Assembly: GCF_026229185.1 (NCBI RefSeq)
Contig: NZ_JAGGJA010000005.1
Span: 186,001 to 250,000, forward strand
From: Fodinibius salsisoli
GTDB taxonomy: Bacteria; Bacteroidota; Rhodothermia; Balneolales; Balneolaceae
Direction: 5' to 3'
Length of the DNA: 64,000 nt
Part shown: piece by piece, positions 1 through 64,000 of the stretch
Layout: the number at the start of each line of letters is the position of its first letter
How positions within the stretch are numbered: the stretch's first letter is position 1
Translations under genes and position numbers: made by a program
The notes under the pieces: model-generated
The model's database searches: none
What the model saw: the letters and a program-made list of their open reading frames with translations, nothing else
Told to the model about the DNA's origin: nothing

Positions 1-2
1 AG

Positions 3-260
3 GAAGGCACCGACTATCTTATTACCATATCCTATCCTGCAGAGCACCAGTCGCTGATTGTAGGCCGCGGAAGTATCGCCCTGGATGGCATTAGCCTGAC
101 GGTGGCCCGAACGGAGCAAAATCAATTTACGGTTGCTATTATTCCTTATACCTATGAACATACTAACCTGAAAGCCAAAAAAGCAGGTGACACGGTAAAT
201 CTGGAGTTTGATGTGTTGGGCAAGTACGTGGTCAACTACCTGCAAAACCGCGGCGAATAA
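3..260 (+). CDS. ribE: Riboflavin synthase alpha subunit, C-terminal part (5' end outside window)
   Basis: The open frame enters the window and runs about 85 codons to TAA at 258-260. The visible part carries the second lumazine-binding barrel, with the conserved SIALDGISLTVA segment followed by a strand pattern ending in VLGKYVVNYL, typical of the C-terminus of riboflavin synthase. This cytosolic enzyme dismutates two 6,7-dimethyl-8-ribityllumazine molecules to riboflavin and the pyrimidinedione, the last step of vitamin B2 synthesis. The N-terminal barrel and start lie upstream of the window, so length and operon context cannot be judged. The next gene is convergent, on the other strand. 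Confidence 0.9.
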   Translation, partial: EGTDYLITISYPAEHQSLIVGRGSIALDGISLTVARTEQNQFTVAIIPYTYEHTNLKAKKAGDTVNLEFDVLGKYVVNYLQNRGE

Positions 261-636
261 ATTCTTCAGCGGCCCCAAACTTTTGGGAAATAGTCCGAAT
301 GGAATAAGGTTCCGCGAGGGCAGGAGCTCAGTTTTACGGGGCAAACACTATGAAGCTATGTAACAAAGGACCATCCTCATCTTTAGCACGGGGATTCGAG
401 CTGGTTCATACTCATCCGATGAGTGGTAAGCCTGGCTCTCATTTGAGATTCCTTGTCACCATTACTACTTCTCCCGTACACGCAGCAAAGTCTGAACTTT
501 GATAAGCGAAATGAATTTGGCTCTACAGTCCGGCTATCCTTTTTTCTGTTTTTCCATACCCCTGACACTTTAAAGTTGACCTCCATGGCTGTTGGAGATA
601 CTAATAACCATTGTACCCATTAACCAATAACAACAC
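261..636. other. Gene-free stretch between convergent ribE and lptD
   Basis: About 375 bases lie between the riboflavin synthase stop and the stop of the LptD gene. Short open frames exist (for example minus strand 383-586), but their translations show no domain, signal peptide or codon pattern like the neighbours. I see no strong hairpin plus T-run terminator and no tRNA. It may be a degraded gene or plain spacer. Confidence 0.5.
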
Positions 637-3399
637 TTAATAACCGCCAAAACCTCGGGGTGGGCGCCGCCCTGTGGAGGTGGAGCTGCGTTCCAGGTTG
701 TTAAGAATAGGAAGTTTCTGGATAATCCCTTGCAGGCGTCCGGCATTGATTCGCAGGGAGAAGAAGTAATATTGGCTGTCACCAAAGGGGTTCATGGTGA
801 ATGAAAGATCCCAGCAGTGCAGGTTACGGCTGAGCGAGAATTGAGAAGGCGTGAGTTCCTTTCGCACAAAATCGTAACCCACCTGGGTACGGAAATCCCA
901 CTTCGGAGTTAATTTAAGATTGATGTTACTGGCATTGATCGTCGCCGAAGTGCGATTGTTCCCCGTTGGATTTAAATTCCACCGATAGCTAAAATTGACG
1001 TTGAATGAAAAGGGAGAGTTAAAGTCTTGTACCGGTTGGGTGCCAAAGTGAGGATCCACCGGGTGGAACATACGCTGATTGAGCGGATCATAGGTCGCGG
1101 GGAAGTATGTTTTTTGATCTCGGGGCTGTAGCCCGCCGCTTTTTCCCCAGCTAAATGAATAGCTGGTGCTGGCGTTAAAGCTCGTCATTTCAAAAGGTTT
1201 ACCGGAATTGGTAAGTAGATAATCGTCAATCTTTCGGCCGTCTTCGTCGCGTTCATAAAAATTAAAGTTCGCACCAGCCCGGATACTCAATCCTTCAATA
1301 ATTCGGGCTGAAAAAGAGGTATTAAGGTCGGAAAGCTTGATACTGTCGGCGGCAAAGTTATAATTGGTGTTCATGCTAAGCTGGTCAATAAGCCGAACGA
1401 CTTCTTCTTGCTTTTCACCGGTGGAATCTCGACTCACCTTTTTGGCTTCAAAAGTGTTGTTGATGCTGATGCCCAGCGAGCGTTGCTCTCCCATTCCCGG
1501 GCCTCTAAAGACTTCGTTTTCAAAAATGGAGTAGCGTTCTTCTGGAACGGTGCCATCTTCTCGTTCAGGACCCGTCTGCACCGTGCGGTAGAATCCCCAG
1601 AAATCATCACTAAAGTCAGGGCGATAGCTGAGCGAGAGGGAGGGCCGAAGGGTATGCCGGAAGGCCTCCAGCTTGCCGATCTTGGCATTGGCCATCCCAT
1701 AGACGGTAGTAGAAAAGCTCAGGCTGGTAGAAAAGTCACGGGCGGTGTTAAAACCTCGAATCTTGTGTTCAACCACTTCGTTGGAGTCCGGTAAAAACAC
1801 TTTACGAGTGCTGGTAGGAAACCAGTATTCATTATAGTTGGCATTTGCGCTCAGATTTAAAAATGGGCTTGACAAAAGCTGTCCCAGGCTAAAGTCAACC
1901 TGTTGCTGAAAGCCATACTGAATATAGTCATCATCGTCAGTCGCCTGGCGATAAATATTAGGATCCGTAAGAGCCTCGAACCAGTTATAACGGGCCGAAT
2001 CGCGGCGAGTAGGTTGGTAGTTGAACTCTGAGTCAAACGAATTTTTATAGCTCACCGATAAGTTCTCGTACCATGCACTCTCTTCGGCCGTGGTCTGTTC
2101 ATTTTCAAAAGGAGAAAACCGTTTCAGGCTAAAATTGAAATTGGGACCTGTCAGGCGTGTAGTATTAGTCTTAAAATTTTGATTCTGGCGTATGGAAACA
2201 TCAAAACGGTAGGTATTTTCCGGGTGCTGGTACCGGTAATTAACGTTGGAACTGGTGCTGGTTTCAGCTCGGTCATTCGGATCGTAGGAATTCTGCTGAA
2301 GGTAGTCGGCTGTGCGCAGGTTAATGTTAGCACTCAAACTGGCATAAGGAGAAAAATCCTGCTGATGGTTGAGCCGCAATTGTTTTTGCACCGTCGTTTG
2401 ATAGCCCGGATCTGTAGGTTCAAGGCCAGAATTATCATGGGAATACCCAATCTGAACATTGCCACTGTACTTATCTCGATTTCGGTAATTGAGACGTGAG
2501 TCTACAAAGTAGGAGCCGGAGGTAAAAATATCGAAAGAGACCTGGCCGGTAAGGTAGTCATTGAAATATTGAAACCAGCCAATATTCTGCAGGCCAAGTC
2601 CGCGCGTTTCCTTCTGCTGGAAGGCATAGGTGGCTTCCAGAAGCCCCGATTGTTTTTGGTCAAATTTACCCGGCAGGTATCCAAAAGGAAAGACAAGTGG
2701 GTAGGGAATATCCAGGATGAACAGCCGGGCTCGTTCGAAGAAAATCTTTTCCTGATCCACTACTTTCATACGGTCGGCCCGGATGTAGTAGTGAGGGTGG
2801 TCAAGCATGCAGGTTGAGTATTTGGCATCCTCCAGGAAGACCACATGAGGGGCCGTTTTTTTAACTTTTGTGCCAATGATATTACCATCCTGAATATTGA
2901 CGCGCGCCACCTCGAATCGTCCTTTTTCGGTCTGATAATTATAATCAATACGGTTGCTGCGGACCTTGTCATTCTCACGAATGAGTACGGGGTGCGAGAG
3001 TGTATCTTCAGGACTGGGAGAATTAGCACTCACAATATTGTTGTCGATATTCATCGAAACTTTTCCGGCCTTCAGCTGCCCGGATTGGTGAGCGACCGAG
3101 GCTGAGCCATGTAATGTAGCAGTACGACTGGTATCGAAGACAAAAACGAGAGAGTCTGAAGACTGGAAGTTAACCTGTCCCTCTTGTTCGGGTGTTGGAG
3201 CTACTCCCTGTGCTGAGGTCCCTTGCCCTGCTCCCTCCGGTATTCCCTGTGTAGAAGTTGGCCGGTTACGTTCCTGTCCGGTATTGGGTTGATCCAGAAT
3301 TTGAGCATACGAAGAAATATGTACGCCCAGGATAAGCACTAACAAGATGCCGCTTTTCCAGCAAAAAAGACGGCCTAAATATGTTAAGCAGTTATCCAT
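637..3399 (-). CDS. lptD: LPS-assembly outer membrane protein LptD (Bacteroidota type)
   Basis: This 920-residue protein has an N-terminal signal peptide (hydrophobic stretch about residues 16-30, cleavage near SSYAQ) and a low-complexity Gly/Gln/Pro linker to about residue 75. An OstA/LptA-like beta-jellyroll follows at about 85-230 (pattern like RSNRIDYNYQTEKGRFE). A long beta-barrel part begins after the conserved IPYPLVFPFGYLPG segment near residue 230. It matches the Bacteroidota LptD family, which inserts lipopolysaccharide into the outer leaflet of the outer membrane as the end of the Lpt bridge. The C-terminal half is rich in alternating aromatic and polar strands, with many Asn and Tyr, as in outer-membrane barrels. 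It is downstream of ftsB-like, yraN and the GbsR-type gene on the same strand, with a gap of 120 bases. The assignment rests on motif order; the family is divergent from proteobacterial LptD. Confidence 0.88.
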   Translation of the reverse strand: MDNCLTYLGRLFCWKSGILLVLILGVHISSYAQILDQPNTGQERNRPTSTQGIPEGAGQGTSAQGVAPTPEQEGQVNFQSSDSLVFVFDTSRTATLHGSASVAHQSGQLKAGKVSMNIDNNIVSANSPSPEDTLSHPVLIRENDKVRSNRIDYNYQTEKGRFEVARVNIQDGNIIGTKVKKTAPHVVFLEDAKYSTCMLDHPHYYIRADRMKVVDQEKIFFERARLFILDIPYPLVFPFGYLPGKFDQKQSGLLEATYAFQQKETRGLGLQNIGWFQYFNDYLTGQVSFDIFTSGSYFVDSRLNYRNRDKYSGNVQIGYSHDNSGLEPTDPGYQTTVQKQLRLNHQQDFSPYASLSANINLRTADYLQQNSYDPNDRAETSTSSNVNYRYQHPENTYRFDVSIRQNQNFKTNTTRLTGPNFNFSLKRFSPFENEQTTAEESAWYENLSVSYKNSFDSEFNYQPTRRDSARYNWFEALTDPNIYRQATDDDDYIQYGFQQQVDFSLGQLLSSPFLNLSANANYNEYWFPTSTRKVFLPDSNEVVEHKIRGFNTARDFSTSLSFSTTVYGMANAKIGKLEAFRHTLRPSLSLSYRPDFSDDFWGFYRTVQTGPEREDGTVPEERYSIFENEVFRGPGMGEQRSLGISINNTFEAKKVSRDSTGEKQEEVVRLIDQLSMNTNYNFAADSIKLSDLNTSFSARIIEGLSIRAGANFNFYERDEDGRKIDDYLLTNSGKPFEMTSFNASTSYSFSWGKSGGLQPRDQKTYFPATYDPLNQRMFHPVDPHFGTQPVQDFNSPFSFNVNFSYRWNLNPTGNNRTSATINASNINLKLTPKWDFRTQVGYDFVRKELTPSQFSLSRNLHCWDLSFTMNPFGDSQYYFFSLRINAGRLQGIIQKLPILNNLERSSTSTGRRPPRGFGGY

Positions 3400-3521
3400 T
3401 AGAAAAGTACAGAAACAGGGGTTACGGTTGGAGTATATCGCTTAAATAATACAACATCATAAAAGCCTACTTAGTATAAGGCAGAAGTGATAAGAAATGA
3501 AGTATTAAAATAAGAGTAAAA

Positions 3522-3827
3522 CTATTCTACTTCTTTAATTTTATATACTGTTTCGCCCTCTTTTTTCATGCCGTATTCTTCCCGGGCAATACGTTCCAGC
3601 AGGGTTGGGTCATTTTTTAAGTCTTCAATCTTTTCTTTGAGGATCAGTGTCTCTTTTTGGAGTTTTTCCTTTTTGGATTGAAGTTCATCCATCTGGTAGT
3701 TGAGCTGGATGCGTGTCCACAGGCTGTATGTATCGATAAAGGCAAACCAAATGAATATAAAGCCTCCCAAGATGAGGGCCAGGAATGACTTTCGCCAGCG
3801 CAGGGGATTTAAATTCTGAAGATTCAT
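3522..3827 (-). CDS. FtsB/DivIC-family septum formation initiator
   Basis: This small bitopic membrane protein of 101 residues has a short basic cytoplasmic N-terminus (LRWRKS), one membrane segment at about residues 15-33 and a coiled coil at about 38-72 rich in Leu, Lys and Glu. It ends with the PTLLERIAREEYGMKKEGE signature shared by FtsB and DivIC. In the family it joins FtsL and the FtsQ/DivIB protein in the divisome and helps activate septal peptidoglycan synthesis. The length is normal. It lies between yraN and lptD, so the run couples cell division and envelope genes. I cannot tell FtsB from DivIC by sequence here, so no symbol is given. Confidence 0.88.
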   Translation of the reverse strand: MNLQNLNPLRWRKSFLALILGGFIFIWFAFIDTYSLWTRIQLNYQMDELQSKKEKLQKETLILKEKIEDLKNDPTLLERIAREEYGMKKEGETVYKIKEVE

Positions 3828-3932
3828 ATAGCCTCTATCCGATAAATTAGCAACAATAACCTGTTAAGAAAATACGACAAAAAGTAGTTGAATCGCAATA
3901 AGCGGCACAGAATAACTTAAGCAGGTTACTGT

Positions 3933-4313
3933 TTAGTTGCGTCCGGGGGTAAAAGCTTCTTCAAAGTGTTTGATTTCCGGTGCTTCCCCAGAAGCCTGCA
4001 AAACAGAAATTACATCAAATCGGATAGGAGCGCCATCCATTTTACGCTCATAAACCCAGGCTTCGGCGGCTTTATAGACGTTCTGTTTCTTCTCTTCATC
4101 AATGTACTCTTCCGGTTCTCCATACTGGTTGGATGAGCGTGTCTTAACCTCTACAAACACAATGCAGGAGGCATTATCATAAGCAACAATATCAACTTCT
4201 GCGTGTTCGAAATGATAGTTGCGTTCGAGGATGGTATATCCATTAGACTCCAGAAAAGCTACGGCAAGGTCCTCACCTTCGTCGCCAATTTCGCGCGTCG
4301 TTTTATTACTCAT
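3933..4313 (-). CDS. yraN: YraN-family (UPF0102) endonuclease-like protein
   Basis: From the ATG at 4313 the product has 126 residues. It shows the UPF0102 pattern: GEDLA at about 13-17, E39-V-D41 and the E55-V-K57 (FVEVKTRS) of a PD-(D/E)XK nuclease-like core. Its cellular role is poorly known; the fold suggests DNA binding or cleavage in repair or recombination. I prefer this start over one 12 codons upstream because it overlaps the stop of the upstream GbsR-type gene in the arrangement ATGAGTAA, typical of translational coupling. The two genes therefore very likely share one transcript. Confidence 0.9.
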   Translation of the reverse strand: MSNKTTREIGDEGEDLAVAFLESNGYTILERNYHFEHAEVDIVAYDNASCIVFVEVKTRSSNQYGEPEEYIDEEKKQNVYKAAEAWVYERKMDGAPIRFDVISVLQASGEAPEIKHFEEAFTPGRN

Positions 4314-4908
4314 GATCTTCAGGTTTGATGGAAGGAGATGAGGGTTCACGGCCGGTGATGGAGTGTTTCATTTCTGCAAGCTTAACAAGATGTTTAAGGA
4401 ACTTAAGGTTGCGCTTATTAATGTAGGGCAGCAGCGCTTCGGTAAAGCGTTCAAACATTTCCAGGAACTCGGTAAAGCTTTCGATGCGCTCACGGAAGTC
4501 TATCTCTTCTTTCGAAAGCGACTCCTTATCTTCAAAGAGCTGCAGGCATTCATTTAAATTTTCGCGGATAGGAGCTACTTCGCGCTGTTGTCGTTCCCGA
4601 ATGATGGTAGCCACAATATTCCAGACTTCCTTTTCGGCGGTGTAATAATCCTTGCGGCTCCCCTTGAAATGTACTTTATGGATGAGCTGCCACTGCAGCA
4701 GGTTCCGCAAATTCATATTGGCATTGCCGCGGCTAATATCCAGCTGGGCCATAATGGCATCCGTATCCAAAGGATCGGATTCCGCGTAGAGCAGGGCATG
4801 GATCTGGGCCATCGTCTTGTTGATGCCCCAGGCCGAAGCCATCTCACCCCAGAGCAGCACAAATTGCTCCAATGCTTCTTCATGGGTATGGGATCGTTCT
4901 TCGGGCAC
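4306..4908 (-). CDS. GbsR/MarR-family transcriptional regulator
   Basis: The 200-residue protein has a winged helix-turn-helix at about residues 25-95, including MAQLDISRGNANMNLRNLL as the recognition region and a KGSRKDYYTAEKEVW wing. A helical C-terminal part with coiled-coil character (about 105-185) probably dimerises. This order is that of GbsR-like regulators, which in Bacillus and relatives control glycine-betaine synthesis or transport. In Bacteroidota the targets are mostly unknown. It overlaps yraN by 8 bases and so is coupled to it; no osmoprotectant gene sits next to it, so its targets are probably elsewhere. The sequence shows no ligand clue. Confidence 0.88.
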   Translation of the reverse strand: MPEERSHTHEEALEQFVLLWGEMASAWGINKTMAQIHALLYAESDPLDTDAIMAQLDISRGNANMNLRNLLQWQLIHKVHFKGSRKDYYTAEKEVWNIVATIIRERQQREVAPIRENLNECLQLFEDKESLSKEEIDFRERIESFTEFLEMFERFTEALLPYINKRNLKFLKHLVKLAEMKHSITGREPSSPSIKPEDHE

Positions 4909-4947
4909 AATAAATAAAATTTCATTTAGGATTTTTGTACAACCACT

Positions 4948-4975
4948 TTGTCATCCTGAACGAAGCGGAAAGCCC
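4948..4975. repeat. Partial copy of the GTCATCCTGA dispersed repeat
   Basis: The stretch TTTGTCATCCTGAACGAAGC is the core half of the miniature inverted repeat seen in fuller form at 20229-20354. It lies in the 116-base gap between the fmdB-like gene and the GbsR gene, with no clear second arm. Confidence 0.55.
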
Positions 4976-5024
4976 TCCGTTGAAATGATGATTGTATTCA
5001 ATATAACACTTCGAAAAGCCTCCG

Positions 5025-5294
5025 TTAGTCTGCTGTAGCTTTATCAGTGGATTTCTTCGCAGTGCTCGCACCATTCGTCTTGTCGGCAGCTTTAGCTCGT
5101 TTTTCTTTACGGTCACCGTCTTTATAGTCGGTTACGTACCAGCCGTCGCCTTTATAGACAACACCGCCGCCACCCGAAATAACGCGTTTTACTTTCTGGC
5201 CGGTCTCGGGACATTGTTCCAAAGCATCATCATTAATGCTTTGTTTAATTTCAAAAGTGGTTCCGTCTTCTCTTTTGTATTCGTATGTGGGCAT
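5025..5294 (-). CDS. FmdB-like small protein with degenerate zinc ribbon
   Basis: The protein (89 residues) begins with MPTYEYKREDG, the start typical of FmdB/CxxC_CxxC_SSSS regulatory zinc ribbons, and contains CPETGQKVKRVISGGGGVVYKGDGWYVTDY, matching the usual CPxCG...GSGFYxTDY layout. However, three of the four expected zinc-ligand cysteines are absent and only one Cys remains (about residue 28). It therefore probably does not bind zinc in the canonical way. The C-terminal 30 residues are a low-complexity Lys/Ala/Asp tail. Function is unknown in the family (putative regulatory protein). It lies alone between the aminotransferase and the GbsR-type gene on the same strand. Confidence 0.82.
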   Translation of the reverse strand: MPTYEYKREDGTTFEIKQSINDDALEQCPETGQKVKRVISGGGGVVYKGDGWYVTDYKDGDRKEKRAKAADKTNGASTAKKSTDKATAD

Positions 5295-5336
5295 AATGTT
5301 AATATTTTACCATAATAAATCGTGAGTTACATAAAA

Positions 5337-5426
5337 GGGAAAATCCCTTAAGGGGTTCCCTAAATGAGGTGGTTTATACCTCATGAGTTGGATCTCAATA
5401 TAGCATAAAGTGTGCCAAACTTTATG
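5337..5426. repeat. Cluster of three small hairpins downstream of the aminotransferase gene
   Basis: Between the aminotransferase stop and the fmdB-like start there are three closely spaced inverted repeats: GGGAAAATCCC with CCCTTAAGGG (5337-5354), ATGAGGT/ACCTCAT (5364-5370 with 5378-5384) and CATAAAGT/ACTTTATG (5404-5411 with 5419-5426). None has a clear following T-run on the minus strand. They may act together as a terminator or be short dispersed repeats. Confidence 0.5.
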
Positions 5427-5439
5427 ATTGGTCATATTT

Positions 5440-6633
5440 TCAGGCCAAGTCAGCCAATCCGTTCGCCAATCGATCCATAGCTTCTTCCAGATCCTCCATT
5501 GCCGAGGCGTAGCTAAGGCGCATCCCATTAGGCTCCCCAAAAGCATCACCGGGGACGGCTGCTAAGCCTTGCTCTTCAATCAGGTACAAGCATAGATCAG
5601 TGCTGGTCTTGATGCTGTCACCGCCTTTGGTGGTTGTGCCCAGATAGTGGGAAATGTCGGGGAATACGTAGAAAGCACCGGACGGCTTAAAGCACTTAAC
5701 ACCATCGATAGCAGAAAGACGTTCAACGATAAAGTCGCGACGTTTCTTGAAGGAGGCTTTCATTTTATTGACCGCAGAAAGATCCCCGCGGTAGGCTGCT
5801 TCACCCGCCTTTTGGGAAATGCAGGAGGGAGCCGATGTTTCCTGGCTCTGGATTTTGGCAACGGCATCCACAAACTCCTGTGGACCGGCCATATAGCCCA
5901 GGCGCCAGCCCGTCATAGCAAAGCCTTTAGAAAATCCGTTGATATACACCGTTCGGTCTTTCAGGTCCGGGGCTACATTCAGGATGCCGACATGATCGCC
6001 GTCAAAGACGATATACTCATAAATTTCATCCGTAATGATATTCACTTCCGGATGATCGCGTAGTACTTCGGCAATAGCTTCCAGCTCTTTGGCCGTATAG
6101 CAGGTGCCTGAAGGGTTGGAAGGCGAGCAGAGGATCAGCGCCTTGGTGCTATCAGTAATGGCTTCTTCGAGTTGTTCGGCACTCATCCGGTAGTTGTTTT
6201 CGAATGACGTTCGTACCGTTACGGGCGTACCATCCGCCATCTTAACCATCTCGGGATAAGAAACCCAAAATGGAGCCGGGATGATTACTTCATCTCCTTC
6301 ATTGAGCATCGCCAGCAAGCTGAAACCCAGCGCCTGTTTACCGCCATTGGTACAGATAATTTGTGACGGATCGTACGAAAGATCGTTATCGCGCTGCAGT
6401 TTGATAGAGATGCTCTCACGCAGCTCTGGGGTTCCGGTATTCATTGTGTAGCCGTGAAACCCATCCTTAATGGCCTGGATAGCTGCATCACAAATATGTT
6501 CCGGCGTTTTAAAGTCCGGCTCGCCGGCACTTAGCGAAATGATAGATTTGCCCTGCCGTTTGAGCTCCTTGGCTTTGGAGGAAATTTTCAGGGTTGCGGA
6601 TGGAGCAACGGCTTGAGCGCGATTAGAAATCAT
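5440..6633 (-). CDS. Class I pyridoxal-phosphate aminotransferase (aspartate aminotransferase type)
   Basis: The 397-residue fold-type I aminotransferase has the expected length and all key residues. Asn173 lies in SPSNPSG, Asp202 and Tyr205 in TDEIYEYIVFDG, the Schiff-base Lys236 in FSKGFAMTGWRLGY, and a C-terminal Arg in NGMRLSYA near 376 binds the substrate carboxylate. It most resembles bacterial Ib-type aspartate (or aspartate/prephenate) aminotransferases, which move an amino group between aspartate or similar amino acids and 2-oxoglutarate in the cytosol. Sequence alone does not separate aspartate from aromatic or prephenate substrates. It stands alone on the minus strand. Confidence 0.92.
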   Translation of the reverse strand: MISNRAQAVAPSATLKISSKAKELKRQGKSIISLSAGEPDFKTPEHICDAAIQAIKDGFHGYTMNTGTPELRESISIKLQRDNDLSYDPSQIICTNGGKQALGFSLLAMLNEGDEVIIPAPFWVSYPEMVKMADGTPVTVRTSFENNYRMSAEQLEEAITDSTKALILCSPSNPSGTCYTAKELEAIAEVLRDHPEVNIITDEIYEYIVFDGDHVGILNVAPDLKDRTVYINGFSKGFAMTGWRLGYMAGPQEFVDAVAKIQSQETSAPSCISQKAGEAAYRGDLSAVNKMKASFKKRRDFIVERLSAIDGVKCFKPSGAFYVFPDISHYLGTTTKGGDSIKTSTDLCLYLIEEQGLAAVPGDAFGEPNGMRLSYASAMEDLEEAMDRLANGLADLA

Positions 6634-6997
6634 TGGTTTAATTCTTCAATTTTGATATTCAATTTAATAAGAGACTGAAAATAGAAAAAAGTGGGCTCTA
6701 ATTCTAAAAGGACTTTGGGATAGTATTGTTTCTTTTTAAGGCTATTGTTTGTTAAGTCGGAATGTAAAAAACTTTCATTCCTCGGTCGTTAGGTATCTTA
6801 CGTTGGATGGTATTATCACGCTTCGGCTTTGGCCATTTGTTGTAGCAAAATTTGTAAGTCCGGGATGTTGAGGGAGAAGGGAAACCATTCGCTGCATCAC
6901 AGCTTAACAAAACGAGAGACATGGTCTGATAATTCATGGCACGAAGCTCAAAGCCTCGTGCCATGAACATAATACAAATAGAAAGGGAGGAGAAGGC
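6634..6997. other. Gene-free stretch upstream of the aminotransferase, with one hairpin
   Basis: These 364 bases hold no credible gene; a 72-codon minus-strand frame at 6752-6970 looks random. A near-perfect inverted repeat at 6933-6967 (TTCATGGCACGA / TCGTGCCATGAA around a short loop) lies just downstream of the broken ene-reductase gene. It could end its former transcript, though no T-run follows on either strand. The promoter of the aminotransferase must lie in the left part. Confidence 0.5.
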
Positions 6998-7429
6998 TTA
7001 TTCTGCTTCTATTTTAACTTCTTCCTCTTTCTCTCCCAAGAACGGGTAGTCGGTATAGCCCTCTGCTCCGCCGCCGTAAAAGGTCTTCTGGTTCGGTTCA
7101 TTAAGCGGGGTATTCTGTTTGAAGCGCTTTGGAAGATCCGGGTTAGCCAGGAACAGACGAGCAAAAGAGACCAAATCCGCCTTTCCATATTCCACCAATT
7201 CAATGGCTTCCTCACGGTTATAATTGCCGTTAGTCATAAGAAGCCCGTCATAAAAGGAACCGTAATACTCCAGCACATTTTGTGCCAGGTGGGGATGTCC
7301 ACTTAAGTCAGCCAGTGGTTCTACGAGCTCCAGATAGGACAACTCATAGTCTGTGTTTAACCTGCGGATGATGTATTCATACAGCTCTTTAGGTTGGGAA
7401 ATCAGATTATCCCTGTCATAAAAATAAAT
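6998..7429 (-). pseudogene. Remnant of an old yellow enzyme / NemA-type alkene reductase (C-terminal third only)
   Basis: An in-frame stretch from after a TAA codon at 7430-7432 to 6998 encodes only the end of an old-yellow-enzyme flavoprotein. It has LYEYIIRRLN and YLELVEP of the sixth barrel strand, LLMTNGNYNREEA, the phosphate-binding LVSFARLFLANPDLPKRF, and the terminal PLNEPNQKTFYGGGAEGYTDYP, a hallmark of this family. Complete family members have about 360 residues; about 230 N-terminal residues, including most of the FMN site, are missing. Nothing similar is seen in other frames upstream. Translation could only start at TTG 7342. I take it as a deletion remnant, recent enough to keep the reading frame; full enzymes reduce activated C=C bonds or nitro compounds with NAD(P)H. 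Confidence 0.8.
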
Positions 7430-7500
7430 TTACTCATTGTGGGTGATTTCATAGATTGATTAGAGTGAGATGAGAGGTACGGCTTTGTAAGTTAGAATAA

Positions 7501-9738
7501 ATGAGGGAGTCTATGAATAACGAAACCACGGAAGAATATTCGCTGCAAGAACAGGTTGAGGATCACGAGTCCACAATACAACAAAAGTACGGTACCTTTG
7601 GGGGTGTATTTGTTCCAACACTGTTGACCATCTTGGGGGTGATCCTGTTTTTGCGGCAAGGATGGGTGATCGGGAATGCCGGCTTGCTGGGCGGATGGCT
7701 GATTATCACCCTGGCCTTTATCATCGTTACATTTACAGCGCTGTCGATGTCGTGCATTACCACGAATATACGTATAAAGGCTGGCGGAGCCTATTCCATT
7801 ATTTCGCAGTCATTGGGACTGGAGGTGGGGGGCAGTGTAGGCCTGCCGCTGTATCTGGCACAGACCTTTGCAATTACCATGTATATCTTTGGTTTCCGGG
7901 AGGGTTGGCTGTATATATTCCCAGGTCATTATGCCCTTCTCGTCGATATCATTGTCTTCGGCTTGTTATTTACGGTGGCCTATCTGAGTGCTCAGCTGGC
8001 TTTTCGTATCCAATATTTAATTTTGGCAGTCATTGCCGGTGCCCTTATTTCAGTGATAGCCAGTGTCTTTTCGGGGGCAATGGAATACAACATCCAGTGG
8101 TGGGGAACTTTTCCCGGGGCTCCGGACGATAATTTCCAGGGAGGAAGTTTTTGGGTAGTATTTGCTGTTTTCTTTCCAGCCGCAACTGGTATTATGGCCG
8201 GGGCCAACATGTCGGGCGAGCTCAAAAATCCCAAAAAAAGTATCCCGCTGGGCACGCTCACAGCTATTGGTATTAGTTATTTAGTATATATGGCCTCCGG
8301 TTATTGGATGGCCCGGGTGGCCCCGGTGGATGAGCTGGTGAGCAACTATAATGTGATGATCGATTATGCCTTTTGGTCGCCTATGGTGCTGTTCGGGCTG
8401 CTGGGTGCCACTTTTTCATCGGCATTGGCTTCTATCGTGGGAGCACCTCGAATTCTGCAGGCGCTGGGCGATCATAAAATCTTTCCGCGAGGGGAGGTCT
8501 TCTCAAAGCTGGCAGATAATGGAGAACCACGCAACGCGATTATGATGACCGGAGGGCTGGTATTGGCAACCTTGATGGTACGAGATCTGAACACCATTGC
8601 ACCACTCATTACGATGTTTTTCCTGATCACCTATATGATGATTAATCTGGTGGTCTTCATCGAGCAACGGATGGACATGATCAGCTTTCGACCGACGTTC
8701 AAAATACCCAAGTTTGTGCCGTTTTTGGGCACCGTGGGGTGCCTGTTTACCATGTTTATCATCAACTCTACCTTTGGACTCATTGCCCTCGGCTTTGTCA
8801 TTATTACCTACCTGTACCTGACCAACCGTGAGCTGCATGTGCCACACGGCGATATGCGGAGCGGTCTTTTTGTATCTCTGGCCGAATGGGCGGCGAAGCG
8901 GGTATCCGGGCTCCCGGAAAACAACGAGCGCGCGTGGAAAGCCAACCTGCTGGTGCCGGTACGCAGTGCTCGGGAATTGCGGGGCAGTTTCAGCCTTATC
9001 CGCAATCTGGTGTATCCCAAGGGATCGGTAAAGCTGGTGGGCATGAGCGGCAATAACGAAAGCAGTGCGTTCCGGGATTCGCTGATGGATTTTGCCATCT
9101 CCTTTAGCCGAGAAAATGTTTATACCCAATGGAGTATTATCGACTCCGATGATTTTAAGGATGCCGTCCTTAATTCCCTGCAGACGCTGCAAGGCACCTT
9201 CTTTAGGCCCAATATCCTGTTTCTCCGTTTGCCAACTTATAAACGATATGATGAAGAGCTCTACGCCATCATCAACGAAGCCCGGAATAACAATATGGGG
9301 ATACAGCTTTACGTAGAAGACCCTATTGCACAGCTGGGAAGAAGTTCCTCCATTAATGTGTGGGTCAGGGAACAGAGCCCAGAATGGGATCTGAGCATGG
9401 AGCTGGGCAACATGGACCTGGCCCTGCTGACGGCTTATAAGCTCAAGGTAAACTGGAAGGCTGAGATGCGGATTATCACTGCAGTTGAGCAAGCACAGGT
9501 TAAGGAGGCCTACCGCTATCTCAAAAACCTGCTGGAAGCAGCACGCCTTCCCGATGTGCAGGCTCATGTTCAAATCGGTACCTTTGCAGAAGCTATACAG
9601 CATGCCCCCCAAGCGGACCTTGACCTCCTTGGCTTACCCAAAAATCCTGATTTGGATGAACTCCGTTCCTACGTAGAGCAAACGCAGTCGGCCTGCGTAT
9701 TTGTGGCCGACTCGGGCAATGAGAATATTTTGGCGTAG
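7501..9738 (+). CDS. SLC12-type cation-chloride cotransporter / APC-superfamily permease
   Basis: The 745-residue inner-membrane transporter has about twelve membrane segments between residues 28 and 440 and a soluble C-terminal half of about 300 residues. Signature stretches are GGVFVPTLLTILGVILFLRQGW in segment 1, AGGAYSIISQSLG, and GANMSGELKNPKKSIPLGT, close to the SGDLxxPxxxIPKGT loop of eukaryotic Na-K-Cl and K-Cl cotransporters. The cytosolic domain also follows the SLC12 plan (LVPVRSARELRGSF...). Bacterial relatives are thought to move ions or amino acids; the substrate is not shown by sequence. Translation may start here or at the ATG four codons on. It stands alone between the ene-reductase remnant and a terminator. 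Confidence 0.88.
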   Translation: MRESMNNETTEEYSLQEQVEDHESTIQQKYGTFGGVFVPTLLTILGVILFLRQGWVIGNAGLLGGWLIITLAFIIVTFTALSMSCITTNIRIKAGGAYSIISQSLGLEVGGSVGLPLYLAQTFAITMYIFGFREGWLYIFPGHYALLVDIIVFGLLFTVAYLSAQLAFRIQYLILAVIAGALISVIASVFSGAMEYNIQWWGTFPGAPDDNFQGGSFWVVFAVFFPAATGIMAGANMSGELKNPKKSIPLGTLTAIGISYLVYMASGYWMARVAPVDELVSNYNVMIDYAFWSPMVLFGLLGATFSSALASIVGAPRILQALGDHKIFPRGEVFSKLADNGEPRNAIMMTGGLVLATLMVRDLNTIAPLITMFFLITYMMINLVVFIEQRMDMISFRPTFKIPKFVPFLGTVGCLFTMFIINSTFGLIALGFVIITYLYLTNRELHVPHGDMRSGLFVSLAEWAAKRVSGLPENNERAWKANLLVPVRSARELRGSFSLIRNLVYPKGSVKLVGMSGNNESSAFRDSLMDFAISFSRENVYTQWSIIDSDDFKDAVLNSLQTLQGTFFRPNILFLRLPTYKRYDEELYAIINEARNNNMGIQLYVEDPIAQLGRSSSINVWVREQSPEWDLSMELGNMDLALLTAYKLKVNWKAEMRIITAVEQAQVKEAYRYLKNLLEAARLPDVQAHVQIGTFAEAIQHAPQADLDLLGLPKNPDLDELRSYVEQTQSACVFVADSGNENILA

Positions 9739-9783
9739 GGTTTGTTGATTAAGGAATAATACCCGGTTTCAGGCCACACAAAA

Positions 9784-9830
9784 AATCCCCGCTGCTTCTT
9801 GTCTTGTTGAAGGAAGAACAAACGGGGATT
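9784..9830 (-). terminator. Rho-independent terminator after the 9876-10349 gene
   Basis: AATCCCCG and CGGGGATT form the outer stem, with a further CTTCTT/AAGGAAG pairing inside. On the minus strand the stem is followed by a run of T (TTTTTTG), so it should stop transcription of the small secreted-protein gene. On the plus strand the T-run is poor, though it may also limit read-through from the transporter. Confidence 0.75.
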
Positions 9831-9875
9831 ATCGATCTAAAGCCTTAGAAATTAATAAGAATAGAAATTTAGTTG

Positions 9876-10349
9876 TTACTCATTACTACTCATCTGTTCC
9901 ATCGGCATGGCTTCAGAAACGGCCAGGTATGAGGTGCTGTTGTGAACTAAATCCAGGTATTTTTTCATAACGGCCATGGCTTTGTCCATTCCGCCTTCCT
10001 GCTTCGCCATTTCAGCCCACCATTTTTCGTCATCAGGCGTTACCTCCCAGTCCATATCGCTGATGTTATCCATCTTCCAAATAAACATCATGTCCCATTC
10101 TCCGGATTTGAATTGCATCATTTGGGGACCTTCGGTCTCTGATGACATACCGGCTTTCATAAAGTGGTCATGGATAAGACTTTTGGCTTCATCCATACTA
10201 CCGGGTTTGAATTTTACCATTACCACCTGGTGCCAGGTGTGGCCTTCCATTTTCTTCGCTTTGGGAGTTTCCATTTCCTGGGCAAAGCCGGATAGACTGG
10301 ACATTGCCATAAAACATAGGAAAAGCGTCCCTGCAAGTAATTTGTTCAT
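9876..10349 (-). CDS. Secreted small protein, probable dimeric alpha-beta barrel, function unknown
   Basis: The 157-residue protein has a Sec signal peptide (MNKLLAGTLFLCFMAMSSLSGFAQ) and a mature part unusually rich in Met and Trp. The core reads HQVVMVKFKPGSMDEAKSLI, then MMQFKSGEWDMMFIWKM and WWAEMAKQEGG, a beta-alpha-beta pattern with a KFKPG strand end like that in dimeric alpha/beta-barrel (NIPSNAP/stress-response barrel) proteins. I do not recognise a named family with certainty. There are no cofactor motifs. It is a single gene with its own terminator downstream. Likely periplasmic; no function is claimed. Confidence 0.75.
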   Translation of the reverse strand: MNKLLAGTLFLCFMAMSSLSGFAQEMETPKAKKMEGHTWHQVVMVKFKPGSMDEAKSLIHDHFMKAGMSSETEGPQMMQFKSGEWDMMFIWKMDNISDMDWEVTPDDEKWWAEMAKQEGGMDKAMAVMKKYLDLVHNSTSYLAVSEAMPMEQMSSNE

Positions 10350-10511
10350 GTTGTTTACCTCCCTCTTTTATTTATGGGTAAGTTATATAAGAACAATAAT
10401 TTATACGTTAGATAATTAATTATTCACAGGCAATAAGATTAATAATTATTAATGGAAATAGGGCCTGTTTTAATTGCCATGATAGACAAAGGATTTCCGC
10501 CATTTACGGGA

Positions 10512-11315
10512 TTATTGCTGGAATAATTTTCGTCCTTTGGGGGTAAGTTGGTCCTTAAAGACAGATTCGGGTACAAAAATATCAAAAGAGCCGGCCGCAT
10601 ATGCTGCCACTTGGTAGGGGGGAAAGAAAATTTGGAGCCCCGTGGGATGTCCATTAGGGCCGGGGCGAGCCAGCAGGAAGTGTTGGAAAAAAGGGAAGTC
10701 GGGCGCTGTGCCGTCGTTGATCCAGCCCAGGGAACTCATTGAAAGTTCTTGGGTGGAATCTGCGGAGTCGGTGAGAACAGATATTCTTTGTGTAAGCTCG
10801 GATACAATTTTTTTGCGGCTATACTCGCTGACCGGATGTAAGGCCGTAGAATCCGCAAAGAGGTCGGTTAACCGGATGAAGTGCTTACCGGAGTTATCGT
10901 AATTTACCGTTTTATAAAAGTGGTTCCCGTGGGCGCCACCGGTATAGGTGTAGCCTTGCCCGAGAATACTGGTAAACCGTTTCGTGGAATCAAATACCGT
11001 AAAGTCAAGGCTCAGCTGCCAGGGATAAATAGGCCCATCAGGAATGGAATCCTGTTGAAAGAAAGAGATGAAATCTGTTCGTTGGCTTTGGGCATATCCC
11101 TGGAGTTCCCTTCGGAGCATATCATTATAACGAATGGCTGCAGGAAACCGCACCTCGTAAATATAGTGGTCGGTAGAATCCTGCACTTGTAAAGGCAAAT
11201 CTTTGTTGATTGGATCGGGCGCCGGTTCCTGGTCACATCCGCTGGTTATACAAATAGCAAGGATAAGCATAAGGGAGCAAAGACAAGAGGTGATATCAGA
11301 ATGGGAATTGGTCAT
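10512..11315 (-). CDS. DUF3298/RsiV-like lipoprotein
   Basis: From the ATG at 11315 the protein has about 267 residues, beginning with a lipoprotein signal whose lipobox is near ITSGC. The mature part shows the DUF4163/DUF3298 plan: a first domain around YEVRFPAA...LQLDF-like strands, the GQGYTYTGGAHGNHFYKTVNYD motif, RLTDLFADST, and a C-terminal IFFPPYQVAAYAAGSFDIFVP strand, the usual end of DUF3298. In Bacillus this domain pair forms the lysozyme-binding part of the anti-sigma factor RsiV. In Gram-negatives the free lipoprotein has no fixed role. The frame is open further upstream to a TTG at 11417, but that extension lacks a better start and would bury the signal peptide. Confidence 0.82.
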   Translation of the reverse strand: MTNSHSDITSCLCSLMLILAICITSGCDQEPAPDPINKDLPLQVQDSTDHYIYEVRFPAAIRYNDMLRRELQGYAQSQRTDFISFFQQDSIPDGPIYPWQLSLDFTVFDSTKRFTSILGQGYTYTGGAHGNHFYKTVNYDNSGKHFIRLTDLFADSTALHPVSEYSRKKIVSELTQRISVLTDSADSTQELSMSSLGWINDGTAPDFPFFQHFLLARPGPNGHPTGLQIFFPPYQVAAYAAGSFDIFVPESVFKDQLTPKGRKLFQQ

Positions 11316-11614
11316 AGTAACATATTTTGGAGTTGTCATCCGGATGAAGATTGCGATAAGGTACATAATAGCGGGGAAATTCTCAGTGTGTAGCTCAGAT
11401 ATTTGCCTATTAAGCAATGCAGGAGGATAAGATCCATCACGATTGACTGTTCCATTTTAGGAACAACTCAATAATGGGATCTATAAACCTCAGCAAGGGA
11501 ATTTATTCCGCGTATCGTTGATGCGGGCAATAATATACAGGTGCATTCGTACAAAGAGGCAAGCACTGGCAGAGCGTTTTTGATCACTATTTATCATATA
11601 TTAAAGACAAAATT

Positions 11615-12058
11615 ATGATATTTACCACTCACCGACTTTCTGTTATTATGTTAGCGTTGTTTATTGGTTTTGTTACGAACTGTAATAACAACTCAGGCCC
11701 TGATAATGAAAGTCCACATTATTTTGAGTTTACTCACCAGGGAGAAGAAATCAACTATACTTTTGTAGCTAAGACCTCCAGCCCGGAGGTAATCAGCAAG
11801 GTAGAGGATGAATTATCGAAGCCGATGGATCAACGTAATCTGCATATCCATGGGACGATTGCCCGCGGAAGCAAGGAGTATAACAGTCGTTGGAGTTGGC
11901 ATTTTGTGCCCGGACAGTGGGACCTTGTTGAGGTTTCAGCCGAAGTGTGTGACGGCCGGCCCGGAATGGTAGAAGAAGACCTTGACTATTGGGTGGATCA
12001 AGTCGGTACTTTTTGCCCGTGGTCCTCCGTTGTTTCTGCGGAAGCTAAGGTAGAGTAA
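11615..12058 (+). CDS. BP74-like domain lipoprotein
   Basis: This 147-residue protein has a lipoprotein signal (lipobox FVTNC at about residues 19-23) and a compact domain at about 35-145. Its order of motifs is YFEFTHQGEE, FVAKTSSPEVISKVEDEL, RNLHIHGTIARGSKEYN, WSWHFVPGQW, EVCDGRPGMVEEDLDYW and FCPWSS. This matches what I recall of BP74-type domains, first described in a Dictyostelium calmodulin-binding protein, where HI-GTI, YN-WSFHL, EVCD and CPWSS are conserved. Bacterial copies have no established role. The two cysteines (in EVCD and FCPW) could form a disulfide in the periplasm. It is a single gene convergent with the alpha-glucosidase, only 8 bases away. Confidence 0.7.
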   Translation: MIFTTHRLSVIMLALFIGFVTNCNNNSGPDNESPHYFEFTHQGEEINYTFVAKTSSPEVISKVEDELSKPMDQRNLHIHGTIARGSKEYNSRWSWHFVPGQWDLVEVSAEVCDGRPGMVEEDLDYWVDQVGTFCPWSSVVSAEAKVE

Positions 12059-12066
12059 GTCGTCTA

Positions 12067-14577
12067 TTACTGTATTATGATCGTTTCAAAATCCGGTTGA
12101 GTATGGAAATGATATACCGCCCCCTTTTCCTCAGAAGTACGACTAAATAATACCGCTTCACCATCCACATTGATTTCTTCTGGTTCAAAGGGCAGGCCAA
12201 TAATATTAATTTTAACCTCGCGATAAGGTGGGGCATAGGAACCTTCGCGATCAGCTGTTAGTTGTAACGAATCCTGCTCCTCATCCGGATACAGGTTAAA
12301 TTTGGTATAGCGATAATACCCTTTGGCATAGTCATATCCTTCTTCGGAATCCTCATACAGCTCGCTGGTTGATGGCTGGTGTCCATAGTAAATGTTGAGA
12401 TCCAATGTTTTGGGATCTCGCTCTTGGGTATATTGCATGACCTCACGGAGTGGGAGTACGGTTCCAGCCTTAACGAAGAATGGGATATCAGTGATGGGGG
12501 CATCAATATTATAGCTGTGTTTCCCTACATAGGGTTCATTGGTGCGGTAGTCGTACCAGAGTCCATTGGGAAAGTAAGTTTTCACCACTTTTTTACCTTT
12601 GGCAAGCACCGGGGAGACGAGGATATCCGGTCCAAACATAAAAGCGTCGGTTTGATGGATAGACCGAGCGTCAGACTGATCCTCGTAGGCTAATGGGCGA
12701 AGGATAGGCGTACCTTTATTGATATGGTCGTAAAAGGTAGTATACAGATAGTGCAGTAACCGGTAGCGAAGCTCAATAACCGATCGGTTGATATCGGTAT
12801 ATCTTTCTCCGTAAGCCCACGGTTCTTGGTCAGAGGTGGGTTTTCGTTTCTTCTTTTGTTCTATTTCCTGTTCATCAACGGCAGCGGACCCATCCACATT
12901 AAAGCCCATAGTATGATTGCGGAAGAGTGGGTGAAAGATACCCAACTGCAGCCACCGGGTAAAAAGCTCAGGGGTGGGATCATCTACGAATCCCCCGATA
13001 TCCGTTCCCACAAAAGAGTAACCCGAAATGCTGAGGCGCTGGCACTGTTCGTTAGCCAGCTTTAGATGATCCCAGCTGGCTATGTTGTCGCCGGTCCACA
13101 GGGCCGCAAAGCGTTGGCCGCCCGCAAAGTTGGCTCGGGTAAGCAGAAAGGGACGTTTTTCAGCATTATGCTGTTTAATTCCCCGGTACGAGGCACGGGC
13201 CATCTGCATGCCATAGATGTTATGAGCTTTCTTGTGGCTGCAGGCATGGCCATCGTAATCATGGCGGATGTTATCGGGAAATGTTTTATGGTCCACCTCA
13301 AAGACGGCCGGCTCATTCATGTCATTCCAGATACCGCTTACCTTTTTTGCTGCAATGTGATCTTCATACAGATCGGCCCACCAGTCGCGTACTTTGGGAT
13401 GGGTAAAATCCGGAAAGGCGGATGTGGAAGGCCAGACCGGTGCCAGGATTGTTTCCCCATCGGGACGTTTGCAAAAGAAATCGTTTTCCTTACCCTGCTG
13501 GTACACAAAATAGTCCTTGTCGGCTTTAATACAGGGATCAATCATTACAATGGTCTCAAAACCCTGTTCTTTAAGATCCTCAATCATGGCTTTAGGATCA
13601 GGGAAATGGTCATTATTCCAGGTGAAACAGCGGTAGCCATCCATATAGTCGATATCAAGGTATAGGGCATCGCATGGAATTTGTTTACTGCGGAAGGTGT
13701 CGGCAAGCTCTCGTACACGCGATTCGGGATAGTAGCTCCATCGGCATTGATGATAGCCCAGTGCCCACATCGGGGGCATATCGGGCGTTCCGGTTAGCTG
13801 AGCATAGCGTTCTGAGACGGTTGTCAGCTCGGGACCATAGATAAAGTAGTAGTTCATAATACCGCCTTCGACCGAGAAGCTGGTCGTCTTTTTCTTCTTC
13901 TTGCCGAAGTCGAAACGGCTACGGTAGGTATTGTCAAGGAAAATACCATAAGCCTGACCGTCATTGAGTGCCATATAAAAGGGAACGCTTCGATAGAGCG
14001 GATCGTCGCCACGTTTATATTCGAAGGCATCGGTATTCCAATTTTCAAATGCCTCTCCTTTTAATTTATCTTTACAGACTTTGTCACCGAGACCAAAGTA
14101 GTGGATGTTCTCGGAATGCTGCTTGGTAATTTTTATTTCCCGGATGCCCTTCATAATGCTTTCCCGTCGATAAAAGCCCGCTTTATCCTGGCAAAGCGCA
14201 TTGCCCTCGGTATCATAAAAATGGACCAGCAGGTTTTTCTTGCTAACGCGACAGACTAAGGCCTTGGTAGTAATTATGAAGGTTTCTTGTTGCTCTTCGA
14301 GGATAAAATTGGGCTCCGGGGGGGTAAATTCTGGATCTACTGCATAAGAAAAGTCGGATCGAAGATCGCCCTCCAGGTAATACTTCAGCTGAATGATTTC
14401 CGGGGTGTGAACGGTAAGGTGTAGTTCGATCCCATTGGCCGTGGTAAAGGTAATATGGGGTCCTTTTTGATCAACATTTTCAATTTGATCCGGACGGTGT
14501 TTGGAGATGACATCGGGTTGGCGACCGTCATCCGCTTCTTCTGTAACAGTTGATTCTACAGGTTCTTTTTTGGCCAT
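12067..14577 (-). CDS. Glycoside hydrolase family 31 alpha-glucosidase
   Basis: The 836-residue enzyme has the GH31 order: an N-terminal beta-sandwich (to about 235), a (beta/alpha)8 barrel from about 265 with PMWALGYHQCRWSYYP and DIDYMDGYRCFTW, then C-terminal beta-domains with a DUF5110-like end. The catalytic nucleophile is Asp419 in GIWNDMNEP and the acid/base Asp497 in ALWTGDN; FVGTDIGGF follows. The family hydrolyses terminal alpha-linked glucose from maltose-type or related oligosaccharides. No signal peptide is seen: the N-terminus is charged (MAKKEPVEST), so it is probably cytosolic. GlpD-type dehydrogenase is next upstream, with 52 bases between. Substrate could also be an alpha-xyloside, but the motifs favour glucosidase. 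Confidence 0.93.
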   Translation of the reverse strand: MAKKEPVESTVTEEADDGRQPDVISKHRPDQIENVDQKGPHITFTTANGIELHLTVHTPEIIQLKYYLEGDLRSDFSYAVDPEFTPPEPNFILEEQQETFIITTKALVCRVSKKNLLVHFYDTEGNALCQDKAGFYRRESIMKGIREIKITKQHSENIHYFGLGDKVCKDKLKGEAFENWNTDAFEYKRGDDPLYRSVPFYMALNDGQAYGIFLDNTYRSRFDFGKKKKKTTSFSVEGGIMNYYFIYGPELTTVSERYAQLTGTPDMPPMWALGYHQCRWSYYPESRVRELADTFRSKQIPCDALYLDIDYMDGYRCFTWNNDHFPDPKAMIEDLKEQGFETIVMIDPCIKADKDYFVYQQGKENDFFCKRPDGETILAPVWPSTSAFPDFTHPKVRDWWADLYEDHIAAKKVSGIWNDMNEPAVFEVDHKTFPDNIRHDYDGHACSHKKAHNIYGMQMARASYRGIKQHNAEKRPFLLTRANFAGGQRFAALWTGDNIASWDHLKLANEQCQRLSISGYSFVGTDIGGFVDDPTPELFTRWLQLGIFHPLFRNHTMGFNVDGSAAVDEQEIEQKKKRKPTSDQEPWAYGERYTDINRSVIELRYRLLHYLYTTFYDHINKGTPILRPLAYEDQSDARSIHQTDAFMFGPDILVSPVLAKGKKVVKTYFPNGLWYDYRTNEPYVGKHSYNIDAPITDIPFFVKAGTVLPLREVMQYTQERDPKTLDLNIYYGHQPSTSELYEDSEEGYDYAKGYYRYTKFNLYPDEEQDSLQLTADREGSYAPPYREVKINIIGLPFEPEEINVDGEAVLFSRTSEEKGAVYHFHTQPDFETIIIQ

Positions 14578-14629
14578 AAAGCAAGCAGTTAGTAGTGGTA
14601 ATTACATAGAATATTGTTTTGATAATGTA

Positions 14630-16198
14630 TCAGGGAGACAGAAAATAGCCTTTAGCAAGCTCCGTATAAGTTTCTACCTGATTGGTGACCCATTGATGGT
14701 CGTAATTTAGTTCTCTTGCCATCAGCTTTGCTACGGGCTCGGCTATCTCTATACTTGCCCGTGCATCCAACAAGAGGGCCCGGGTTCGGCGGGCAAGCAC
14801 ATCTTCTACGGTACGGGCCATTTCACTACGGGCCGCCCATATTACCTCGGCCGGTGTGTAAGGCAGGTTTGGATGCAGTTGTGGGTTACCATCGGCTTGT
14901 TCAGAAGCAATTTTCTTAAGGGCAAGAGCATCCGATCCGTAGAGTTCAAAGGGATCGGCCGCATCAGAATTTTTTAGCCAGCCATGCAGGCGAAGGTTAT
15001 CCGTAATAGATTCCCGTTCATCAAGTCCGGCTACCATAGTGGCCTCGTCGATGGTGTCTTCAGCCATTTTGCGGTATGTAGTCCACTTTCCCCCGGCAAT
15101 GGTCACTAACCCGGAGGGATCTATAATTAGTGAATGGTCCCGAGAAATGGAAGAAGTATCTTTGCTATTTTTATTGGCGACCAATGGACGAATACCGGCA
15201 AAAACACTTAGTACATCCTCGGGTTCTGGATCCTTGGTAAGATACCGGGCGGCATGAGTGAGCAGGAATTCGACCTCCTCTTCTTTAGCACGCGGTTCCA
15301 GTGAGGGAGCCTCAATGGGCGTATCGGTAGTGCCGACAATAATCCTATCGTGCCAGGGTACGGCAAACAGCACACGCCCGTCATCTGTTTTTGGAACCAT
15401 AATCGCGCTTTCCCCCGGCTGAAAGGATTCATCCAGCACAATATGTACGCCTTGACTGGGACGTATCAACTCGCGATTATCGGGGTCGTCCATCTTACGT
15501 ATGCTGTCGGTAAAGATTCCTGTGGCGTTAATAACCGCACGGGCCTGTAGTTCAAAGGTATGGTTGCCTTCCCTGTCTTCTGCCTTGACGCCGGAAATCA
15601 GGCCATTGGCTTTTAGCAGGTCGGTTACTTCCATATAGTTGATCCCAATGCCATCATGGTCGAAAAGTGTTTGTAGTAAATTGATGGCCAGACGAGAGTC
15701 ATCGAATTGAGCATCGTGATAAATGACGCCTCCGTTCAAGTCATCTGGTTCGAGCGTCGGTATTTTGGCTAAGGTCTCTTCCTTCGACAGGTTTTCGGAT
15801 GGACCGAGCCCGAGGTCGCCGGCCAGTTTATCATATATTTTTAGTCCAATACCATAAAACGGGCCTTCCCACCAGTCGTAGTTTGGGACAATGAACGATT
15901 GATTCTTGACGAGATGCGGAGCGTTTTGGCGCAGTAGTCCCCGCTCCCGAAGCGCTTCCAGCACCAGGGATACGTTGCCCTGTCGCAGGTAGCGAACCCC
16001 GCCGTGGACCAGCTTGGTACTGCGGCTGGAGGTGCCTTTGGCAAAATCATGTTGCTCCAGCAGAAGGGTACGATAACCGCGTGAAGCTGCTTCTACGGCA
16101 GTTCCAAGTCCCGTGGCTCCTCCCCCGATAATGATGAAATCCCAAATCACGGGGTCATCCTGGAGTTGTGTGATAAGCTCGTCTCTATCCAAAGTCAT
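14630..16198 (-). CDS. glpD: FAD-dependent glycerol-3-phosphate dehydrogenase/oxidase
   Basis: A 522-residue flavoprotein of the GlpD/GlpA family. The N-terminal FAD-binding fold is clear (DFIIIGGGATGLGTAVEA, about 19-36, then LLLEQHDFAKGTSSRSTKLVHGGVRYL). Internal segments include QGVHIVLD, VPWHDRIIVGTTDTP and IAGGKWTTYRKMAEDT near the end of the flavin fold. A C-terminal helical domain carries AEVIWAARSEMARTVEDVLARRTR. It oxidises sn-glycerol 3-phosphate to dihydroxyacetone phosphate at the membrane and passes electrons to quinone. Length and motif set are normal. It stands between the CYTH gene and the GH31 gene, all minus strand, but no glycerol kinase or facilitator is near. Confidence 0.93.
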   Translation of the reverse strand: MTLDRDELITQLQDDPVIWDFIIIGGGATGLGTAVEAASRGYRTLLLEQHDFAKGTSSRSTKLVHGGVRYLRQGNVSLVLEALRERGLLRQNAPHLVKNQSFIVPNYDWWEGPFYGIGLKIYDKLAGDLGLGPSENLSKEETLAKIPTLEPDDLNGGVIYHDAQFDDSRLAINLLQTLFDHDGIGINYMEVTDLLKANGLISGVKAEDREGNHTFELQARAVINATGIFTDSIRKMDDPDNRELIRPSQGVHIVLDESFQPGESAIMVPKTDDGRVLFAVPWHDRIIVGTTDTPIEAPSLEPRAKEEEVEFLLTHAARYLTKDPEPEDVLSVFAGIRPLVANKNSKDTSSISRDHSLIIDPSGLVTIAGGKWTTYRKMAEDTIDEATMVAGLDERESITDNLRLHGWLKNSDAADPFELYGSDALALKKIASEQADGNPQLHPNLPYTPAEVIWAARSEMARTVEDVLARRTRALLLDARASIEIAEPVAKLMARELNYDHQWVTNQVETYTELAKGYFLSP

Positions 16199-16321
16199 AA
16201 ATATTCTGGTCTATGTTGTGGCTTATCATAAAATAATCCCGCTATATCAATTCCTTTGCCCTTAAATTATATCGCAATTAAAGATTTAGATTTTAAAAAA
16301 GAAAATGAAAAATAGGTAAGT

Positions 16322-16837
16322 TCATAATTTCATCAATAAATCGGAATAGGATTCAGCTACCAGATCCTTATTTGAAATATTGAGCAGCTGCATGTATTTG
16401 CGGCACTGTTTGTGCAACTTTTTTTTGCCTATGGTGTTATCTTCGTCGATGGCTTCAATTTCTACAAAGTGACCCAGCTGCTCAACGTCATCAATATGGA
16501 ACTTCACGTTATCGATAAAGTAGATCTCGCGCTGCTTATCGACGATGGTTTTTACATCCAGCGCATTTTGAAGTAGTTCTTTGAGTGCTTCAGGATGTTC
16601 GGCGGGCACCAAGTCGATATCCGAGGCTTCGGGAGCTTTGGAATCAGAACGACGATAGAAAATGAGGTTCTGTTCGATGGTTCCCTGCCGTAGCTTTAGC
16701 CGTCCATCGGGTACATCAAAATAGGTGTCTATTTGGTGGTCCTTGCCTTTGTACTCAGCACCCTGTAGTTCGAGCTTCTTACGGATCATGGCCGGATATT
16801 TACAGCGTGCTTTAATTTCTATATTAAGGAGTGACAT
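16322..16837 (-). CDS. CYTH-domain protein (class IV adenylate cyclase / triphosphatase type)
   Basis: The 171-residue protein is one CYTH domain. It begins with NIEIKARC, the form of the ExExK signature used by CyaB-like members (first Glu replaced by Asn), and continues with QIDTYFDVPDGRLKLR, NLIFYRR, and a C-terminal GHFVEIEAID strand providing acidic metal ligands. CYTH enzymes form a tunnel that binds triphosphates with two divalent metals; activities known are adenylate cyclase, thiamine triphosphatase and inorganic triphosphatase. Sequence does not choose between these. It lies between the NSS transporter and glpD on the same strand with gaps of 43 and 123 bases. Confidence 0.85.
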   Translation of the reverse strand: MSLLNIEIKARCKYPAMIRKKLELQGAEYKGKDHQIDTYFDVPDGRLKLRQGTIEQNLIFYRRSDSKAPEASDIDLVPAEHPEALKELLQNALDVKTIVDKQREIYFIDNVKFHIDDVEQLGHFVEIEAIDEDNTIGKKKLHKQCRKYMQLLNISNKDLVAESYSDLLMKL

Positions 16838-16880
16838 GCTGTGAGTTCTAAGTGTTAATTTGAAGATACATGAGGTAGAA

Positions 16881-18386
16881 TCAAGAGCTTGGTTCTCGGA
16901 TTGTTTTCTCGGTAATCGGTCCGTTATAAAGATACAAAAGCCCCATCACAATACCCCACTGCACTACGATGGTGGCTACAGAAAAGGCACTGAGAGGATT
17001 ATACCAGGTATCTGGTGCGTAAGCTGTAATACTTAAATAGATCCACCAGATGAGTAGCGAGATTACTTCTACTGGGACCACATATTTGATGATGACCTGC
17101 CACCAGCCACCGAGGGTGTATTTTTGCTCGCCATTATTGACGATTTCGTTTCGGAATCGTTCGGGACCAAAGCGGATGATAGCGAACGACATAAACGCCC
17201 CGGAAACCAGCAAGCCGACGCCCCAAACAAAATCCTGATTAGCCAGGATATCTACGGATAAAGCCGAGGGCATTCCGAATAGGAAACCAGCGATACAGAT
17301 AAACACGGTCGCCTTGTTGCGGGAAATGCCCATATCTACAAATACGCGGCTTGCCAGTTCTATCATGGAGATGAGGGAGCTGAAGGCGGCGAAAGTGAGT
17401 CCAAGGAAAAATAAAATTGCAAAAACAGGTCCACCGGCCATCTGGTTGAAAAGCTGGGGCATCCACATAAAGGTTAATCCGGTGGATGCCGGACCGGAAG
17501 TGCGCATGACTTCAAGGATTTCGCCATTGCCCATGCTGCTGCCGAGGGTCCCGAAGACGGTGGCAAAAATAGTCATGGCAGCCAGCAAAGACACAATGTT
17601 GTTGCCAATGCCCGTTTGGAAAGCACTGATAGTAATGTCATCCTGCTTGCGCATATAAGCTCCGTAGGTCAGGATAAGTCCCCAGGCGGCGCCGGTATCC
17701 CAAGCATTCTGGGTGAGCGCTTCGAGCCATAGGCTGGGTTGGGAGAGGGTAGACCAGTCGGGTGTAAAAAGATACTCAAGCCCCTGCATGCTTCCAGATA
17801 ACGTAACAGCGCGAATTAATGAAATGACAACGACGAGCAGTAGCGAAGGGATGAGGATTTTGTTAATACGTTCGATGGAAGAAATGCCTTTGACAACGAC
17901 AATGCCCCCCATAATCATCATCAGCGCATGGAAAACTGAAGGCCACATTGACCCCTGGAAGCCATCCCATACTACTTGGGCCTGGTCTACGCTGGTAGGC
18001 AGATTAGAACCAATGGATTCGACCAAATAAAAGAGTGACCATCCGGCCACCACACTATAGTAAAACATGATGGCAGTGGCCACACAGCCGATAAAGCCGC
18101 CCATCCAGCCAAATTTACGGCCCACCAGTTTTATGAATGAACCAATTACGCCTTTTCGCCCGTGCCGGCCGATACCATACTCAGCGATGATCAGAGGAAT
18201 GGAAAAGAGGAAAAGGCAGCTGATCCAGGCGATCAAAAAAGCCCCGGCCCCTTCTGCCCCCCCGTTTTGTGCGGCAATACGGGGGAAGCGCCAGATATTA
18301 CCGGTCCCAACGGCAATGCCCAAGACACTTAAAATTAGACCCAGTTTCGATGAAAAAAGGTCACCCTTCGATTTATTGGAACTCAT
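16881..18386 (-). CDS. Sodium-dependent transporter, NSS (SLC6/LeuT) family
   Basis: A 501-residue inner-membrane symporter with about 11-12 predicted membrane segments. Segment 1 has the sodium- and substrate-site motif GIAVGTGNIWRFPRIAAQNGG; later come WSLFYLVESIG, the segment 6 region LTQNAWDTGAAWGLILTYGAYM and TIFATVFG. The family couples uptake of amino acids or similar solutes to the sodium gradient, which fits a marine or halophilic host. The substrate is not evident. The C-terminus ends shortly after the last segment (EKTIREPSS). It is the first gene of a minus-strand run with the CYTH gene 43 bases downstream, so the two may be cotranscribed. Confidence 0.92.
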   Translation of the reverse strand: MSSNKSKGDLFSSKLGLILSVLGIAVGTGNIWRFPRIAAQNGGAEGAGAFLIAWISCLFLFSIPLIIAEYGIGRHGRKGVIGSFIKLVGRKFGWMGGFIGCVATAIMFYYSVVAGWSLFYLVESIGSNLPTSVDQAQVVWDGFQGSMWPSVFHALMMIMGGIVVVKGISSIERINKILIPSLLLVVVISLIRAVTLSGSMQGLEYLFTPDWSTLSQPSLWLEALTQNAWDTGAAWGLILTYGAYMRKQDDITISAFQTGIGNNIVSLLAAMTIFATVFGTLGSSMGNGEILEVMRTSGPASTGLTFMWMPQLFNQMAGGPVFAILFFLGLTFAAFSSLISMIELASRVFVDMGISRNKATVFICIAGFLFGMPSALSVDILANQDFVWGVGLLVSGAFMSFAIIRFGPERFRNEIVNNGEQKYTLGGWWQVIIKYVVPVEVISLLIWWIYLSITAYAPDTWYNPLSAFSVATIVVQWGIVMGLLYLYNGPITEKTIREPSS

Positions 18387-18687
18387 AAAAATAAGTGGAT
18401 AGTTAAGGTTGCCATGATATATGTAGCAGTAAGCTTCTATTTTTAATCATTTTTTTGACGAGTGGCAACCGTAAGAATGAAAGAATTACCAGATTTTAAA
18501 AGTTGGTTTCAATCGATAACCGCATTACGTATAATAGAAATGTTTTCTGAGGCCAGATTATAAATTGTTGTAAACATTGGCATCCTCTTTTGGAAATAGT
18601 CCGGCAGGCAATTATCCTATTAAAAATAGTTAGATATATCTAACTGAGCATAGATACGTAACGAACATCAAAAAATGATCAACTACC
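18387..18687. other. Divergent intergenic region (NSS transporter / S10 peptidase)
   Basis: About 300 bases between two divergent starts hold no gene. It is AT-rich and should contain both promoters. The most striking item is the 18-base perfect palindrome at 18628-18645, listed separately. No clear TAnnTTTG promoter was seen. Confidence 0.6.
18628..18645. promoter_or_regulatory. 18-bp perfect palindrome, putative operator upstream of the S10 peptidase gene
   Basis: AGTTAGATATATCTAACT is its own reverse complement over all 18 bases and ends about 42 bases before the ATG of the S10 peptidase gene. Size and position fit a dimeric repressor or activator site, but no second copy was noticed in the window and no regulator gene is adjacent, so the binding protein is unknown. 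Confidence 0.5.
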
Positions 18688-20208
18688 ATGCGGTTATTGT
18701 CATATTCACTAATTAAAAGCTTGGCTTCTTTCGTCGCTCTATTCAGTTTAGTAATGGTTTATACCACAATCAGCTGGGCGCAGCAGCGAACATTACCCGC
18801 CGATACGACGATTGTCTCCACCGATGAAGTGACGGTCAAGGGAACTGAAGTGCCTTACGAAGTGACGGTTGGCACACAGCCGGTGTTTGGGGATGACGGT
18901 AAAACAGATGCTTCATTATTTTATACCTACTACCGACGCACAGATGTAGAGGACGATGATAACCGTCCGATATTTATTTCCTTTAACGGTGGCCCCGGGG
19001 CTGCCTCGCTATGGATGCACTTGGGCTATACCAGTCCCAAGCGCCTGAAGGTAAGTGATGAAGGATACCCCGTACAGCCGTATGGCGTGGAAGACAACCC
19101 GCAGTCGATTATTGACGTAGCCGATATTGTGTACGTGAATCCGGTGAACACAGGCTTCTCTCGTATCCTGAATGATGGCAAGCGGGAGCAGTTTTTTGGT
19201 GTAAATGAGGATATTGATTACCTGGCCGACTGGATTGACACTTTTATCTCTCGGCAAGAACGATGGGAATCGCCCAAATACCTGATTGGCGAAAGTTATG
19301 GTACGCCACGAGTATCAGGCCTCGCCGGCGAACTGCAGAGCCGGCACTGGATGTTTCTGAATGGAGTGGTCCTCGTTTCCCCAACCGGGCTGGGCATGGA
19401 GCCGGCAGGCCCTTCGCCGCGCTCTTCAGTGCTAAAACTGCCTTACTACACCGCAGCAGCATGGTATCACAATCAGTTGCCGCAGGATTTGCAGCAGAGA
19501 GATTTGGATGACCTGCTACCCGAAGTTGAGGAATATACGATTGAGGAATTTTTGCCGGCCCTATCCCGTGGAGGCTTTATCGAAGAGAGCCGTAAACAGG
19601 AAGTGGCCAGCCAGGTAGCACGTTATGCCGGCCTCAACGAATCGTTTGTGCTCGATCATAACCTTGCTGTCCCTGCCATGGCTTTTTGGAAAGAACTGCT
19701 TCGAGAAGAAGGTTATACGATTGGTCGTTTAGACTCCCGCTACAAGGGCATCGATAAGACGGACGCCGGCGACCGCAATGATTATTGGCCCGAATATTCT
19801 TCCTGGAAGCATTCCTTTACGCCGGCTATCAATTATTATTTGCAGGAGAAACTCGGTTTCAAGACCGATTTACAGTATTATGTGGCTGGACCTGTGCATC
19901 CGTGGAATGACGATGGAAACCGAACCGGCGAAATGCTGCGGGGTGCTATGGCTGAGAATCCAAACCTGGAGGTTTTAGTACAGTCAGGTTACTTTGACGG
20001 GGCAACGGATTACTTCTCCGCCAAATATGTGATGTGGAACCTGGATCCCAGTGGTAAAATGCGGGACCGATTGCAGTTTGAAGGCTACCGCAGCGGACAC
20101 ATGATGTACCTGCGAAGCGAAGATCTGGAAACATCCAATGAAGATATCCGGGAGTTTGTGCGAGAAAGTATCCCTGAGGAGGGCGTGCCTGCTCAGTACG
20201 GAAATTAA
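18688..20208 (+). CDS. Secreted S10-family serine carboxypeptidase-like protein
   Basis: The 506-residue protein has a signal peptide (hydrophobic stretch to ISWAQ, about residue 32) and an alpha/beta-hydrolase body of S10 type. It has the oxyanion-hole segment FISFNGGPGAASLWMHLG, the nucleophile Ser203 in LIGESYGTPRVSG, Asp437 in SGYFDGATDYF and His471 in YRSGHMMYL. S10 enzymes remove C-terminal amino acids from peptides, often at acidic pH; bacterial members are common in Bacteroidota and usually periplasmic. The protein probably belongs to the extracytoplasmic peptide-degradation set with the M14 peptidase at 31853. It is monocistronic, with a palindromic site upstream and a strong terminator about 190 bases downstream. 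Confidence 0.92.
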   Translation: MRLLSYSLIKSLASFVALFSLVMVYTTISWAQQRTLPADTTIVSTDEVTVKGTEVPYEVTVGTQPVFGDDGKTDASLFYTYYRRTDVEDDDNRPIFISFNGGPGAASLWMHLGYTSPKRLKVSDEGYPVQPYGVEDNPQSIIDVADIVYVNPVNTGFSRILNDGKREQFFGVNEDIDYLADWIDTFISRQERWESPKYLIGESYGTPRVSGLAGELQSRHWMFLNGVVLVSPTGLGMEPAGPSPRSSVLKLPYYTAAAWYHNQLPQDLQQRDLDDLLPEVEEYTIEEFLPALSRGGFIEESRKQEVASQVARYAGLNESFVLDHNLAVPAMAFWKELLREEGYTIGRLDSRYKGIDKTDAGDRNDYWPEYSSWKHSFTPAINYYLQEKLGFKTDLQYYVAGPVHPWNDDGNRTGEMLRGAMAENPNLEVLVQSGYFDGATDYFSAKYVMWNLDPSGKMRDRLQFEGYRSGHMMYLRSEDLETSNEDIREFVRESIPEEGVPAQYGN

Positions 20209-20228
20209 GGGTAGGGGATAGGTTTAAA

Positions 20229-20354
20229 CAGGCTTGGCAAAACCTAACCATCTTGTCGTTTTGAACTCGTTTCAGAATCTCACATACCCCAAATAGCTAT
20301 TCAAAAGAGATCCTGAACTAAATTCAGGATGACAAGCTTGTTTTGCCAAGCCTG
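20229..20354. repeat. MITE-like 126-bp inverted-repeat element (fullest copy of the GTCATCCTGA family)
   Basis: The ends are a perfect 15-base inverted repeat (CAGGCTTGGCAAAAC at 20229-20243 and its complement at 20340-20354). Inside is a second, imperfect 30-base inverted pair starting CTTGTC and ending GACAAG, whose right copy contains GATCCTGAACTAAATTCAGG. There is no coding capacity, and no target-site duplication is obvious. Related shorter copies are at 28289-28329 and 41881-41936, with core fragments at 4948 and 21508. Confidence 0.65.
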
Positions 20355-20397
20355 CATGAAGGGAATCCCAATCCTATACACTTTTTCAACTCATCGT

Positions 20398-20430
20398 AAA
20401 AAAAGAGAGCCTGCAAAAGGCTCTCTTTTT
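20398..20430. terminator. Bidirectional rho-independent terminator between the S10 peptidase gene and yaaA
   Basis: GAGAGCC (20405-20411) pairs with GGCTCTC (20419-20425) around TGCAAAA, flanked by A-run on the left and T-run on the right. It can stop transcription from both convergent genes. Confidence 0.9.
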
Positions 20431-20468
20431 CATTGCAAACGTTAGAAATAGGCTTTTGGAAATAGATT

Positions 20469-21230
20469 TTAGCGGATAAAAACGGGTTCGTTCTTATCTT
20501 CGGTATGCTCTTCACTGTAGCTGTAATCGTTGCCGTTAAAGCCCAGCAGACCTTCATAAGAATCCACATCATTTTCAATGAGGTAGCGCGACATCGTACC
20601 GCGATTCTTTTTAGCGTAGAAGCCAATGACTTTTAAATCTCCGTTTTTGAAGTCCTTAAACTTCGGGGTTACAACATCTACTTTTAAGTTGTGGGGTTGC
20701 AGCGCTTTAAAGTATTCCTTGCTGGCCAGGTTGACAAACAGCTCATTATCTTCAAGTTCGTCATTTAATGCTTCGGTCAGGCTGTCTCCCCAGAAGTCAT
20801 ACAGCCGGTCATGACCGTTGACTTGTAACTTAGTGCCCATTTCCAGCCGATAAGGTTGCATCAAATCCAGTGGACGTAGAAATCCATACATTCCAGAAAG
20901 GATACGCAGGCTATTTTGAAGGGTGTCGATATGCTCATTATCAATAGAATAAGCGTCCAGCTCTTTGTAAGCCGATCCGTCAAAGGCATAAATGCAGGGG
21001 CGCGCATTGTCTTTGGTAAAAGGTGTGGAAAATTTTTGATAGCGCTCGTAGTTGAGGTTGGTGAGTTTCTCACTGATGCTCATCAGATCCGCAATCTCAT
21101 CTTTTGATTTGTCGGCCAGCACATTATTCAACGTTTCTGCTTCCTCTAAAAACTGTGGCTGTGTGGCCTCATCAACAGGAAGCTCTCGTTCATATTCTAA
21201 TGATTTAGCTGGTGAAATAACGATTTTCAT
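20469..21230 (-). CDS. yaaA: Peroxide stress protein YaaA (UPF0246)
   Basis: The 253-residue cytosolic protein has the family start MKIVISPAKSLEYE, the FTKDNARPCIYAFDGSAYKELDA segment, LRILSGMYGFLRPLDLMQPYRLEMGTKL and a C-terminal FYAKKNRGTMSRYLIEN. In E. coli YaaA limits free iron and so lowers Fenton damage during hydrogen peroxide stress; a DNA-binding role has been described for the fold. Length is normal. It is a single minus-strand gene closed by the bidirectional terminator, and no OxyR-like site was recognised upstream. Confidence 0.95.
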   Translation of the reverse strand: MKIVISPAKSLEYERELPVDEATQPQFLEEAETLNNVLADKSKDEIADLMSISEKLTNLNYERYQKFSTPFTKDNARPCIYAFDGSAYKELDAYSIDNEHIDTLQNSLRILSGMYGFLRPLDLMQPYRLEMGTKLQVNGHDRLYDFWGDSLTEALNDELEDNELFVNLASKEYFKALQPHNLKVDVVTPKFKDFKNGDLKVIGFYAKKNRGTMSRYLIENDVDSYEGLLGFNGNDYSYSEEHTEDKNEPVFIR

Positions 21231-21623
21231 GGTACAGAATTAAAATTGGATAGATTAAAGGAGTTAACATTTCATGGAAGGTAACCCTTCTGAGGACAGG
21301 TGTAAAACAGAGGGAAGAATTAAATCGTTCTAAAATCTACATACGACCCGGGATGAAAGTCTGTAACTTGTGTCGAAGCCAAAGATAACTGGTCCAAGTT
21401 ACAAACTTGAACCAGTCTGAAGATTCGCTTTTGGGTAGCTATAGGGGCGCAGACTCAAGCCTGAGACTTCCGGAAGGGCCTGTTCAAAACCATTGAAAAT
21501 ACGGTTTGTCATTGTCCCGACGGTTCGGGAAAGCAATCTCCGAATTGAGGCTTTAAAAGGAGGTTGCCGCACTTCGTTCGCGATGACAGTGAGGTTTTGT
21601 AAAGCCCCTTCCATAGGATAAGC
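21231..21623. other. Gene-free stretch with repeats between the Gfo/Idh/MocA gene and yaaA
   Basis: About 390 bases without a supportable gene; the 71-codon minus frame at 21399-21614 is the translation of the repeat sequence. It holds a stretch with a TAACTTG/CAAGTTA inverted pair (about 21370-21401) and the longer repeat at 21508-21588. Confidence 0.6.
21508..21588. repeat. Dispersed inverted repeat with TGTCAT/ATGACA ends
   Basis: TGTCAT at 21508-21513 and ATGACA at 21583-21588 bound an 81-base element containing the hairpin CCCGACGGTTCGGG (21516-21529) and AATCTCC / GGAGGTT arms. The same words (GTCAT, CTTCGTTCG, GTTTTG, AAAGCC) recur in other intergenic repeats here, so it is probably a variant of the 20229-20354 family. 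Confidence 0.55.
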
Positions 21624-22706
21624 TTATTTTAAGGTAATTCTTTTGCCCGTTTTTACGGATTCATCGCAAGCCAGCACCACCTGGAGGGTCTGAACGGCTG
21701 CCCGCATGTGATCGGTCAGGTCCAGATCTTCCCGGATGGCGTTGATAAAATGCTGTTGCTCAAAATAGCAGAGTTCATCATGACCCGGTTCATCGGGGGT
21801 TTCTAACAGTTCATCTTCTTTGGTCAGTTTACTGTTTTCATCTACATCAGAGTGATGTACAAGCAACGTATTGACTTGGGTATGTTCTTCGATATCAGCC
21901 GACTTACCGCGAGGGTCGCCCTCGGTACTTTTCGTAATACTGACGCTGCCGCCCGGCCCCATCACATCTTTGATAAAATAGGCCGTTTCGCTGATCATGG
22001 GTCCCCATCCGGATTCATACCAGCCGACGGATCCATCGGAGAAGGTAACCTGGAGCTGCCCATAATTGTACATATCTTCGTCGATCTCTTCAGTTAAGCG
22101 CGCGCCTATGGCATGGACGGCCGTGGGATCGGCTTCCGTCATTTGGCACATCATATCCACGTAGTGAACACCGCAATCTACGATTGGAGACATCGCTGAC
22201 ATGAGATTCTTATGTACTTGCCACTCGGGCCCGGTGCTTTGTTGGTTGAGATTCATGCGCATCACCAGGGGTTTGCCCAATTTCTTGCTTTCAGCCACGA
22301 ATTGCTTCCACCCGGGATGGTGGCGCAGAATGTAGCCTACCAGCAGTTTTTTGTCTGCTTTCTCAGCAGCATCTACAACGGCCTGGGCTTCCTCCACCGT
22401 TTCCGCCAAAGGCTTTTCCACAAATACATGAGCACCAGCCTCTAACCCTTTAATAGCATATTCGGCATGGGTCCCCTGGTAGGTGTTGATCGAGACGGCA
22501 TCCGGTTGCGTTTTTTTAAGTGCTTGTTCATAGTTATCAAAGGTGGGCAAGCCTCCGAGTTCTTCGGAAAGTCGCTTTCGGCTTTCAGGTCCCCGGCTGA
22601 CGAGCCCCACGATGGTTACGTCATCCAGCCTGTGATAAGCTCTTGCATGGGAAGTCCCCATATTGCCGCAACCGACAACTAAAACGGAAATGGTGTCATT
22701 TCGCAT
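21624..22706 (-). CDS. Gfo/Idh/MocA-family oxidoreductase
   Basis: The 360-residue protein has an N-terminal Rossmann fold (VLVVGCGNMGTSHARAYHRL) and the EKPLAETVEEA motif at about residues 95-105, whose Lys is catalytic in the family. The C-terminal alpha/beta domain contains VDCGVHYVDMMCQM, with a His expected to bind substrate. There is no export signal, so it is cytosolic. Members use NAD(P) to oxidise or reduce a sugar or inositol hydroxyl, often at C3. It is divergent from a second, Tat-exported member and a DUF1080 protein (22983-25115), which suggests one pathway in which a sugar is oxidised in two compartments. Exact substrate unknown. Confidence 0.9.
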   Translation of the reverse strand: MRNDTISVLVVGCGNMGTSHARAYHRLDDVTIVGLVSRGPESRKRLSEELGGLPTFDNYEQALKKTQPDAVSINTYQGTHAEYAIKGLEAGAHVFVEKPLAETVEEAQAVVDAAEKADKKLLVGYILRHHPGWKQFVAESKKLGKPLVMRMNLNQQSTGPEWQVHKNLMSAMSPIVDCGVHYVDMMCQMTEADPTAVHAIGARLTEEIDEDMYNYGQLQVTFSDGSVGWYESGWGPMISETAYFIKDVMGPGGSVSITKSTEGDPRGKSADIEEHTQVNTLLVHHSDVDENSKLTKEDELLETPDEPGHDELCYFEQQHFINAIREDLDLTDHMRAAVQTLQVVLACDESVKTGKRITLK

Positions 22707-22982
22707 ACTAAAAAATTTTTATTTCAATTTTGATTGAACTGTATCAATCCATTCCAAAATGGCTGATCAGAAGATAAACATATAGGCTTTCAAAAACATA
22801 ATAAGTAACAAAAAGTAAAAGCCTGAAGATTTATTTATCGTTTGTTGAAAATAAATTTATTTTTCACTTCATTACTTATGATATGGGATTAGTTTATGAA
22901 ATGAAATAGTAGGAGCTAACTCATTCAATTCTTTTTAAATTCTTGATAAGGTCAAAATCTAAAAATATCTGGATAATTATCT

Positions 22983-24347
22983 ATGGATGATAAGCAAAGT
23001 CGCCGCGAATTTCTTTCTACAGCAGCCTGGAGTGCTGTAGGCACGATAGGTGCTGCCGGTCTTCTAACCAACTGTGCCAGTACGAATACGGTACAAGGTT
23101 TGCGTGAAGAGAGTCAACTTTCCCTTCTGAATGAAGCTCCGGCAGGAGAAACGCTGCGCGCTGGTTTGGTTGGCTGTGGCGGTCGTGGTACCGGTGCAGC
23201 TGTTAATTTTGTAGATGCCGGCCCCAACCTGGAAATTGTTGCTTTGGGTGATGTTTTCGAAGATCAGCTAACGAAATGCCGCACTCGCCTGAAGAAAGCC
23301 CGGGATATTAATGTGCCGGAAGAAAATTGTTATGTCGGCTTCGACAGCTACCAAAAAGTGATCGATTCCGGAGTAGATATTGTGCTATTTGCCACGCCCC
23401 CACATTTTCGGCCCATGCATGTTGATGCGGCGATTGAAGCTGGAAAGCACGTTTTCCAGGAGAAGCCCGTAGCCGTAGACCCCGTGGGAGCGCGAGCGAT
23501 GATGGCAACCACTCAAAAGGCCCGAGAGAAGAATCTTTGTATGGTAAGTGGTACCATCCGCAGGTATCAAAAAGACTTTATGGAAACGCAACGAAGAGTC
23601 GCCAATGGCCAAATAGGTGAGGTGATCAGTGCCAACATTTTACGCAATGGTGGAGCTATTTGGTGGGTAGAACGCCAGCCGGAATGGTCCGATATGGAGT
23701 ATATGCTGCGTAACTGGCAGAGTTTTAGCTGGCTGTCCGGGGATCATTATGTAGAGCAGTTTATCCACGAGCTGGATGTCATGAATTGGCATATGGGCAG
23801 CTGGCCGGTTAAAGCCTCTGGTTATGGAGGATCTAACCATCACGCCTCCGGTGATAAATTTGACCATTTCAGCGTTTCGTATATTTATGAGGATGGACGA
23901 CGGGTCAACTGTTCAACCCGCCAGATTAATGGATGTGATAACTCCAAGATCCAGCATATTACCGGCACCAAAGGATATGCCGATGCAACGGGCTCGCTCT
24001 ACAATCATGACGGGGAGCTTATTTGGGAATATCCTTACCCGGAGCGTGATGCTGAAGATGCAACTTGGAAGGTTAAGAATCCTTATGTACAAGAGCATAT
24101 AGAATTGGTTAATGGCATCAGAACCGGAAACTATATTAATGATTCTGAGACCATGGTTAAATCTACGCGGATGGCGCTTATGGGACGGATGGCTGCTTAC
24201 ACCGGAGAAGATATTACGTGGGATGAGGTGGTCAAATCTAATCTTCGACTGGGTCCCGAGACCTATGAATTTGGTCCGGTGGAAGGTATTTCCGCCAAGC
24301 CCCCAACCGTAGGATCTTCTCCTTCTTCCGTGCAACGCTACACGTAG
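22983..24347 (+). CDS. Tat-exported Gfo/Idh/MocA-family oxidoreductase (lipoprotein-like)
   Basis: A 454-residue protein whose N-terminus carries a twin-arginine signal (QSRREFLSTAAW) followed by a hydrophobic stretch and LLTNC, a possible lipobox. The mature part has a Rossmann NAD(P) site (AGLVGCGGRGTGAAVNF), the HVFQEKPVAVDPVGA catalytic motif and a C-terminal substrate domain (HELDVMNWHMGSWPVKASGYGG). Tat export fits a protein folded with its bound nucleotide before transport. Such periplasmic Gfo/Idh/MocA proteins act on sugars or glycosides in Bacteroidota and Planctomycetota. The DUF1080 gene follows after 18 bases, surely in one operon. The divergent 21624 gene encodes a cytosolic relative. 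Confidence 0.9.
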   Translation: MDDKQSRREFLSTAAWSAVGTIGAAGLLTNCASTNTVQGLREESQLSLLNEAPAGETLRAGLVGCGGRGTGAAVNFVDAGPNLEIVALGDVFEDQLTKCRTRLKKARDINVPEENCYVGFDSYQKVIDSGVDIVLFATPPHFRPMHVDAAIEAGKHVFQEKPVAVDPVGARAMMATTQKAREKNLCMVSGTIRRYQKDFMETQRRVANGQIGEVISANILRNGGAIWWVERQPEWSDMEYMLRNWQSFSWLSGDHYVEQFIHELDVMNWHMGSWPVKASGYGGSNHHASGDKFDHFSVSYIYEDGRRVNCSTRQINGCDNSKIQHITGTKGYADATGSLYNHDGELIWEYPYPERDAEDATWKVKNPYVQEHIELVNGIRTGNYINDSETMVKSTRMALMGRMAAYTGEDITWDEVVKSNLRLGPETYEFGPVEGISAKPPTVGSSPSSVQRYT

Positions 24348-24365
24348 AGTAATAATATTTGATTT

Positions 24366-25115
24366 ATGGATAGAAAAGAATTTGCCAAGCAGGCTCTGTG
24401 TGCAACCGCTCTATTTTCTGCAGCACCGGCACTGGGTGTTGCCAGCAAGCAGCCATCGCCCCTGGATGAAGCAGTACCTTCTTTTAAGCCTCTGTTTAAC
24501 GGTAAAAACCTAGATGGTTTTGTGGATGTCAATACCTCTGAGGATACCTGGTGGGTAGAAGATGGCATCCTGAAAGCAACCGGCCAGCCTATTGGGGTCA
24601 TACGTACTGAAAAGCAGTATCAGAATTTTATTCTGGATGTTGAGTGGCGCCATATGGAGCCCGGAGGTAATTCCGGGGTCTTCGTGTGGGCCAATGGTAC
24701 CCCTCATGAAGATAATCCGTATCCCAAAGGAATGGAAGTCCAAATGCTCGATACGCAATGGGCAGAAATTCATGACCGCCCGATAGAGTATGTGCACGGA
24801 CACCTTTTCCCGGCCATGAACCTTGAAGGAACGATCCCGGATAATCCCTCCGAAATTGAAGGTCGAAGCTATGCGCTGGAGAATAGAGTGAATGCCACGG
24901 GAGAGTGGAATCGATACATTGTGGTTTGTGTGGATGGGACCATAAAACTATCCGTAAATGGAAAATTCGTCAACGGTATTCGGTCAACAAAGCGGAAGAA
25001 GGGATACATTTGTCCCGAGTCGGAAGGGGCGGAAGTCCATTTCCGAAAGATGGACATTATGGAACTGCCCGGTGGAGTCATTTCCCCCGATCAAGTGGCT
25101 CCGGTTGTTGGATAA
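24366..25115 (+). CDS. 3-keto-disaccharide hydrolase (DUF1080) domain protein, exported
   Basis: The 249-residue protein starts with a short export signal ([26 protein letters not shown]; single Arg with RKEF, Tat-like). A single DUF1080 beta-sandwich follows: [53 protein letters not shown] and a [20 protein letters not shown] strand. The domain is known from enzymes that cleave 3-keto-glycosides, giving 3-keto-glucose and the aglycone or second sugar. It is translated 18 bases after the Tat-exported oxidoreductase, which could produce the 3-keto substrate. Length is normal for single-domain members. Substrate assignment is inference. Confidence 0.9.
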
Positions 25116-25150
25116 AAACAGTAATAATGTTTGTGTAAGGCCACAGAGAA

Positions 25151-25606
25151 TTATTTAATAGCAGGAATCTGCCCGCGTAACTCTCCTTTTCTGTGGTCAG
25201 CACTTATGATATTTATAAACAGTTCGCCATTCTTTAAAAGTGGTTTCTGTGCCTCACTAAGCGTATAGGTATTGGCCTTCTTTTTGAGGACGCCTCCGGT
25301 TCGTTCATCATTCAGATCAACCGTTAAGCGGAAAAGCATATTGCCGTATTCTCCTTCTTTGCCGATCATGATATAAGCACCTGTATACGTACTGGTAAGA
25401 TCAGAAAACTCGCCGTTAACCCAGAGTGTATCGCCTTTGGCAGAAACGGTGATCAATCCTGAACCCGAGGTTGCTACTGAAGGTGAGTGTTTGTATCCGG
25501 CAAGAATAACCCTTTTGGTCTGTTGTGCTTTGGCAGGCTCTGGCTGCATCCCAAAGTATACTACTATTATCAACAACGATATGGATAAAAAACGAATAGC
25601 TTTCAT
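25151..25606 (-). CDS. CHRD-domain secreted protein
   Basis: The 151-residue protein has a signal peptide to about PAKAQ (residue 28) and one CHRD domain: VILAGYKHSPSVATSGSG, LTSTYTGAYIMIGKEGEYG near the middle and the closing LLKNGELFINIISADHRKGELRGQI, the best-kept part of the domain. CHRD was named from chordin; bacterial copies are common in secreted proteins and have no settled function, perhaps metal or ligand binding. The usual His of the domain core is represented by AGYKHSPS/ADHRKGE. The gene faces the DUF1080 gene with 35 bases between stops. Confidence 0.88.
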   Translation of the reverse strand: MKAIRFLSISLLIIVVYFGMQPEPAKAQQTKRVILAGYKHSPSVATSGSGLITVSAKGDTLWVNGEFSDLTSTYTGAYIMIGKEGEYGNMLFRLTVDLNDERTGGVLKKKANTYTLSEAQKPLLKNGELFINIISADHRKGELRGQIPAIK

Positions 25607-25736
25607 AATACTACGTTTTTTATTGCTGAGGTAATAGTATAACTAATTACTTAGGCAAATTATTACCATGAATAAGTTACTTATTTTGGGATAAGGTTAG
25701 CAAGAAGCTTTTTTAATAGGGGGGTAGAGAAATACC

Positions 25737-26744
25737 CTACTTTGGAGGGAAAATAACGGGAATGGAATACATTTGAGCATTCTCAGCTTTCCCCGAGGGA
25801 TTTGCCCGCTCGAAAACCAGTCGTCCCCGCTGGTCGTCAGGAGCATCATACGTTAAGGTCGCTTCAAAAGGGACAAACTGTTCGGTCATCCAGTCTTCCT
25901 TTGCCTGGGCTGCTGTCTCGGCTAAAAGGTTATTGTGGGCATCGTATAATTTTATGGTAAAGCTGCCTTCAAAGTACCAGTACCCTTTGGCTTTACCAAT
26001 AACCGTTAGTGGTGAAGTGACATCCATATTTGGGAGTGGTTTTTTCACTTCAATCATATCACGGGCCGTCTCTTTTTCCCCAATTTCCTCAAGCGTCAGG
26101 TTTCCTAACATGTGGTGGATAATTTCGGCATCATGATTATTAAGGGTGCCTTTTCGAACAACTTTATCGCCTTCCAGGAAGTCACACTCTTCCATGGACT
26201 TCTGTTGGTCCACCTGCTCATCATAGCAAAGGGTTTTCGAATTCGTCATCCTAATTTGAGCAAAAATAAATCCATTCTTAGACCAGTTGGCAGGAGGCGC
26301 CTGGGGGACGATAAAATAAGCCCAGGGAGTACCATCCGCTAAATGCAGAATTTTTGATTTTGTTGTATCAACTTCAAAAGAGAGAGATGGAGCATTATTT
26401 GCTTTGGTAAAAGAGGTGTACTGACTATTAGGCAATTCGGTGCCAATACCTTTGGGCCAGATGGTAATGTAAGAGTGCTGAGGTTCTGCATGGACATTGA
26501 TTGGAAGTTGTCCTTCGGGCTCTGTGTTCTTACTGAAGATGTTAATCGCAAAGTCGCCTACCTTTAAATCGGACTGTTCAACTACAACCCATGATGTTGG
26601 GATTTCCAAGCGTAGGTTATAGGTAGCATTGGAGTATGTTTCCATTGCCGGGGAAGCATCTTGAGCTTTTTTAGAGGAAGAACATCCTAATAGAAGTGCG
26701 CAGCAAGTAAATAATAACGAATAGCATGAAACCCTATAACTCAT
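25737..26744 (-). CDS. Lipoprotein with C-terminal Gmad2 immunoglobulin-like domain
   Basis: The 335-residue protein has a lipoprotein signal with lipobox LLLGC at about residues 17-21, followed by a Ser/Lys linker. The N-terminal region (about 40-225) reads like a PsbP/DUF1795-type sandwich (YNLRLEIPTSWVVVEQ, then HHMLGNLTLEE), but I cannot name it firmly. The C-terminal about 105 residues are a Gmad2 domain: SPLTVIGKAKGYWYFEGSF, IKLYDAHNNLLAE, EQFVPFEATLTY. Gmad2 is found with germination and spore or envelope proteins and is probably for binding. Likely periplasmic and lipid-anchored; no partner gene is adjacent. Confidence 0.83.
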   Translation of the reverse strand: MSYRVSCYSLLFTCCALLLGCSSSKKAQDASPAMETYSNATYNLRLEIPTSWVVVEQSDLKVGDFAINIFSKNTEPEGQLPINVHAEPQHSYITIWPKGIGTELPNSQYTSFTKANNAPSLSFEVDTTKSKILHLADGTPWAYFIVPQAPPANWSKNGFIFAQIRMTNSKTLCYDEQVDQQKSMEECDFLEGDKVVRKGTLNNHDAEIIHHMLGNLTLEEIGEKETARDMIEVKKPLPNMDVTSPLTVIGKAKGYWYFEGSFTIKLYDAHNNLLAETAAQAKEDWMTEQFVPFEATLTYDAPDDQRGRLVFERANPSGKAENAQMYSIPVIFPPK

Positions 26745-26842
26745 AACGATAGCTGTTAGTTAAGGTTGTGTGGCATTATAAGCGCATTGGCACGGTTAAG
26801 TTCCCATAGGAATTTATGGCCTTATAAGTTTATAAAAACAAC

Positions 26843-26869
26843 TATAGATAACCAGGCAGGTTATCTATA
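26843..26869. promoter_or_regulatory. 11-bp perfect inverted repeat in a divergent intergenic region
   Basis: TATAGATAACC and GGTTATCTATA are exact complements around the loop AGGCA. It lies between the divergent Gmad2 lipoprotein and DKNYY genes, about 124 bases before the latter's ATG. No T-run follows, so an operator or repeat is more likely than a terminator. Confidence 0.4.
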
Positions 26870-26992
26870 AGTCTTAAAGTATAGACTCTTAGGTTTTAAA
26901 AATCTATATTATCTGATCTTTATTAGGATAGCTTGAAATAGCGTATCCTGTATCTCAAAACGAAAGCATATTAATGATTAAATAACTATTGA

Positions 26993-28282
26993 ATGAATTG
27001 GATTGTATTAATTGCGCTTTTTGCATGGCCCCTTATTTGGATTTCGTCGGTAATGATGTTTGGCGGCCCGGGAGCCAGTAATGAAATAAGCACCTATATT
27101 TCAGTTATCGTTGTCTTAAGCTATCCCATTGCGATATTTGGCCTCTATTGGCTATTTGATCGGTCGTTTTTTGGCATAGCAGGAAGACAAATGTTTTTAG
27201 TCAGCTTGATTGTTGTGCCGACACTACTCTACATGAGTGGCTACCTACAGGATGCATGGAACCTTTCGCAGGGGATACGCAATGAAGGCTATTCCAACGT
27301 TCAGGAAACCGTATATTTTAATGGTCAGGAGTTGAAGGAGGCCGATAGTGAGAGTTTTGAGATCTTGAGAATGGCGTTGCCTGCTATCCGAACAACTCCT
27401 TATGCCAAGGATAATGAACATGTTTATTATGACGGCGCGAAGCTTGAGAACGCAGAAGCTTCCACATTTGAAGCCTTGTCGCAAAGTACGGGTAGTATTT
27501 ATTTTAAAGATCAGCATAATGTATTTTATGCTGAGGACCTCTACCAGAAGCCTGCCGTGGTAGAAGGGGCCGATCCGGCCAGTATTGAGCTAATAAGGGA
27601 GGAGCATTCGGATTACTGGCGAGATAATGAAAAGGTTTTTTATGCTGGCAAGGAGATAGTTGGGGCAGATCCCGTAAGTTTTAAGCTCGCACCCCGCGCC
27701 GATAACCATTATTGGCAGGATAATTCTTCCGTTTATTTTAATGGTAAACCACTGGCTCATGCAGATCCTGAAAATTTTAGCTCTTTTAAAAAAGAACCTT
27801 ATCATTTCACCCGATCTTTAGGGCAAGATAACGATGGTTATGTTTATTGGCGCGGCCGCCTGTTGCCGGGAGCAGATGCAAGCTCTTTTAAGGTGTTGAA
27901 CCATGAGATTGGCATGGATGATGATCACTTGTTCCGCCAAACAGAGGTGATGCTGACGGATTATGATGCCTCCTCTTTTAGGTTACTGGAAGATGATGCC
28001 TATCTCGGCAAAGATGTAAACCATGTTTATAACTTAAGTAAGGGACATGCAGGGATTATTGAAGGAGTTGATCCCAATACCTTTGCTGTCTTAGGCAAAG
28101 GGTACCTTAAAGATCATCAGTATGTTTATTATCGAAAGGACTATGAATCTAAAGTAGTTGTAGTGGAAGAGGCTGATGCCAGCAGCTTCGTTATTGCCAC
28201 CGATGTAAAAGGAAAAGCTGATGCCCGGGATACTGATCGTTACTTCCACCAGGGAAAGCCATTGCCAGCATCAACAGATTAG
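26993..28282 (+). CDS. Membrane-anchored DKNYY-repeat protein
   Basis: The 429-residue protein has three membrane segments within the first about 85 residues and then about nine tandem units of roughly 30-38 residues. Each unit is built like YxKDxxxVYYxGxxLxxADxxSFxxL, for example YAKDNEHVYYDGAKLENAEA, YWRDNEKVFYAGKEIVGADP and YLKDHQYVYYRKD. This is the DKNYY family, widespread in Bacteroidota and of unknown function; the repeats probably form a propeller or solenoid outside the membrane. The units are diverged from each other, so they are old duplications. A single gene; no partner is suggested by the context. Confidence 0.85.
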   Translation: MNWIVLIALFAWPLIWISSVMMFGGPGASNEISTYISVIVVLSYPIAIFGLYWLFDRSFFGIAGRQMFLVSLIVVPTLLYMSGYLQDAWNLSQGIRNEGYSNVQETVYFNGQELKEADSESFEILRMALPAIRTTPYAKDNEHVYYDGAKLENAEASTFEALSQSTGSIYFKDQHNVFYAEDLYQKPAVVEGADPASIELIREEHSDYWRDNEKVFYAGKEIVGADPVSFKLAPRADNHYWQDNSSVYFNGKPLAHADPENFSSFKKEPYHFTRSLGQDNDGYVYWRGRLLPGADASSFKVLNHEIGMDDDHLFRQTEVMLTDYDASSFRLLEDDAYLGKDVNHVYNLSKGHAGIIEGVDPNTFAVLGKGYLKDHQYVYYRKDYESKVVVVEEADASSFVIATDVKGKADARDTDRYFHQGKPLPASTD

Positions 28283-28288
28283 TCGTGG

Positions 28289-28329
28289 CTTGCCATCCTG
28301 TCCGTCGGTTGACGCATCAGAATGACAAG
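28289..28329. repeat. Short copy of the GTCATCCTGA inverted-repeat family
   Basis: CTTGCCATCCTG (28289-28300) and CAGAATGACAAG (28318-28329) are near-complementary arms around 17 bases, matching the inner arms of the 20229-20354 element. It lies between the convergent DKNYY and PolX genes and may also serve as a terminator. Confidence 0.55.
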
Positions 28330-28372
28330 GTGGGATAATTTTATAAGGATCGTTTTTGGGATTATAAAAACA

Positions 28373-30136
28373 TTACTCTTTATCCCTAAACCACTGGGCC
28401 AGCTCATCCGCAGATTTAGTATTGAGGATGCGCTCCTTCTCAAACTTTCCTTTTCGGGCAATGCGTACGCCATAGGGAATGTCATCAATACCATCAATGC
28501 TGTGGGCATCTGGATTAATGGAACTCATCAGCCCAACTTCTTTGGCTTTATTCCCATGTCGCCAGTCGAGGTCGAGACGCCAGGGGCTGGCATTGATTTC
28601 GATAGCGGTATTATGCTCTGCAGCTAATTCGATGAGCTTGTTTATATCCAGGTCGCTGCCGTCTCTTTTAAGTAACAAGCGGCCGGTCGGATGTCCTACA
28701 ATGCGCGTGTAGGGATTGGTGATGGCATTCTGAAAGCGGGTCATCATCTTATCGCGATTCATTTCCAGTCCCGAATGCACACTGGCAATCACAAAGTCAA
28801 AGCCTTCGAGCAGCTCATCGTCATAATCAAGGCTCCCATCACTCAGGATGTCGGATTCAATACCCTTAAAGATGCGGAAATTTTGTCCCTCATCGGCAAA
28901 CTGTTCGTTTAGCTCATCAATCTCTTCCCACTGCTGTTTCACTTCGTCCGCCTTCAGTCCACCGGCATAAGCAGCAGTATGCGAGTGGTCGGTAATGCCC
29001 AGATATTCGTATCCCCGTTCCATGCAAGCCTCGGCCATATCCTTGATGGAATACTTGCCGTCGCTCCAAGTGCTGTGTGCATGAATGACGCCCCGGATGT
29101 CATCATCCGTGAGCAGGTTCATCTCTTCATTATTTTCAAAGAAATCAATCTCCCCGCGGTCTTCCCGAAGTTCAGGGGGCACAAAATGCAGGTCTAATTT
29201 TTGATAAATATCCGTTTCTGAGGAATAGTCAATCGGTGCATCAAAATTGGTATTACCTTTATCATCCAGCTCAAAAAGGCCGTATTCATTTAGCGAGAGA
29301 CCGCGTTCACGGGCTCGCTGGCGAAGTACTACGTTGTGTTCCTTGCTGCCCGTAAAATACATCAGTGCCGCTGGAAATTGTTCGGGCTTCACGATGCGAA
29401 GGTCCACCTGTCGTCCATCCTGGGTACGGATAGAGCTTTTGGTGTCGCCGCGTCCCAATACATCTACCACCAGTTCATGGTCAACAAAAGCATCAAAAAG
29501 ATCAGAGATATGTTTCTCTTTGGCCCCAATGAGAATATCAATATCACCAATGGTTTCATTGGAACGGCGGAGTGAACCCGCTACTTCAATGGCTTCTACA
29601 CCTTCCAGGTCCTTAAGGAAATCATACATGGGACGAGCAATTTCGGTGGCCTGATCCAGGCGGCAGCGTTCATCAAACTGTTCCATCCATTCAATAGATT
29701 TCAGGATTTTCTCCGCCGATTTCTTCCCGAGACCATCCAGTTCGGCTACCCGACCGTCTTCACAAGCTGCTTTCAGTTCCTCAAGCTCCGAGATCCCCAG
29801 TTCTTTATGGATTTTAGCGATATTTTTAGGTCCCAGACCCGAGATATCCAGCCACTTGATGACGCCCTCCGGAATACGCGAGCGCAGTTCTTCGAGTACT
29901 TCAATAGTACCATTTTCCGCATACGATTGAATGTCTTCCGCAATAGATTTACCAATGCCCTTGATGTCAGTCAGGTTGCCATCCTCAATATAATCATTAA
30001 TATCGTCATTAAGCGATTCAATGGTCTGAGCAGCACGATCAAAAGCAATAGCACGGAAGCGGTTTTCGCCGGCCAGCTGCATCAGTTGATAAATTTCACG
30101 CAATCGTTCGGCAATTTCCTGGTTGGTTACGGACAT
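28373..30136 (-). CDS. polX: DNA polymerase/3'-5' exonuclease PolX
   Basis: A 587-residue family X polymerase with the bacterial domain order. The N-terminal 8-kDa-like and helix-hairpin-helix part has AIAFDRAAQTIESLN, LTDIKGIGKSIAED and LDGLGKKSAEKIL. The nucleotidyltransferase palm (about 175-310) has VAGSLRRSNETIGDIDILI carrying the catalytic Asp pair and GRQVDLRIVKPEQF. A C-terminal PHP domain from about 335 has GVIHAHSTWSDGKYSIKDMA, GITDHSH and VGHPTGRLLL, with metal-binding His and Asp residues. PolX fills short gaps in base-excision repair and the PHP part gives 3'-5' exonuclease activity. Length is normal (about 570-590). Confidence 0.96.
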   Translation of the reverse strand: MSVTNQEIAERLREIYQLMQLAGENRFRAIAFDRAAQTIESLNDDINDYIEDGNLTDIKGIGKSIAEDIQSYAENGTIEVLEELRSRIPEGVIKWLDISGLGPKNIAKIHKELGISELEELKAACEDGRVAELDGLGKKSAEKILKSIEWMEQFDERCRLDQATEIARPMYDFLKDLEGVEAIEVAGSLRRSNETIGDIDILIGAKEKHISDLFDAFVDHELVVDVLGRGDTKSSIRTQDGRQVDLRIVKPEQFPAALMYFTGSKEHNVVLRQRARERGLSLNEYGLFELDDKGNTNFDAPIDYSSETDIYQKLDLHFVPPELREDRGEIDFFENNEEMNLLTDDDIRGVIHAHSTWSDGKYSIKDMAEACMERGYEYLGITDHSHTAAYAGGLKADEVKQQWEEIDELNEQFADEGQNFRIFKGIESDILSDGSLDYDDELLEGFDFVIASVHSGLEMNRDKMMTRFQNAITNPYTRIVGHPTGRLLLKRDGSDLDINKLIELAAEHNTAIEINASPWRLDLDWRHGNKAKEVGLMSSINPDAHSIDGIDDIPYGVRIARKGKFEKERILNTKSADELAQWFRDKE

Positions 30137-30254
30137 GTAAATGATTTTAGTTCATTGAAGTATGTGAGCATCGGCAAACAAAAAAAGAATTGAATCATTC
30201 CCTTTTTACTTGCATGTTAGAGCACTAAAATTAACAAATTTAGGCCAAGGTATC

Positions 30255-31226
30255 GTGAAAAAATCTGCTGTTTTTAATAAAATTCTGCTGCTGATCATCG
30301 GCATCGTAGGGCTTCAACAAATAGCTTTCGCTCAAGAAAGTACGGCCGCTGAACATTATTTGTTTTCCTATTTCGTAGGCAATGGTGAGGATGGGCTGCA
30401 TCTGGCCCATAGCACCGATGGGCTAAAATGGAAGCCACTGAACGCAGGGGAATCGTTACTAACTCCTCGCGTGGGCGAAGATAAGCTGATGCGGGACCCG
30501 TCCATCGTGCAGGGACCGGATGGTACTTTTCATATGGTATGGACGGTCAGCTGGGGCGAACAAGGGATTGGTTATGCCTCTTCGGAAGACCTTATCCACT
30601 GGTCAGAGCAACAATTTATTCCCGTGATGGAACACGAGCCCGATGCCTTAAACTGCTGGGCGCCGGAGCTATTTTATGATGAGCAGAGCGATCAGTTTGT
30701 TATCGTTTGGGCCACTACTATTCCCGGAAAGTTCCCCAAAACAGATGGGCAGGATGGCGATAAATACAATCACCGGCTTTATGCGGTAACCACGAAAGAT
30801 TTTTCTACCTTCAGTGATACCGAATTATTCTATGACCATGGATTTAATGTGATTGACGGTGCCATTTTTAAGGCAGGTGATCAGTATGCCATGCTCTTAA
30901 AAGATGAAACGAATGAGCCTTTTCCGGTACAGAAAAATATCCGCCTGGCGTTCAGCGACCATGCTACAGGGCCATGGACAGACGCTACGAATCCGATCAC
31001 CGGTGACTACTGGGCTGAAGGCCCGACGGTTCTTAAGATTGATGGAAAGTGGCACGTCTATTTTGACAAGTATATCGAAGGTCAATACGGACTAATTGTG
31101 TCGGATGATTTAAAGGAGTGGCAAGACCTTTCTTCTGAGCTTCAGATGCCAGAGGAAATGCGTCACGGTACGACTTTCAAGGTATCCACGGAAGTTGCTA
31201 ATAAACTACTAAACCAGTTAAATTAA
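30255..31226 (+). CDS. Secreted GH43-like glycoside hydrolase (five-bladed propeller)
   Basis: From the GTG at 30255 the product has 323 residues and starts with a clear signal peptide (VKKSAVFNKILLLIIGI... to IAFAQ). The frame is open 15 codons further up to a TTG, but that start would put a polar extension before the signal. The body is of the GH43/GH32-like propeller type: LMRDPSIVQGPDGTFHMVWT, GYASSEDLIHW, CWAPELFYDEQSDQFVIVW, VIDGAIFKAGDQYAMLLKDE and YWAEGPTVLKIDGKWHVYFD. The Asp in RDPSI, the Asp in VIDGAI and the Glu in WAEGP match the usual catalytic triad order. Likely an arabinosidase/xylosidase-type enzyme in the periplasm; substrate open. Confidence 0.82.
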   Translation: MKKSAVFNKILLLIIGIVGLQQIAFAQESTAAEHYLFSYFVGNGEDGLHLAHSTDGLKWKPLNAGESLLTPRVGEDKLMRDPSIVQGPDGTFHMVWTVSWGEQGIGYASSEDLIHWSEQQFIPVMEHEPDALNCWAPELFYDEQSDQFVIVWATTIPGKFPKTDGQDGDKYNHRLYAVTTKDFSTFSDTELFYDHGFNVIDGAIFKAGDQYAMLLKDETNEPFPVQKNIRLAFSDHATGPWTDATNPITGDYWAEGPTVLKIDGKWHVYFDKYIEGQYGLIVSDDLKEWQDLSSELQMPEEMRHGTTFKVSTEVANKLLNQLN

Positions 31227-31230
31227 GACC

Positions 31231-31743
31231 ATGAGTAACTATAAGAACCGATGGATAGTTGGGGTTGTTGCACTCGTGCTGCTTGGAAGCTGTAGTGCGC
31301 AACCTGAGGTTAAACCATCCAAGCAAAAGGTGTCGGCTATACTTAATGGGTGGCATCAGGCGGCTGCGCAGGCAAACTTTGATCAGTATTTTAGCTATTT
31401 TTCCGGTGACAGTGCAATTTTTATGGGTACGGATGCCACCGAGCGGTGGACCATAACCGAATTTAAGGAGTATGCGAAGCCGCATTTTGAGCGGGGACGT
31501 GCCTGGAATTTTACTCCGGTAGAACGGCATATTTATTTTTCCAATGATGGAGCAACCGCTTGGTTTGATGAGTCACTGGACACCCCGAATTTAGGGCCGG
31601 CACGTGGGACCGGGACATTGGTTAAGCAGGATACAACCTGGAAGATTGCCCACTATAATTTATCGATCCCGATTCCTAATGCTATCGCTGATACGGTGAT
31701 AAAACAGGTAGAAGAGGCATTGAAGGATACGAGTAGCAAATAA
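31231..31743 (+). CDS. NTF2-like (SnoaL-type) lipoprotein
   Basis: The 170-residue protein has a lipoprotein signal with lipobox LLGSC at about 18-22 and a single NTF2/SnoaL_3-type domain. It contains VSAILNGWHQAAAQANFDQYFSYFSGDSAIFMGTDATERW, then FKEYAKPHF, and TAWFDESLDTPNLGPARGTGTLVKQDTTWKIAHYNLSIPIPN as the sheet that closes the cone, given here as pieces of the family pattern. No catalytic residues can be assigned; this type is usually annotated as nuclear transport factor 2 family, role unknown. It begins 4 bases after the GH43-like stop, so both are in one operon. Confidence 0.87.
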   Translation: MSNYKNRWIVGVVALVLLGSCSAQPEVKPSKQKVSAILNGWHQAAAQANFDQYFSYFSGDSAIFMGTDATERWTITEFKEYAKPHFERGRAWNFTPVERHIYFSNDGATAWFDESLDTPNLGPARGTGTLVKQDTTWKIAHYNLSIPIPNAIADTVIKQVEEALKDTSSK

Positions 31744-31755
31744 AAATCTACCTTA

Positions 31756-31820
31756 GCTGTTCCAAGCGTCCACGCTTGGAACAATATATAATGGTGATAA
31801 GCGTGGACGCTTATCACAGC
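31756..31820. repeat. Double-hairpin cruciform repeat element
   Basis: The 65-base element starts GCTGT and ends ACAGC (complementary ends). It holds two adjacent hairpins, TTCCAAGCG/CGCTTGGAA and GATAAGCG/CGCTTATC, whose loops read TCCA and TGGA and so are complements of each other. Both halves share the word AGCGT-CCACGCT. It lies between the NTF2-like and M14 genes (both plus strand). Confidence 0.7.
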
Positions 31821-31852
31821 AGGGGCAATTATTAATATTTTTATCGGTTTTT

Positions 31853-34363
31853 ATGTCATATCGTAAATGTTGGCTTGTTTTAATCTTTATTTTCCTGAGT
31901 ATTTCTGCACACGCTCAGTTGCAATCTCCTTCTGAATTTTTGGGATATGAGTTGGGCAGTGAGTGGACGCCCCATCATAAAGTGATGGATTATTTTTGGC
32001 ATGCAGCCGAACAGTCGCCCTTGGTTGAAGGAGAATCGTATGGCGAAACATACGAGGGTCGGCAGCTGATGGTAGTATATATCGCCAGCGAAGAAAATGT
32101 AGACCAGCTGGAGCAGATTCGCACCGATAACTTAAAACGAACCGGATTAATCGACGGGGAGCCTGCCAATAACCAAACGGCTATTGTATGGTTAAGCTAT
32201 AATGTACACGGCAACGAGACTTCCAGCAGCGAAGCAGCCATGAAGACGCTTTATGAGTTAACCCGTCCGGATAACGATCGCACTAAGCAGTGGCTACAAA
32301 ATACGGTCGTCATTATGGATCCCATGCTTAATCCGGATGGGCGGGATCGCTACGTACACTGGTACAAAGAAACGGTTGGGGCGGATCCGAATATCCATGA
32401 AGCGGCCCGCGAACATCACGAGCCCTGGCCCAATGGACGAACGAATCACTATTATTTTGATTTAAATCGCGACTGGGCCTGGCTAACGCAGAAAGAAAGT
32501 CGACAACGGTTGGCTAAATACCAGCAGTGGATGCCGCACATCCATGTAGACTTTCATGAGCAGGGACACAATGCACCCTATTACTTTGCCCCGGCCGCCA
32601 AGCCCTTCCACAATGCCATCACTGACTGGCAGGAAGAATTTCAGTATACCATTGGCAGAAATCATGCGAAGTATTTTAATGAAAACGGCTGGCTTTATTT
32701 TACCCGCGAAGTCTTTGATCTGTTTTATCCCAGCTATGGCGATACGTATCCTATTTTTAACGGGGCCATAGGCATGACGTACGAGCAAGGCGGGCAGGTA
32801 GGCCTTAGTATTAAGCTGCAGGAAGGGGATACCTTAACGCTGGATGACCGGCTGACCCATCATCACACTACCGGTCTTTCAACCGTTGAAACAGCTTCTA
32901 AACATGCGGGCGATTTGGTTCGTGAATTTGAGGAATATTATGAGCAGTCAAATACAGAGCCTGCAGGTAAATACAAGACGTTTATAATCAAAGGCGATAA
33001 CAATCCAGACAAAATACGCAGTCTCTTTGCGCTGCTGGATCGCCACCAGGTACGGTACGGAAAAGCAAAAACAGACCGTTCACTGGAAGGCTATAACTAT
33101 GCGACCGGCAAATCAGAGGATATCCAAGTTACAGAAGATGATTATCTTGTGAGCGCCTTTCAGCCTAAATCCGTACTGGCACGGGTGTTGTTTGAACCAC
33201 AGCCACAGCTCGAAGATTCTGTAACCTACGATATCACTGCCTGGGAGCAGCACTATGCTTTCGGGTTGGAGGGATATGCACTGACCGAGCGACTGGAAGT
33301 TGAAGTTGCTGATACCCCACAACAAGCCAATCCTGATCCGGTTTCGGTTACCGGCCAGCCGTATGCCTACCTGTTGCCGTGGAAAGATATTGCAGATGCC
33401 AAGGCACTGGCAGCATTACTCAAAGAAGATATCAACGTTCGTTTTACGCAAAAAGAGATTAGGCTGGATGGGGAAACCTATCAGCCTGGTACGCTCGTGA
33501 TTCCACGGGCTGACAACCAAAATCTGAATCCACAATTTGATCAGCTTGTTCAGCAAGTGGCTACGGAACACCATCGCGACCTTGTTACCGTATCAACCGG
33601 ATTTGCAGCCTCGGGAGTCGACTTTGGATCTTCTTCGGTCCGCTACCTGGCAAAACCTCATGTAGCATTGCTAAGCGGCCGGGGAACATCATCCAACAGG
33701 GTGGGAGAGGTGTGGCACTTTTTTGATCAACAGGTCGACTATCCATTGACGATGATCAATACGGATTATTTTGAAAATATTGATCTTGATAACTATGATG
33801 TGCTTATTTTGCCAGCTGGTCGGTATAGCGATATTCTGGGTGAGGGTAAGATGAAAGAGCTGAAGGCATGGGTTTTATCCGGTGGAAAGTTGATTGCACT
33901 GGGTAGAAGTAATGCCTTTTTAGCCGGAAAAGAAGGCTTTAAACTCAAGAAAAAAGAGATTGAGACCGATTCCTTAGATCAACAAAGACGTAATACTTAT
34001 GGTGGGAATCAGCGTAAACGTATTTCCGAGTTCAACTCCGGTTCCATCTACAAAATTGCTATGGATCCAACGCATCCACTGGCATTCGGCTATGGCGACG
34101 ATTATTTCTCCTTAAAACGTAATGCTGCCGCATACGGCTTTTTAGAAAACGGCTGGAATGTGGGCTTCGCAAAAGAAGATGCCCATATGAGTGGTTTTAT
34201 AGGCTATAAAGCCAAAGAAAAGCTTCAAGATACGCTTACGTTCGGCGTACAAGAGATGGGTGAAGGCTCCATAATTTATTTGGTAGATAATCCCTTATTC
34301 CGGGCTTTCTGGCACAATGGAAAGCTGCTCTTTGGGAATGCGGTGTTTTTGGTTGGGAATTAG
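31853..34363 (+). CDS. Secreted M14-family zinc carboxypeptidase
   Basis: An 836-residue exported peptidase with signal peptide to about SAHAQ (residue 22). The M14 catalytic domain covers about 45-350. Zinc ligands are His119 and Glu122 in NVHGNETSSSE and His235 in HVDFHEQGH; the catalytic Glu311 lies in MTYEQGG, and DLNRDWAW carries the substrate Arg. The rest (about 360-836) is a beta-rich region and a glutamine-amidotransferase-like segment (NYDVLILPAGRYSDIL, AWVLSGGKLIALG), as in long M14 proteins of Bacteroidota and Rhodothermota. It removes C-terminal residues from peptides outside the cytoplasm. The gene is single, with the cruciform repeat upstream. Confidence 0.92.
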   Translation: MSYRKCWLVLIFIFLSISAHAQLQSPSEFLGYELGSEWTPHHKVMDYFWHAAEQSPLVEGESYGETYEGRQLMVVYIASEENVDQLEQIRTDNLKRTGLIDGEPANNQTAIVWLSYNVHGNETSSSEAAMKTLYELTRPDNDRTKQWLQNTVVIMDPMLNPDGRDRYVHWYKETVGADPNIHEAAREHHEPWPNGRTNHYYFDLNRDWAWLTQKESRQRLAKYQQWMPHIHVDFHEQGHNAPYYFAPAAKPFHNAITDWQEEFQYTIGRNHAKYFNENGWLYFTREVFDLFYPSYGDTYPIFNGAIGMTYEQGGQVGLSIKLQEGDTLTLDDRLTHHHTTGLSTVETASKHAGDLVREFEEYYEQSNTEPAGKYKTFIIKGDNNPDKIRSLFALLDRHQVRYGKAKTDRSLEGYNYATGKSEDIQVTEDDYLVSAFQPKSVLARVLFEPQPQLEDSVTYDITAWEQHYAFGLEGYALTERLEVEVADTPQQANPDPVSVTGQPYAYLLPWKDIADAKALAALLKEDINVRFTQKEIRLDGETYQPGTLVIPRADNQNLNPQFDQLVQQVATEHHRDLVTVSTGFAASGVDFGSSSVRYLAKPHVALLSGRGTSSNRVGEVWHFFDQQVDYPLTMINTDYFENIDLDNYDVLILPAGRYSDILGEGKMKELKAWVLSGGKLIALGRSNAFLAGKEGFKLKKKEIETDSLDQQRRNTYGGNQRKRISEFNSGSIYKIAMDPTHPLAFGYGDDYFSLKRNAAAYGFLENGWNVGFAKEDAHMSGFIGYKAKEKLQDTLTFGVQEMGEGSIIYLVDNPLFRAFWHNGKLLFGNAVFLVGN

Positions 34364-34371
34364 TCTGTGGG

Positions 34372-34392
34372 TTATGAGTAGTGAGTCTTGAG
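34372..34392. repeat. Three-unit TNNNGAG heptamer repeat
   Basis: TTATGAG, TAGTGAG and TCTTGAG follow each other exactly just after the M14 stop codon. The same units occur in the opposite orientation in the six-unit array at 35970-36011, on the far side of the erythromycin-esterase-like gene. Confidence 0.7.
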
Positions 34393-34525
34393 TGTCATGC
34401 GATTTATATTTTTAGGCCATGAAGAAATAACGTAAACAAGATCCCAAGCTATGGAGAGTTTTGTGAACTTTGTGCCTGCTGCGTACCATTTTGAAGTGTT
34501 GGATTATATTATTTCTGGAGTAAGT

Positions 34526-35896
34526 TTATTGTACAGAAGTAGAATGGCTTGTTGAATCCAAGTGGATAATAAAATCGTAACTTTTAGGCAGAATAGTTGG
34601 TCTATAATAGATTGTTGGGTTGCCAGCGTAAACACCTCCTATTTGCAGGAGTCCATGTACTTTAGATAACCAGTTATTTAGAGCCGAGTTAGGTTCTAAA
34701 GCATCTATATTAAAAATAAAGTTGTCATCCTGACCCAGAGAGAATAAGTGATTAATGGAACCTTGGGTCGGGGAACTCTCTATCGCGTGAAACTCAAGCC
34801 CGGTTCGCTTATTTCTGACAAAATCAACTCCTTTAGCCCTAAAGGTTCCTTTGTTAAAACTAAAGCCAATACTTGTGTAGTCGTCTCCCATTTTTTTGTC
34901 AAGATGATAACCCATGATCGGAATAGGCGGAATGAGCGTTAAGAGAGACTTCGATTCTGATATATGTCCATTATGGGCCCATACCGCTATTTTGGTTTTC
35001 TCACCAAAGAGTTGGGAAGCCCAAATAGCATTTTCAGCCATATACTTATCCCGCAGACTGCGGTCATTACGTTTTTGACGGGCGTATAAATTTTGGTGCA
35101 CTTGTTGTAAATTTCTTACCAACCGATACATAGTTTGATATTTAAAATCGGAAGAAGCCAGGATCATTTCTTCTTTCACGGCCTCCATCTTTCGCATAAG
35201 GTAGTCCAGGGTATCTGATATAGCTTTCCGTTGGTTTTCCGTCATTTCCTGATAGCTGTTCCTTGTTTGGCTTCGTGATCCTGCCGTCAGTTTCTTAATG
35301 TTCTTCAAAACCGATTGTGTCTCCACAGTGAGTTCAGGCCGGGCTGCTTTGATGTATCCTTCAATAAGAGTTGGCTGGTATGACATATAATTCGTGTTCA
35401 AACCAATAATATGCACTCGTTGTGAAAGTGGTTTTCCTTTATTAAAAGAGCGCATCCACGTTAGTAATGCCTCGACCTCCTTTGTTTTCCACGTCCAGAA
35501 ATGCATTTTGTCTGCCATAATTTGTGCAATGTCTCCCGACCGGCCCTGCACATAATTATTAAGGTAAATAGCCTCCCCCATATCAGCTTCAAAGGCAAAT
35601 ATTCTGAAATTGTGTTGCTCTGCCAAGTACCGGAAAATTTTGTGTTTCAACTGGAAAAACTCTTTGGTTCCATGTGTGGCTTCTCCCAGGGCAACAATTT
35701 TACTGTGCCCCGCCTCACTTAGGGGAGCGAGATCGGAAAGCGAAGATGTAGGTACCGGGCTTTCAAGGGGATGGGTGTGATCGTTTAACTGCTTGACCAA
35801 TTTGTCCAACTGCTGGTCTTTTTCGGGAGCAGATTGTTGGCAGGAAACGATAAAAAAGAGAAGTAATACCCCAACCGGTAATAGTTTTTCAATCAT
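34526..35896 (-). CDS. Erythromycin-esterase-family lipoprotein
   Basis: The 456-residue protein begins with a lipoprotein signal (lipobox FIVSC, Cys19). It follows the erythromycin esterase family: IVALGEATHGTKEFFQLK with Glu72 and His75, FAFEADMGEAIYLN with Glu103, MHFWTWKTKEVEALLTWMRSFN, and WAHNGHISES with a second His. In EreA/EreB this set opens the macrolide lactone ring, and succinoglycan-synthesis relatives are known. A lipid-anchored chromosomal member in an environmental bacterium need not act on macrolides, so I claim the family only. It is flanked by two oppositely oriented heptamer-repeat arrays, but its base composition is like that of its neighbours. Confidence 0.87.
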   Translation of the reverse strand: MIEKLLPVGVLLLFFIVSCQQSAPEKDQQLDKLVKQLNDHTHPLESPVPTSSLSDLAPLSEAGHSKIVALGEATHGTKEFFQLKHKIFRYLAEQHNFRIFAFEADMGEAIYLNNYVQGRSGDIAQIMADKMHFWTWKTKEVEALLTWMRSFNKGKPLSQRVHIIGLNTNYMSYQPTLIEGYIKAARPELTVETQSVLKNIKKLTAGSRSQTRNSYQEMTENQRKAISDTLDYLMRKMEAVKEEMILASSDFKYQTMYRLVRNLQQVHQNLYARQKRNDRSLRDKYMAENAIWASQLFGEKTKIAVWAHNGHISESKSLLTLIPPIPIMGYHLDKKMGDDYTSIGFSFNKGTFRAKGVDFVRNKRTGLEFHAIESSPTQGSINHLFSLGQDDNFIFNIDALEPNSALNNWLSKVHGLLQIGGVYAGNPTIYYRPTILPKSYDFIIHLDSTSHSTSVQ

Positions 35897-35969
35897 GATA
35901 TGATTTTAGCAGTATAACATTGAATTAACACGCCGTATGGCGTAGAAAACGGGGCATTAAACGTATGGA

Positions 35970-36011
35970 CTCATAACTCAAGACTCCCCACTCACTACTC
36001 AAAACTCATAA
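35970..36011. repeat. Six-unit TNNNGAG heptamer array overlapping the 3' end of the TPR gene
   Basis: Read on the minus strand the array is six perfect TNNNGAG units: TTATGAG, TTTTGAG, TAGTGAG, TGGGGAG, TCTTGAG and TTATGAG. The stop codon of the TPR lipoprotein (35999-36001) and its last residues (YEF) lie within the first two units. Confidence 0.75.
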
Positions 36012-36955
36012 CCAAGCCTTTTCAGATCCATTTCTGCCGCTATGTATCCAAAGGCATTCCATTGGTCACTTTCATAGACTTCCCGGAACAGTTCTTTAGC
36101 ACGCTCTTTGCGTCCGTTAATGTAGTGCCAGTTACCCAGTCCATATTGCAATGTTACTTTTTCAAGGGAGGTCCCATTTTGCAGCTCTTCCAACAGCATA
36201 TTGGGACTAAATACGCCTTTGAATACCAGTAGCAAGCGATGGTAATTTTCGTTTTCTATGATATCCATTTCCTCAGATATTGGTTCCAGTATATCGCCCG
36301 CTAGATCATCCAGGCCGGCGCGTCGAAGCGTCATATAAAGCCAATAAGAAGCGGCTACATCCATGTCATCGTTTGGAGACAGCCGCAGGCACTCCTCAAA
36401 AGCATTTTTAGCTTTCGTATAGTCACTTTTTAAGTAGTAGGCCAGCCCCAAGTGATACCAAATATTCGTATGGAGCGTACTCCGGGGATTATCTTGATCA
36501 TTAGGGATGCCATCGGGCTCAACCTGATCTTCTTCTCCATATACTAATTCCCCTGCCCGTTTAAGATCTTCAATCGCTTGATCAAATTGCCGAATCGTGA
36601 TGTAGCGATGTCCCCGGTGTCGATAAAGTCGCGCATCTTTGGGATGTGTTTCAATGCCTCCGGAAAATATCTGAATTGCTTGTTGGTAATTTCCCAGGTA
36701 GGCAGTTCGGCGTCCATACCAGATGATATTTTCAATATTATCCGAATTCGTTTCATAATTCGATCGGGCCGTTTTGAGATTGCTCTCAAACCTGCTTTTA
36801 GTCTCAGGGGTCAGGGGAGGGGCATACAAGGTATCTCCCAGGGCTGTAATAGCTTGGTATTTTACATGTTGGCTATTTGGAGTTGATGGTTCCTCGGATG
36901 AACAGCCGATCGTAATAAAAATACAAATGAAAAGAGCAAAGCTAAGATATTTCAT
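35999..36955 (-). CDS. TPR-repeat lipoprotein
   Basis: From the ATG at 36955 the product has 318 residues with a lipoprotein signal (MKYLSFALFICIFITIGC, lipobox ITIGC at about 14-18). The frame is open upstream to 37069, but those residues would precede the signal. Several tetratricopeptide units are visible between about 65 and 230, for example IIWYGRRTAYLGNYQQAIQIF, ARLYRHRGHRYITIRQFDQA and IWYHLGLAYYLKSDYTKAKNAF, then more diverged helices (GLGNWHYINGRKERAKELF). TPR lipoproteins usually scaffold protein complexes; no enzymatic role is seen. The final codons and stop lie in the heptamer repeat array, so the C-terminus may differ in related strains. Confidence 0.85.
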   Translation of the reverse strand: MKYLSFALFICIFITIGCSSEEPSTPNSQHVKYQAITALGDTLYAPPLTPETKSRFESNLKTARSNYETNSDNIENIIWYGRRTAYLGNYQQAIQIFSGGIETHPKDARLYRHRGHRYITIRQFDQAIEDLKRAGELVYGEEDQVEPDGIPNDQDNPRSTLHTNIWYHLGLAYYLKSDYTKAKNAFEECLRLSPNDDMDVAASYWLYMTLRRAGLDDLAGDILEPISEEMDIIENENYHRLLLVFKGVFSPNMLLEELQNGTSLEKVTLQYGLGNWHYINGRKERAKELFREVYESDQWNAFGYIAAEMDLKRLGYEF

Positions 36956-37069
36956 AGTCATGGAGAATAGTAATGGAATAGTGTTCTTCATTATGGATAA
37001 TTTCACGATGAAGATCAAAAACAGTTTTATGTGCTTCTGATAAAGATGAATGTAAAGTAGCCTTTGCAC

Positions 37070-37423
37070 GGCACATTATGAATTAGGGAGAGCTATTCTG
37101 CTTGGTCAATCTCCCTAAATCCCTCTTCTCCAAGAGGGACTTTCCTATTGCCAACTCGAAGCGTAATGCTTTTTATAGTTGTTAATTCTTGAGTTCCTCC
37201 TTGGAGAAGGAGGTCAGGAGGATTGATAGTTAGTATTTTTATACCATAAGAGGCCTATATAAGATTTTCTACCATGGTATGGAGGTTTTGCAAAACTCTA
37301 TATTATCCGTTGTGAAGGAGTTCCGTTCCTGAAACTCATATCTTGCAACCTGCCTCCTGCAACTTTCTTTTGAAGGTGAAGGGCCTCCGCAGGATTAAAA
37401 TACAGCAGACCCAGCATTTTGTA
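37070..37423. other. Long repeat-bearing intergenic region upstream of the TPP-regulated gene
   Basis: No gene is supported here. It contains two oppositely oriented copies of a CCTCCTT/TCTCC-rich repeat (37111-37145 and 37186-37226) and a GGTTTTGCAAAACTC palindrome-like stretch at about 37286-37300. Minus-strand frames at 37298-37612 are shadows that run through the riboswitch. Confidence 0.6.
37111..37226. repeat. Inverted pair of TCTCC/GGAGA-type dispersed repeats
   Basis: The left copy reads CTCCCTAAATCCCTCTTCTCC followed by AAGAGGGAC; the right copy reads GTTCCTCCTTGGAGAAGGAG followed by GTCAGGAGG. Each contains its own hairpin (CCCTCTT.../AAGAGGG and CCTCCTT/AAGGAGG). Such words are common in intergenic repeats of Bacteroidota. 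Between the copies are about 40 AT-rich bases. Confidence 0.5.
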
Positions 37424-37454
37424 TTGAAGGTCAACATAACAGTCCTTATCTTTG
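37424..37454 (+). promoter_or_regulatory. Bacteroidota-type promoter for the thiamine receptor transcript
   Basis: TTG at 37424-37426 and TATCTTTG (TAnnTTTG) at 37447-37454 are 20 bases apart, close to the Bacteroidota primary-sigma consensus TTG-N19-TAnnTTTG. Transcription would start near 37461, about 10 bases before the riboswitch. Confidence 0.65.
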
Positions 37455-37469
37455 CGGCACACAATTGAA

Positions 37470-37553
37470 CCCACGGTTGGGGGTGCTTGCAACAGCAGGC
37501 TGAGATCATACCCTGAGAACCTGACCCGGTTAACACCGGCGTAGGGAAACCCG
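37470..37553 (+). promoter_or_regulatory. TPP riboswitch (THI element)
   Basis: All conserved blocks are present in order: GGGGGTGC (37479-37486), GCTGAGA (37499-37505), ACCC then GAACCTGA (37517-37524), CCGGTTAACACCGG and GTAGGGAA (37541-37548). A small hairpin GGCAGC/GCTGCC (37553-37569) follows directly and may belong to the expression platform; it lacks a T-run, so control of translation is more likely than termination. The controlled gene is the TonB-dependent receptor starting at 37634. Confidence 0.97.
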
Positions 37554-37633
37554 GCAGCCTTTTGCTGCCTGTGATCAGCATTTCTTGCAAGTTCATCTCC
37601 CGCTCTTATCATTTCAATAAGACGGAGGAACTT

Positions 37634-40063
37634 ATGTTTACGAAACAGTTACTACGCACAGCCTTTCTGTGCACTTTTATGGCGATGAGCACGATGCTTA
37701 TGGCCCAGCAAACCATCACCGGAACCATTTCGGACGCCCAAACGGGGGAGCCGCTCCTGGGAGCTAATGTCCTGCAAATGGGTACTTCAAACGGAGTATC
37801 AGCAGACGGTGAAGGAGCTTTCAGGCTTACGCTATCTGATAGTGGACGAGCACAAATCAGGATTACGTTTGTTGGCTATCAAACTCAGAAGATTGCTCTT
37901 GAGGAATACGAGTCGCCGATCCAAATTGCATTAAAGCCGCGAGCTATCATTAGCAACGAAGTTTTTGTTGAGGCTCTACGTGTTGATGAAGGATCGCCTA
38001 TGGCGTATGAAAATATCGACCGCACGGAAATCCAGGAGAAAAATTTAGGCCAGGATATGCCCTACATGCTCAGTGGCACCCCCTCGGTCACTACCACTTC
38101 GGATGCCGGTGCGGGCGTCGGTTATACGGGGCTGCGCATACGCGGTGTGGACCAGGGGCGTATTAATGTGACGATCAACGGTATACCCGTTAATGATGCC
38201 GAATCACATGGCGTTTGGTGGGTCAATATGCCGGATTTGGCCTCATCGGTTGAAAATATCCAGGTGCAGCGCGGAGTGGGAACGTCCACGAACGGATCAG
38301 CGGCCTTTGGGGCAACCATGAATATCCAGACTTCCCAAATGCAGCCCGAAGCCTATGGCAAAGTTAATACTTCGGCAGGATCTTTTAACACAAAAAAAGC
38401 TAATGTGATGTTGGGATCCGGCCTGATGGACAACGGCTGGCAGTTCCAGGGGCGCTTATCCAAAATTACTTCCGACGGATATATTGATCGGGCGGCATCA
38501 GATTTGAAATCGTTCTACCTGTCAGCCGCTCATAACGGAGATCGTAGCTTATTGCGGGCGGATGTGTTTTCCGGGCAGGAGGAAACCTACCATGCGTGGA
38601 ACGGCGTTTCAGAAAGTAGACTGCAAAGCGGTGACCGGACCTATAATTCAGCCGGTACCGAAAAGCCAGGGGAACCGTACGAAGATCAAACAGACAACTA
38701 TCAGCAGGACCATTATCAATTGCACTACTCCTACCAGTTGGCTGATAATTGGAATGCTAACGCTTCGCTGCATTACACCTATGGAAGGGGATATTACGAG
38801 GAGTATAAAGCCAATCAAACCCTTAGTGATTACAGTATAAATCCTATTCAATTACCGGATACCACAATTGCTCAGAGTAACCTGGTACGTCAGTTATGGC
38901 TGAAAAACCATTTTTATGGAGGCGTATTTTCAACGGATTATGAGAAAGAAGATCAGTGGTCCCTTACCTTAGGTGGTGGATATAATGAGTACGATGGCGA
39001 TCACTATGGAGAAGTCGTTTGGTCTCAATACATAGGAGATAGTGAAATTGATGAACAGTATTATCTTAACAATGGGTTTAAAACCGACTTCAATACCTAC
39101 TTAAAAGGTCAGTTTTATCTGACGGATCAGCTTACCGCTTTTGCCGATGCCCAAATTCGGCGCATCACCTACAAGTTTTTGGGTAAGGATCGCCAGCAGG
39201 GACCCAATGGCAGCGAGCAGGTTGTTGATGTACAACAAGCTGATGAACTGACGTTTTTTAACCCTAAAGTAGGGTTAAGCTATCATTTTTGGGAACACCA
39301 TCGGGCGTATGCTTCCTTCAGTGTCGCTAATAAAGAGCCGACGAGGGATGAATACGTAAACTCTACTCCCGAAAACCGTCCGCGCCATGAATCGCTCTAC
39401 GACTGGGAGGCGGGTTACAAAGGGTCGTTTGAGCAATTTTTTGTTGAGGCCAATTTTTACTACATGGATTACAAAGACCAGCTTATTTTAACCGGAGAAA
39501 TAAATGATGTGGGATCTTACACCCGTCAAAATGTGCCGGACAGTTACCGGGCGGGGATTGAATTGCAAGCCGGCGTACAGCTGTGGCCTTTCCTGGAATG
39601 GTCGGGCAATGCAACCTTGAGTCGAAATAAAATCCAGGGCTATACCTATTACCTGGATAACTACGATACCGGCGGGCAGGAATCTATCCGTTATAAGGGT
39701 CCCGATATTGCCTTTTCTCCAGATTTTATAGGGAATTCGAAACTACGGTTCAATTATGATCAGTTTTCCGCCGAATGGTCCACCAAATATGCTTCGCGGC
39801 AGTATCTGGATAATACGCAGAACCGTGGTCGGTCACTGGATGCTTATATCCTCAATGATGTCCGATTAGGCTATAGTTGGAATAACACTCCAGTGCTGGA
39901 AAATATTGAAGCTACGTTATTGGTCAACAATGTGTTGGATGAAATGTATGAGTCCAATGGATATACTTATGGATATATCTCCGGAGGGGAGCAGCAATTC
40001 TTTAATTATTACTATCCGCAGGCTGGACGCAATTTTTTACTGCAGCTCTCGTTTAATTTTTGA
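37634..40063 (+). CDS. TonB-dependent outer-membrane receptor, probable thiamine/TPP uptake
   Basis: An 809-residue receptor with signal peptide (to LMAQQ, about residue 24). A CarboxypepD_reg-like domain follows (TITGTISDAQTGEPLLGANVL, about 25-110), then a plug (QDMPYMLSGTPSVTTTSDAGAGVGYTGLRIRG and VQRGVGTSTNGSAAFGATMNI, shown as family landmarks) and a beta-barrel ending GRNFLLQLSFNF with terminal Phe. I chose the ATG at 37634 because GGAGG stands 7 bases before it and the signal peptide starts there; an in-frame start at 37562 would lie against the riboswitch. The upstream TPP riboswitch indicates repression by thiamine pyrophosphate, hence import of thiamine or a precursor. A terminator follows at 40093. 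No PnuT transporter or thiamine kinase gene is beside it. Confidence 0.93.
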   Translation: MFTKQLLRTAFLCTFMAMSTMLMAQQTITGTISDAQTGEPLLGANVLQMGTSNGVSADGEGAFRLTLSDSGRAQIRITFVGYQTQKIALEEYESPIQIALKPRAIISNEVFVEALRVDEGSPMAYENIDRTEIQEKNLGQDMPYMLSGTPSVTTTSDAGAGVGYTGLRIRGVDQGRINVTINGIPVNDAESHGVWWVNMPDLASSVENIQVQRGVGTSTNGSAAFGATMNIQTSQMQPEAYGKVNTSAGSFNTKKANVMLGSGLMDNGWQFQGRLSKITSDGYIDRAASDLKSFYLSAAHNGDRSLLRADVFSGQEETYHAWNGVSESRLQSGDRTYNSAGTEKPGEPYEDQTDNYQQDHYQLHYSYQLADNWNANASLHYTYGRGYYEEYKANQTLSDYSINPIQLPDTTIAQSNLVRQLWLKNHFYGGVFSTDYEKEDQWSLTLGGGYNEYDGDHYGEVVWSQYIGDSEIDEQYYLNNGFKTDFNTYLKGQFYLTDQLTAFADAQIRRITYKFLGKDRQQGPNGSEQVVDVQQADELTFFNPKVGLSYHFWEHHRAYASFSVANKEPTRDEYVNSTPENRPRHESLYDWEAGYKGSFEQFFVEANFYYMDYKDQLILTGEINDVGSYTRQNVPDSYRAGIELQAGVQLWPFLEWSGNATLSRNKIQGYTYYLDNYDTGGQESIRYKGPDIAFSPDFIGNSKLRFNYDQFSAEWSTKYASRQYLDNTQNRGRSLDAYILNDVRLGYSWNNTPVLENIEATLLVNNVLDEMYESNGYTYGYISGGEQQFFNYYYPQAGRNFLLQLSFNF

Positions 40064-40092
40064 TAGATATGTGTGATACCTCTGACAAGCAC

Positions 40093-40126
40093 AAAAAGGG
40101 CAGGCCATCTCGGTCTGTCCTTTTTA
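40093..40126 (+). terminator. Rho-independent terminator after the TonB-dependent receptor gene
   Basis: AAAAAGGGCAGGCC and GGTCTGTCCTTTTT pair around ATCTC with one mismatch, followed by a T-rich end. It closes the single-gene TPP-controlled transcript and, with the A-run on the left, may also serve the convergent EamA gene. Confidence 0.88.
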
Positions 40127-40184
40127 TTATTTGTTCAGAACCTGAGTTAGTCAGGAGCAGGAGGGAGTTAGCTTGAAGGTACTG

Positions 40185-41147
40185 TTAATTATCTTGCTTG
40201 GTTGAGGCAACCATGGAGAGATCTTCCTCCAGGCGTTTTTGGGATTCCAGATCCCGGCTTTTTCGGGCATCAATAACCTGTATAAAGATGGCGCCGCTTA
40301 TGATAAACAGGGCAGAAACAATTTCAAGAAATGAAGGGTTCTCGCCAATGCTAAGCCAGGCTATTAGTAAGGCGGCAATGGGAACCAAATTCCCATAGAG
40401 TACCACTTGGGTAGGACCTAACTTCTTAAGCGCTCGTACTTTAATCCATTGTCCCATACCGACGCCTATTCCGCCACCGGCAATAATAGCAATCCAGGTC
40501 CAGAAGCCAAGGGAAAGCCATGCTTCTTGGATGAGAGCAGGAGAGGCGATGAGCAGGTAGAGCGAACAGCCGATAGCGGTACGTATCGTGACAATGGGAA
40601 TAGATCCATATTCTCTGGCTAGTGGTTTGATGAGGTGAAGCTCTATCACTGTCAGTATTAAGGCTATAATCAGGATCAAGTCTCCCAGCCAGTAACCCTG
40701 GTTAGGCCGAATGCCATCCCATGCTAAGATTATGGTACCTGCTACAGCCAATATAACGCCGGCATAGCCAAACTGCCCCATTCGTTCCGTGCCAAACAGG
40801 TAGCCCCAAACCGTGCTTATGGCCGGTCCTAGTGCCAGCCAGAGCGAAGCGCGCGCTCCGTGGGTAAGCCCCAACCCTTCAATGCCCAGCCAGGGGGCGA
40901 GGGTGGCTCCTATAAAAGAGATGAGGAGTAGCCGGGGCCAGTGTTCTTTTTTTATACTGGGGATAAAGGGAATGGGTCCGCCGTTACGCCGACAATCCGA
41001 ACGATACTTACAATACATGATCAGCAGCATTGCCATGCCTCCCACGGCAAATCGCGATACACTAAAAGAAATGGGAGCCATCTCTTGCAAAGCAAGCTCT
41101 GCAAGAATGAAGTTGGCTCCCCAAATAAAAGTAAATAACACAAGCAT
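40185..41147 (-). CDS. EamA/DMT-family transporter
   Basis: The 320-residue membrane protein has about ten predicted membrane segments in two repeated EamA halves. The first half starts at once with LFTFIWGANFILAELALQEM and includes SRFAVGGMAMLLIM; the second has IAIIAGGGIGVGMGQWIKVRALKKLG and LYGNLVPIAALLIAWLSIGE. The ISGAIFIQV segment is followed by a charged cytoplasmic tail. The family exports or imports metabolites such as amino acids and their derivatives across the inner membrane; substrate unknown. The N-terminus is short before segment 1, but no better upstream start is in frame. It converges on the thiamine receptor gene. Confidence 0.9.
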   Translation of the reverse strand: MLVLFTFIWGANFILAELALQEMAPISFSVSRFAVGGMAMLLIMYCKYRSDCRRNGGPIPFIPSIKKEHWPRLLLISFIGATLAPWLGIEGLGLTHGARASLWLALGPAISTVWGYLFGTERMGQFGYAGVILAVAGTIILAWDGIRPNQGYWLGDLILIIALILTVIELHLIKPLAREYGSIPIVTIRTAIGCSLYLLIASPALIQEAWLSLGFWTWIAIIAGGGIGVGMGQWIKVRALKKLGPTQVVLYGNLVPIAALLIAWLSIGENPSFLEIVSALFIISGAIFIQVIDARKSRDLESQKRLEEDLSMVASTKQDN

Positions 41148-41209
41148 ACCATGATGAGAGACAGCCCCACCATGGACCCTGGTTGTATGCTGATGTTTTG
41201 AAGAAATGG

Positions 41210-41755
41210 TTATACCTTAATGGTGAAGGGCACTTTTACATCATCCCAACGTAAAACGGCCGTGCCAGAAGTTTGGGTTATATCGGTAAAGTAGAACATC
41301 ATCTGTTCCATCATTTCTGCTTCCATGGGTTCTACCTCTACCTGTATAACATCTTGGTTCTCATCGTATTGTGTGCCCCAGGAAATTTTTTCATTGAAGA
41401 TGATCGTCCATTGATCTTCTCCGGGAATGGTATAAAGTGAATACGTTCCTGCAGCCAACGCTTGGCCTTCAATTGTTACATCTTCGGAGAAGGTTATGGT
41501 AGTTGATTCATTAGCTCCTGTTCTCCATACTTCGCCAAAGGGAACCAGTGATCCTCCGAAAACCTCTCGGTCGTTAACCGAGGGCCGACTGTAACTGATG
41601 GATATTATATTTGTACCAATGGTTTGGCTTACCGTTGCATTAGGACTGACACGAGCTTCTTCATTACCCCGCTCCTGAGCTAAGACTGTATTATTAACTC
41701 CTGTTAACAGTACAGCTAACAGTCCAATTGCGGTTAGCATGCTTACCTTTTTCAT
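41210..41755 (-). CDS. DUF2911 secreted protein
   Basis: From the ATG at 41755 the protein has 181 residues, with a signal peptide (MKKVSMLTAIGLLAVLLTG... to VLAQE). One DUF2911 domain fills the rest: ISISYSRPSVNDREVFGGSLVPFGEVWRTGANESTTI, then the GTYSLYTIPGEDQWTIIFNE strands and a C-terminal VPFTIKV; these are fragments of the family signature. The RxVFG...VWRtGANe pattern is highly conserved in Bacteroidota. The function of the family is unknown; it is periplasmic. It stands alone on the minus strand, 62 bases after the EamA start. Confidence 0.9.
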   Translation of the reverse strand: MKKVSMLTAIGLLAVLLTGVNNTVLAQERGNEEARVSPNATVSQTIGTNIISISYSRPSVNDREVFGGSLVPFGEVWRTGANESTTITFSEDVTIEGQALAAGTYSLYTIPGEDQWTIIFNEKISWGTQYDENQDVIQVEVEPMEAEMMEQMMFYFTDITQTSGTAVLRWDDVKVPFTIKV

Positions 41756-41880
41756 AATCATCACCTATCATTTTAAGTAGTTAAGTTTCTTTATATACGG
41801 CCCTGTAACTAAAATACAGAAAGATTATTCACCATTGATTAAAAAACGTAAAAGAAATTACCGTTCCAAACGGCTTGGGA

Positions 41881-41936
41881 AGGCTTTGGCTTGTAACTGG
41901 TACTGGACAGATGACAAGTTCGGTTTTGCAAAGCCT
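41881..41936. repeat. Short copy of the MITE-like repeat
   Basis: AGGCTTTG (41881-41888) and CAAAGCCT (41929-41936) are exact inverted ends of a 56-base element that contains GATGACAAG and GGTTTTGC, words shared with the 20229-20354 element. It lies between the DUF2911 and msrA genes. Confidence 0.5.
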
Positions 41937-42099
41937 CCTACAAAAAGAAATATGCCGTTGTGATCCACCACCCGAGGTGAGAAAGCTCTTATATGAGAAG
42001 TGGATCCATGATCTTAAAACAAGAAGATTAAAACCTTAATACTTATTTTGAGATACCCCGTCGTTATATCTCTCGAAGCAGCAAGTTGAGCGGAATTTT

Positions 42100-42768
42100 T
42101 TATTTCTTGCTATCCTTTAGCATATCCGAAAATTCTTTACGGAATTTTTTGAGCTTTGGAGCAATGACTACCGTACAATAACCGGCGTTAGGGTTATTTT
42201 CATAGTAATTCTGGTGGTAATTTTCTGCCTTGGAATAGTTGCTGAGGGGTTCTATTTCTGTGACAATCGGATCTTCCCAAAGGTCAGAGGCATCTGTTTC
42301 TTTGAGCGACTGCTCAGCAATTTTTTTCTGCTCTTCATTATGATAGAAGATTACGGATCGATATTGAGGCCCTACATCGGCTCCCTGGCGATTTTTAGTC
42401 GTTGGATTATGGGTGTGCCACAAGACCGTCAATAGCTCGTTATAAGAAACAACCGAAGGATCAAAAGCAATATGTGTAACTTCGGCGTGGCCGGTCGTTC
42501 CGGAGGATACCTCCCGATAGGTTGGGTTTTTAATCTCGCCACCGGCATAGCCCGCTACCACACTTTTCACTCCTTTTAATTCTTCAAAGATAGCTTCTAC
42601 GCACCAAAAACATCCCGCACCAAAGGTGGCTTCCTGTAGGTTGGTATTTTCTGTGGATACAGGTTCAGCAGATTCAGTGTTCTTCATGTCCCGTTGATCT
42701 TGTGCATTACAGTTAGTGATGGCAAATAGCAGTAGGCCGGATAACAAAAAAGGATAAAAATTCTTCAT
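42100..42768 (-). CDS. msrA: Peptide-methionine (S)-S-oxide reductase, lipid-anchored
   Basis: The 222-residue protein has a lipoprotein-type signal (LLLFAITNC, Cys20) and a standard MsrA domain from about 45. It contains ATFGAGCFWCVEAIFEELKG with catalytic Cys53 in GCFWC, VAGYAGGEIKNPTY, GHAEVTHIAFDP, the FYHNEEQKKIA segment and the C-terminal YHQNYYENNPNAGYC, whose Cys can resolve the sulfenic acid. The enzyme reduces oxidised methionine in proteins. The signal places it in the periplasm, where it would repair exported proteins, with thioredoxin-like reducing partners supplied across the membrane. It is a single gene with a long AT-rich upstream region. Confidence 0.93.
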   Translation of the reverse strand: MKNFYPFLLSGLLLFAITNCNAQDQRDMKNTESAEPVSTENTNLQEATFGAGCFWCVEAIFEELKGVKSVVAGYAGGEIKNPTYREVSSGTTGHAEVTHIAFDPSVVSYNELLTVLWHTHNPTTKNRQGADVGPQYRSVIFYHNEEQKKIAEQSLKETDASDLWEDPIVTEIEPLSNYSKAENYHQNYYENNPNAGYCTVVIAPKLKKFRKEFSDMLKDSKK

Positions 42769-42936
42769 GGTAACAATTACGTTGTGAGTACTACGTCCAA
42801 ATATCTACTACGTAAACATACATTAGATGGGTTTTATTTCATCACATTTGTATAACAAAAATATCACAATATATTCTCAAAATATGCACAAAAATGAAAG
42901 GCTGAAAATATCCTGCCCAGGTAATCTTTGAATAAA

Positions 42937-42980
42937 GGGTAGCTGGATTAGGAGATTCGGGACGACCTCAAGAGCTACCC
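42937..42980 (-). terminator. Probable terminator after the DUF6567-like gene
   Basis: GGGTAGCT (42937-42944) and AGCTACCC (42973-42980) are exact complements around a 28-base loop. On the minus strand the stem is followed by CTTTATTC, a weak T-rich tract, 11 bases past the stop of the gene at 42991. Confidence 0.55.
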
Positions 42981-42990
42981 CTGTTCTTTT

Positions 42991-43413
42991 TTAGTCATCA
43001 AATTCGATAACGTCTGCCCGAACGGATACCGTCGGTTTCGTATATAACAAGAGATTAAGGGATTCCGTGTCGTAGCGGACGTTGATGAGTGCCAGGTTAC
43101 GACCTTCTACATCACCATACTTTTCTCTGAAGTTACCCCATAAATCGTTGATTGCTTCTCCATAGAGCATACCACTACCTGATACACGTGCTAAGGCAAA
43201 CGTTCGGACTTGCTGGTTAATGTCCCCGCTAACTCCCAAAATATAGCCAGCGGATGACTGGCCGGTTATATCCGTAGCCACAATGTTATAGTTATCTTCC
43301 GATAGTTGTGTTTCAGTAATGTTAGCGGTATTAAAAGCTCCAGAAGAGGCGCAACCGATGACGATGCTTAACGAAATTATAACAAGTAAAATGTGAGTAT
43401 ATAATCGTTCCAT
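42991..43413 (-). CDS. DUF6567-like lipoprotein
   Basis: The 140-residue protein has a lipoprotein signal with lipobox IVIGC (Cys21). The mature part reads FNTANITETQLSEDNYNIVATDITGQSSAGYILGV, then a strand-rich end with RTFALARVSGSGMLYGEAINDLW and LALINVRYDTESLNLLLYTKPTVSVRADVIEF. This follows the DUF6567 pattern (NITxxxLSxxNYxIVATxIxGxxxAGYILGV) as I remember it from Bacteroidota lipoproteins. The end with VSVRADVIEF resembles the TRAX-like strand of small periplasmic proteins. Function is unknown. A single gene with its own probable terminator. Confidence 0.75.
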   Translation of the reverse strand: MERLYTHILLVIISLSIVIGCASSGAFNTANITETQLSEDNYNIVATDITGQSSAGYILGVSGDINQQVRTFALARVSGSGMLYGEAINDLWGNFREKYGDVEGRNLALINVRYDTESLNLLLYTKPTVSVRADVIEFDD

Positions 43414-43526
43414 TTTCTCAACCTTTTGAACAGGATTATTTTATTTCAAGTTTCAAATAATTCCAATAACTATCAATAGAATAATTATGTTGAGACCATA
43501 AAAAAGAGAGGTAATATTGATAAAAT

Positions 43527-43562
43527 ACAAAAGGCCCCGCTATGGTCGACGGAGCCTTTTGT
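43527..43562 (-). terminator. Rho-independent terminator after malate dehydrogenase
   Basis: ACAAAAGGC and GCCTTTTGT pair, extended by CCCG/CGG inside. On the minus strand the stem ends in TTTTGT, 48 bases after the mdh stop codon. Confidence 0.85.
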
Positions 43563-43609
43563 TTAAATGCAAGTAGTGAAGAAGCCTTACGTCTTCAATT
43601 TATTGCGAT

Positions 43610-44566
43610 TTATTTGTCCATCAGCTTGCGGAACTCTGAAAGCACAGAGTGCACATGATCGGCTGATGTATCCATAAGTTGTTGTTCTTCGTCGTTTAAG
43701 TCAACCTCAATTATTTTCTTGATTCCGTCTTTGCCAAGCTTAACGGGAACGCCTAAAAAGAGCTCTTCATGCCCATATTCGCCATTTAGGTAAGCTGCGC
43801 AAGGGAAAACGCGGTTTTGGTCAAGGATAATAGCTTCTACCATCTGTGCAGCAGCAGCACCGGGAGCGTACCAGGCTGAAGTACCCATCAGGTTGACGAG
43901 TTCGCCGCCACCACCTTTGGTACGTTCGACAATTTCATCCAGCTTGTCTTCATCAATAAACTGGGTTACGGGCATACCAGAAATAGTAGTGAAGCGAGGA
44001 AGGGGAACCATGGTATCTCCATGTCCACCAAGCAGTAACGCTTGGATATCCTTAGGAGAAACATCAAGCTCTTCGGCTAAGAAGGAGCGGTAGCGGGCGG
44101 TATCCAAAATGCCAGCCATACCCATCACACGATTAGAATCGAGTCCGCTGGTTTCATAGGCAACCTGTGCCATCACATCGAGCGGGTTAGATACAATAAT
44201 TAAAATAGTATTTGGTGAATGCTTGACCAGCTGCTCAGTAACGGAGCCTACAATGTTAGCATTGATTTCAAGCAGATCGTCGCGACTCATTCCCGGACGA
44301 CGTGGAACACCGGCGGTGATAACACATACATCTGATCCGGCTGTGTCTTCATAGTCAACGGTTCCGGTTAGCTTGGTATCAAACTTGTGGATAGGCGACG
44401 ATTCCCATTGATCAAGGGCTCGTCCTTTGGATGGGTAAAATTTTTCTCCGTCTTTTTCTTTAACGATATCAACCATTACCACTTCTTTGGCAAAATCGCG
44501 TTGGGCGATAGACATAGACACCGTAGAGCCAACATTACCGCCAGCACCGACTACTGTAACTTTCAT
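43610..44566 (-). CDS. mdh: Malate dehydrogenase
   Basis: From the ATG at 44566 the enzyme has 318 residues. It has the lactate/malate dehydrogenase fold: TVVGAGGNVGSTVSMSI binds NAD, GVPRRPGMSRDDLLE carries substrate Arg90 and Arg96, ILDTARYR holds the Asp155 and Arg158 pair, and GGHGDTMVP has catalytic His182. An Arg (not Gln) in the PRRPGMSRDD loop is the mark of malate rather than lactate specificity. It interconverts malate and oxaloacetate in the citric acid cycle. It is of the LDH-like MDH type usual in Bacteroidota and Chlorobiota. An upstream start adding MINP is possible but less likely. It ends with a good terminator. Confidence 0.95.
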   Translation of the reverse strand: MKVTVVGAGGNVGSTVSMSIAQRDFAKEVVMVDIVKEKDGEKFYPSKGRALDQWESSPIHKFDTKLTGTVDYEDTAGSDVCVITAGVPRRPGMSRDDLLEINANIVGSVTEQLVKHSPNTILIIVSNPLDVMAQVAYETSGLDSNRVMGMAGILDTARYRSFLAEELDVSPKDIQALLLGGHGDTMVPLPRFTTISGMPVTQFIDEDKLDEIVERTKGGGGELVNLMGTSAWYAPGAAAAQMVEAIILDQNRVFPCAAYLNGEYGHEELFLGVPVKLGKDGIKKIIEVDLNDEEQQLMDTSADHVHSVLSEFRKLMDK

Positions 44567-44675
44567 AGGATTAATCATTTTTGAGAATTAAAAATTTCGC
44601 TTAAAGATAATGATTGAAAGTTGAAAGTATAAATTTTGGAAGGGGAAAAGTGGGAAGAAGTGAGTGAGAGGCGAA

Positions 44676-44740
44676 AAGTGAGAAGTCAGGACGAGGCAGT
44701 GTTTATAAATGTTTCATATCCATCTTCTTGCTTCTCACTT
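44676..44740. repeat. Inverted repeat AAGTGAGAAG / CTTCTCACTT
   Basis: AAGTGAGAAG (44676-44685) and CTTCTCACTT (44731-44740) are exact complements 45 bases apart, with further GTGAGTGAG-type purine words at 44660-44670. The right arm touches the last codons of nadK. The words resemble the TNNNGAG arrays at 34372 and 35970. Confidence 0.55.
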
Positions 44741-45614
44741 AGCTTCGTTCTTCTCTCGAATCCATGCCCCACATCAGTTTGTGGCGGAGGGTATCAAAAT
44801 AGCTCTGGTTGGGCAGTTCAATTAAATCAATGGTAAAGTTGGAACGCTTGATATTTACTTCAAAAGGATAGGTGTCAATTTTTTTAATCAGTCCGTCGTA
44901 GGAGAACAAGACCTCATGCTGTTGTTTCTCTACGGTAACTTTAAGTGACTTATCCGATGGTAGTACCAGCGGACGGGTTGTAAGCGTATGAGGATTGATA
45001 GGAGTAAGAACCATAACATCACTGTTTGGCATAACAATAGGCCCACTGGAGGATAAGTTATAGGCCGTAGAGCCGGTAGGCGAGGCGACAATAAGTCCAT
45101 CAGACCAGTAGTTGTTGATAAACATATCATCATACTCTGCACTCACATTGACCATGGAGGTCGAATCTTTCTTAGAGAACAGAAACTCATTAAGTGCATG
45201 GTAAATCTGCCCCTGGTTATCTTCAGCCTCCAAAAGGTACCGTTTGTCAATGCGGTAGTTGCCTTCTACCAAATAATCTAAAGCCTGACTTATATTTTCT
45301 TTCTGGGTATAGGCCATGAAGCCAAGGCGTCCACTGTTAACACCCAGGATAGGCTTCTGGATACTTTTCATCAGCCGAGCAGTGTAAAGCATGGTTCCAT
45401 CGCCCCCAACAGCTATAACGATATCAGCCTGATCAATGGCTTCTTTTTCACTGTCGGTTACCACCGCCGACTTATGGTCTTCTCCATCATAAAGCGCCTG
45501 TAACTCTGTACAAAATACAATTTTAACCCCGCTTTTATCTGCCCAGCGCAGGATATTCACAAAGGACTCTTTTACTGAATACTTCTGGGGATTTGCTACA
45601 ACTGCAAATTTCAT
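44739..45614 (-). CDS. nadK: NAD kinase
   Basis: From the ATG at 45614 the product has 291 residues. It begins MKFAVVANPQK, then has the diagnostic IVIAVGGDGTMLYTARLM, GVNSGRLGFMAYTQ, LNEFLFSK, SDGLIVASPTGSTAYNLSSSGPIV and LTPINPHTLTTRPLVLPSD. These are the metal-ATP and NAD-binding segments of the NadK family. The enzyme phosphorylates NAD to NADP in the cytosol. The start is 5 bases past the stop of the upstream substrate-binding lipoprotein gene, so the genes are cotranscribed; a TTG three codons earlier would overlap that stop and is less likely. Confidence 0.95.
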   Translation of the reverse strand: MKFAVVANPQKYSVKESFVNILRWADKSGVKIVFCTELQALYDGEDHKSAVVTDSEKEAIDQADIVIAVGGDGTMLYTARLMKSIQKPILGVNSGRLGFMAYTQKENISQALDYLVEGNYRIDKRYLLEAEDNQGQIYHALNEFLFSKKDSTSMVNVSAEYDDMFINNYWSDGLIVASPTGSTAYNLSSSGPIVMPNSDVMVLTPINPHTLTTRPLVLPSDKSLKVTVEKQQHEVLFSYDGLIKKIDTYPFEVNIKRSNFTIDLIELPNQSYFDTLRHKLMWGMDSREERS

Positions 45615-45619
45615 GAACG

Positions 45620-47113
45620 TCAATTTATATTTTCAAGAGCTGGAATCTCAGTGCTTCGGAGATTAATCCACCACGGATACTGGTTCGTGCTGACACCTTC
45701 AACGGCCTGATGTGCCAGTGTATAGGGCTGAAGCGTAAAACTCAGGATAACAGGCTGTTCTTGCCAGGCTAAGCTTGGAATAAGTGGCATAGTCCGAGTG
45801 AAAAACAAGCCCGTTTCTTTGGTTGGGATATGAAGGTCACTGATAGCAAATTGAACGCCTTGTTCTGCAAGCGCATTCCCCAGGTGCTGTAAGACTATCT
45901 TTTCAAAAGGTCCCTCTGGAGCTGTTGCTCTAATTTGTAAGTTAGACATAGAAGCCACCTTGGAGTCATCGGTAACCAAGGATGGGTTACTAATAACTGA
46001 ACTTAGGTTTGCAAAAAGAGAATCCAGGTTGGGTTGTACTTGTTGTGCAATATCAGTTCCAGTATCCTGAGAAATATCAGAGCCGGTATATCGGCGGAGA
46101 TTAAATTCCGTGCTGGCATTTGATCGCGAAAGGCGGTATCGGCCGCTATAAGAGGAGGCAAGTTCATTATTTTCCGTTAGCAGTTGTTGGCTAAGGCTGG
46201 GACCAAGTTCCGATAAGTAATGGATGTCTCCGGCTTCCATTGCTTGCCATAATCCCGATTCGTTGTCGCTTGTAACCATATCGATTCGATTGAGTTCGAT
46301 ATCGGAAGCTGTGTGATAGTTTTGGAATTTTGCAAAGATAAAAGTGGAATCGTTAGTCTGCTGAGAGAACGAAAAGGGTCCGGAACCGACAGTCTCAAAA
46401 TTATTTTGACCATTGATGGCCTCTTTGGGATAGATAACCGCAAGAGGAGTCGCTAATTTCTGCAGGAAGTCCGGATCTGATTCGTTAAGGTTAAAGACAA
46501 CCGTTGTATCGTTGGGAGCCGTAATTCCGGAAATATCATCCAGCTTCCTGGATGAAGAGTTATACACGTAGTGCTGTTCTCGAAAATAGGCTTCAAACCC
46601 TTGAATATTCATAAAAAGGCGGGCAGCGCGATCGGATACGCCCGGCTTGGCCATTCTCTTAAATATAAATTTCACGTCACCAGCAGTGAGTTTGCGACCG
46701 GTTCCGCTGCCAAAGATATCGCTGTCGTGGTAGAATATATCTGGTCTGAGATGAAAAGTATATTGATAACTGTTATTGGAAGATGTCCATTTGCGTGCAA
46801 CGGCGGGGACAATATCTCCGCCTTCATCAAAGCGAACCAAGCCTTCATAAATAAGTTGTATGGCATGCATTTCGGATGTGGTTGCCGCCAACAACGGATC
46901 AAGTGAACGGATAGGAGTTAGTTCTCCAATATTAAGCTGGTGGAAACTGGCATCTTGCTGGTCGGGCACGGTCTGTTGGACCGTATCCTCGGTTACGGCA
47001 GTATCAGGAGTTCGGTCCACGACAATAGTTTCGGGCTGTTTACAAGCAACTGCGATCCCGAGAATAAAAAAGAATGTAAGTAACCGTTGAGTAGAATATA
47101 AGAGGCTTATCAT
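45620..47113 (-). CDS. Peptide/oligopeptide-type ABC substrate-binding lipoprotein (SBP_bac_5)
   Basis: The 497-residue protein has a lipoprotein signal with lipobox IAVAC (about residues 20-24) and a Thr/Asp linker to about 55. It then follows the SBP_bac_5 plan: LDPLLAATTSEMHAIQLIYEGLVRFDEGGDIVPAVARKW, YTFHLRPDIFYHD, LTAGDVKFIFKRM, and FETVGSGPFSF, the family's GTGPY site. Members bind oligopeptides, nickel or related solutes for an ABC importer. No permease or ATPase gene is near, so it is an orphan binding protein here. It is translationally close to nadK (5-base gap). The C-terminal third is more diverged than usual (no typical closing FAPFNFY-like segments). Confidence 0.88.
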   Translation of the reverse strand: MISLLYSTQRLLTFFFILGIAVACKQPETIVVDRTPDTAVTEDTVQQTVPDQQDASFHQLNIGELTPIRSLDPLLAATTSEMHAIQLIYEGLVRFDEGGDIVPAVARKWTSSNNSYQYTFHLRPDIFYHDSDIFGSGTGRKLTAGDVKFIFKRMAKPGVSDRAARLFMNIQGFEAYFREQHYVYNSSSRKLDDISGITAPNDTTVVFNLNESDPDFLQKLATPLAVIYPKEAINGQNNFETVGSGPFSFSQQTNDSTFIFAKFQNYHTASDIELNRIDMVTSDNESGLWQAMEAGDIHYLSELGPSLSQQLLTENNELASSYSGRYRLSRSNASTEFNLRRYTGSDISQDTGTDIAQQVQPNLDSLFANLSSVISNPSLVTDDSKVASMSNLQIRATAPEGPFEKIVLQHLGNALAEQGVQFAISDLHIPTKETGLFFTRTMPLIPSLAWQEQPVILSFTLQPYTLAHQAVEGVSTNQYPWWINLRSTEIPALENIN

Positions 47114-47222
47114 CGGATAACGTGATTAATGGACGTTATAATGTGACAATATCTGTTCAGATGTTAGGCTTAATATACGAGGAATCATTTTTTTGAGTTT
47201 TATAAAAGCACTGGATCAATGC

Positions 47223-48425
47223 CTATGAAGATTCCTGTTTGGTTCCCTTTAAGCCTTTGATACCCTTCATTGCCTTTTCGCTTAACAAATTGGTATCATA
47301 TGATCGTATACGACCTATTTTCTGTTGATGCTGCTTTAAGCCGATTTCAATTAACTTTAGCATTAATTCGCGCATATTCATTCCGCTTTCTTCCCAAAGA
47401 TAAAAAGAAAAAGAGCCCGGAATGGTGTTTATTTCATTAAAATAAATATCTTCGGTCTCCGCATTTACTAAGAAATCGAGGCGGGCCACTCCGCTGGCAC
47501 GGAAGGTCTTAAAGATTTTCCGGGAGAGCGATTGGATTTTATCGGTTAGTTCATCAGAGATATCTGCGGGAATAATACGATCGGCCGAGGCCATTCCTTT
47601 TTGTCTGCTACCGTCGCTCTGATATTTATCTTCAAAGGAGAGCGTTTCTTCCTGCCCCAGTGGACGCTCACAGACACTGTGCTGCATATCTTCGGGAGCC
47701 CCCAATATTGAACAGTTGATTTCCATAAGTGGTGAGACGGCCTTTTCAACCATCAGGTTGTTATCAAAGCGGAAGGAAGTTTCTACAGCTTCGATCAGGT
47801 CCTCTTCATCATCAGCTCTGGCAACGCCGATGCTGCTGCCCAATGTTACCGGCTTAATGATAAGCGGGTATCCTAATTGTTGAGCCTGACTGGTAATAGC
47901 TTGCTGGTCTTTGGCCCACTCGGCTTCATCGAAATCAAATCCTTCTACCACAGGAATGCCGTGGGCCCGGCACAGCTCCTTGGCTTTTACTTTGTCCATC
48001 CCCAGGCTGGAGGCGAACACACGACTGCCGGCATAGGGAATGTTGTACATTTCGCAGGCGCCCTGGAAGGCTCCATTTTCTCCTTCTGAACCATGGAAAG
48101 CAGGAAGGACGGCATGGATGGGGTACTGTTCCCGGGATCCAAAAAAACTTTTCTTTTCAGTCTCCTGTAACACCGGCTTGCCCAAATCATTATGAGCAAA
48201 AGTACAGGGCGTAGCTTGGTTGATCAGGGCATCAAGGTCTTGGTAATTTTCGAGATCAAGGAGGGGAGCACCTGTTAACCAGCGACCCGACTTGGTTACA
48301 TAGAGGGGAACAATATGATACTGGGTGTCTTCCAGTGAGGCGATGGCCTGCATGGCTGATAATACGGATACTTCATGCTCGGGGGAAACGCCTCCAAAAG
48401 CAACAATGATATTTTTACTGCTCAT
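47223..48425 (-). CDS. ddl: D-alanine--D-alanine ligase
   Basis: A 400-residue ATP-grasp ligase, slightly longer than typical (about 310-370). The N-terminus has VAFGGVSPEHEVSVLSAM, the substrate region HAVLPAFHGSEGENGAFQG, NIPYAGSRVFASSLGMDKVKAKELC, LGYPLIIKPVTLGSSIGVARA for ATP binding, and ARLDFLVNAETEDIYFNEINTIPGSFSFYLWE with the metal ligands; the order is that of Ddl. It joins two D-alanines for peptidoglycan precursors in the cytosol. The C-terminal tail (about 30 residues, Lys-rich) is extra. Vancomycin-type D-Ala-D-Lac enzymes look similar, but no van partners occur nearby. Confidence 0.94.
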   Translation of the reverse strand: MSSKNIIVAFGGVSPEHEVSVLSAMQAIASLEDTQYHIVPLYVTKSGRWLTGAPLLDLENYQDLDALINQATPCTFAHNDLGKPVLQETEKKSFFGSREQYPIHAVLPAFHGSEGENGAFQGACEMYNIPYAGSRVFASSLGMDKVKAKELCRAHGIPVVEGFDFDEAEWAKDQQAITSQAQQLGYPLIIKPVTLGSSIGVARADDEEDLIEAVETSFRFDNNLMVEKAVSPLMEINCSILGAPEDMQHSVCERPLGQEETLSFEDKYQSDGSRQKGMASADRIIPADISDELTDKIQSLSRKIFKTFRASGVARLDFLVNAETEDIYFNEINTIPGSFSFYLWEESGMNMRELMLKLIEIGLKQHQQKIGRIRSYDTNLLSEKAMKGIKGLKGTKQESS

Positions 48426-48724
48426 AAATAGCGGTACAATTTGGTGTTAACTCTTTTCCGAATGATAAGAAAAGATCACCTTAGATGTAGGCCTGATATT
48501 ATATCGGCTGGGAGAGGATAGTTCATCCTTTGATTTATTTGAATTTTGTGGTTTAAAGCAGACCTCAGTTGGTCTTGGAAAAAAACAGGTATTTGGATAC
48601 TATGTAGATAATATTTAGATTTTCTTCTCTAACAGAGTCAAAATTTTAAGATCGATATCTTGATATTAATTATTAAGTAAGCCCTCAATAAGAGTATGAG
48701 GGCTTTGAATCTTACCAATCATTT
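48426..48724. other. Divergent AT-rich intergenic region (ddl / beta-propeller gene)
   Basis: About 300 bases hold no supportable gene; a 49-codon plus-strand frame ending near 48619 has no ATG, GTG or TTG start. Both divergent promoters should lie here. A hairpin at 48679-48705 sits 19 bases before the propeller start and is listed separately. Confidence 0.5.
48679..48705 (+). promoter_or_regulatory. Leader hairpin just upstream of the beta-propeller lipoprotein gene
   Basis: AAGCCCTCA (48679-48687) and TGAGGGCTT (48697-48705) are exact complements around nine bases and are followed by TTGAATCTT. The stem lies 19 bases before the ATG at 48725 on the same strand, so it is in the 5' leader. 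It may be a weak attenuator, hold the start region closed, or be the end of a small untranslated RNA. Confidence 0.45.
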
Positions 48725-49948
48725 ATGCGATATTTCTATTCATCAGTAGTACTCTGCATATTACTTTTTGCTTGTTCCGGTCAGAATGGTCCTTCAAAAT
48801 CAGGAGAAAAAGTAACTACCATTGAGGTTGATATAGATGAGGCAGAGCCTATTCGAATGTCCGAATACTTCTCGGACATCAATTACTTTTACCTGGAATC
48901 ACCGGATGAGCGGCCTATCGGCAGAGTCTGGAAGATGATGTTTCAGGATAACTATATTGCTTTGTATGATCGAGCAAGGGGGAGTATATGGATTTATACT
49001 AAAGAGGGGGAATTTGTAAATGAAGTAGAAATACCGGTAGGGAGGGGGCCCGGAGAATTAACTAATCATGAAGACGTTATTTTTACTAAAGATCATAAGT
49101 TTCATATTCTGGGACAACTTAAAATTGTAGTATATGGCATAGAGGGTAGCTTTGTTGAAGAGACAGCGTATCATTTTTGGGCTTATGATTTTACCTATAA
49201 CCCATCGACGAAAGAATATATAGGTTATGCCAGTAATTCCTTGAACCGGGATCAATTGAATAGGCATGGTGGAAAAAACTTGCTCTACTTTGATAAAAGT
49301 GGTGAAATAACGCAAAGTTTTCTGTCTATAGGAAAGGGAAAAGAGCAGATCGGGTATAATATTCCTAATAATTTTCCAACCTATAATGGTGATCAGCTTT
49401 TTATTTCGCACTTGGTTGATACCGTATATTCAGTGCATAAAAATGGAGTAATTCCTAAATATGCGTTAGACTATGGTGAATATGCTATCCCTCAAGAAGT
49501 ATTTGGAAGGAGGTATGATTATCGGAAGAATATGTACAATTGGGGAGAGTTCTTAGAGAAAGAAATTGAGAGTAAAGATTATATCGCCTATCTGTCATAT
49601 TTTAATGAGACAGATAAGTTTATAAATTTTGATATAGGTACAGGCGAAGAGAATTTCGTTGTATTTTATAATAAAAACACATGTGAGACTCGGGTTGCAT
49701 CCGATAAAATGATCAATGATATTGATTACGGTTTGGCGACCTACATATACGAAGCCCATGACAATGTTTTATATACAGTTATTGGGGCAAATACCCTGCT
49801 TAGGCATTTGAATGATCTATATGAAAATGAGCCCCAAAAATATAAAAGTCCCAAAATGAAGGAACTTAGAGAGCTGGCCCATTCTATTGATAAAAATCGC
49901 AATCCCATTTTAATGGTTATGCCTTTTAAAGAGAAGAATGGGGAATAA
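48725..49948 (+). CDS. 6-bladed beta-propeller lipoprotein
   Basis: The 407-residue protein has a lipoprotein signal with lipobox LLFAC (Cys17) and the 6-bladed beta-propeller plan common in Bacteroidota. It opens with KVTTIEVDIDEAEPIRMSEYFSDINYFYLES, then blades such as IGRVWKMMFQDNYIALYDRARGSIWIYTKEGEFVNEV, GRGPGEL, FHILGQLKIVVYGIEGSFVEE and NLLYFDKSGEITQSFLSIGKGKE (family landmarks). The propeller is probably displayed in the periplasm or outside for binding a peptide or glycan. Its stop codon overlaps the ATG of the next gene, a broken thioredoxin-like partner, by 11 bases. Such propeller/thioredoxin-fold pairs recur in the phylum without known function. Confidence 0.87.
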   Translation: MRYFYSSVVLCILLFACSGQNGPSKSGEKVTTIEVDIDEAEPIRMSEYFSDINYFYLESPDERPIGRVWKMMFQDNYIALYDRARGSIWIYTKEGEFVNEVEIPVGRGPGELTNHEDVIFTKDHKFHILGQLKIVVYGIEGSFVEETAYHFWAYDFTYNPSTKEYIGYASNSLNRDQLNRHGGKNLLYFDKSGEITQSFLSIGKGKEQIGYNIPNNFPTYNGDQLFISHLVDTVYSVHKNGVIPKYALDYGEYAIPQEVFGRRYDYRKNMYNWGEFLEKEIESKDYIAYLSYFNETDKFINFDIGTGEENFVVFYNKNTCETRVASDKMINDIDYGLATYIYEAHDNVLYTVIGANTLLRHLNDLYENEPQKYKSPKMKELRELAHSIDKNRNPILMVMPFKEKNGE

Positions 49949-50596
49949 AGTTATAAAGAGGTCAAACAGTACTTTCTGGATTGCGATTTGCGGTTTGCTG
50001 GTTCTCCTGAACGTGCATAGTTTTTATCAAAAAAGAGCATTATTCAAGATTTCGAAGTATCAAAAACATCGATAATTGAAAATCAGGAAAAAGTTCACAA
50101 GCGTTTGTTGGAAATGTTATCGACAGGGAGATGCTCTATTATAAAAGCGAAGGTAAACGTATTAATGAACAGTTAGTTAGTACTGTCTCGGGAGGTCAAG
50201 TCCAATTCACAAGTTCTTGTAGAAGATTTTCTCTCTAATAAGTGGACACTTGTTTTTGATTTAGCAAGTATAACCTGTACCAAGTGTACCGAGGGGAACT
50301 TAGAAAATGAGATAGATCTGGTGGAAGAGGTTGCTAAGAAAGTAGGCCAAGACAGGGTTTTAATCTTGGCCCGATATCGTAATCCGGAAGATATAGACCT
50401 TTTTAAAAGGTTGAATAACTTTGATTTAAACATATATAAAAAAGAAAACAATATTGGTCTTCCGGTCGAAAAAGAAGGTGTACCCTATATGTTTTTGGTT
50501 GGCCCGGACTTGAAGGCTCATTATCTATTTATTCCCGATCAAGAATTACCAATCTTATCTGAACGATATTTCCATTTGATAAAACAAAAGTTTTAG
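49938..50596 (+). pseudogene. Frame-broken membrane-anchored thioredoxin-like protein, partner of the beta-propeller
   Basis: Translation from ATG 49938 gives MGNKVIKRSN, a membrane segment (WIAICGLLVLLNVHSF) and YQKRALFKISKYQKHR, then stops at 50073. The protein continues in three further frame segments: SKTSIIENQEKVHKR (from about 50060, frame shifted), FVGNVIDREMLYYKSEGKRI with NEQLVSTVSGG (from 50104, shifted again), and NSQVLVEDFLSNKWTLVFDL with ASITCTKCTEGNLENEI (from about 50204, back in the second frame) to TAG at 50594-50596. The last part has a CTKC active-site motif and the closing PVEKEGVPYMFLVG of a thioredoxin/redoxin fold. Three frame changes within about 150 bases argue for a decayed gene, or a poorly read stretch. 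The last segment can only be translated alone from about 50321. Confidence 0.78.
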
Positions 50597-50607
50597 TAAA
50601 TAGAATT

Positions 50608-50628
50608 CCCCGACGCTTTGCATCGGGG
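50608..50628. repeat. CCCCGA hairpin between the thioredoxin-like pseudogene and recQ
   Basis: CCCCGACG and CATCGGGG pair with one wobble around CTTTG. It lies between convergent genes. No T-run follows on either strand, so it may be a short dispersed repeat rather than a strong terminator. Confidence 0.5.
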
Positions 50629-50687
50629 AGCGAAAAGATGTCATTCCAAACCCCAAAAGTAGTCGGGAGAGGCTTTATTTATAGTCT

Positions 50688-52856
50688 CTATTTCTGGGCC
50701 ATATAATAGAGCTGCATGACGCGGAGCTCGCTGTACCCAACGGCCTTATCCAGCTTGTTGTAGACAATGCGCAGCATGTGGGCACCGACGTCATCCATAA
50801 CTTCAAGCACTTCATCCTGTTTGCGCATAGAAAGGTCGGAAGCCGCAGCAATGCCTTCGGGACGCAACTTGTTGCCTTCTTTCAGGTAGGTTTTCAGGTG
50901 CTTAATGATGGTAACCTGCTTCACCCCGTGTTCTTCAGCCAGATGGTCGATGGATTGTCCATCATTGAAAGCCTGGCCCACTTGTTCAAAGGTTTCCCCG
51001 GTATATTTTTTCTTTTTGTTATGCAGCGACTTTTCCTGTTCCTCCAAGTCGTGCTCCTTACAGTACTGGCGGATGAGTTTAAGAAAATCCAGCCCGTATT
51101 TTTTCTTCTTGACTGATCCAACGCCATAAATCGGCATTAGATTATCCTTGCTTTGGGGAAAGTAATACGCCATCTCCATGAGGGTGGTATCCGGGAAGAT
51201 AGCATGCGGTGGTACAGCCTGTTGGTCGGCCAGTTCTTTACGTTTATCCTGAAGCTGTTCAAACAGGTCTTTATCAAAGTTTTGTTCCACATCTGAAGAG
51301 GTACGCTCTATGGCCTCATCGCCAACCACCGTGTCGCTGCGATCTAAGGCACCAAAGACGTTTTCTTTGCCGTTGAGTACGGCCTTGGCCTGTTCGGTGA
51401 GATGTAGCACTCCGTGGTTTTCTTGTTGGGTCAGGTATCCTTGTTTGACGAGCATACGGCCAAGTAAAATCCATTGTTCTTTGGCCCACTCGTTCCCAAT
51501 ATTATACGTAGAAAGTTCATCATGGCCTTTTTCAACGATCTTATCTTTGGATGATCCCCGCAGGATATCAGCAATATAATAGGCATCGTGGGCTTGGTCC
51601 GTCCGGGCAATACAGGATAAGAACTTTTGAGCGTGAACCGTTAGGTCTTCCACTTCAGCATCGAGCGACAGACAGTTGTCGCACATACCACACTCATCCC
51701 GCTCATAGGTTTCACCAAAATAATTCATGAGGGGCACCCGGCGGCACTCATCATGCTCTAGGAAGTTCATCAAATCTTTGAGGTGTTTTTCGGCTACTTC
51801 TTTTTCTTTGCCTTCCTTCTGGTTGATGAAATACTGAATCTTCTGTTTGTCGGAGCGGCTGTATAACATCAGGCAGTCCGAGCGCAAGCCATCGCGACCT
51901 GCCCGGCCGATTTGCTGGTAATAGGATTCAATATTTTTGGGCATGTCGTAGTGCATCACAAAGCGTACATTCGGCTTATCAATGCCCATTCCGAAAGCAA
52001 TAGTCGCTACAATGATAGAGATATCATCGCGAATAAACAGTTCTTGGTTACGGGCACGTAGCTTCTTGGACAACCCCGCATGATAGGGTTTTACGGAATG
52101 TCCTTCTTTCTTTAGTTCTACATACAGCTCTTCCACCTGCTTGCGAGAAAAGCAGTAAATAATGCCGGACTGCTTTTTGCGGGTATAAAGAAAATCGAGG
52201 GTCTGCTCTACAGGATCTTCCTTGTCAGCCACTTTCAGGAAGAGGTTGTCGCGATCAAAGCTGGCCAGGAATGTTTCCGAATCACCCAGCTTCAGGATTT
52301 CTTTGATATCTTGCCGAACCCGGGGTGTTGCGGTAGCCGTCAGTGCCAGGCAGGTGGCACCCGGAAAGTCTTTGCGAACCTCCGTAAGCTGGCGATAATC
52401 CGGACGAAAATCGTGCCCCCATTCCGAGATACAATGGGCTTCATCAATGGTGAACAGGTCTACTTGCTGGTTTGAAAGCAGTTCGCGCGTGCTATCCATC
52501 AAGAGGGTTTCAGGAGCTAGGTACAGCATTTTAACTTCTCCCCGCTTCAATTTTGCCACATTCTCCTCGTATTCATCGGGCGTAAGAGAGCTATTCAGAT
52601 AAATGGCGGGAATATCATACTGACGAAGCTGTTCGACCTGATCTTTCATCAGCGAGATGAGCGGCGATACAACAATCGTCAGCCCATCGAAAAGAAGCGC
52701 CGGTATTTGATAGCAAAGTGATTTTCCTCCGCCTGTGGGCATAATCACAAGGGCATCTTCATTATTTAACACCTGCGATATTACATCCTCCTGAAGCGGT
52801 CGAAAATCTTCGTATCCAAAAACGTTGTTAAGTTTATTTCTGGCTTCTTTAATCAT
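50688..52856 (-). CDS. recQ: ATP-dependent DNA helicase RecQ
   Basis: A 722-residue RecQ helicase with the full domain order. The helicase core has IMPTGGGKSLCYQ (Walker A, Lys45), TIDEAHCISEWGHDFRPDY (DEAH 138-141), ALTATATPRVRQDI, VATIAFGMGIDKPNVRFVMHYD and QQIGRAGRDG. A zinc-binding RQC part follows with HDECRRVPLMNYFGE and DECGMCDNC; an HRDC domain (about 535-615) and a C-terminal helix-turn-helix (DHLAEEHGVKQVTIIKHL) close the protein. It unwinds DNA 3' to 5' in recombinational repair and stalled-fork rescue. Length and order match the Bacteroidota/Bacillota long type. Confidence 0.97.
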   Translation of the reverse strand: MIKEARNKLNNVFGYEDFRPLQEDVISQVLNNEDALVIMPTGGGKSLCYQIPALLFDGLTIVVSPLISLMKDQVEQLRQYDIPAIYLNSSLTPDEYEENVAKLKRGEVKMLYLAPETLLMDSTRELLSNQQVDLFTIDEAHCISEWGHDFRPDYRQLTEVRKDFPGATCLALTATATPRVRQDIKEILKLGDSETFLASFDRDNLFLKVADKEDPVEQTLDFLYTRKKQSGIIYCFSRKQVEELYVELKKEGHSVKPYHAGLSKKLRARNQELFIRDDISIIVATIAFGMGIDKPNVRFVMHYDMPKNIESYYQQIGRAGRDGLRSDCLMLYSRSDKQKIQYFINQKEGKEKEVAEKHLKDLMNFLEHDECRRVPLMNYFGETYERDECGMCDNCLSLDAEVEDLTVHAQKFLSCIARTDQAHDAYYIADILRGSSKDKIVEKGHDELSTYNIGNEWAKEQWILLGRMLVKQGYLTQQENHGVLHLTEQAKAVLNGKENVFGALDRSDTVVGDEAIERTSSDVEQNFDKDLFEQLQDKRKELADQQAVPPHAIFPDTTLMEMAYYFPQSKDNLMPIYGVGSVKKKKYGLDFLKLIRQYCKEHDLEEQEKSLHNKKKKYTGETFEQVGQAFNDGQSIDHLAEEHGVKQVTIIKHLKTYLKEGNKLRPEGIAAASDLSMRKQDEVLEVMDDVGAHMLRIVYNKLDKAVGYSELRVMQLYYMAQK

Positions 52857-52897
52857 AGATCGCGGATAAAATTGATTAATCTGATTGCTCAGATATT

Positions 52898-53284
52898 CTA
52901 TCTGAAATTACTATTAATAAAACGCTTAAAATTCAGGCTATTTTCACCAAAATTAATAAGCAATCCAATTTCTAATTGGAAAGCAGTAAGGTAATTCAGA
53001 ATTTGATTATAGTGGGTTTCATTGATTTCTGATATAGCCTTCAGTTCAACCAATACTTTCTCTTCGACTAAAAAATCTGCTCTTCTTTTACCAACAGATT
53101 TTCCTTTGTAATACAAAGGCATCGAAACTTCTCGGTTAAAATTGATTCCATTGTTTTTTAATTCAATAGCCAGGCTGCGTTGGTAAATAACTTCTGGAAA
53201 TCCATTTCCTAAATCAGAATGGACTTCCATCGCACTACCAATGATAGCACCTGTAATATCGCTGTATTTATAATTCTGACCCAT
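52898..53284 (-). CDS. GxxExxY protein (PD-(D/E)XK-like)
   Basis: The 128-residue protein shows the GxxExxY signature in GNGFPEVIYQRSLAIEL (about 27-43), followed by VSMPLYYKGKSVGKRRADFLVEEKVLVELKAI, where the Asp of RADF and the E-x-K of VELKAI give a nuclease-like core, then INETHYNQILNYLTAFQLEIGLLINFG. Family members are widespread, often in variable chromosome regions, and are assumed to bind or cut nucleic acid, but no function is shown. It lies alone between recQ and carB. Gap lengths are 104 and 41 bases; base use is more AT-rich than the neighbouring carB, so recent arrival is possible. Confidence 0.9.
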   Translation of the reverse strand: MGQNYKYSDITGAIIGSAMEVHSDLGNGFPEVIYQRSLAIELKNNGINFNREVSMPLYYKGKSVGKRRADFLVEEKVLVELKAISEINETHYNQILNYLTAFQLEIGLLINFGENSLNFKRFINSNFR

Positions 53285-53388
53285 TGATGACCAATTAAAC
53301 AGATTGTGATTTAATAGTAAGAGACTTTAATCATCAAATCCTTACATAAAAAATCACTTAATCTGCTTAATCAGTTCAACCTGTGGTC

Positions 53389-56226
53389 CTATTTGCTTAA
53401 GTACAGGTTTTTAAACTCAAAGGGCTTCTTAAAGTGTTCATCATTGAAGTCCTTCATAAAGTAGATTGACTCACCGGTAGACTTCATTTCAGGCCCAAGT
53501 TCCTTCTTGACTTCAGGAAACTTGTCAAAGGGAAATACTGGTTCCTTAATGGCCCACTGGTCGAGCGTAGAGGTTAGCTCTTGCTCGCTGAAGTCGCTCA
53601 GCTTAGCTCCGAGCATTACCTTAACTGCAATCTGAGCTTCGGCTCGTCCAGTGGCCTTAGCTAAGAATGGGATGGTTCGCGTAGACCGTGGGTTTGCCTC
53701 CAGGACAAAGACTTTGTCGCCCTGTACGGCATACTGCACATTCAGGAATCCTTTGATGTTCATATTATCCGCAATCTTTTTGTGATACTCCTTAATCTTG
53801 TCAACGGCAGTATCGCTTAGCGAATAGGTTGGGATGACGGCCGTTGAGTCTCCAGAGTGTACACCGGCTGGCTCAATATGCTGCATGATACCGGAGATAT
53901 GGAGCTCTTCTCCATCATATACGGCATCCACATCCACCTCTACGGCGTGTTCTAAAAACTTATCGATGAGGAAGGCATTCTCCGGATGCGTCTTCAGTAC
54001 CCGTTCGGTATAGAACTCAAGCTCATCCTGTTTAACGGCAATACGCATTCCCTGTCCGCCGAGTACATAACTTGGACGGATAAGTACCGGATAATCAATA
54101 CGATTTGCAATTTCGATCGCTCCATCCACATCCTCGGCCGTACCATAGGGAGGGAAGGGGATATCCAGTTTTTTCAGGAACTCAGAGAACGATCCGCGAT
54201 CTTCTGCAAAGTCAATCATCTCAAAATCAGTACCGAAAATCTTGATGCCTTCTTCCACAAAGCGCTTGCCCAGCTTCAGGGCCGTCTGGCCGCCAACCTG
54301 CAGGATGACACCCTCGGGCTGCTCGTGCTCATAAATATCCAGCACACGCTCCCAGAAGACCGGCTCGAAGTAGAGCTTGTCGGCAATGTCGAAGTCGGTA
54401 GAAACCGTTTCGGGGTTACAGTTAACCATGATGGCCTCGTATCCCATATCCTGGGCGGCTTTCACGGCATGGACGCAGGAGTAATCAAATTCAATACCCT
54501 GACCAATGCGATTGGGACCACTGCCCAGAATCATCACTTTTTTCTTATCGGAGACGTCACTTTCATTCTCGCCTTCGTAAGCAGAATAGAAGTAAGGAGT
54601 TTCAGCGGGGAATTCCGCGGCGCAGGTATCAACCACTTTAAAGGATGGCTTCAGCCCAAGCTCTTTACGTCGGTCGCGCACTTCATTTTCCGTTACCTTT
54701 CCATTGCTCTGGCTGAGCATCCAGGCGATTTGTTCGTCGCCAAAACCAGCCTGTTTGAGTTCAAAAAAGTCCTCTTTGGAGATACCTTCGAGATTTTGTC
54801 CCTCTGTACGGTTTTCAAGGGAAACCATGTAGCGGATCTGCTGCAGGAACCAAGGATCAACTTTGGTAATATCAGCGACCTCTTCTACCGAGGCGCCCAG
54901 TTTGAAGGCGTTTCGGATATTCAGCATGCGATCCCAGTAGGGCTTGATGAGTCGCTCGCGAACATCTTTGCGATCCAGCTCTTCGTAGCCGTCGGCACCG
55001 AGACCGGCGCGACCAATTTCGAGTGACTGGAAAGCTTTATTAAGGGCTTCTGGGAAATTCCGTCCAATCGACATAGCTTCGCCCACCGCTTTCATCTGGG
55101 TGGTCAGTTCTTCATCCACATTAGGGAACTTCTCGAAGTTGAAACGAGGGGTTTTTACAATTACGTAGTCAATGGATGGCTCAAAGCAGGCTGAAGTGTT
55201 GCCTGTAATGGGGTTGGGCAGTTCATCCAGGTTGTAGCCTACGGCCAGCTTGGTTGCAATTTTAGCAATAGGATAACCGGTGGCTTTGGAGGCCAATGCA
55301 GAAGAGCGGCTTACCCGAGGGTTAATTTCAATAGCCACAAAGCGGTCGCTGCCCGGTTCAACGGCAAACTGAACGTTACAGCCCCCGGCAAAAGTCCCGA
55401 TTGAGCGCATCATTTTGATGGCCGCATCGCGCAGCATCTGGAACTGTTTGTCGGTGAGCGTCTGCGATGGTGCTACCGTCACCGAATCGCCGGTATGTAC
55501 GCCCATCGGGTCAATATTTTCAACGGTACAGATGATCACTACGTTGTCGTTCGGGTCACGCAGCAATTCCAGCTCGTATTCTTTCCATCCGAAGATTGAT
55601 TCCTCGATGAGTACACGGTGTACGGGACTCATCTCCAACCCACGGCGGACTTTGCGTTCAAACTCATCTTCGCTCCATACGATACCGCCTCCGGCTCCGC
55701 CCATGGTAAAAGAGGGACGGATTACGATAGGGAGGCCACCAAGTTCTTCGGTAATTTCTTTGGCTTCCAGCAGCGATTCAGCAGCACGGCTTCGGCATTG
55801 CGGGATGTCAATTTCTTCCATCAGGTCGCGGAACTGCTGACGATCTTCCGTAATATCCACGGCATCAATATCAACACCGATAATCTGGATGTCGTGTTCC
55901 GTCCAATAATTCTCCTGCTGCAGGTCGCGAACAAGGTTCAGCCCGGTTTGTCCACCCATGGTAGGGAGTACCGCATCCGGATTTTCTTTTTCCACAATTT
56001 CCCGGATGGAGTCGAGTGTTAATGGCTTCAGGTAAATTTCATCGGCCATCATAGGGTCGGTCATGATGGTCGCCGGATTGGAGTTGATCAATACAACTTC
56101 ATAGCCGTCTTCTTGCAAAGAGCGGCACGCCTGTGAGCCGGAGTAATCAAATTCGCAGGCTTGGCCAATAACGATAGGGCCTGATCCGATGATAAGAATT
56201 TTGTTAATGTCGTTGCGTCGTGGCAT
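53389..56226 (-). CDS. carB: Carbamoyl-phosphate synthase large subunit, short form without the MGS domain
   Basis: A 945-residue protein with two homologous ATP-grasp halves. The first begins ILIIGSGPIVIGQACEFDYSGSQACR, with GGQTGLNLV and IRPSFTMGGAGGG; the second begins VMILGSGPNRIGQGIEFDYSC at about 567, with ILQVGGQTALKLG and IRPSYVLGGQGM. The oligomerisation region lies between. The C-terminus ends at PFEFKNLYLSK, shortly after the second ATP-grasp, so the about 130-residue methylglyoxal-synthase-like allosteric domain of E. coli CarB (1073 residues) is absent. Similar short CarB are known in Bacteroidota. With CarA it makes carbamoyl phosphate from bicarbonate, glutamine nitrogen and two ATP for pyrimidine and arginine synthesis. 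Confidence 0.96.
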   Translation of the reverse strand: MPRRNDINKILIIGSGPIVIGQACEFDYSGSQACRSLQEDGYEVVLINSNPATIMTDPMMADEIYLKPLTLDSIREIVEKENPDAVLPTMGGQTGLNLVRDLQQENYWTEHDIQIIGVDIDAVDITEDRQQFRDLMEEIDIPQCRSRAAESLLEAKEITEELGGLPIVIRPSFTMGGAGGGIVWSEDEFERKVRRGLEMSPVHRVLIEESIFGWKEYELELLRDPNDNVVIICTVENIDPMGVHTGDSVTVAPSQTLTDKQFQMLRDAAIKMMRSIGTFAGGCNVQFAVEPGSDRFVAIEINPRVSRSSALASKATGYPIAKIATKLAVGYNLDELPNPITGNTSACFEPSIDYVIVKTPRFNFEKFPNVDEELTTQMKAVGEAMSIGRNFPEALNKAFQSLEIGRAGLGADGYEELDRKDVRERLIKPYWDRMLNIRNAFKLGASVEEVADITKVDPWFLQQIRYMVSLENRTEGQNLEGISKEDFFELKQAGFGDEQIAWMLSQSNGKVTENEVRDRRKELGLKPSFKVVDTCAAEFPAETPYFYSAYEGENESDVSDKKKVMILGSGPNRIGQGIEFDYSCVHAVKAAQDMGYEAIMVNCNPETVSTDFDIADKLYFEPVFWERVLDIYEHEQPEGVILQVGGQTALKLGKRFVEEGIKIFGTDFEMIDFAEDRGSFSEFLKKLDIPFPPYGTAEDVDGAIEIANRIDYPVLIRPSYVLGGQGMRIAVKQDELEFYTERVLKTHPENAFLIDKFLEHAVEVDVDAVYDGEELHISGIMQHIEPAGVHSGDSTAVIPTYSLSDTAVDKIKEYHKKIADNMNIKGFLNVQYAVQGDKVFVLEANPRSTRTIPFLAKATGRAEAQIAVKVMLGAKLSDFSEQELTSTLDQWAIKEPVFPFDKFPEVKKELGPEMKSTGESIYFMKDFNDEHFKKPFEFKNLYLSK

Positions 56227-56309
56227 TGCTTTAGTAAGCTATTTTTATTCGAATTTTTTTGGATCTGATTTGTTGGGGCGTATGTCGATACGCCCGCACC
56301 CAATATTTT

Positions 56310-57428
56310 TTACGCCAGTTCTTTTTTTCCTTCTTTGATCATATCCATGAACTGGTCAAACAGGTACCGCGAATCATGCGGGCCGGGCGATGCTTCCGGA
56401 TGATACTGAACCGACATGCCTGGGAAGTTTTTGAATCGAAGACCTTCGATGGTATCGTCATTTAAGTTTAGATGCGTGACTTCTACCTTTGAGTCATTCA
56501 AGTCGTCTTCGTCAACCGCAAAACCGTGGTTTTGAGTCGTGATTTCGACGAGCCCGGTCTCCAGATTTTTCACCGGATGGTTGGCACCACGGTGACCTAC
56601 AAACATTTTTCTTGTAGAAATACCTTCCGAAAGAGCCATCAGTTGGTGCCCGAGGCAAATACCGAACAGGGGTTTACCGGTGCTTTTGGCATATTTTACC
56701 ACATCCAGGGCATACTCACTGGTGGCATCCGGATCGCCGGGACCATTGCTAAAGAAAAATCCATCAGGGTTCCATTTCTTTAACTCTTCCTTGTAGTCGC
56801 CTTTGGCCGGGAAGATGCGCAACGTGCAGCCCCGCTTCACAAAATTGTCGATAATACTTTGCTTTATTCCGTAGTCAAAAGCGGCCACTTTAAAGGGACC
56901 ATCGCTGTGTACGGTTTCAGGCTCTTGGCGGGTTACTTCGGTCGCCAGTTCGAGCCCAACCATGTCGTCCCAGTCTTTCGCTTTTTGGACGAGCACATCT
57001 TCATCCAGCTCCTCGGAAGAGATAACCGCATTCATAACTCCTTTAGAGCGGATATGGCGGACTAACTTTCGTGTGTCGACGCCGGTAATACCGACAATGT
57101 TGTTGCGCTCCAGGTATTCCTGGAGGTTGCCGTCGGCCTGTGGGTTACTATGCTCCCAGGAGAAAGATCGTACAATAAGTCCTGATATCATAACCCGCCG
57201 CGCTTCGTCATCGCGACTCATGGTTCCGTAATTTCCAATGTGGGGGTAAGTCATCATCATTAGCTGACCATAATAGCTGGGATCGGTAAAAATTTCTTGG
57301 TAACCAACCATACTGGTGTTAAAACAGAGTTCTCCGCCGGTTGTACCTTTTTTGCCAATGGCGAAACCATGTTCTACGGTGCCGTCGGACAGCGCAATGA
57401 TGGCTTTATCTCTGGGATTCAGTGACAT
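56310..57428 (-). CDS. carA: Carbamoyl-phosphate synthase small (glutaminase) subunit
   Basis: The 372-residue subunit has the N-terminal CPSase domain (about 7-135: AIIALSDGTVEHGFAIG, GELCFNTSMVGYQEIFTDPSY) and a class I glutamine amidotransferase domain. Catalytic Cys258 is in LFGICLGHQLM and His343 and Glu345 in QYHPEASPGPHD. It hydrolyses glutamine and channels ammonia to CarB. carB starts 83 bases downstream on the same strand, making a carA-carB operon in the usual order. The leader upstream contains a strong terminator (57471-57504), which points to attenuation. Confidence 0.96.
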   Translation of the reverse strand: MSLNPRDKAIIALSDGTVEHGFAIGKKGTTGGELCFNTSMVGYQEIFTDPSYYGQLMMMTYPHIGNYGTMSRDDEARRVMISGLIVRSFSWEHSNPQADGNLQEYLERNNIVGITGVDTRKLVRHIRSKGVMNAVISSEELDEDVLVQKAKDWDDMVGLELATEVTRQEPETVHSDGPFKVAAFDYGIKQSIIDNFVKRGCTLRIFPAKGDYKEELKKWNPDGFFFSNGPGDPDATSEYALDVVKYAKSTGKPLFGICLGHQLMALSEGISTRKMFVGHRGANHPVKNLETGLVEITTQNHGFAVDEDDLNDSKVEVTHLNLNDDTIEGLRFKNFPGMSVQYHPEASPGPHDSRYLFDQFMDMIKEGKKELA

Positions 57429-57738
57429 AGTAGAGAGTAGATCGTTTTGAAGGGGTTAAAATTTAGATATAAAAAAAATCCGACAACAGAATTGATGTCG
57501 GATTGATTAAAAACAGAAGTGTGCTGACCATTCGAATGATGGTCAAATATTTTTGGTAACAAGGGGAAAGCAAAGATGCTTCCGTATGACTTAACAAGTT
57601 TGTGTGAACAGGCCAAAAGTTGTTTACTAACTGCCTTTCATTAAGATTTTTGTGCGTCAAAATGTAATTTTAGCGCAAAACTGCATTAAGATACAAAGCA
57701 GACGATGTAATTACAAAGATAATTTCGTGGTATTTGGA
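57429..57738. other. carA leader / intergenic region without a gene
   Basis: About 310 bases between the CPXCG gene and carA, both on the minus strand. It holds the terminator hairpin described separately and, upstream of it on the minus strand, a weaker inverted pair GACCAT/ATGGTC (about 57523-57542). TACATTTTG (minus strand, about 57660) is a one-base-off Bacteroidota -7 element. No convincing leader peptide was seen. Confidence 0.6.
57471..57504 (-). terminator. Intrinsic terminator in the carAB leader (possible attenuator)
   Basis: Read on the minus strand, AATCCGACA (complement of 57496-57504) pairs exactly with TGTCGGATT (complement of 57477-57485) around a 10-base loop and is followed by a run of T to 57471. 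It ends 42 bases before the carA ATG. It is either the end of the co-directional CPXCG transcript, 235 bases upstream, or an attenuator for carAB. Confidence 0.85.
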
Positions 57739-57963
57739 TTATTGGGTGGGGCTGGCCTGAATGATAAATTCTTTGTTCCACTTGTCGTAGGAGATAGACA
57801 GATCGTTAGGGCGACAGCAGATCTGGCAGTCCTCGATATATTTCTGGATTTTACCTTGCGAAGGGTCGACAAAGGTATGGTTAAATTCTCCGCAGTAAAC
57901 ACAACGAAAGGCAGGTGTGTGATTGGTATTTTTTGATTTCATGGCAGTCATACCATCCTCCAT
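57739..57963 (-). CDS. CPXCG-motif cysteine-rich small zinc protein
   Basis: The 74-residue protein has FRCVYCGEFNHTFVDPSQGKIQKYIEDCQICCRPNDLSI, quoted here as three blocks: CVYCGE, VDPSQGKIQKYIEDC and CQICCRPND. This is the pattern of the CPXCG family, with four or five Cys placed as a zinc ribbon. The family is widespread and uncharacterised. The start may be a later Met (MKSKN, residue 9). It is the next gene upstream of carA on the minus strand and may share a transcript with it if the leader terminator is read through. Confidence 0.85.
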   Translation of the reverse strand: MEDGMTAMKSKNTNHTPAFRCVYCGEFNHTFVDPSQGKIQKYIEDCQICCRPNDLSISYDKWNKEFIIQASPTQ

Positions 57964-58031
57964 ACAACGGCTGATAATTACTTAATAATAATCTACATTC
58001 TTTGGAGATGAATTAAAAATTCATTGTTGAC

Positions 58032-58370
58032 CTATTTAAGAAATGTTGTCCTGAACAGGTAGCCTGTTAAGGTAGCAAGTCCCCCTGTCAGTCCGCCAAT
58101 AATGACGGTGATTAAAATAACTAAGCTGGGGTGGGGAAGGCTGAAAAGGTCGGCGATGCGTCCTGTAAGGATGCCATCATTTGCAATATGTATATACAAG
58201 GTATGGATGAGCCACCAGGCGCCGATACCGAGTGCGCCAAACCCAAATGAATGTCCTCCTGAAGTACCGAGAAGAGCACCCAATACAACAGCCGGGATGG
58301 CCAGCGACCACCAGGGAAGAACAAAGCTTAGCAGCCAGGCAGAAAGAGCAAGAAGTATAGCCAGGATCAT
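58032..58370 (-). CDS. Small integral membrane protein, function unknown
   Basis: The 112-residue protein has three to four membrane segments (about 3-20, 22-40, 43-62 and 80-105). Its Gly-rich middle (LGALLGTSGGHSFGFGALGIG) looks structural, and the C-terminus has the GGLTGGLATLTGYLF glycine-zipper pattern. I do not recognise the family. It lies between the penicillin-acylase gene and the CPXCG gene with gaps of 166 and 68 bases. Codon use looks coding (regular GC at third positions). Confidence 0.7.
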   Translation of the reverse strand: MILAILLALSAWLLSFVLPWWSLAIPAVVLGALLGTSGGHSFGFGALGIGAWWLIHTLYIHIANDGILTGRIADLFSLPHPSLVILITVIIGGLTGGLATLTGYLFRTTFLK

Positions 58371-58536
58371 TGGTTAATGGTTATTCGTTATTGGGAAATC
58401 ATATGCTTGGACTGCTGCCTCTATGGTTGTGCCACAAAGTTTGGCAAAGAGTTTCTTCGTGATTCTTTGTGTAGCCTTTGAGAAGCTTCGTGAAATAGCC
58501 ATGAGAAAGCAGTTTATACTAATTTTTGATTATTAT
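58371..58536. repeat. Intergenic TTCGTG/CTTTGTG-type repeat
   Basis: The gap upstream of the acylase stop contains the words GTTTCTTCGTG, TTCTTTGTGTAG and AGCTTCGTGAAAT in close order, a degenerate repetition with period about 20-25. A similar stretch (TTTTGTGAACTTTGTGCC) is at about 34453-34472. No gene is supported here. Confidence 0.4.
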
Positions 58537-60966
58537 CTAATGTAGCACTATAGAATATCTCACCGAATCGCGTTCGGCAGGTGGCTGCTTCATAAACCAT
58601 AGTGGATAGAGTTTTCCTTCCGCCCAGTCGTCAATCATGTTGTCGTAATATTTTGATCCGGGATTGCCAGACTGCCCGCCCGGGTAAAGGCCATATGCTT
58701 TGACCTCTGGCCCCAGTTCAACGACCATCCGCCAGGAGGGACCATGACTCCCCCGCACGGCATTGATGGATTCAGCACCACCATCAGTAAATACATCCGG
58801 TTGACCCATGCCGGGCATTCGTCCAAGGTGGCCAATATTTGTATTGTTTACATAGCCCCACTTCCAGGTATCACCATACGAGCCTAACGATTCTTCCAGC
58901 TGTTGAAAGGCCTGATGAAATGATCGATTGATAAGATCCGAGAGCGTTTCTTTGTGGGTGGTATTGATATCATCATACCATTGCAGGGTCGAATCACTTA
59001 GTATGAGTTGAGCCGTTTGGTCACGGGCCGGCCGTTGCAGAGGGACCTTAGCTGATTGGTATTCGTCACCCCAGATTTCATTGTTTAGAGTATCCCACCA
59101 GTAGTCAAAAACCGATGGGGCAATTTGATTGCCTTTGTTGTAGTAGTTCCAGTTGGCAAGCCCGGTAATGGCCTGCTGTTTATCCGGGGAGAGTGTATCC
59201 GTTAACAGGGTCTCCAACAATTTGGGAAGAACCGTTTTAGCGTGATAGTTAAAGGAGTCCATTTGCAATCTTTGCATATCCTTGACGGTAATATCATCCA
59301 TGGAAGCCAACCGTTCGTTGATGCGTCGTCCCCGTTCATAGGGAGCAAAATCATCATCCAGGTAGTAGGGATAAGCATCGCCGGTAGGATCTTGGTTGGC
59401 GGAACTCACAAATCCCCGATCCGGATTTTTGACAGAGGGTATTTGATCAAAAGGGATCCAGCCTTGCCAATCGTATTTAGGATTGGAGCCATCACCAATA
59501 TACCGGCCCTGGTACTTCCATTTCAGGGGGTATTTGCCCGCCACGGTGAGGGCAATATCCGAACGGTCTGCAAAAACCCAGTTTTGAGCCGGACTTTCGA
59601 AATGCCGCAACGCCTGCCGGTACTCTTTATAGTCGTTAGCTTTGTTGATCTCCAGGAAATACTGGAGCTCATTCGACTTCTCATATGCGATCCACCGCAT
59701 GGCATGAAACTTTGGAATATGTGTTCGCATGGACTCACTCCCCGAAGTCTGTACCACCGGACCGTGATGCGTATAAGTTACCGTATCAATAATTGTTTTA
59801 GTGCCTTTTACCTTAATTTTTTCTACCCGTTGTAGGGTCGATTTCCACTGTCCGTCATAGCGATATTCGGATAAGGTTGAATCGCGGAAGGTAATTTCGT
59901 ACCAGTCCCAAACGTCGGCACTGACGTTGGTGGTGCCCCAGGCAGCATCTTCATTGAACCCAACGATGATAGACGGCGCTCCGGGTAAGGAAACGCCCAT
60001 TACATTTTGTTCAGGACTGTGCAGTTGCATTGCATACCAGATAGAAGGCAAGGTCATGCCCAGATGTGGGTCGTTGGCAAGAATAGGATAACCGCTGGCC
60101 GTTTTAGATCCACTGACGGCCCAGTTGTTACTTCCATTATTAGGATTGGGCTGAAAGGGAGGAATGTCTTGGGCGATGGATGGTGTAAATGTTGAGTCAG
60201 GCTGCCGGGTTTGTAAGGGCGTAAAACCCCACTTTTTACTATCTGGTATGACCGGATCGTTCAATGCTGGCTGCACGTTCAGAACGTTTTTTATGAATTC
60301 ATCACCCAGAAGGGCGCGGGTATTACTCATCCGCAGGTCTTGGTTACTGCCAGCCAGCGTATAGGTCATATTTTTAAGGAGTAGAGCGGTTTTGAGAGGC
60401 GTCCATTGTTCTGGGCCGTAATCCAAAATCTTGTACTCCAGTGGGTACTCCCGTTGATCCAGAGAGGTAATCCATGCGTTAACCCCGGCAGCATAGGCTT
60501 TGACGGCCTGGGCGGTTTCAGGATTTTCCATCATTCCCTCCAGGGCCCGTTCGGCGGCGTAGGTCATGCCAATTCTTCGTTGGTATCGGTCAAAGGCGAC
60601 CGTTCGGTTGCCCAGGATCTCCGAAAGTCTGCCTGCAGCGGCATGGGTTTGAAATTCCATCTGCCAGAGTCGCTCCCGGGCGGTAATGTAGCCCTGTGCG
60701 AAATAAAGATCCCGATCATTTTGGGCAAAAATGTGAGGAATCTGTTGGTCGTCAAAAACGACTTGGACCGTATCAGAAAGAACATCCGAAGAGAGTGATA
60801 TCGATTTATCGGGGGGAGCGTTGACAGGAGCATTGGTCCAAAAACCGCTGGATGGACTTAGGAAGCTTCCCAAAGGAGGGGCTGGACCTAATGAAGTGGA
60901 TAAAAGCCAAAAAAGAGCTGTAGTTGAGAATACTGTAAATAGTAATTGAGCAACTTTTTTGGTCAT
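58537..60966 (-). CDS. Penicillin-acylase-family N-terminal nucleophile amidase
   Basis: From the ATG at 60966 the precursor has 809 residues, with an N-terminal membrane or signal segment (AQLLFTVFSTTALFWLL). The family order is complete: alpha-chain DDQQIPHIFAQNDRDLYFAQGYITARERLWQME, a linker, then the self-cleavage site NNG-SNNWAVSG, where Ser279 becomes the N-terminal nucleophile of the beta-chain, then KTASGYPILANDPHLGM and VGFNEDAAWGTT. The C-terminal part has GAESINAVRGSHGPSWRMVVELG, as usual. These enzymes hydrolyse amide bonds of beta-lactams, acyl-homoserine lactones or other acylated amines in the periplasm. The substrate is not predictable here. An upstream start at 60996 is possible. 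Confidence 0.92.
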   Translation of the reverse strand: MTKKVAQLLFTVFSTTALFWLLSTSLGPAPPLGSFLSPSSGFWTNAPVNAPPDKSISLSSDVLSDTVQVVFDDQQIPHIFAQNDRDLYFAQGYITARERLWQMEFQTHAAAGRLSEILGNRTVAFDRYQRRIGMTYAAERALEGMMENPETAQAVKAYAAGVNAWITSLDQREYPLEYKILDYGPEQWTPLKTALLLKNMTYTLAGSNQDLRMSNTRALLGDEFIKNVLNVQPALNDPVIPDSKKWGFTPLQTRQPDSTFTPSIAQDIPPFQPNPNNGSNNWAVSGSKTASGYPILANDPHLGMTLPSIWYAMQLHSPEQNVMGVSLPGAPSIIVGFNEDAAWGTTNVSADVWDWYEITFRDSTLSEYRYDGQWKSTLQRVEKIKVKGTKTIIDTVTYTHHGPVVQTSGSESMRTHIPKFHAMRWIAYEKSNELQYFLEINKANDYKEYRQALRHFESPAQNWVFADRSDIALTVAGKYPLKWKYQGRYIGDGSNPKYDWQGWIPFDQIPSVKNPDRGFVSSANQDPTGDAYPYYLDDDFAPYERGRRINERLASMDDITVKDMQRLQMDSFNYHAKTVLPKLLETLLTDTLSPDKQQAITGLANWNYYNKGNQIAPSVFDYWWDTLNNEIWGDEYQSAKVPLQRPARDQTAQLILSDSTLQWYDDINTTHKETLSDLINRSFHQAFQQLEESLGSYGDTWKWGYVNNTNIGHLGRMPGMGQPDVFTDGGAESINAVRGSHGPSWRMVVELGPEVKAYGLYPGGQSGNPGSKYYDNMIDDWAEGKLYPLWFMKQPPAERDSVRYSIVLH

Positions 60967-61132
60967 ACTCTTTATCAAATATTTGCCAAATGCCATTCCC
61001 CGGATTCGTCAAAGACGAACCTTCCCCCTTCAAAAGGGGATATTAACTTGTCTTTAATTTATTCTGTTACCGTCACTACAAATTCACTACTTCTTAATCA
61101 TCATTCAAAATTTGACATTTCTCATTCAATCG

Positions 61133-62029
61133 TTACCACAGCATCTGTTTCATGCAGAAAACGCTGCCGCCACTTTTTAAGAACTCATAAGTGCTTACTT
61201 CATGTACCGAAAACCCCGCATCGCGCAAATTTTTGTTGACATCGGTACAGCCTTGTTGAATAATGACGTTGCGTCCATCGGGGCAGCAAGCATTACAGGC
61301 AAAAAGTTCTTCTGCCTCGTACTGAGAAGCCTCGATCACTTTATCAAACAGCGTATTGATCAGTTTTAATCCCTCGTCGGTAAAGGCATCCGGATAGATA
61401 AGGACTGTTTTTTCATCCAGCACACAGAAGCAGGTGTCAAGATGATAGAACGCTTCATCAACCAGCTCGAGTGCGATAACAGGGATATCGAACAGCTCAG
61501 AAATTGATTCATAGGCTGTCAAGGAGGAGCGATATCCATAACCACCCCAAAGCATCCGTTTACCGGTGTGCCAAATGGCATCGCCGCACCCTTCGAAGTC
61601 GTCGATTTTCGTTTCATCCAGAAAGTGGGCTTCATAACCGTTCTGACGGTACCACTGTTCAATGTAAGGGACTTCACGCTTACGCTGGTCAGCATGCATA
61701 ATACTCATGAGGGCATGGCGATTGCCCTCTTGGTCGATATAGGGTAAACTCTGGTTGGCACAAAACACCATATCGGGGAGTCCATCATGATCTTCCAACA
61801 ACCGTACATTGAGGCCAATTTGGTCAAATAGTGCCCGCACCAAGTCCCACTCATTTTGAGCTTCAATGGTATCTACATTGCCCACTTGGTTGGCCATGTG
61901 TGGATTGATGACATAGTCCACGGTATAATGCAAAGGCCGAACCATGAGTACTTCAGTCGGCAGGGGCATGGATGGAAGGTCGGTAATGCTAAAATCGAGC
62001 TGGTCGGCAGATGCTATAACGTGCGCCAT
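61133..62029 (-). CDS. Amidinotransferase/dimethylarginine dimethylaminohydrolase-family enzyme
   Basis: The 298-residue cytosolic protein belongs to the pentein fold. Landmarks are VLMVRPLHYTVDYVINPHM, LPDMVFCANQ (Asp86), FEGCGDAIWH (Glu146 and Asp150), the catalytic FYHLDTCFCVLDE (His196, Asp198) and a terminal GGSVFCMKQMLW with catalytic Cys292, seven residues from the end. Such enzymes act on the guanidino group of arginine or methylated arginine, releasing citrulline and an amine, or transfer it. Bacteroidota members often carry the DDAH label without proof. It is on the same strand as the acylase gene but separated by about 170 bases. Confidence 0.9.
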   Translation of the reverse strand: MAHVIASADQLDFSITDLPSMPLPTEVLMVRPLHYTVDYVINPHMANQVGNVDTIEAQNEWDLVRALFDQIGLNVRLLEDHDGLPDMVFCANQSLPYIDQEGNRHALMSIMHADQRKREVPYIEQWYRQNGYEAHFLDETKIDDFEGCGDAIWHTGKRMLWGGYGYRSSLTAYESISELFDIPVIALELVDEAFYHLDTCFCVLDEKTVLIYPDAFTDEGLKLINTLFDKVIEASQYEAEELFACNACCPDGRNVIIQQGCTDVNKNLRDAGFSVHEVSTYEFLKSGGSVFCMKQMLW

Positions 62030-62245
62030 AGTTTATTCAGTTGATTGGGTAAATTCGAATAGTAGTTCTTTTAAGTATTCAAAAGAATATAGATGCCAAA
62101 GATAACCATTTGTGGGAAAGAATAAACTTTTTTGAGCAGATAAAGCAGGATTCAGAGAGGATAAATTATTAGCTTAGCAGAGTGAAATCAATTCCGGGCT
62201 GGTTATGATTTGCAATGGTTTGAGGACAAAAATTTTTGATGATAG

Positions 62246-62842
62246 TTAGCCTGTAATATTTGAAATGCCATCGTAAATGAACTGGATGGAAAGAGCCGCC
62301 AGCAGTACGCCCAGAAATCGACTCAGGATTTCGTCTCCCGTTCGGCCAATGATTTTTTTCAGGTAGCTGGAGAGAAACATCAGGATAAGCGTAAGCAGGT
62401 ACACGGTGAGGATAGCAATAAGAACAGAAACATTGCCTTCGGTCGTGGTAGTATTAGAAAAGAGTAAAATGGAGAGCGTGAGTGCACCGGGACCCGCAAG
62501 CAGCGGAATAGACATCGGGAATACCGAAATATCTTTCTTTTCGGTAGCATCTTCGTATTCGGCGTCTTTGGTAATCATGTTAAAAGCCGTGTAGAAGAGC
62601 AGCAATCCACCGGCAATACGTAATGATTCGATAGAAATGCCCAGCTGATGAAGCAGGGCCTCGCCATAATTGCCAAAAATGGTGAGTAAGAGCGAAGAGA
62701 TGAGAATAGCTTTTAATGCCATAACCTTGCGGTGGCGTTTTTCGCCATCCGGCACCAGCGAGTGAAAGATAAGGGCTGCACCGATGGGGTCTACAATGAC
62801 AAAAAGCCCGGTTAATGCATTCAGATAAATAGCAAAATCCAT
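62246..62842 (-). CDS. MarC-family integral membrane protein
   Basis: The 198-residue protein has six membrane segments and the MarC/UPF0056 pattern: IYLNALTGLFVIVDPIGAALIF with the conserved DPIG at about 18-21, LRIAGGLLLFYTAFNMIT, VFPMSIPLLAGPGALTLSI and RFLGVLLAALSIQFIYDGI. Family function is unresolved; an old claim of a role in multiple antibiotic resistance was not upheld. Length is normal. It lies 25 bases after the SDR gene stop on the same strand and so is probably cotranscribed with it. Confidence 0.93.
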   Translation of the reverse strand: MDFAIYLNALTGLFVIVDPIGAALIFHSLVPDGEKRHRKVMALKAILISSLLLTIFGNYGEALLHQLGISIESLRIAGGLLLFYTAFNMITKDAEYEDATEKKDISVFPMSIPLLAGPGALTLSILLFSNTTTTEGNVSVLIAILTVYLLTLILMFLSSYLKKIIGRTGDEILSRFLGVLLAALSIQFIYDGISNITG

Positions 62843-62867
62843 AGTAGTAATTATTTAGGAAACGTCC

Positions 62868-63662
62868 TTAGGTAACGTCTGATTTAAGCAAGATTTTATT
62901 CAAGAGGTTAGGCGCCCACCGTTTGAGGTAGATACCGGCAATTTCTTTACCCCCGATATAAATTTCGTTCTTCTTTTTTTCAATTTTTGGAAGCAACTTT
63001 TCCGCAAAGGCATCGGGAGGCATGCCGTGCTGTTGGCCCTGGCCCATTTTGTTATGCTTGCTGCCGTCACCTTCCAGGGCATTTTTGGTGACATCCGTTT
63101 TGATAAAGCCGGGGCACACCAGCGAAACATTAATGTTATGCTCTTGAACTTCTTGACGCAAGCAGTCGAAGTATCCATGCAGGGCATGCTTGGAAGAGGC
63201 ATAGCTGGAGCGAAGCCGCGTGCCGAACTTTCCCATTACGCTGCTGGTCACCACAATATGTCCCGATTTGTGCTTAATCATGGATGGCAGCAGAGCTTTT
63301 GTTAAAGCTACCGCCCCAAAGAAGTTTACTTCCATCACTTTACGGATAACCTCCATTTCTGTGTCAATTGCCAGTGAGCGCTGACTAATGCCGCCGTTAT
63401 TGAACAGGTAGTCAACAGAGCCACATTGGTTCAGGGCCTGCTGCGCTTTAGAATCAAGAGAGTCGGTATCCGTGAGATCAAGTGGCAGGATGTGAATAGC
63501 TGAAGGATCTCCGCCGCAGCTTTCTTTTACTTCCTCAAGCTTTTGTTCCCGGCGCGCCGAAAGGATCAGCTTGGCCCCTCGTTCATGGAGGGCATAAGCC
63601 AACGCTTCGCCAATACCAGAGGAGGCTCCGGTAATCCAGGCTACTTTGTCGTGAAATGCCAT
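62868..63662 (-). CDS. Short-chain dehydrogenase/reductase (SDR)
   Basis: The 264-residue classical SDR has the cofactor site VAWITGASSGIGEALAYAL (GASSGIG at about 12-18), SARREQK suggesting NADP(H) preference, NNGG at 88-91, catalytic Ser140/141 in VVTSSVMGKFG, Tyr154 and Lys158 in YASSKHALHG, and CPGFIKTDVT. The family oxidises or reduces hydroxyl groups on many substrates. Here it resembles the ketoacyl/steroid-type DltE-like SDRs with a C-terminal extension (KEIAGIYLKRWAPNLLNKIL) that may form an amphipathic helix at a membrane. Substrate unknown. MarC follows after 25 bases. Confidence 0.92.
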   Translation of the reverse strand: MAFHDKVAWITGASSGIGEALAYALHERGAKLILSARREQKLEEVKESCGGDPSAIHILPLDLTDTDSLDSKAQQALNQCGSVDYLFNNGGISQRSLAIDTEMEVIRKVMEVNFFGAVALTKALLPSMIKHKSGHIVVTSSVMGKFGTRLRSSYASSKHALHGYFDCLRQEVQEHNINVSLVCPGFIKTDVTKNALEGDGSKHNKMGQGQQHGMPPDAFAEKLLPKIEKKKNEIYIGGKEIAGIYLKRWAPNLLNKILLKSDVT

Positions 63663-63850
63663 ATTAAGTACAAGGCTTAAAGTCCGTTTAAATGATTCAT
63701 GTAAAGATGTTGAAACATGCAGAGCATGACAAGAAGAGTTTTAAACTTTCCGATGGATTCAGATACTCTTCAAAGTTTGGTATCTTAGGGTCCCAACGAT
63801 TTTAGCATCAACAGTGTTGACCCTGTTTACCGTAACTAAAATTATTTGTT

Positions 63851-64000
63851 GTGAAACCCAGACATAGCATTTTATTAGTAGAAGATGAAGAAGAATCAGC
63901 TGAAATGCTGGCCAATTTCCTGGAGATGAATGATTATGAGGTGCTGGTTGCCCATGAAGGGAACCGGGCACTGGAACTCATTGAGCAGCACGCCGGTGAA
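63851..64000 (+). CDS. Response regulator receiver domain, N-terminal part (3' end outside window)
   Basis: The open frame from GTG 63851 encodes 50 residues to the window edge: VKPRHSILLVEDEEESAEML, then NFLEMNDYEVLVAHEGNRAL and ELIEQHAGE. The VEDEEE cluster (Glu11, Asp12) is the metal-binding acidic part of a receiver domain; the phosphorylated Asp and any output domain lie beyond the window. The TTG three bases earlier is another possible start. The product is part of a two-component system whose partner kinase cannot be seen. It is divergent from the SDR gene, with a 188-base gap. Confidence 0.9.
   Translation, partial: MKPRHSILLVEDEEESAEMLANFLEMNDYEVLVAHEGNRALELIEQHAGE

Follow-up and report, generated by a model that had tools for sequence, protein, structure and literature searches.

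The locus considered here raises the question of what a small BP74_N domain, standing alone behind a putative lipobox, may do outside the cytoplasm of a bacterium. The gene lies in a window of 64,000 nucleotides, i.e. the whole stretch of Fodinibius salsisoli DNA that was analysed, and a genome search found it to be the single BP74_N gene copy in its own 4.85-Mb genome. Its features are:

11615..12058, + strand: gene of the probable BP74_N lipoprotein (ATG-started open reading frame of 147 amino acids; Pfam PF23621; single copy)
11615..11683, + strand: putative signal peptide and lipobox ending at C23 (FVTN-C), from the C23 alignment of 28 homologues, the window protein included
11714..12049, + strand: BP74_N domain, residues 34-145 (hmmscan and AlphaFold2 of residues 24-147)
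11882..11953, + strand: most conserved stretch, N90...W95 H96...E106...E110 C112 D113 (residue counts in 66 aligned sequences)
11948..11950, + strand: codon of Cys112, partner of Cys134 (pair pattern in 66 aligned sequences)
12014..12016, + strand: codon of Cys134, partner of Cys112 (pair pattern in 66 aligned sequences)

Domain assignment and predicted structure

The Pfam profile PF23621 (BP74_N) matches residues 34-145 of the 147-residue protein with E 4.5e-32 and 110.7 bits, the curated Pfam cut-off being 27 bits. The match extends over profile positions 2-112 of 114, i.e. nearly end to end, and BP74_N is the sole Pfam family found for the window protein up to E 10. This significant match bears out the BP74-type domain proposed, from the sequence alone, in the preliminary description; the motifs on which that proposal was based are present in the translation in the order given there, i.e. 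LHIHGTI (residues 76-82), YNSRWSWHF (89-97, listed there as YN-WSWHF), EVCD (110-113), and FCPWSS (133-138). The window protein, which carries all of the family-conserved residues (N90, W95, E110, C112, D113, C134, and W136), is thus a further member of a known, catalogued, and uncharacterised family, and is not new in itself. Against NCBIfam, a single row was obtained, at 12.9 bits far below its cut-off of 315, and PHROGs gave no match to the window protein.

The mature domain is confidently predicted to be a small α/β fold. An AlphaFold2 model of residues 24-147, made with 36 sequences, has a mean pLDDT of 90.2 and a pTM of 0.83, the predicted order of elements being β-β-α-β-β-α-α-β; the E106-D113 stretch is less sure, with a block mean pLDDT of 76. 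A second model, of another family member (L071; pLDDT 88.4, pTM 0.83), resembles it in the order of elements, except that the fourth strand is shorter and one helix is missing. Foldseek searches of the PDB with both models, and of BFVD with the first, returned nothing at E 1e-3 or better. By sequence, the single protein gave no row in the PDB, and a profile gave four rows, none better than E 0.96. With VIA-align the best rows for the first model (4bwg_K; Z 3.6, rmsd 3.5, 66 residues) and for the second (Z 2.9) are both too weak for naming a fold; the weak rows include OB-type proteins and topoisomerases. Such rows demonstrate neither kinship nor a new fold.

Conserved residues and the cysteine pair

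Residue conservation was counted in 66 non-redundant sequences, which remained from 72 after removal of three that were too short (L031, L109, L112) and of three near-copies; one sequence below the Pfam cut-off (L113) was retained, as it matches a profile built from the family. E110 is present in 65 of the 66, D113 in 62, and N90 in 60, followed by Cys112 and Cys134 (59 each) and W95, H96, P116, and W136 (58 each); E106 is kept in 47, with Asp at that position in 15. From this pattern of conservation, the stretch from N90 to D113 is likely a functional site.

The two conserved Cys residues of the preliminary description behave as a pair, in that both are present in 59 of the 66 sequences, neither is present in 7, and a single one is present in none. 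Fourteen of these sequences (L073-L086) are from genomes whose first detection relied on two patterns, the Cys being part of one of them; without these sequences, both Cys are present in 45 of 52 and neither in 7. On a tree with few columns and many open forks, the Cys-less sequences need three changes, at least two of which are forced by well-supported branches, so that both Cys apparently changed together on more than one occasion. Joint change of this kind would be expected of residues that form a disulfide or share a metal site.

The preliminary description also suggested a metal site built on the conserved His and acidic residues. H96 is replaced (by R, K, E, S, or T) in 8 of the 66 sequences, whereas E110, D113, and N90 are kept; a His-dependent metal site is therefore not family-wide and, for the family as a whole, this candidate was set aside. 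H96 is lost in 5 of the 7 Cys-less sequences versus 3 of the 59 with Cys (Fisher p 1.2e-4, kinship ignored), and the Cys-less sequences have E110 in 7 of 7 and D113 in 5 of 7 cases. The putative acidic site, conserved together with the paired Cys, is a family-wide property, unlike a His-centred metal site. The small-ligand site suggested as the alternative is compatible with these data, and may be considered putative.

Export, distribution, and gene neighbourhoods

All 28 proteins compared, i.e. the window protein and 27 homologues, with starts picked by hand near the signal peptide, have a Cys at the aligned position of C23. The residue preceding it is Ala in 12, Ser in 9, Gly in 6, and Asn in one, the latter being the window protein. 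Its C23 follows a hydrophobic stretch, as expected of the preliminary description's lipoprotein, yet the Asn is atypical compared with the Ala, Gly, or Ser of the other 27, so that the case for lipidation of the window protein comes from its relatives, and a lipid-anchored location outside the cytoplasm is to be taken as likely only.

Judged by their sequences, most BP74_N members look exported, although the means vary. A hydrophobic segment directly precedes the domain in 57 of 69 aligned sequences; of the remaining 12, 9 are inner or C-terminal domains in longer proteins and 3 are without an export segment, L035, L087, and L093 being stand-alone BP74_N proteins that have no recognisable segment of this type and keep both Cys. 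Among the 35 proteins of a pattern-based genome scan, a simple rule finds a lipobox in 10, and a simple pattern finds a T9SS-like tail motif in 14 (L045-L047, L049-L056, L058, L059, and L062). Of 36 full-length proteins scanned with Pfam, 13 have a Por_Secre_tail, L045, L048, and L049 among them. By eye, we take the end of the L064 protein to be an LPETG-like stretch and the tail of the L070 protein to be dockerin-like; Pfam, run on these two proteins, matched neither.

Many members are single-domain, stand-alone proteins. By Pfam, the domain is in other cases embedded in a long T9SS protein that also has BNR-type repeats and a sorting tail (L048), or is fused C-terminally to RTX repeats (L091) or to GSDH, a glucose/sorbosone dehydrogenase-type protein (L100). 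A GSDH-BP74_N fusion is also observed by similarity in L101 and L103, L102 has a related upstream frame, the frames being separate, and in L069 a GSDH gene adjoins the BP74_N gene; the GSDH link was rejected as a functional clue, there being too few cases.

The BP74_N family is real, sparse, and scattered over bacteria and archaea. The Pfam model matches 14 of 97 genomes in a sample of relatives (own genome included), where 4 of the 11 further members of the genus have a match, and 32 of 394 in a phylum sample, of which 27 are above the Pfam cut-off, the five below it having been set aside. In samples centred on four genomes from other groups, centres included, it matches 7 of 246, 1 of 299 (the centre genome alone), 11 of 199, and 11 of 151 genomes (10 of the last above cut-off); these searches found none in 14 well-known control genomes. 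Archaea are among the BP74_N-bearing genomes. The pattern-based scan gave 35 loci, assigned by their record titles to Fodinibius, Rhodohalobacter, Lutibacter, Saprospiraceae, Kapaibacterium, Marinimicrobia, Eisenbacteria, Desulfobacterales, an alphaproteobacterium, Longimicrobiales, Chloroflexi, Acidobacteria, Phycisphaerae, the actinobacterium Jidongwangia, and Calditenuaceae archaea, among others, which we take to represent about eleven phylum-level groups. Within Fodinibius the tree has two sub-branches, i.e. L001 and L003 versus L002, L007, and L009. A viral or plasmid gene was dismissed as an origin, since viral contigs and phages gave no match and a plasmid search gave only five weak records, at 26 to 31% identity.

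L032-L034, three of the five phylum-sample matches below the Pfam cut-off, were dropped as members, being without a match to the profile built from the family; their proteins, we presume, resemble radical-SAM proteins. In L031 and L109 the BP74_N match is short and is reported to contain one in-frame stop; both are perhaps decayed copies. The stop reported in L011 is where that gene ends. Four archaeal sequences of ~145 codons (L110, L111, L112, and L113) are without the Cys pair, have a WGFRF motif, score 33 bits or less against BP74_N, and perhaps constitute a separate subfamily.

In the window, the BP74_N gene is flanked by two opposite-strand genes, one for a PdaC/DUF3298 protein and a convergent one for a glycoside hydrolase 31, and there is thus no obvious operon. 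A promoter scan found 3 sites versus 1.5 expected, and no terminator. The only window neighbours with matches at other loci are an aminotransferase (L057, L063, and L066) and a permease (L039 and L006), both read as common enzyme kinds. Elsewhere in the window, positions 9876-10349 (- strand) encode a Met-rich protein of 157 amino acids, whose N-terminal part includes a hydrophobic stretch and for which Pfam gave nothing up to E 0.01, and positions 18688-20208 (+ strand) encode a protein of the serine carboxypeptidase S10 family (Pfam E 1.3e-10), a family better known from eukaryotes.

Removal of 7 near-duplicates from the 35 loci left 28, with 107 neighbouring frames, of which 89, at 26 loci, were scanned. 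The other 18 frames comprise two that are very long, one that overlaps one of those two, two that are the target, and doubtful or overlapping ones in L060, L068, L070, and L071; in L060, L065, L070, and L072 an overlapping frame was taken as the target, with one possible neighbour missed in each. No family occurs in more than 3 members among the 89 neighbour proteins, i.e. no shared bacterial operon was found at the 26 loci, and the idea of a conserved operon was rejected.

The only functional hint found comes from the archaea. In 6 of the 8 archaeal loci with the Cys pair (L057, L063, L066, L104, L105, and L106; the exceptions are L107 and the truncated L109) a DUF411 gene is found upstream of BP74_N, separated from it by one small gene that presumably encodes a YCII-like protein. 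Genes further upstream encode a DUF6114 protein (L063) and Met-rich stretches. In L063, the DUF411 protein matches a solved DUF411 protein (6wis, which we take to be the copper protein CopG) with E 4.9e-20. The available text of a study in Pseudomonas links a DUF411 protein to the response to copper stress (PMC6444534). The archaeal block of DUF6114-type, DUF411, YCII-like, and BP74_N genes, with Met-rich proteins nearby, is possibly a copper-handling cluster. When the archaeal DUF411 protein was compared with all 113 loci, with flanks of 1.5-6 kb for most, no match was found beyond this archaeal group.

Possible roles and comparison with known systems

We give an even chance to the proposal that the BP74_N protein is an extracytoplasmic, probably disulfide-locked, ligand-binding module. 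We infer a window protein that would be exported and tethered by lipid on its N-terminal Cys23, its mature part made up of one compact BP74_N domain, about 112 residues long. A disulfide between Cys112 and Cys134 would lock the predicted small α/β fold, and a polar/aromatic patch, putatively grouping N90, W95/H96, E106, E110, D113, and W136 at a single conserved site, would meet an extracellular ligand. One and the same module occurs with varied export and anchoring signals (lipobox, T9SS sorting tail, or N-terminal membrane segment), and in some members it is joined to an enzyme or to repeats, a common trait of binding modules.

Several lines of evidence point in this direction, including that the Pfam match covers nearly the whole mature protein, that a hydrophobic segment before the domain (57/69) and the Por_Secre_tail (13/36) are common, and that the domain is fused to GSDH or RTX repeats or is found in a BNR-repeat T9SS protein. 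The occurrence of the Cys as both or neither in all 66 sequences, the retention of E110 and D113, and the similar order of elements in two confident models of different members are likewise consistent with it. By contrast, no conserved bacterial operon was found at the 26 loci scanned, the residue conservation is strong enough for a catalytic site, the E106-D113 region is less sure in the model, and no solved relative was found by sequence. The disulfide, in particular, fits poorly with the three proteins that are without an export segment yet keep both Cys.

The same three proteins are more readily accommodated by the main rival to a binding module, an unlikely one in our estimation, in which the Cys pair and nearby His/acidic residues would bind a metal, e.g. 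copper, in the envelope, for buffering or delivery. The archaeal DUF411 genes, with their copper-related homologues and Met-rich neighbours, and the more frequent loss of His in Cys-less sequences, argue for such a role; however, among the 113 loci, most with flanks of 1.5-6 kb, the DUF411 match is confined to one archaeal group, and the His is dispensable, with E110 and mostly D113 staying when the Cys are absent.

The retention of E110, D113, and N90, and the many single-domain, stand-alone members, could also be those of a small extracytoplasmic enzyme with catalytic E110/D113, perhaps with H96. This we consider improbable, given the replacement of H96 in 8 of 66 sequences and the appending of the domain to GSDH, itself catalytic, which is commoner for accessory modules; the PDB searches gave no significant match, although this is compatible with an enzyme. 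To the same small degree, it may be that the protein is secreted and inhibits a hydrolase such as a protease, shielding the cell surface. A small acidic domain, possibly disulfide-bonded, with varied export signals and a scattered distribution would suit an inhibitor, but no protease with more than one member is present among the 25 commonest of 126 neighbour families, and no protease fusion was found in the scanned proteins.

Calmodulin is usually bound by basic amphipathic helices, and the acidic first helix of the window protein (PEVISKVEDEL), in a mature protein with 22 Asp and Glu versus 9 Lys and Arg, thus argues against calmodulin binding, a role for which the family name is the sole support and which, being very improbable indeed, was set aside. 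The calmodulin meaning of the name, and its origin in Dictyostelium, come from the preliminary description and were not confirmed, no paper on the domain being among the matches listed in literature searches on BP74, PF23621, CmbB, and bacterial calmodulin-binding proteins. In the available text of two Dictyostelium reviews (PMC7079120, PMC7072818) the term BP74 does not appear, the former describing CmbB as a protein of FNIP repeats, and the available text on CmbC contains no domain information.

The survey describes a sparse, mostly extracytoplasmic family across bacteria and archaea, with paired Cys and a near-invariant E110 (65/66), and one archaeal gene cluster links it to a copper-type DUF411 protein. 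With so small a domain and the survey in hand, the function of an uncharacterised Pfam family becomes testable. A broader and rather doubtful proposal is that BP74_N is an old, widely scattered extracytoplasmic module, common to bacteria and archaea and with a fold absent from the PDB, the Cys pair and acidic patch of which would bind a small ligand or a metal (copper for the archaeal cluster), and the name of which hides its role.

With respect to known systems, OB-fold proteins, e.g. Rim1 and SSB (6cqo and 3lgj, which we take to have the OB fold), give weak partial structural alignments with the window model, at Z values far under the tool's meaningful level and without a sequence match. The PF23621 profile, to which Pfam assigns no function, spans the whole mature window protein; however, the family name implies the N-terminal part of a larger protein, whereas the window protein has a putative lipobox and then this domain as its only one. 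BP74_N proteins of the T9SS type, from Bacteroidota and elsewhere, have the domain with both Cys, as does the window protein, but have a C-terminal sorting tail and, by the simple rule, no lipobox. Likewise, the archaeal proteins from the DUF411 loci (Thermoproteota, two of them Calditenuaceae) share the domain, both Cys, E110, and D113 with the window protein, but differ in having an N-terminal hydrophobic segment without a lipobox and a DUF411 neighbourhood, which is absent around the window gene.
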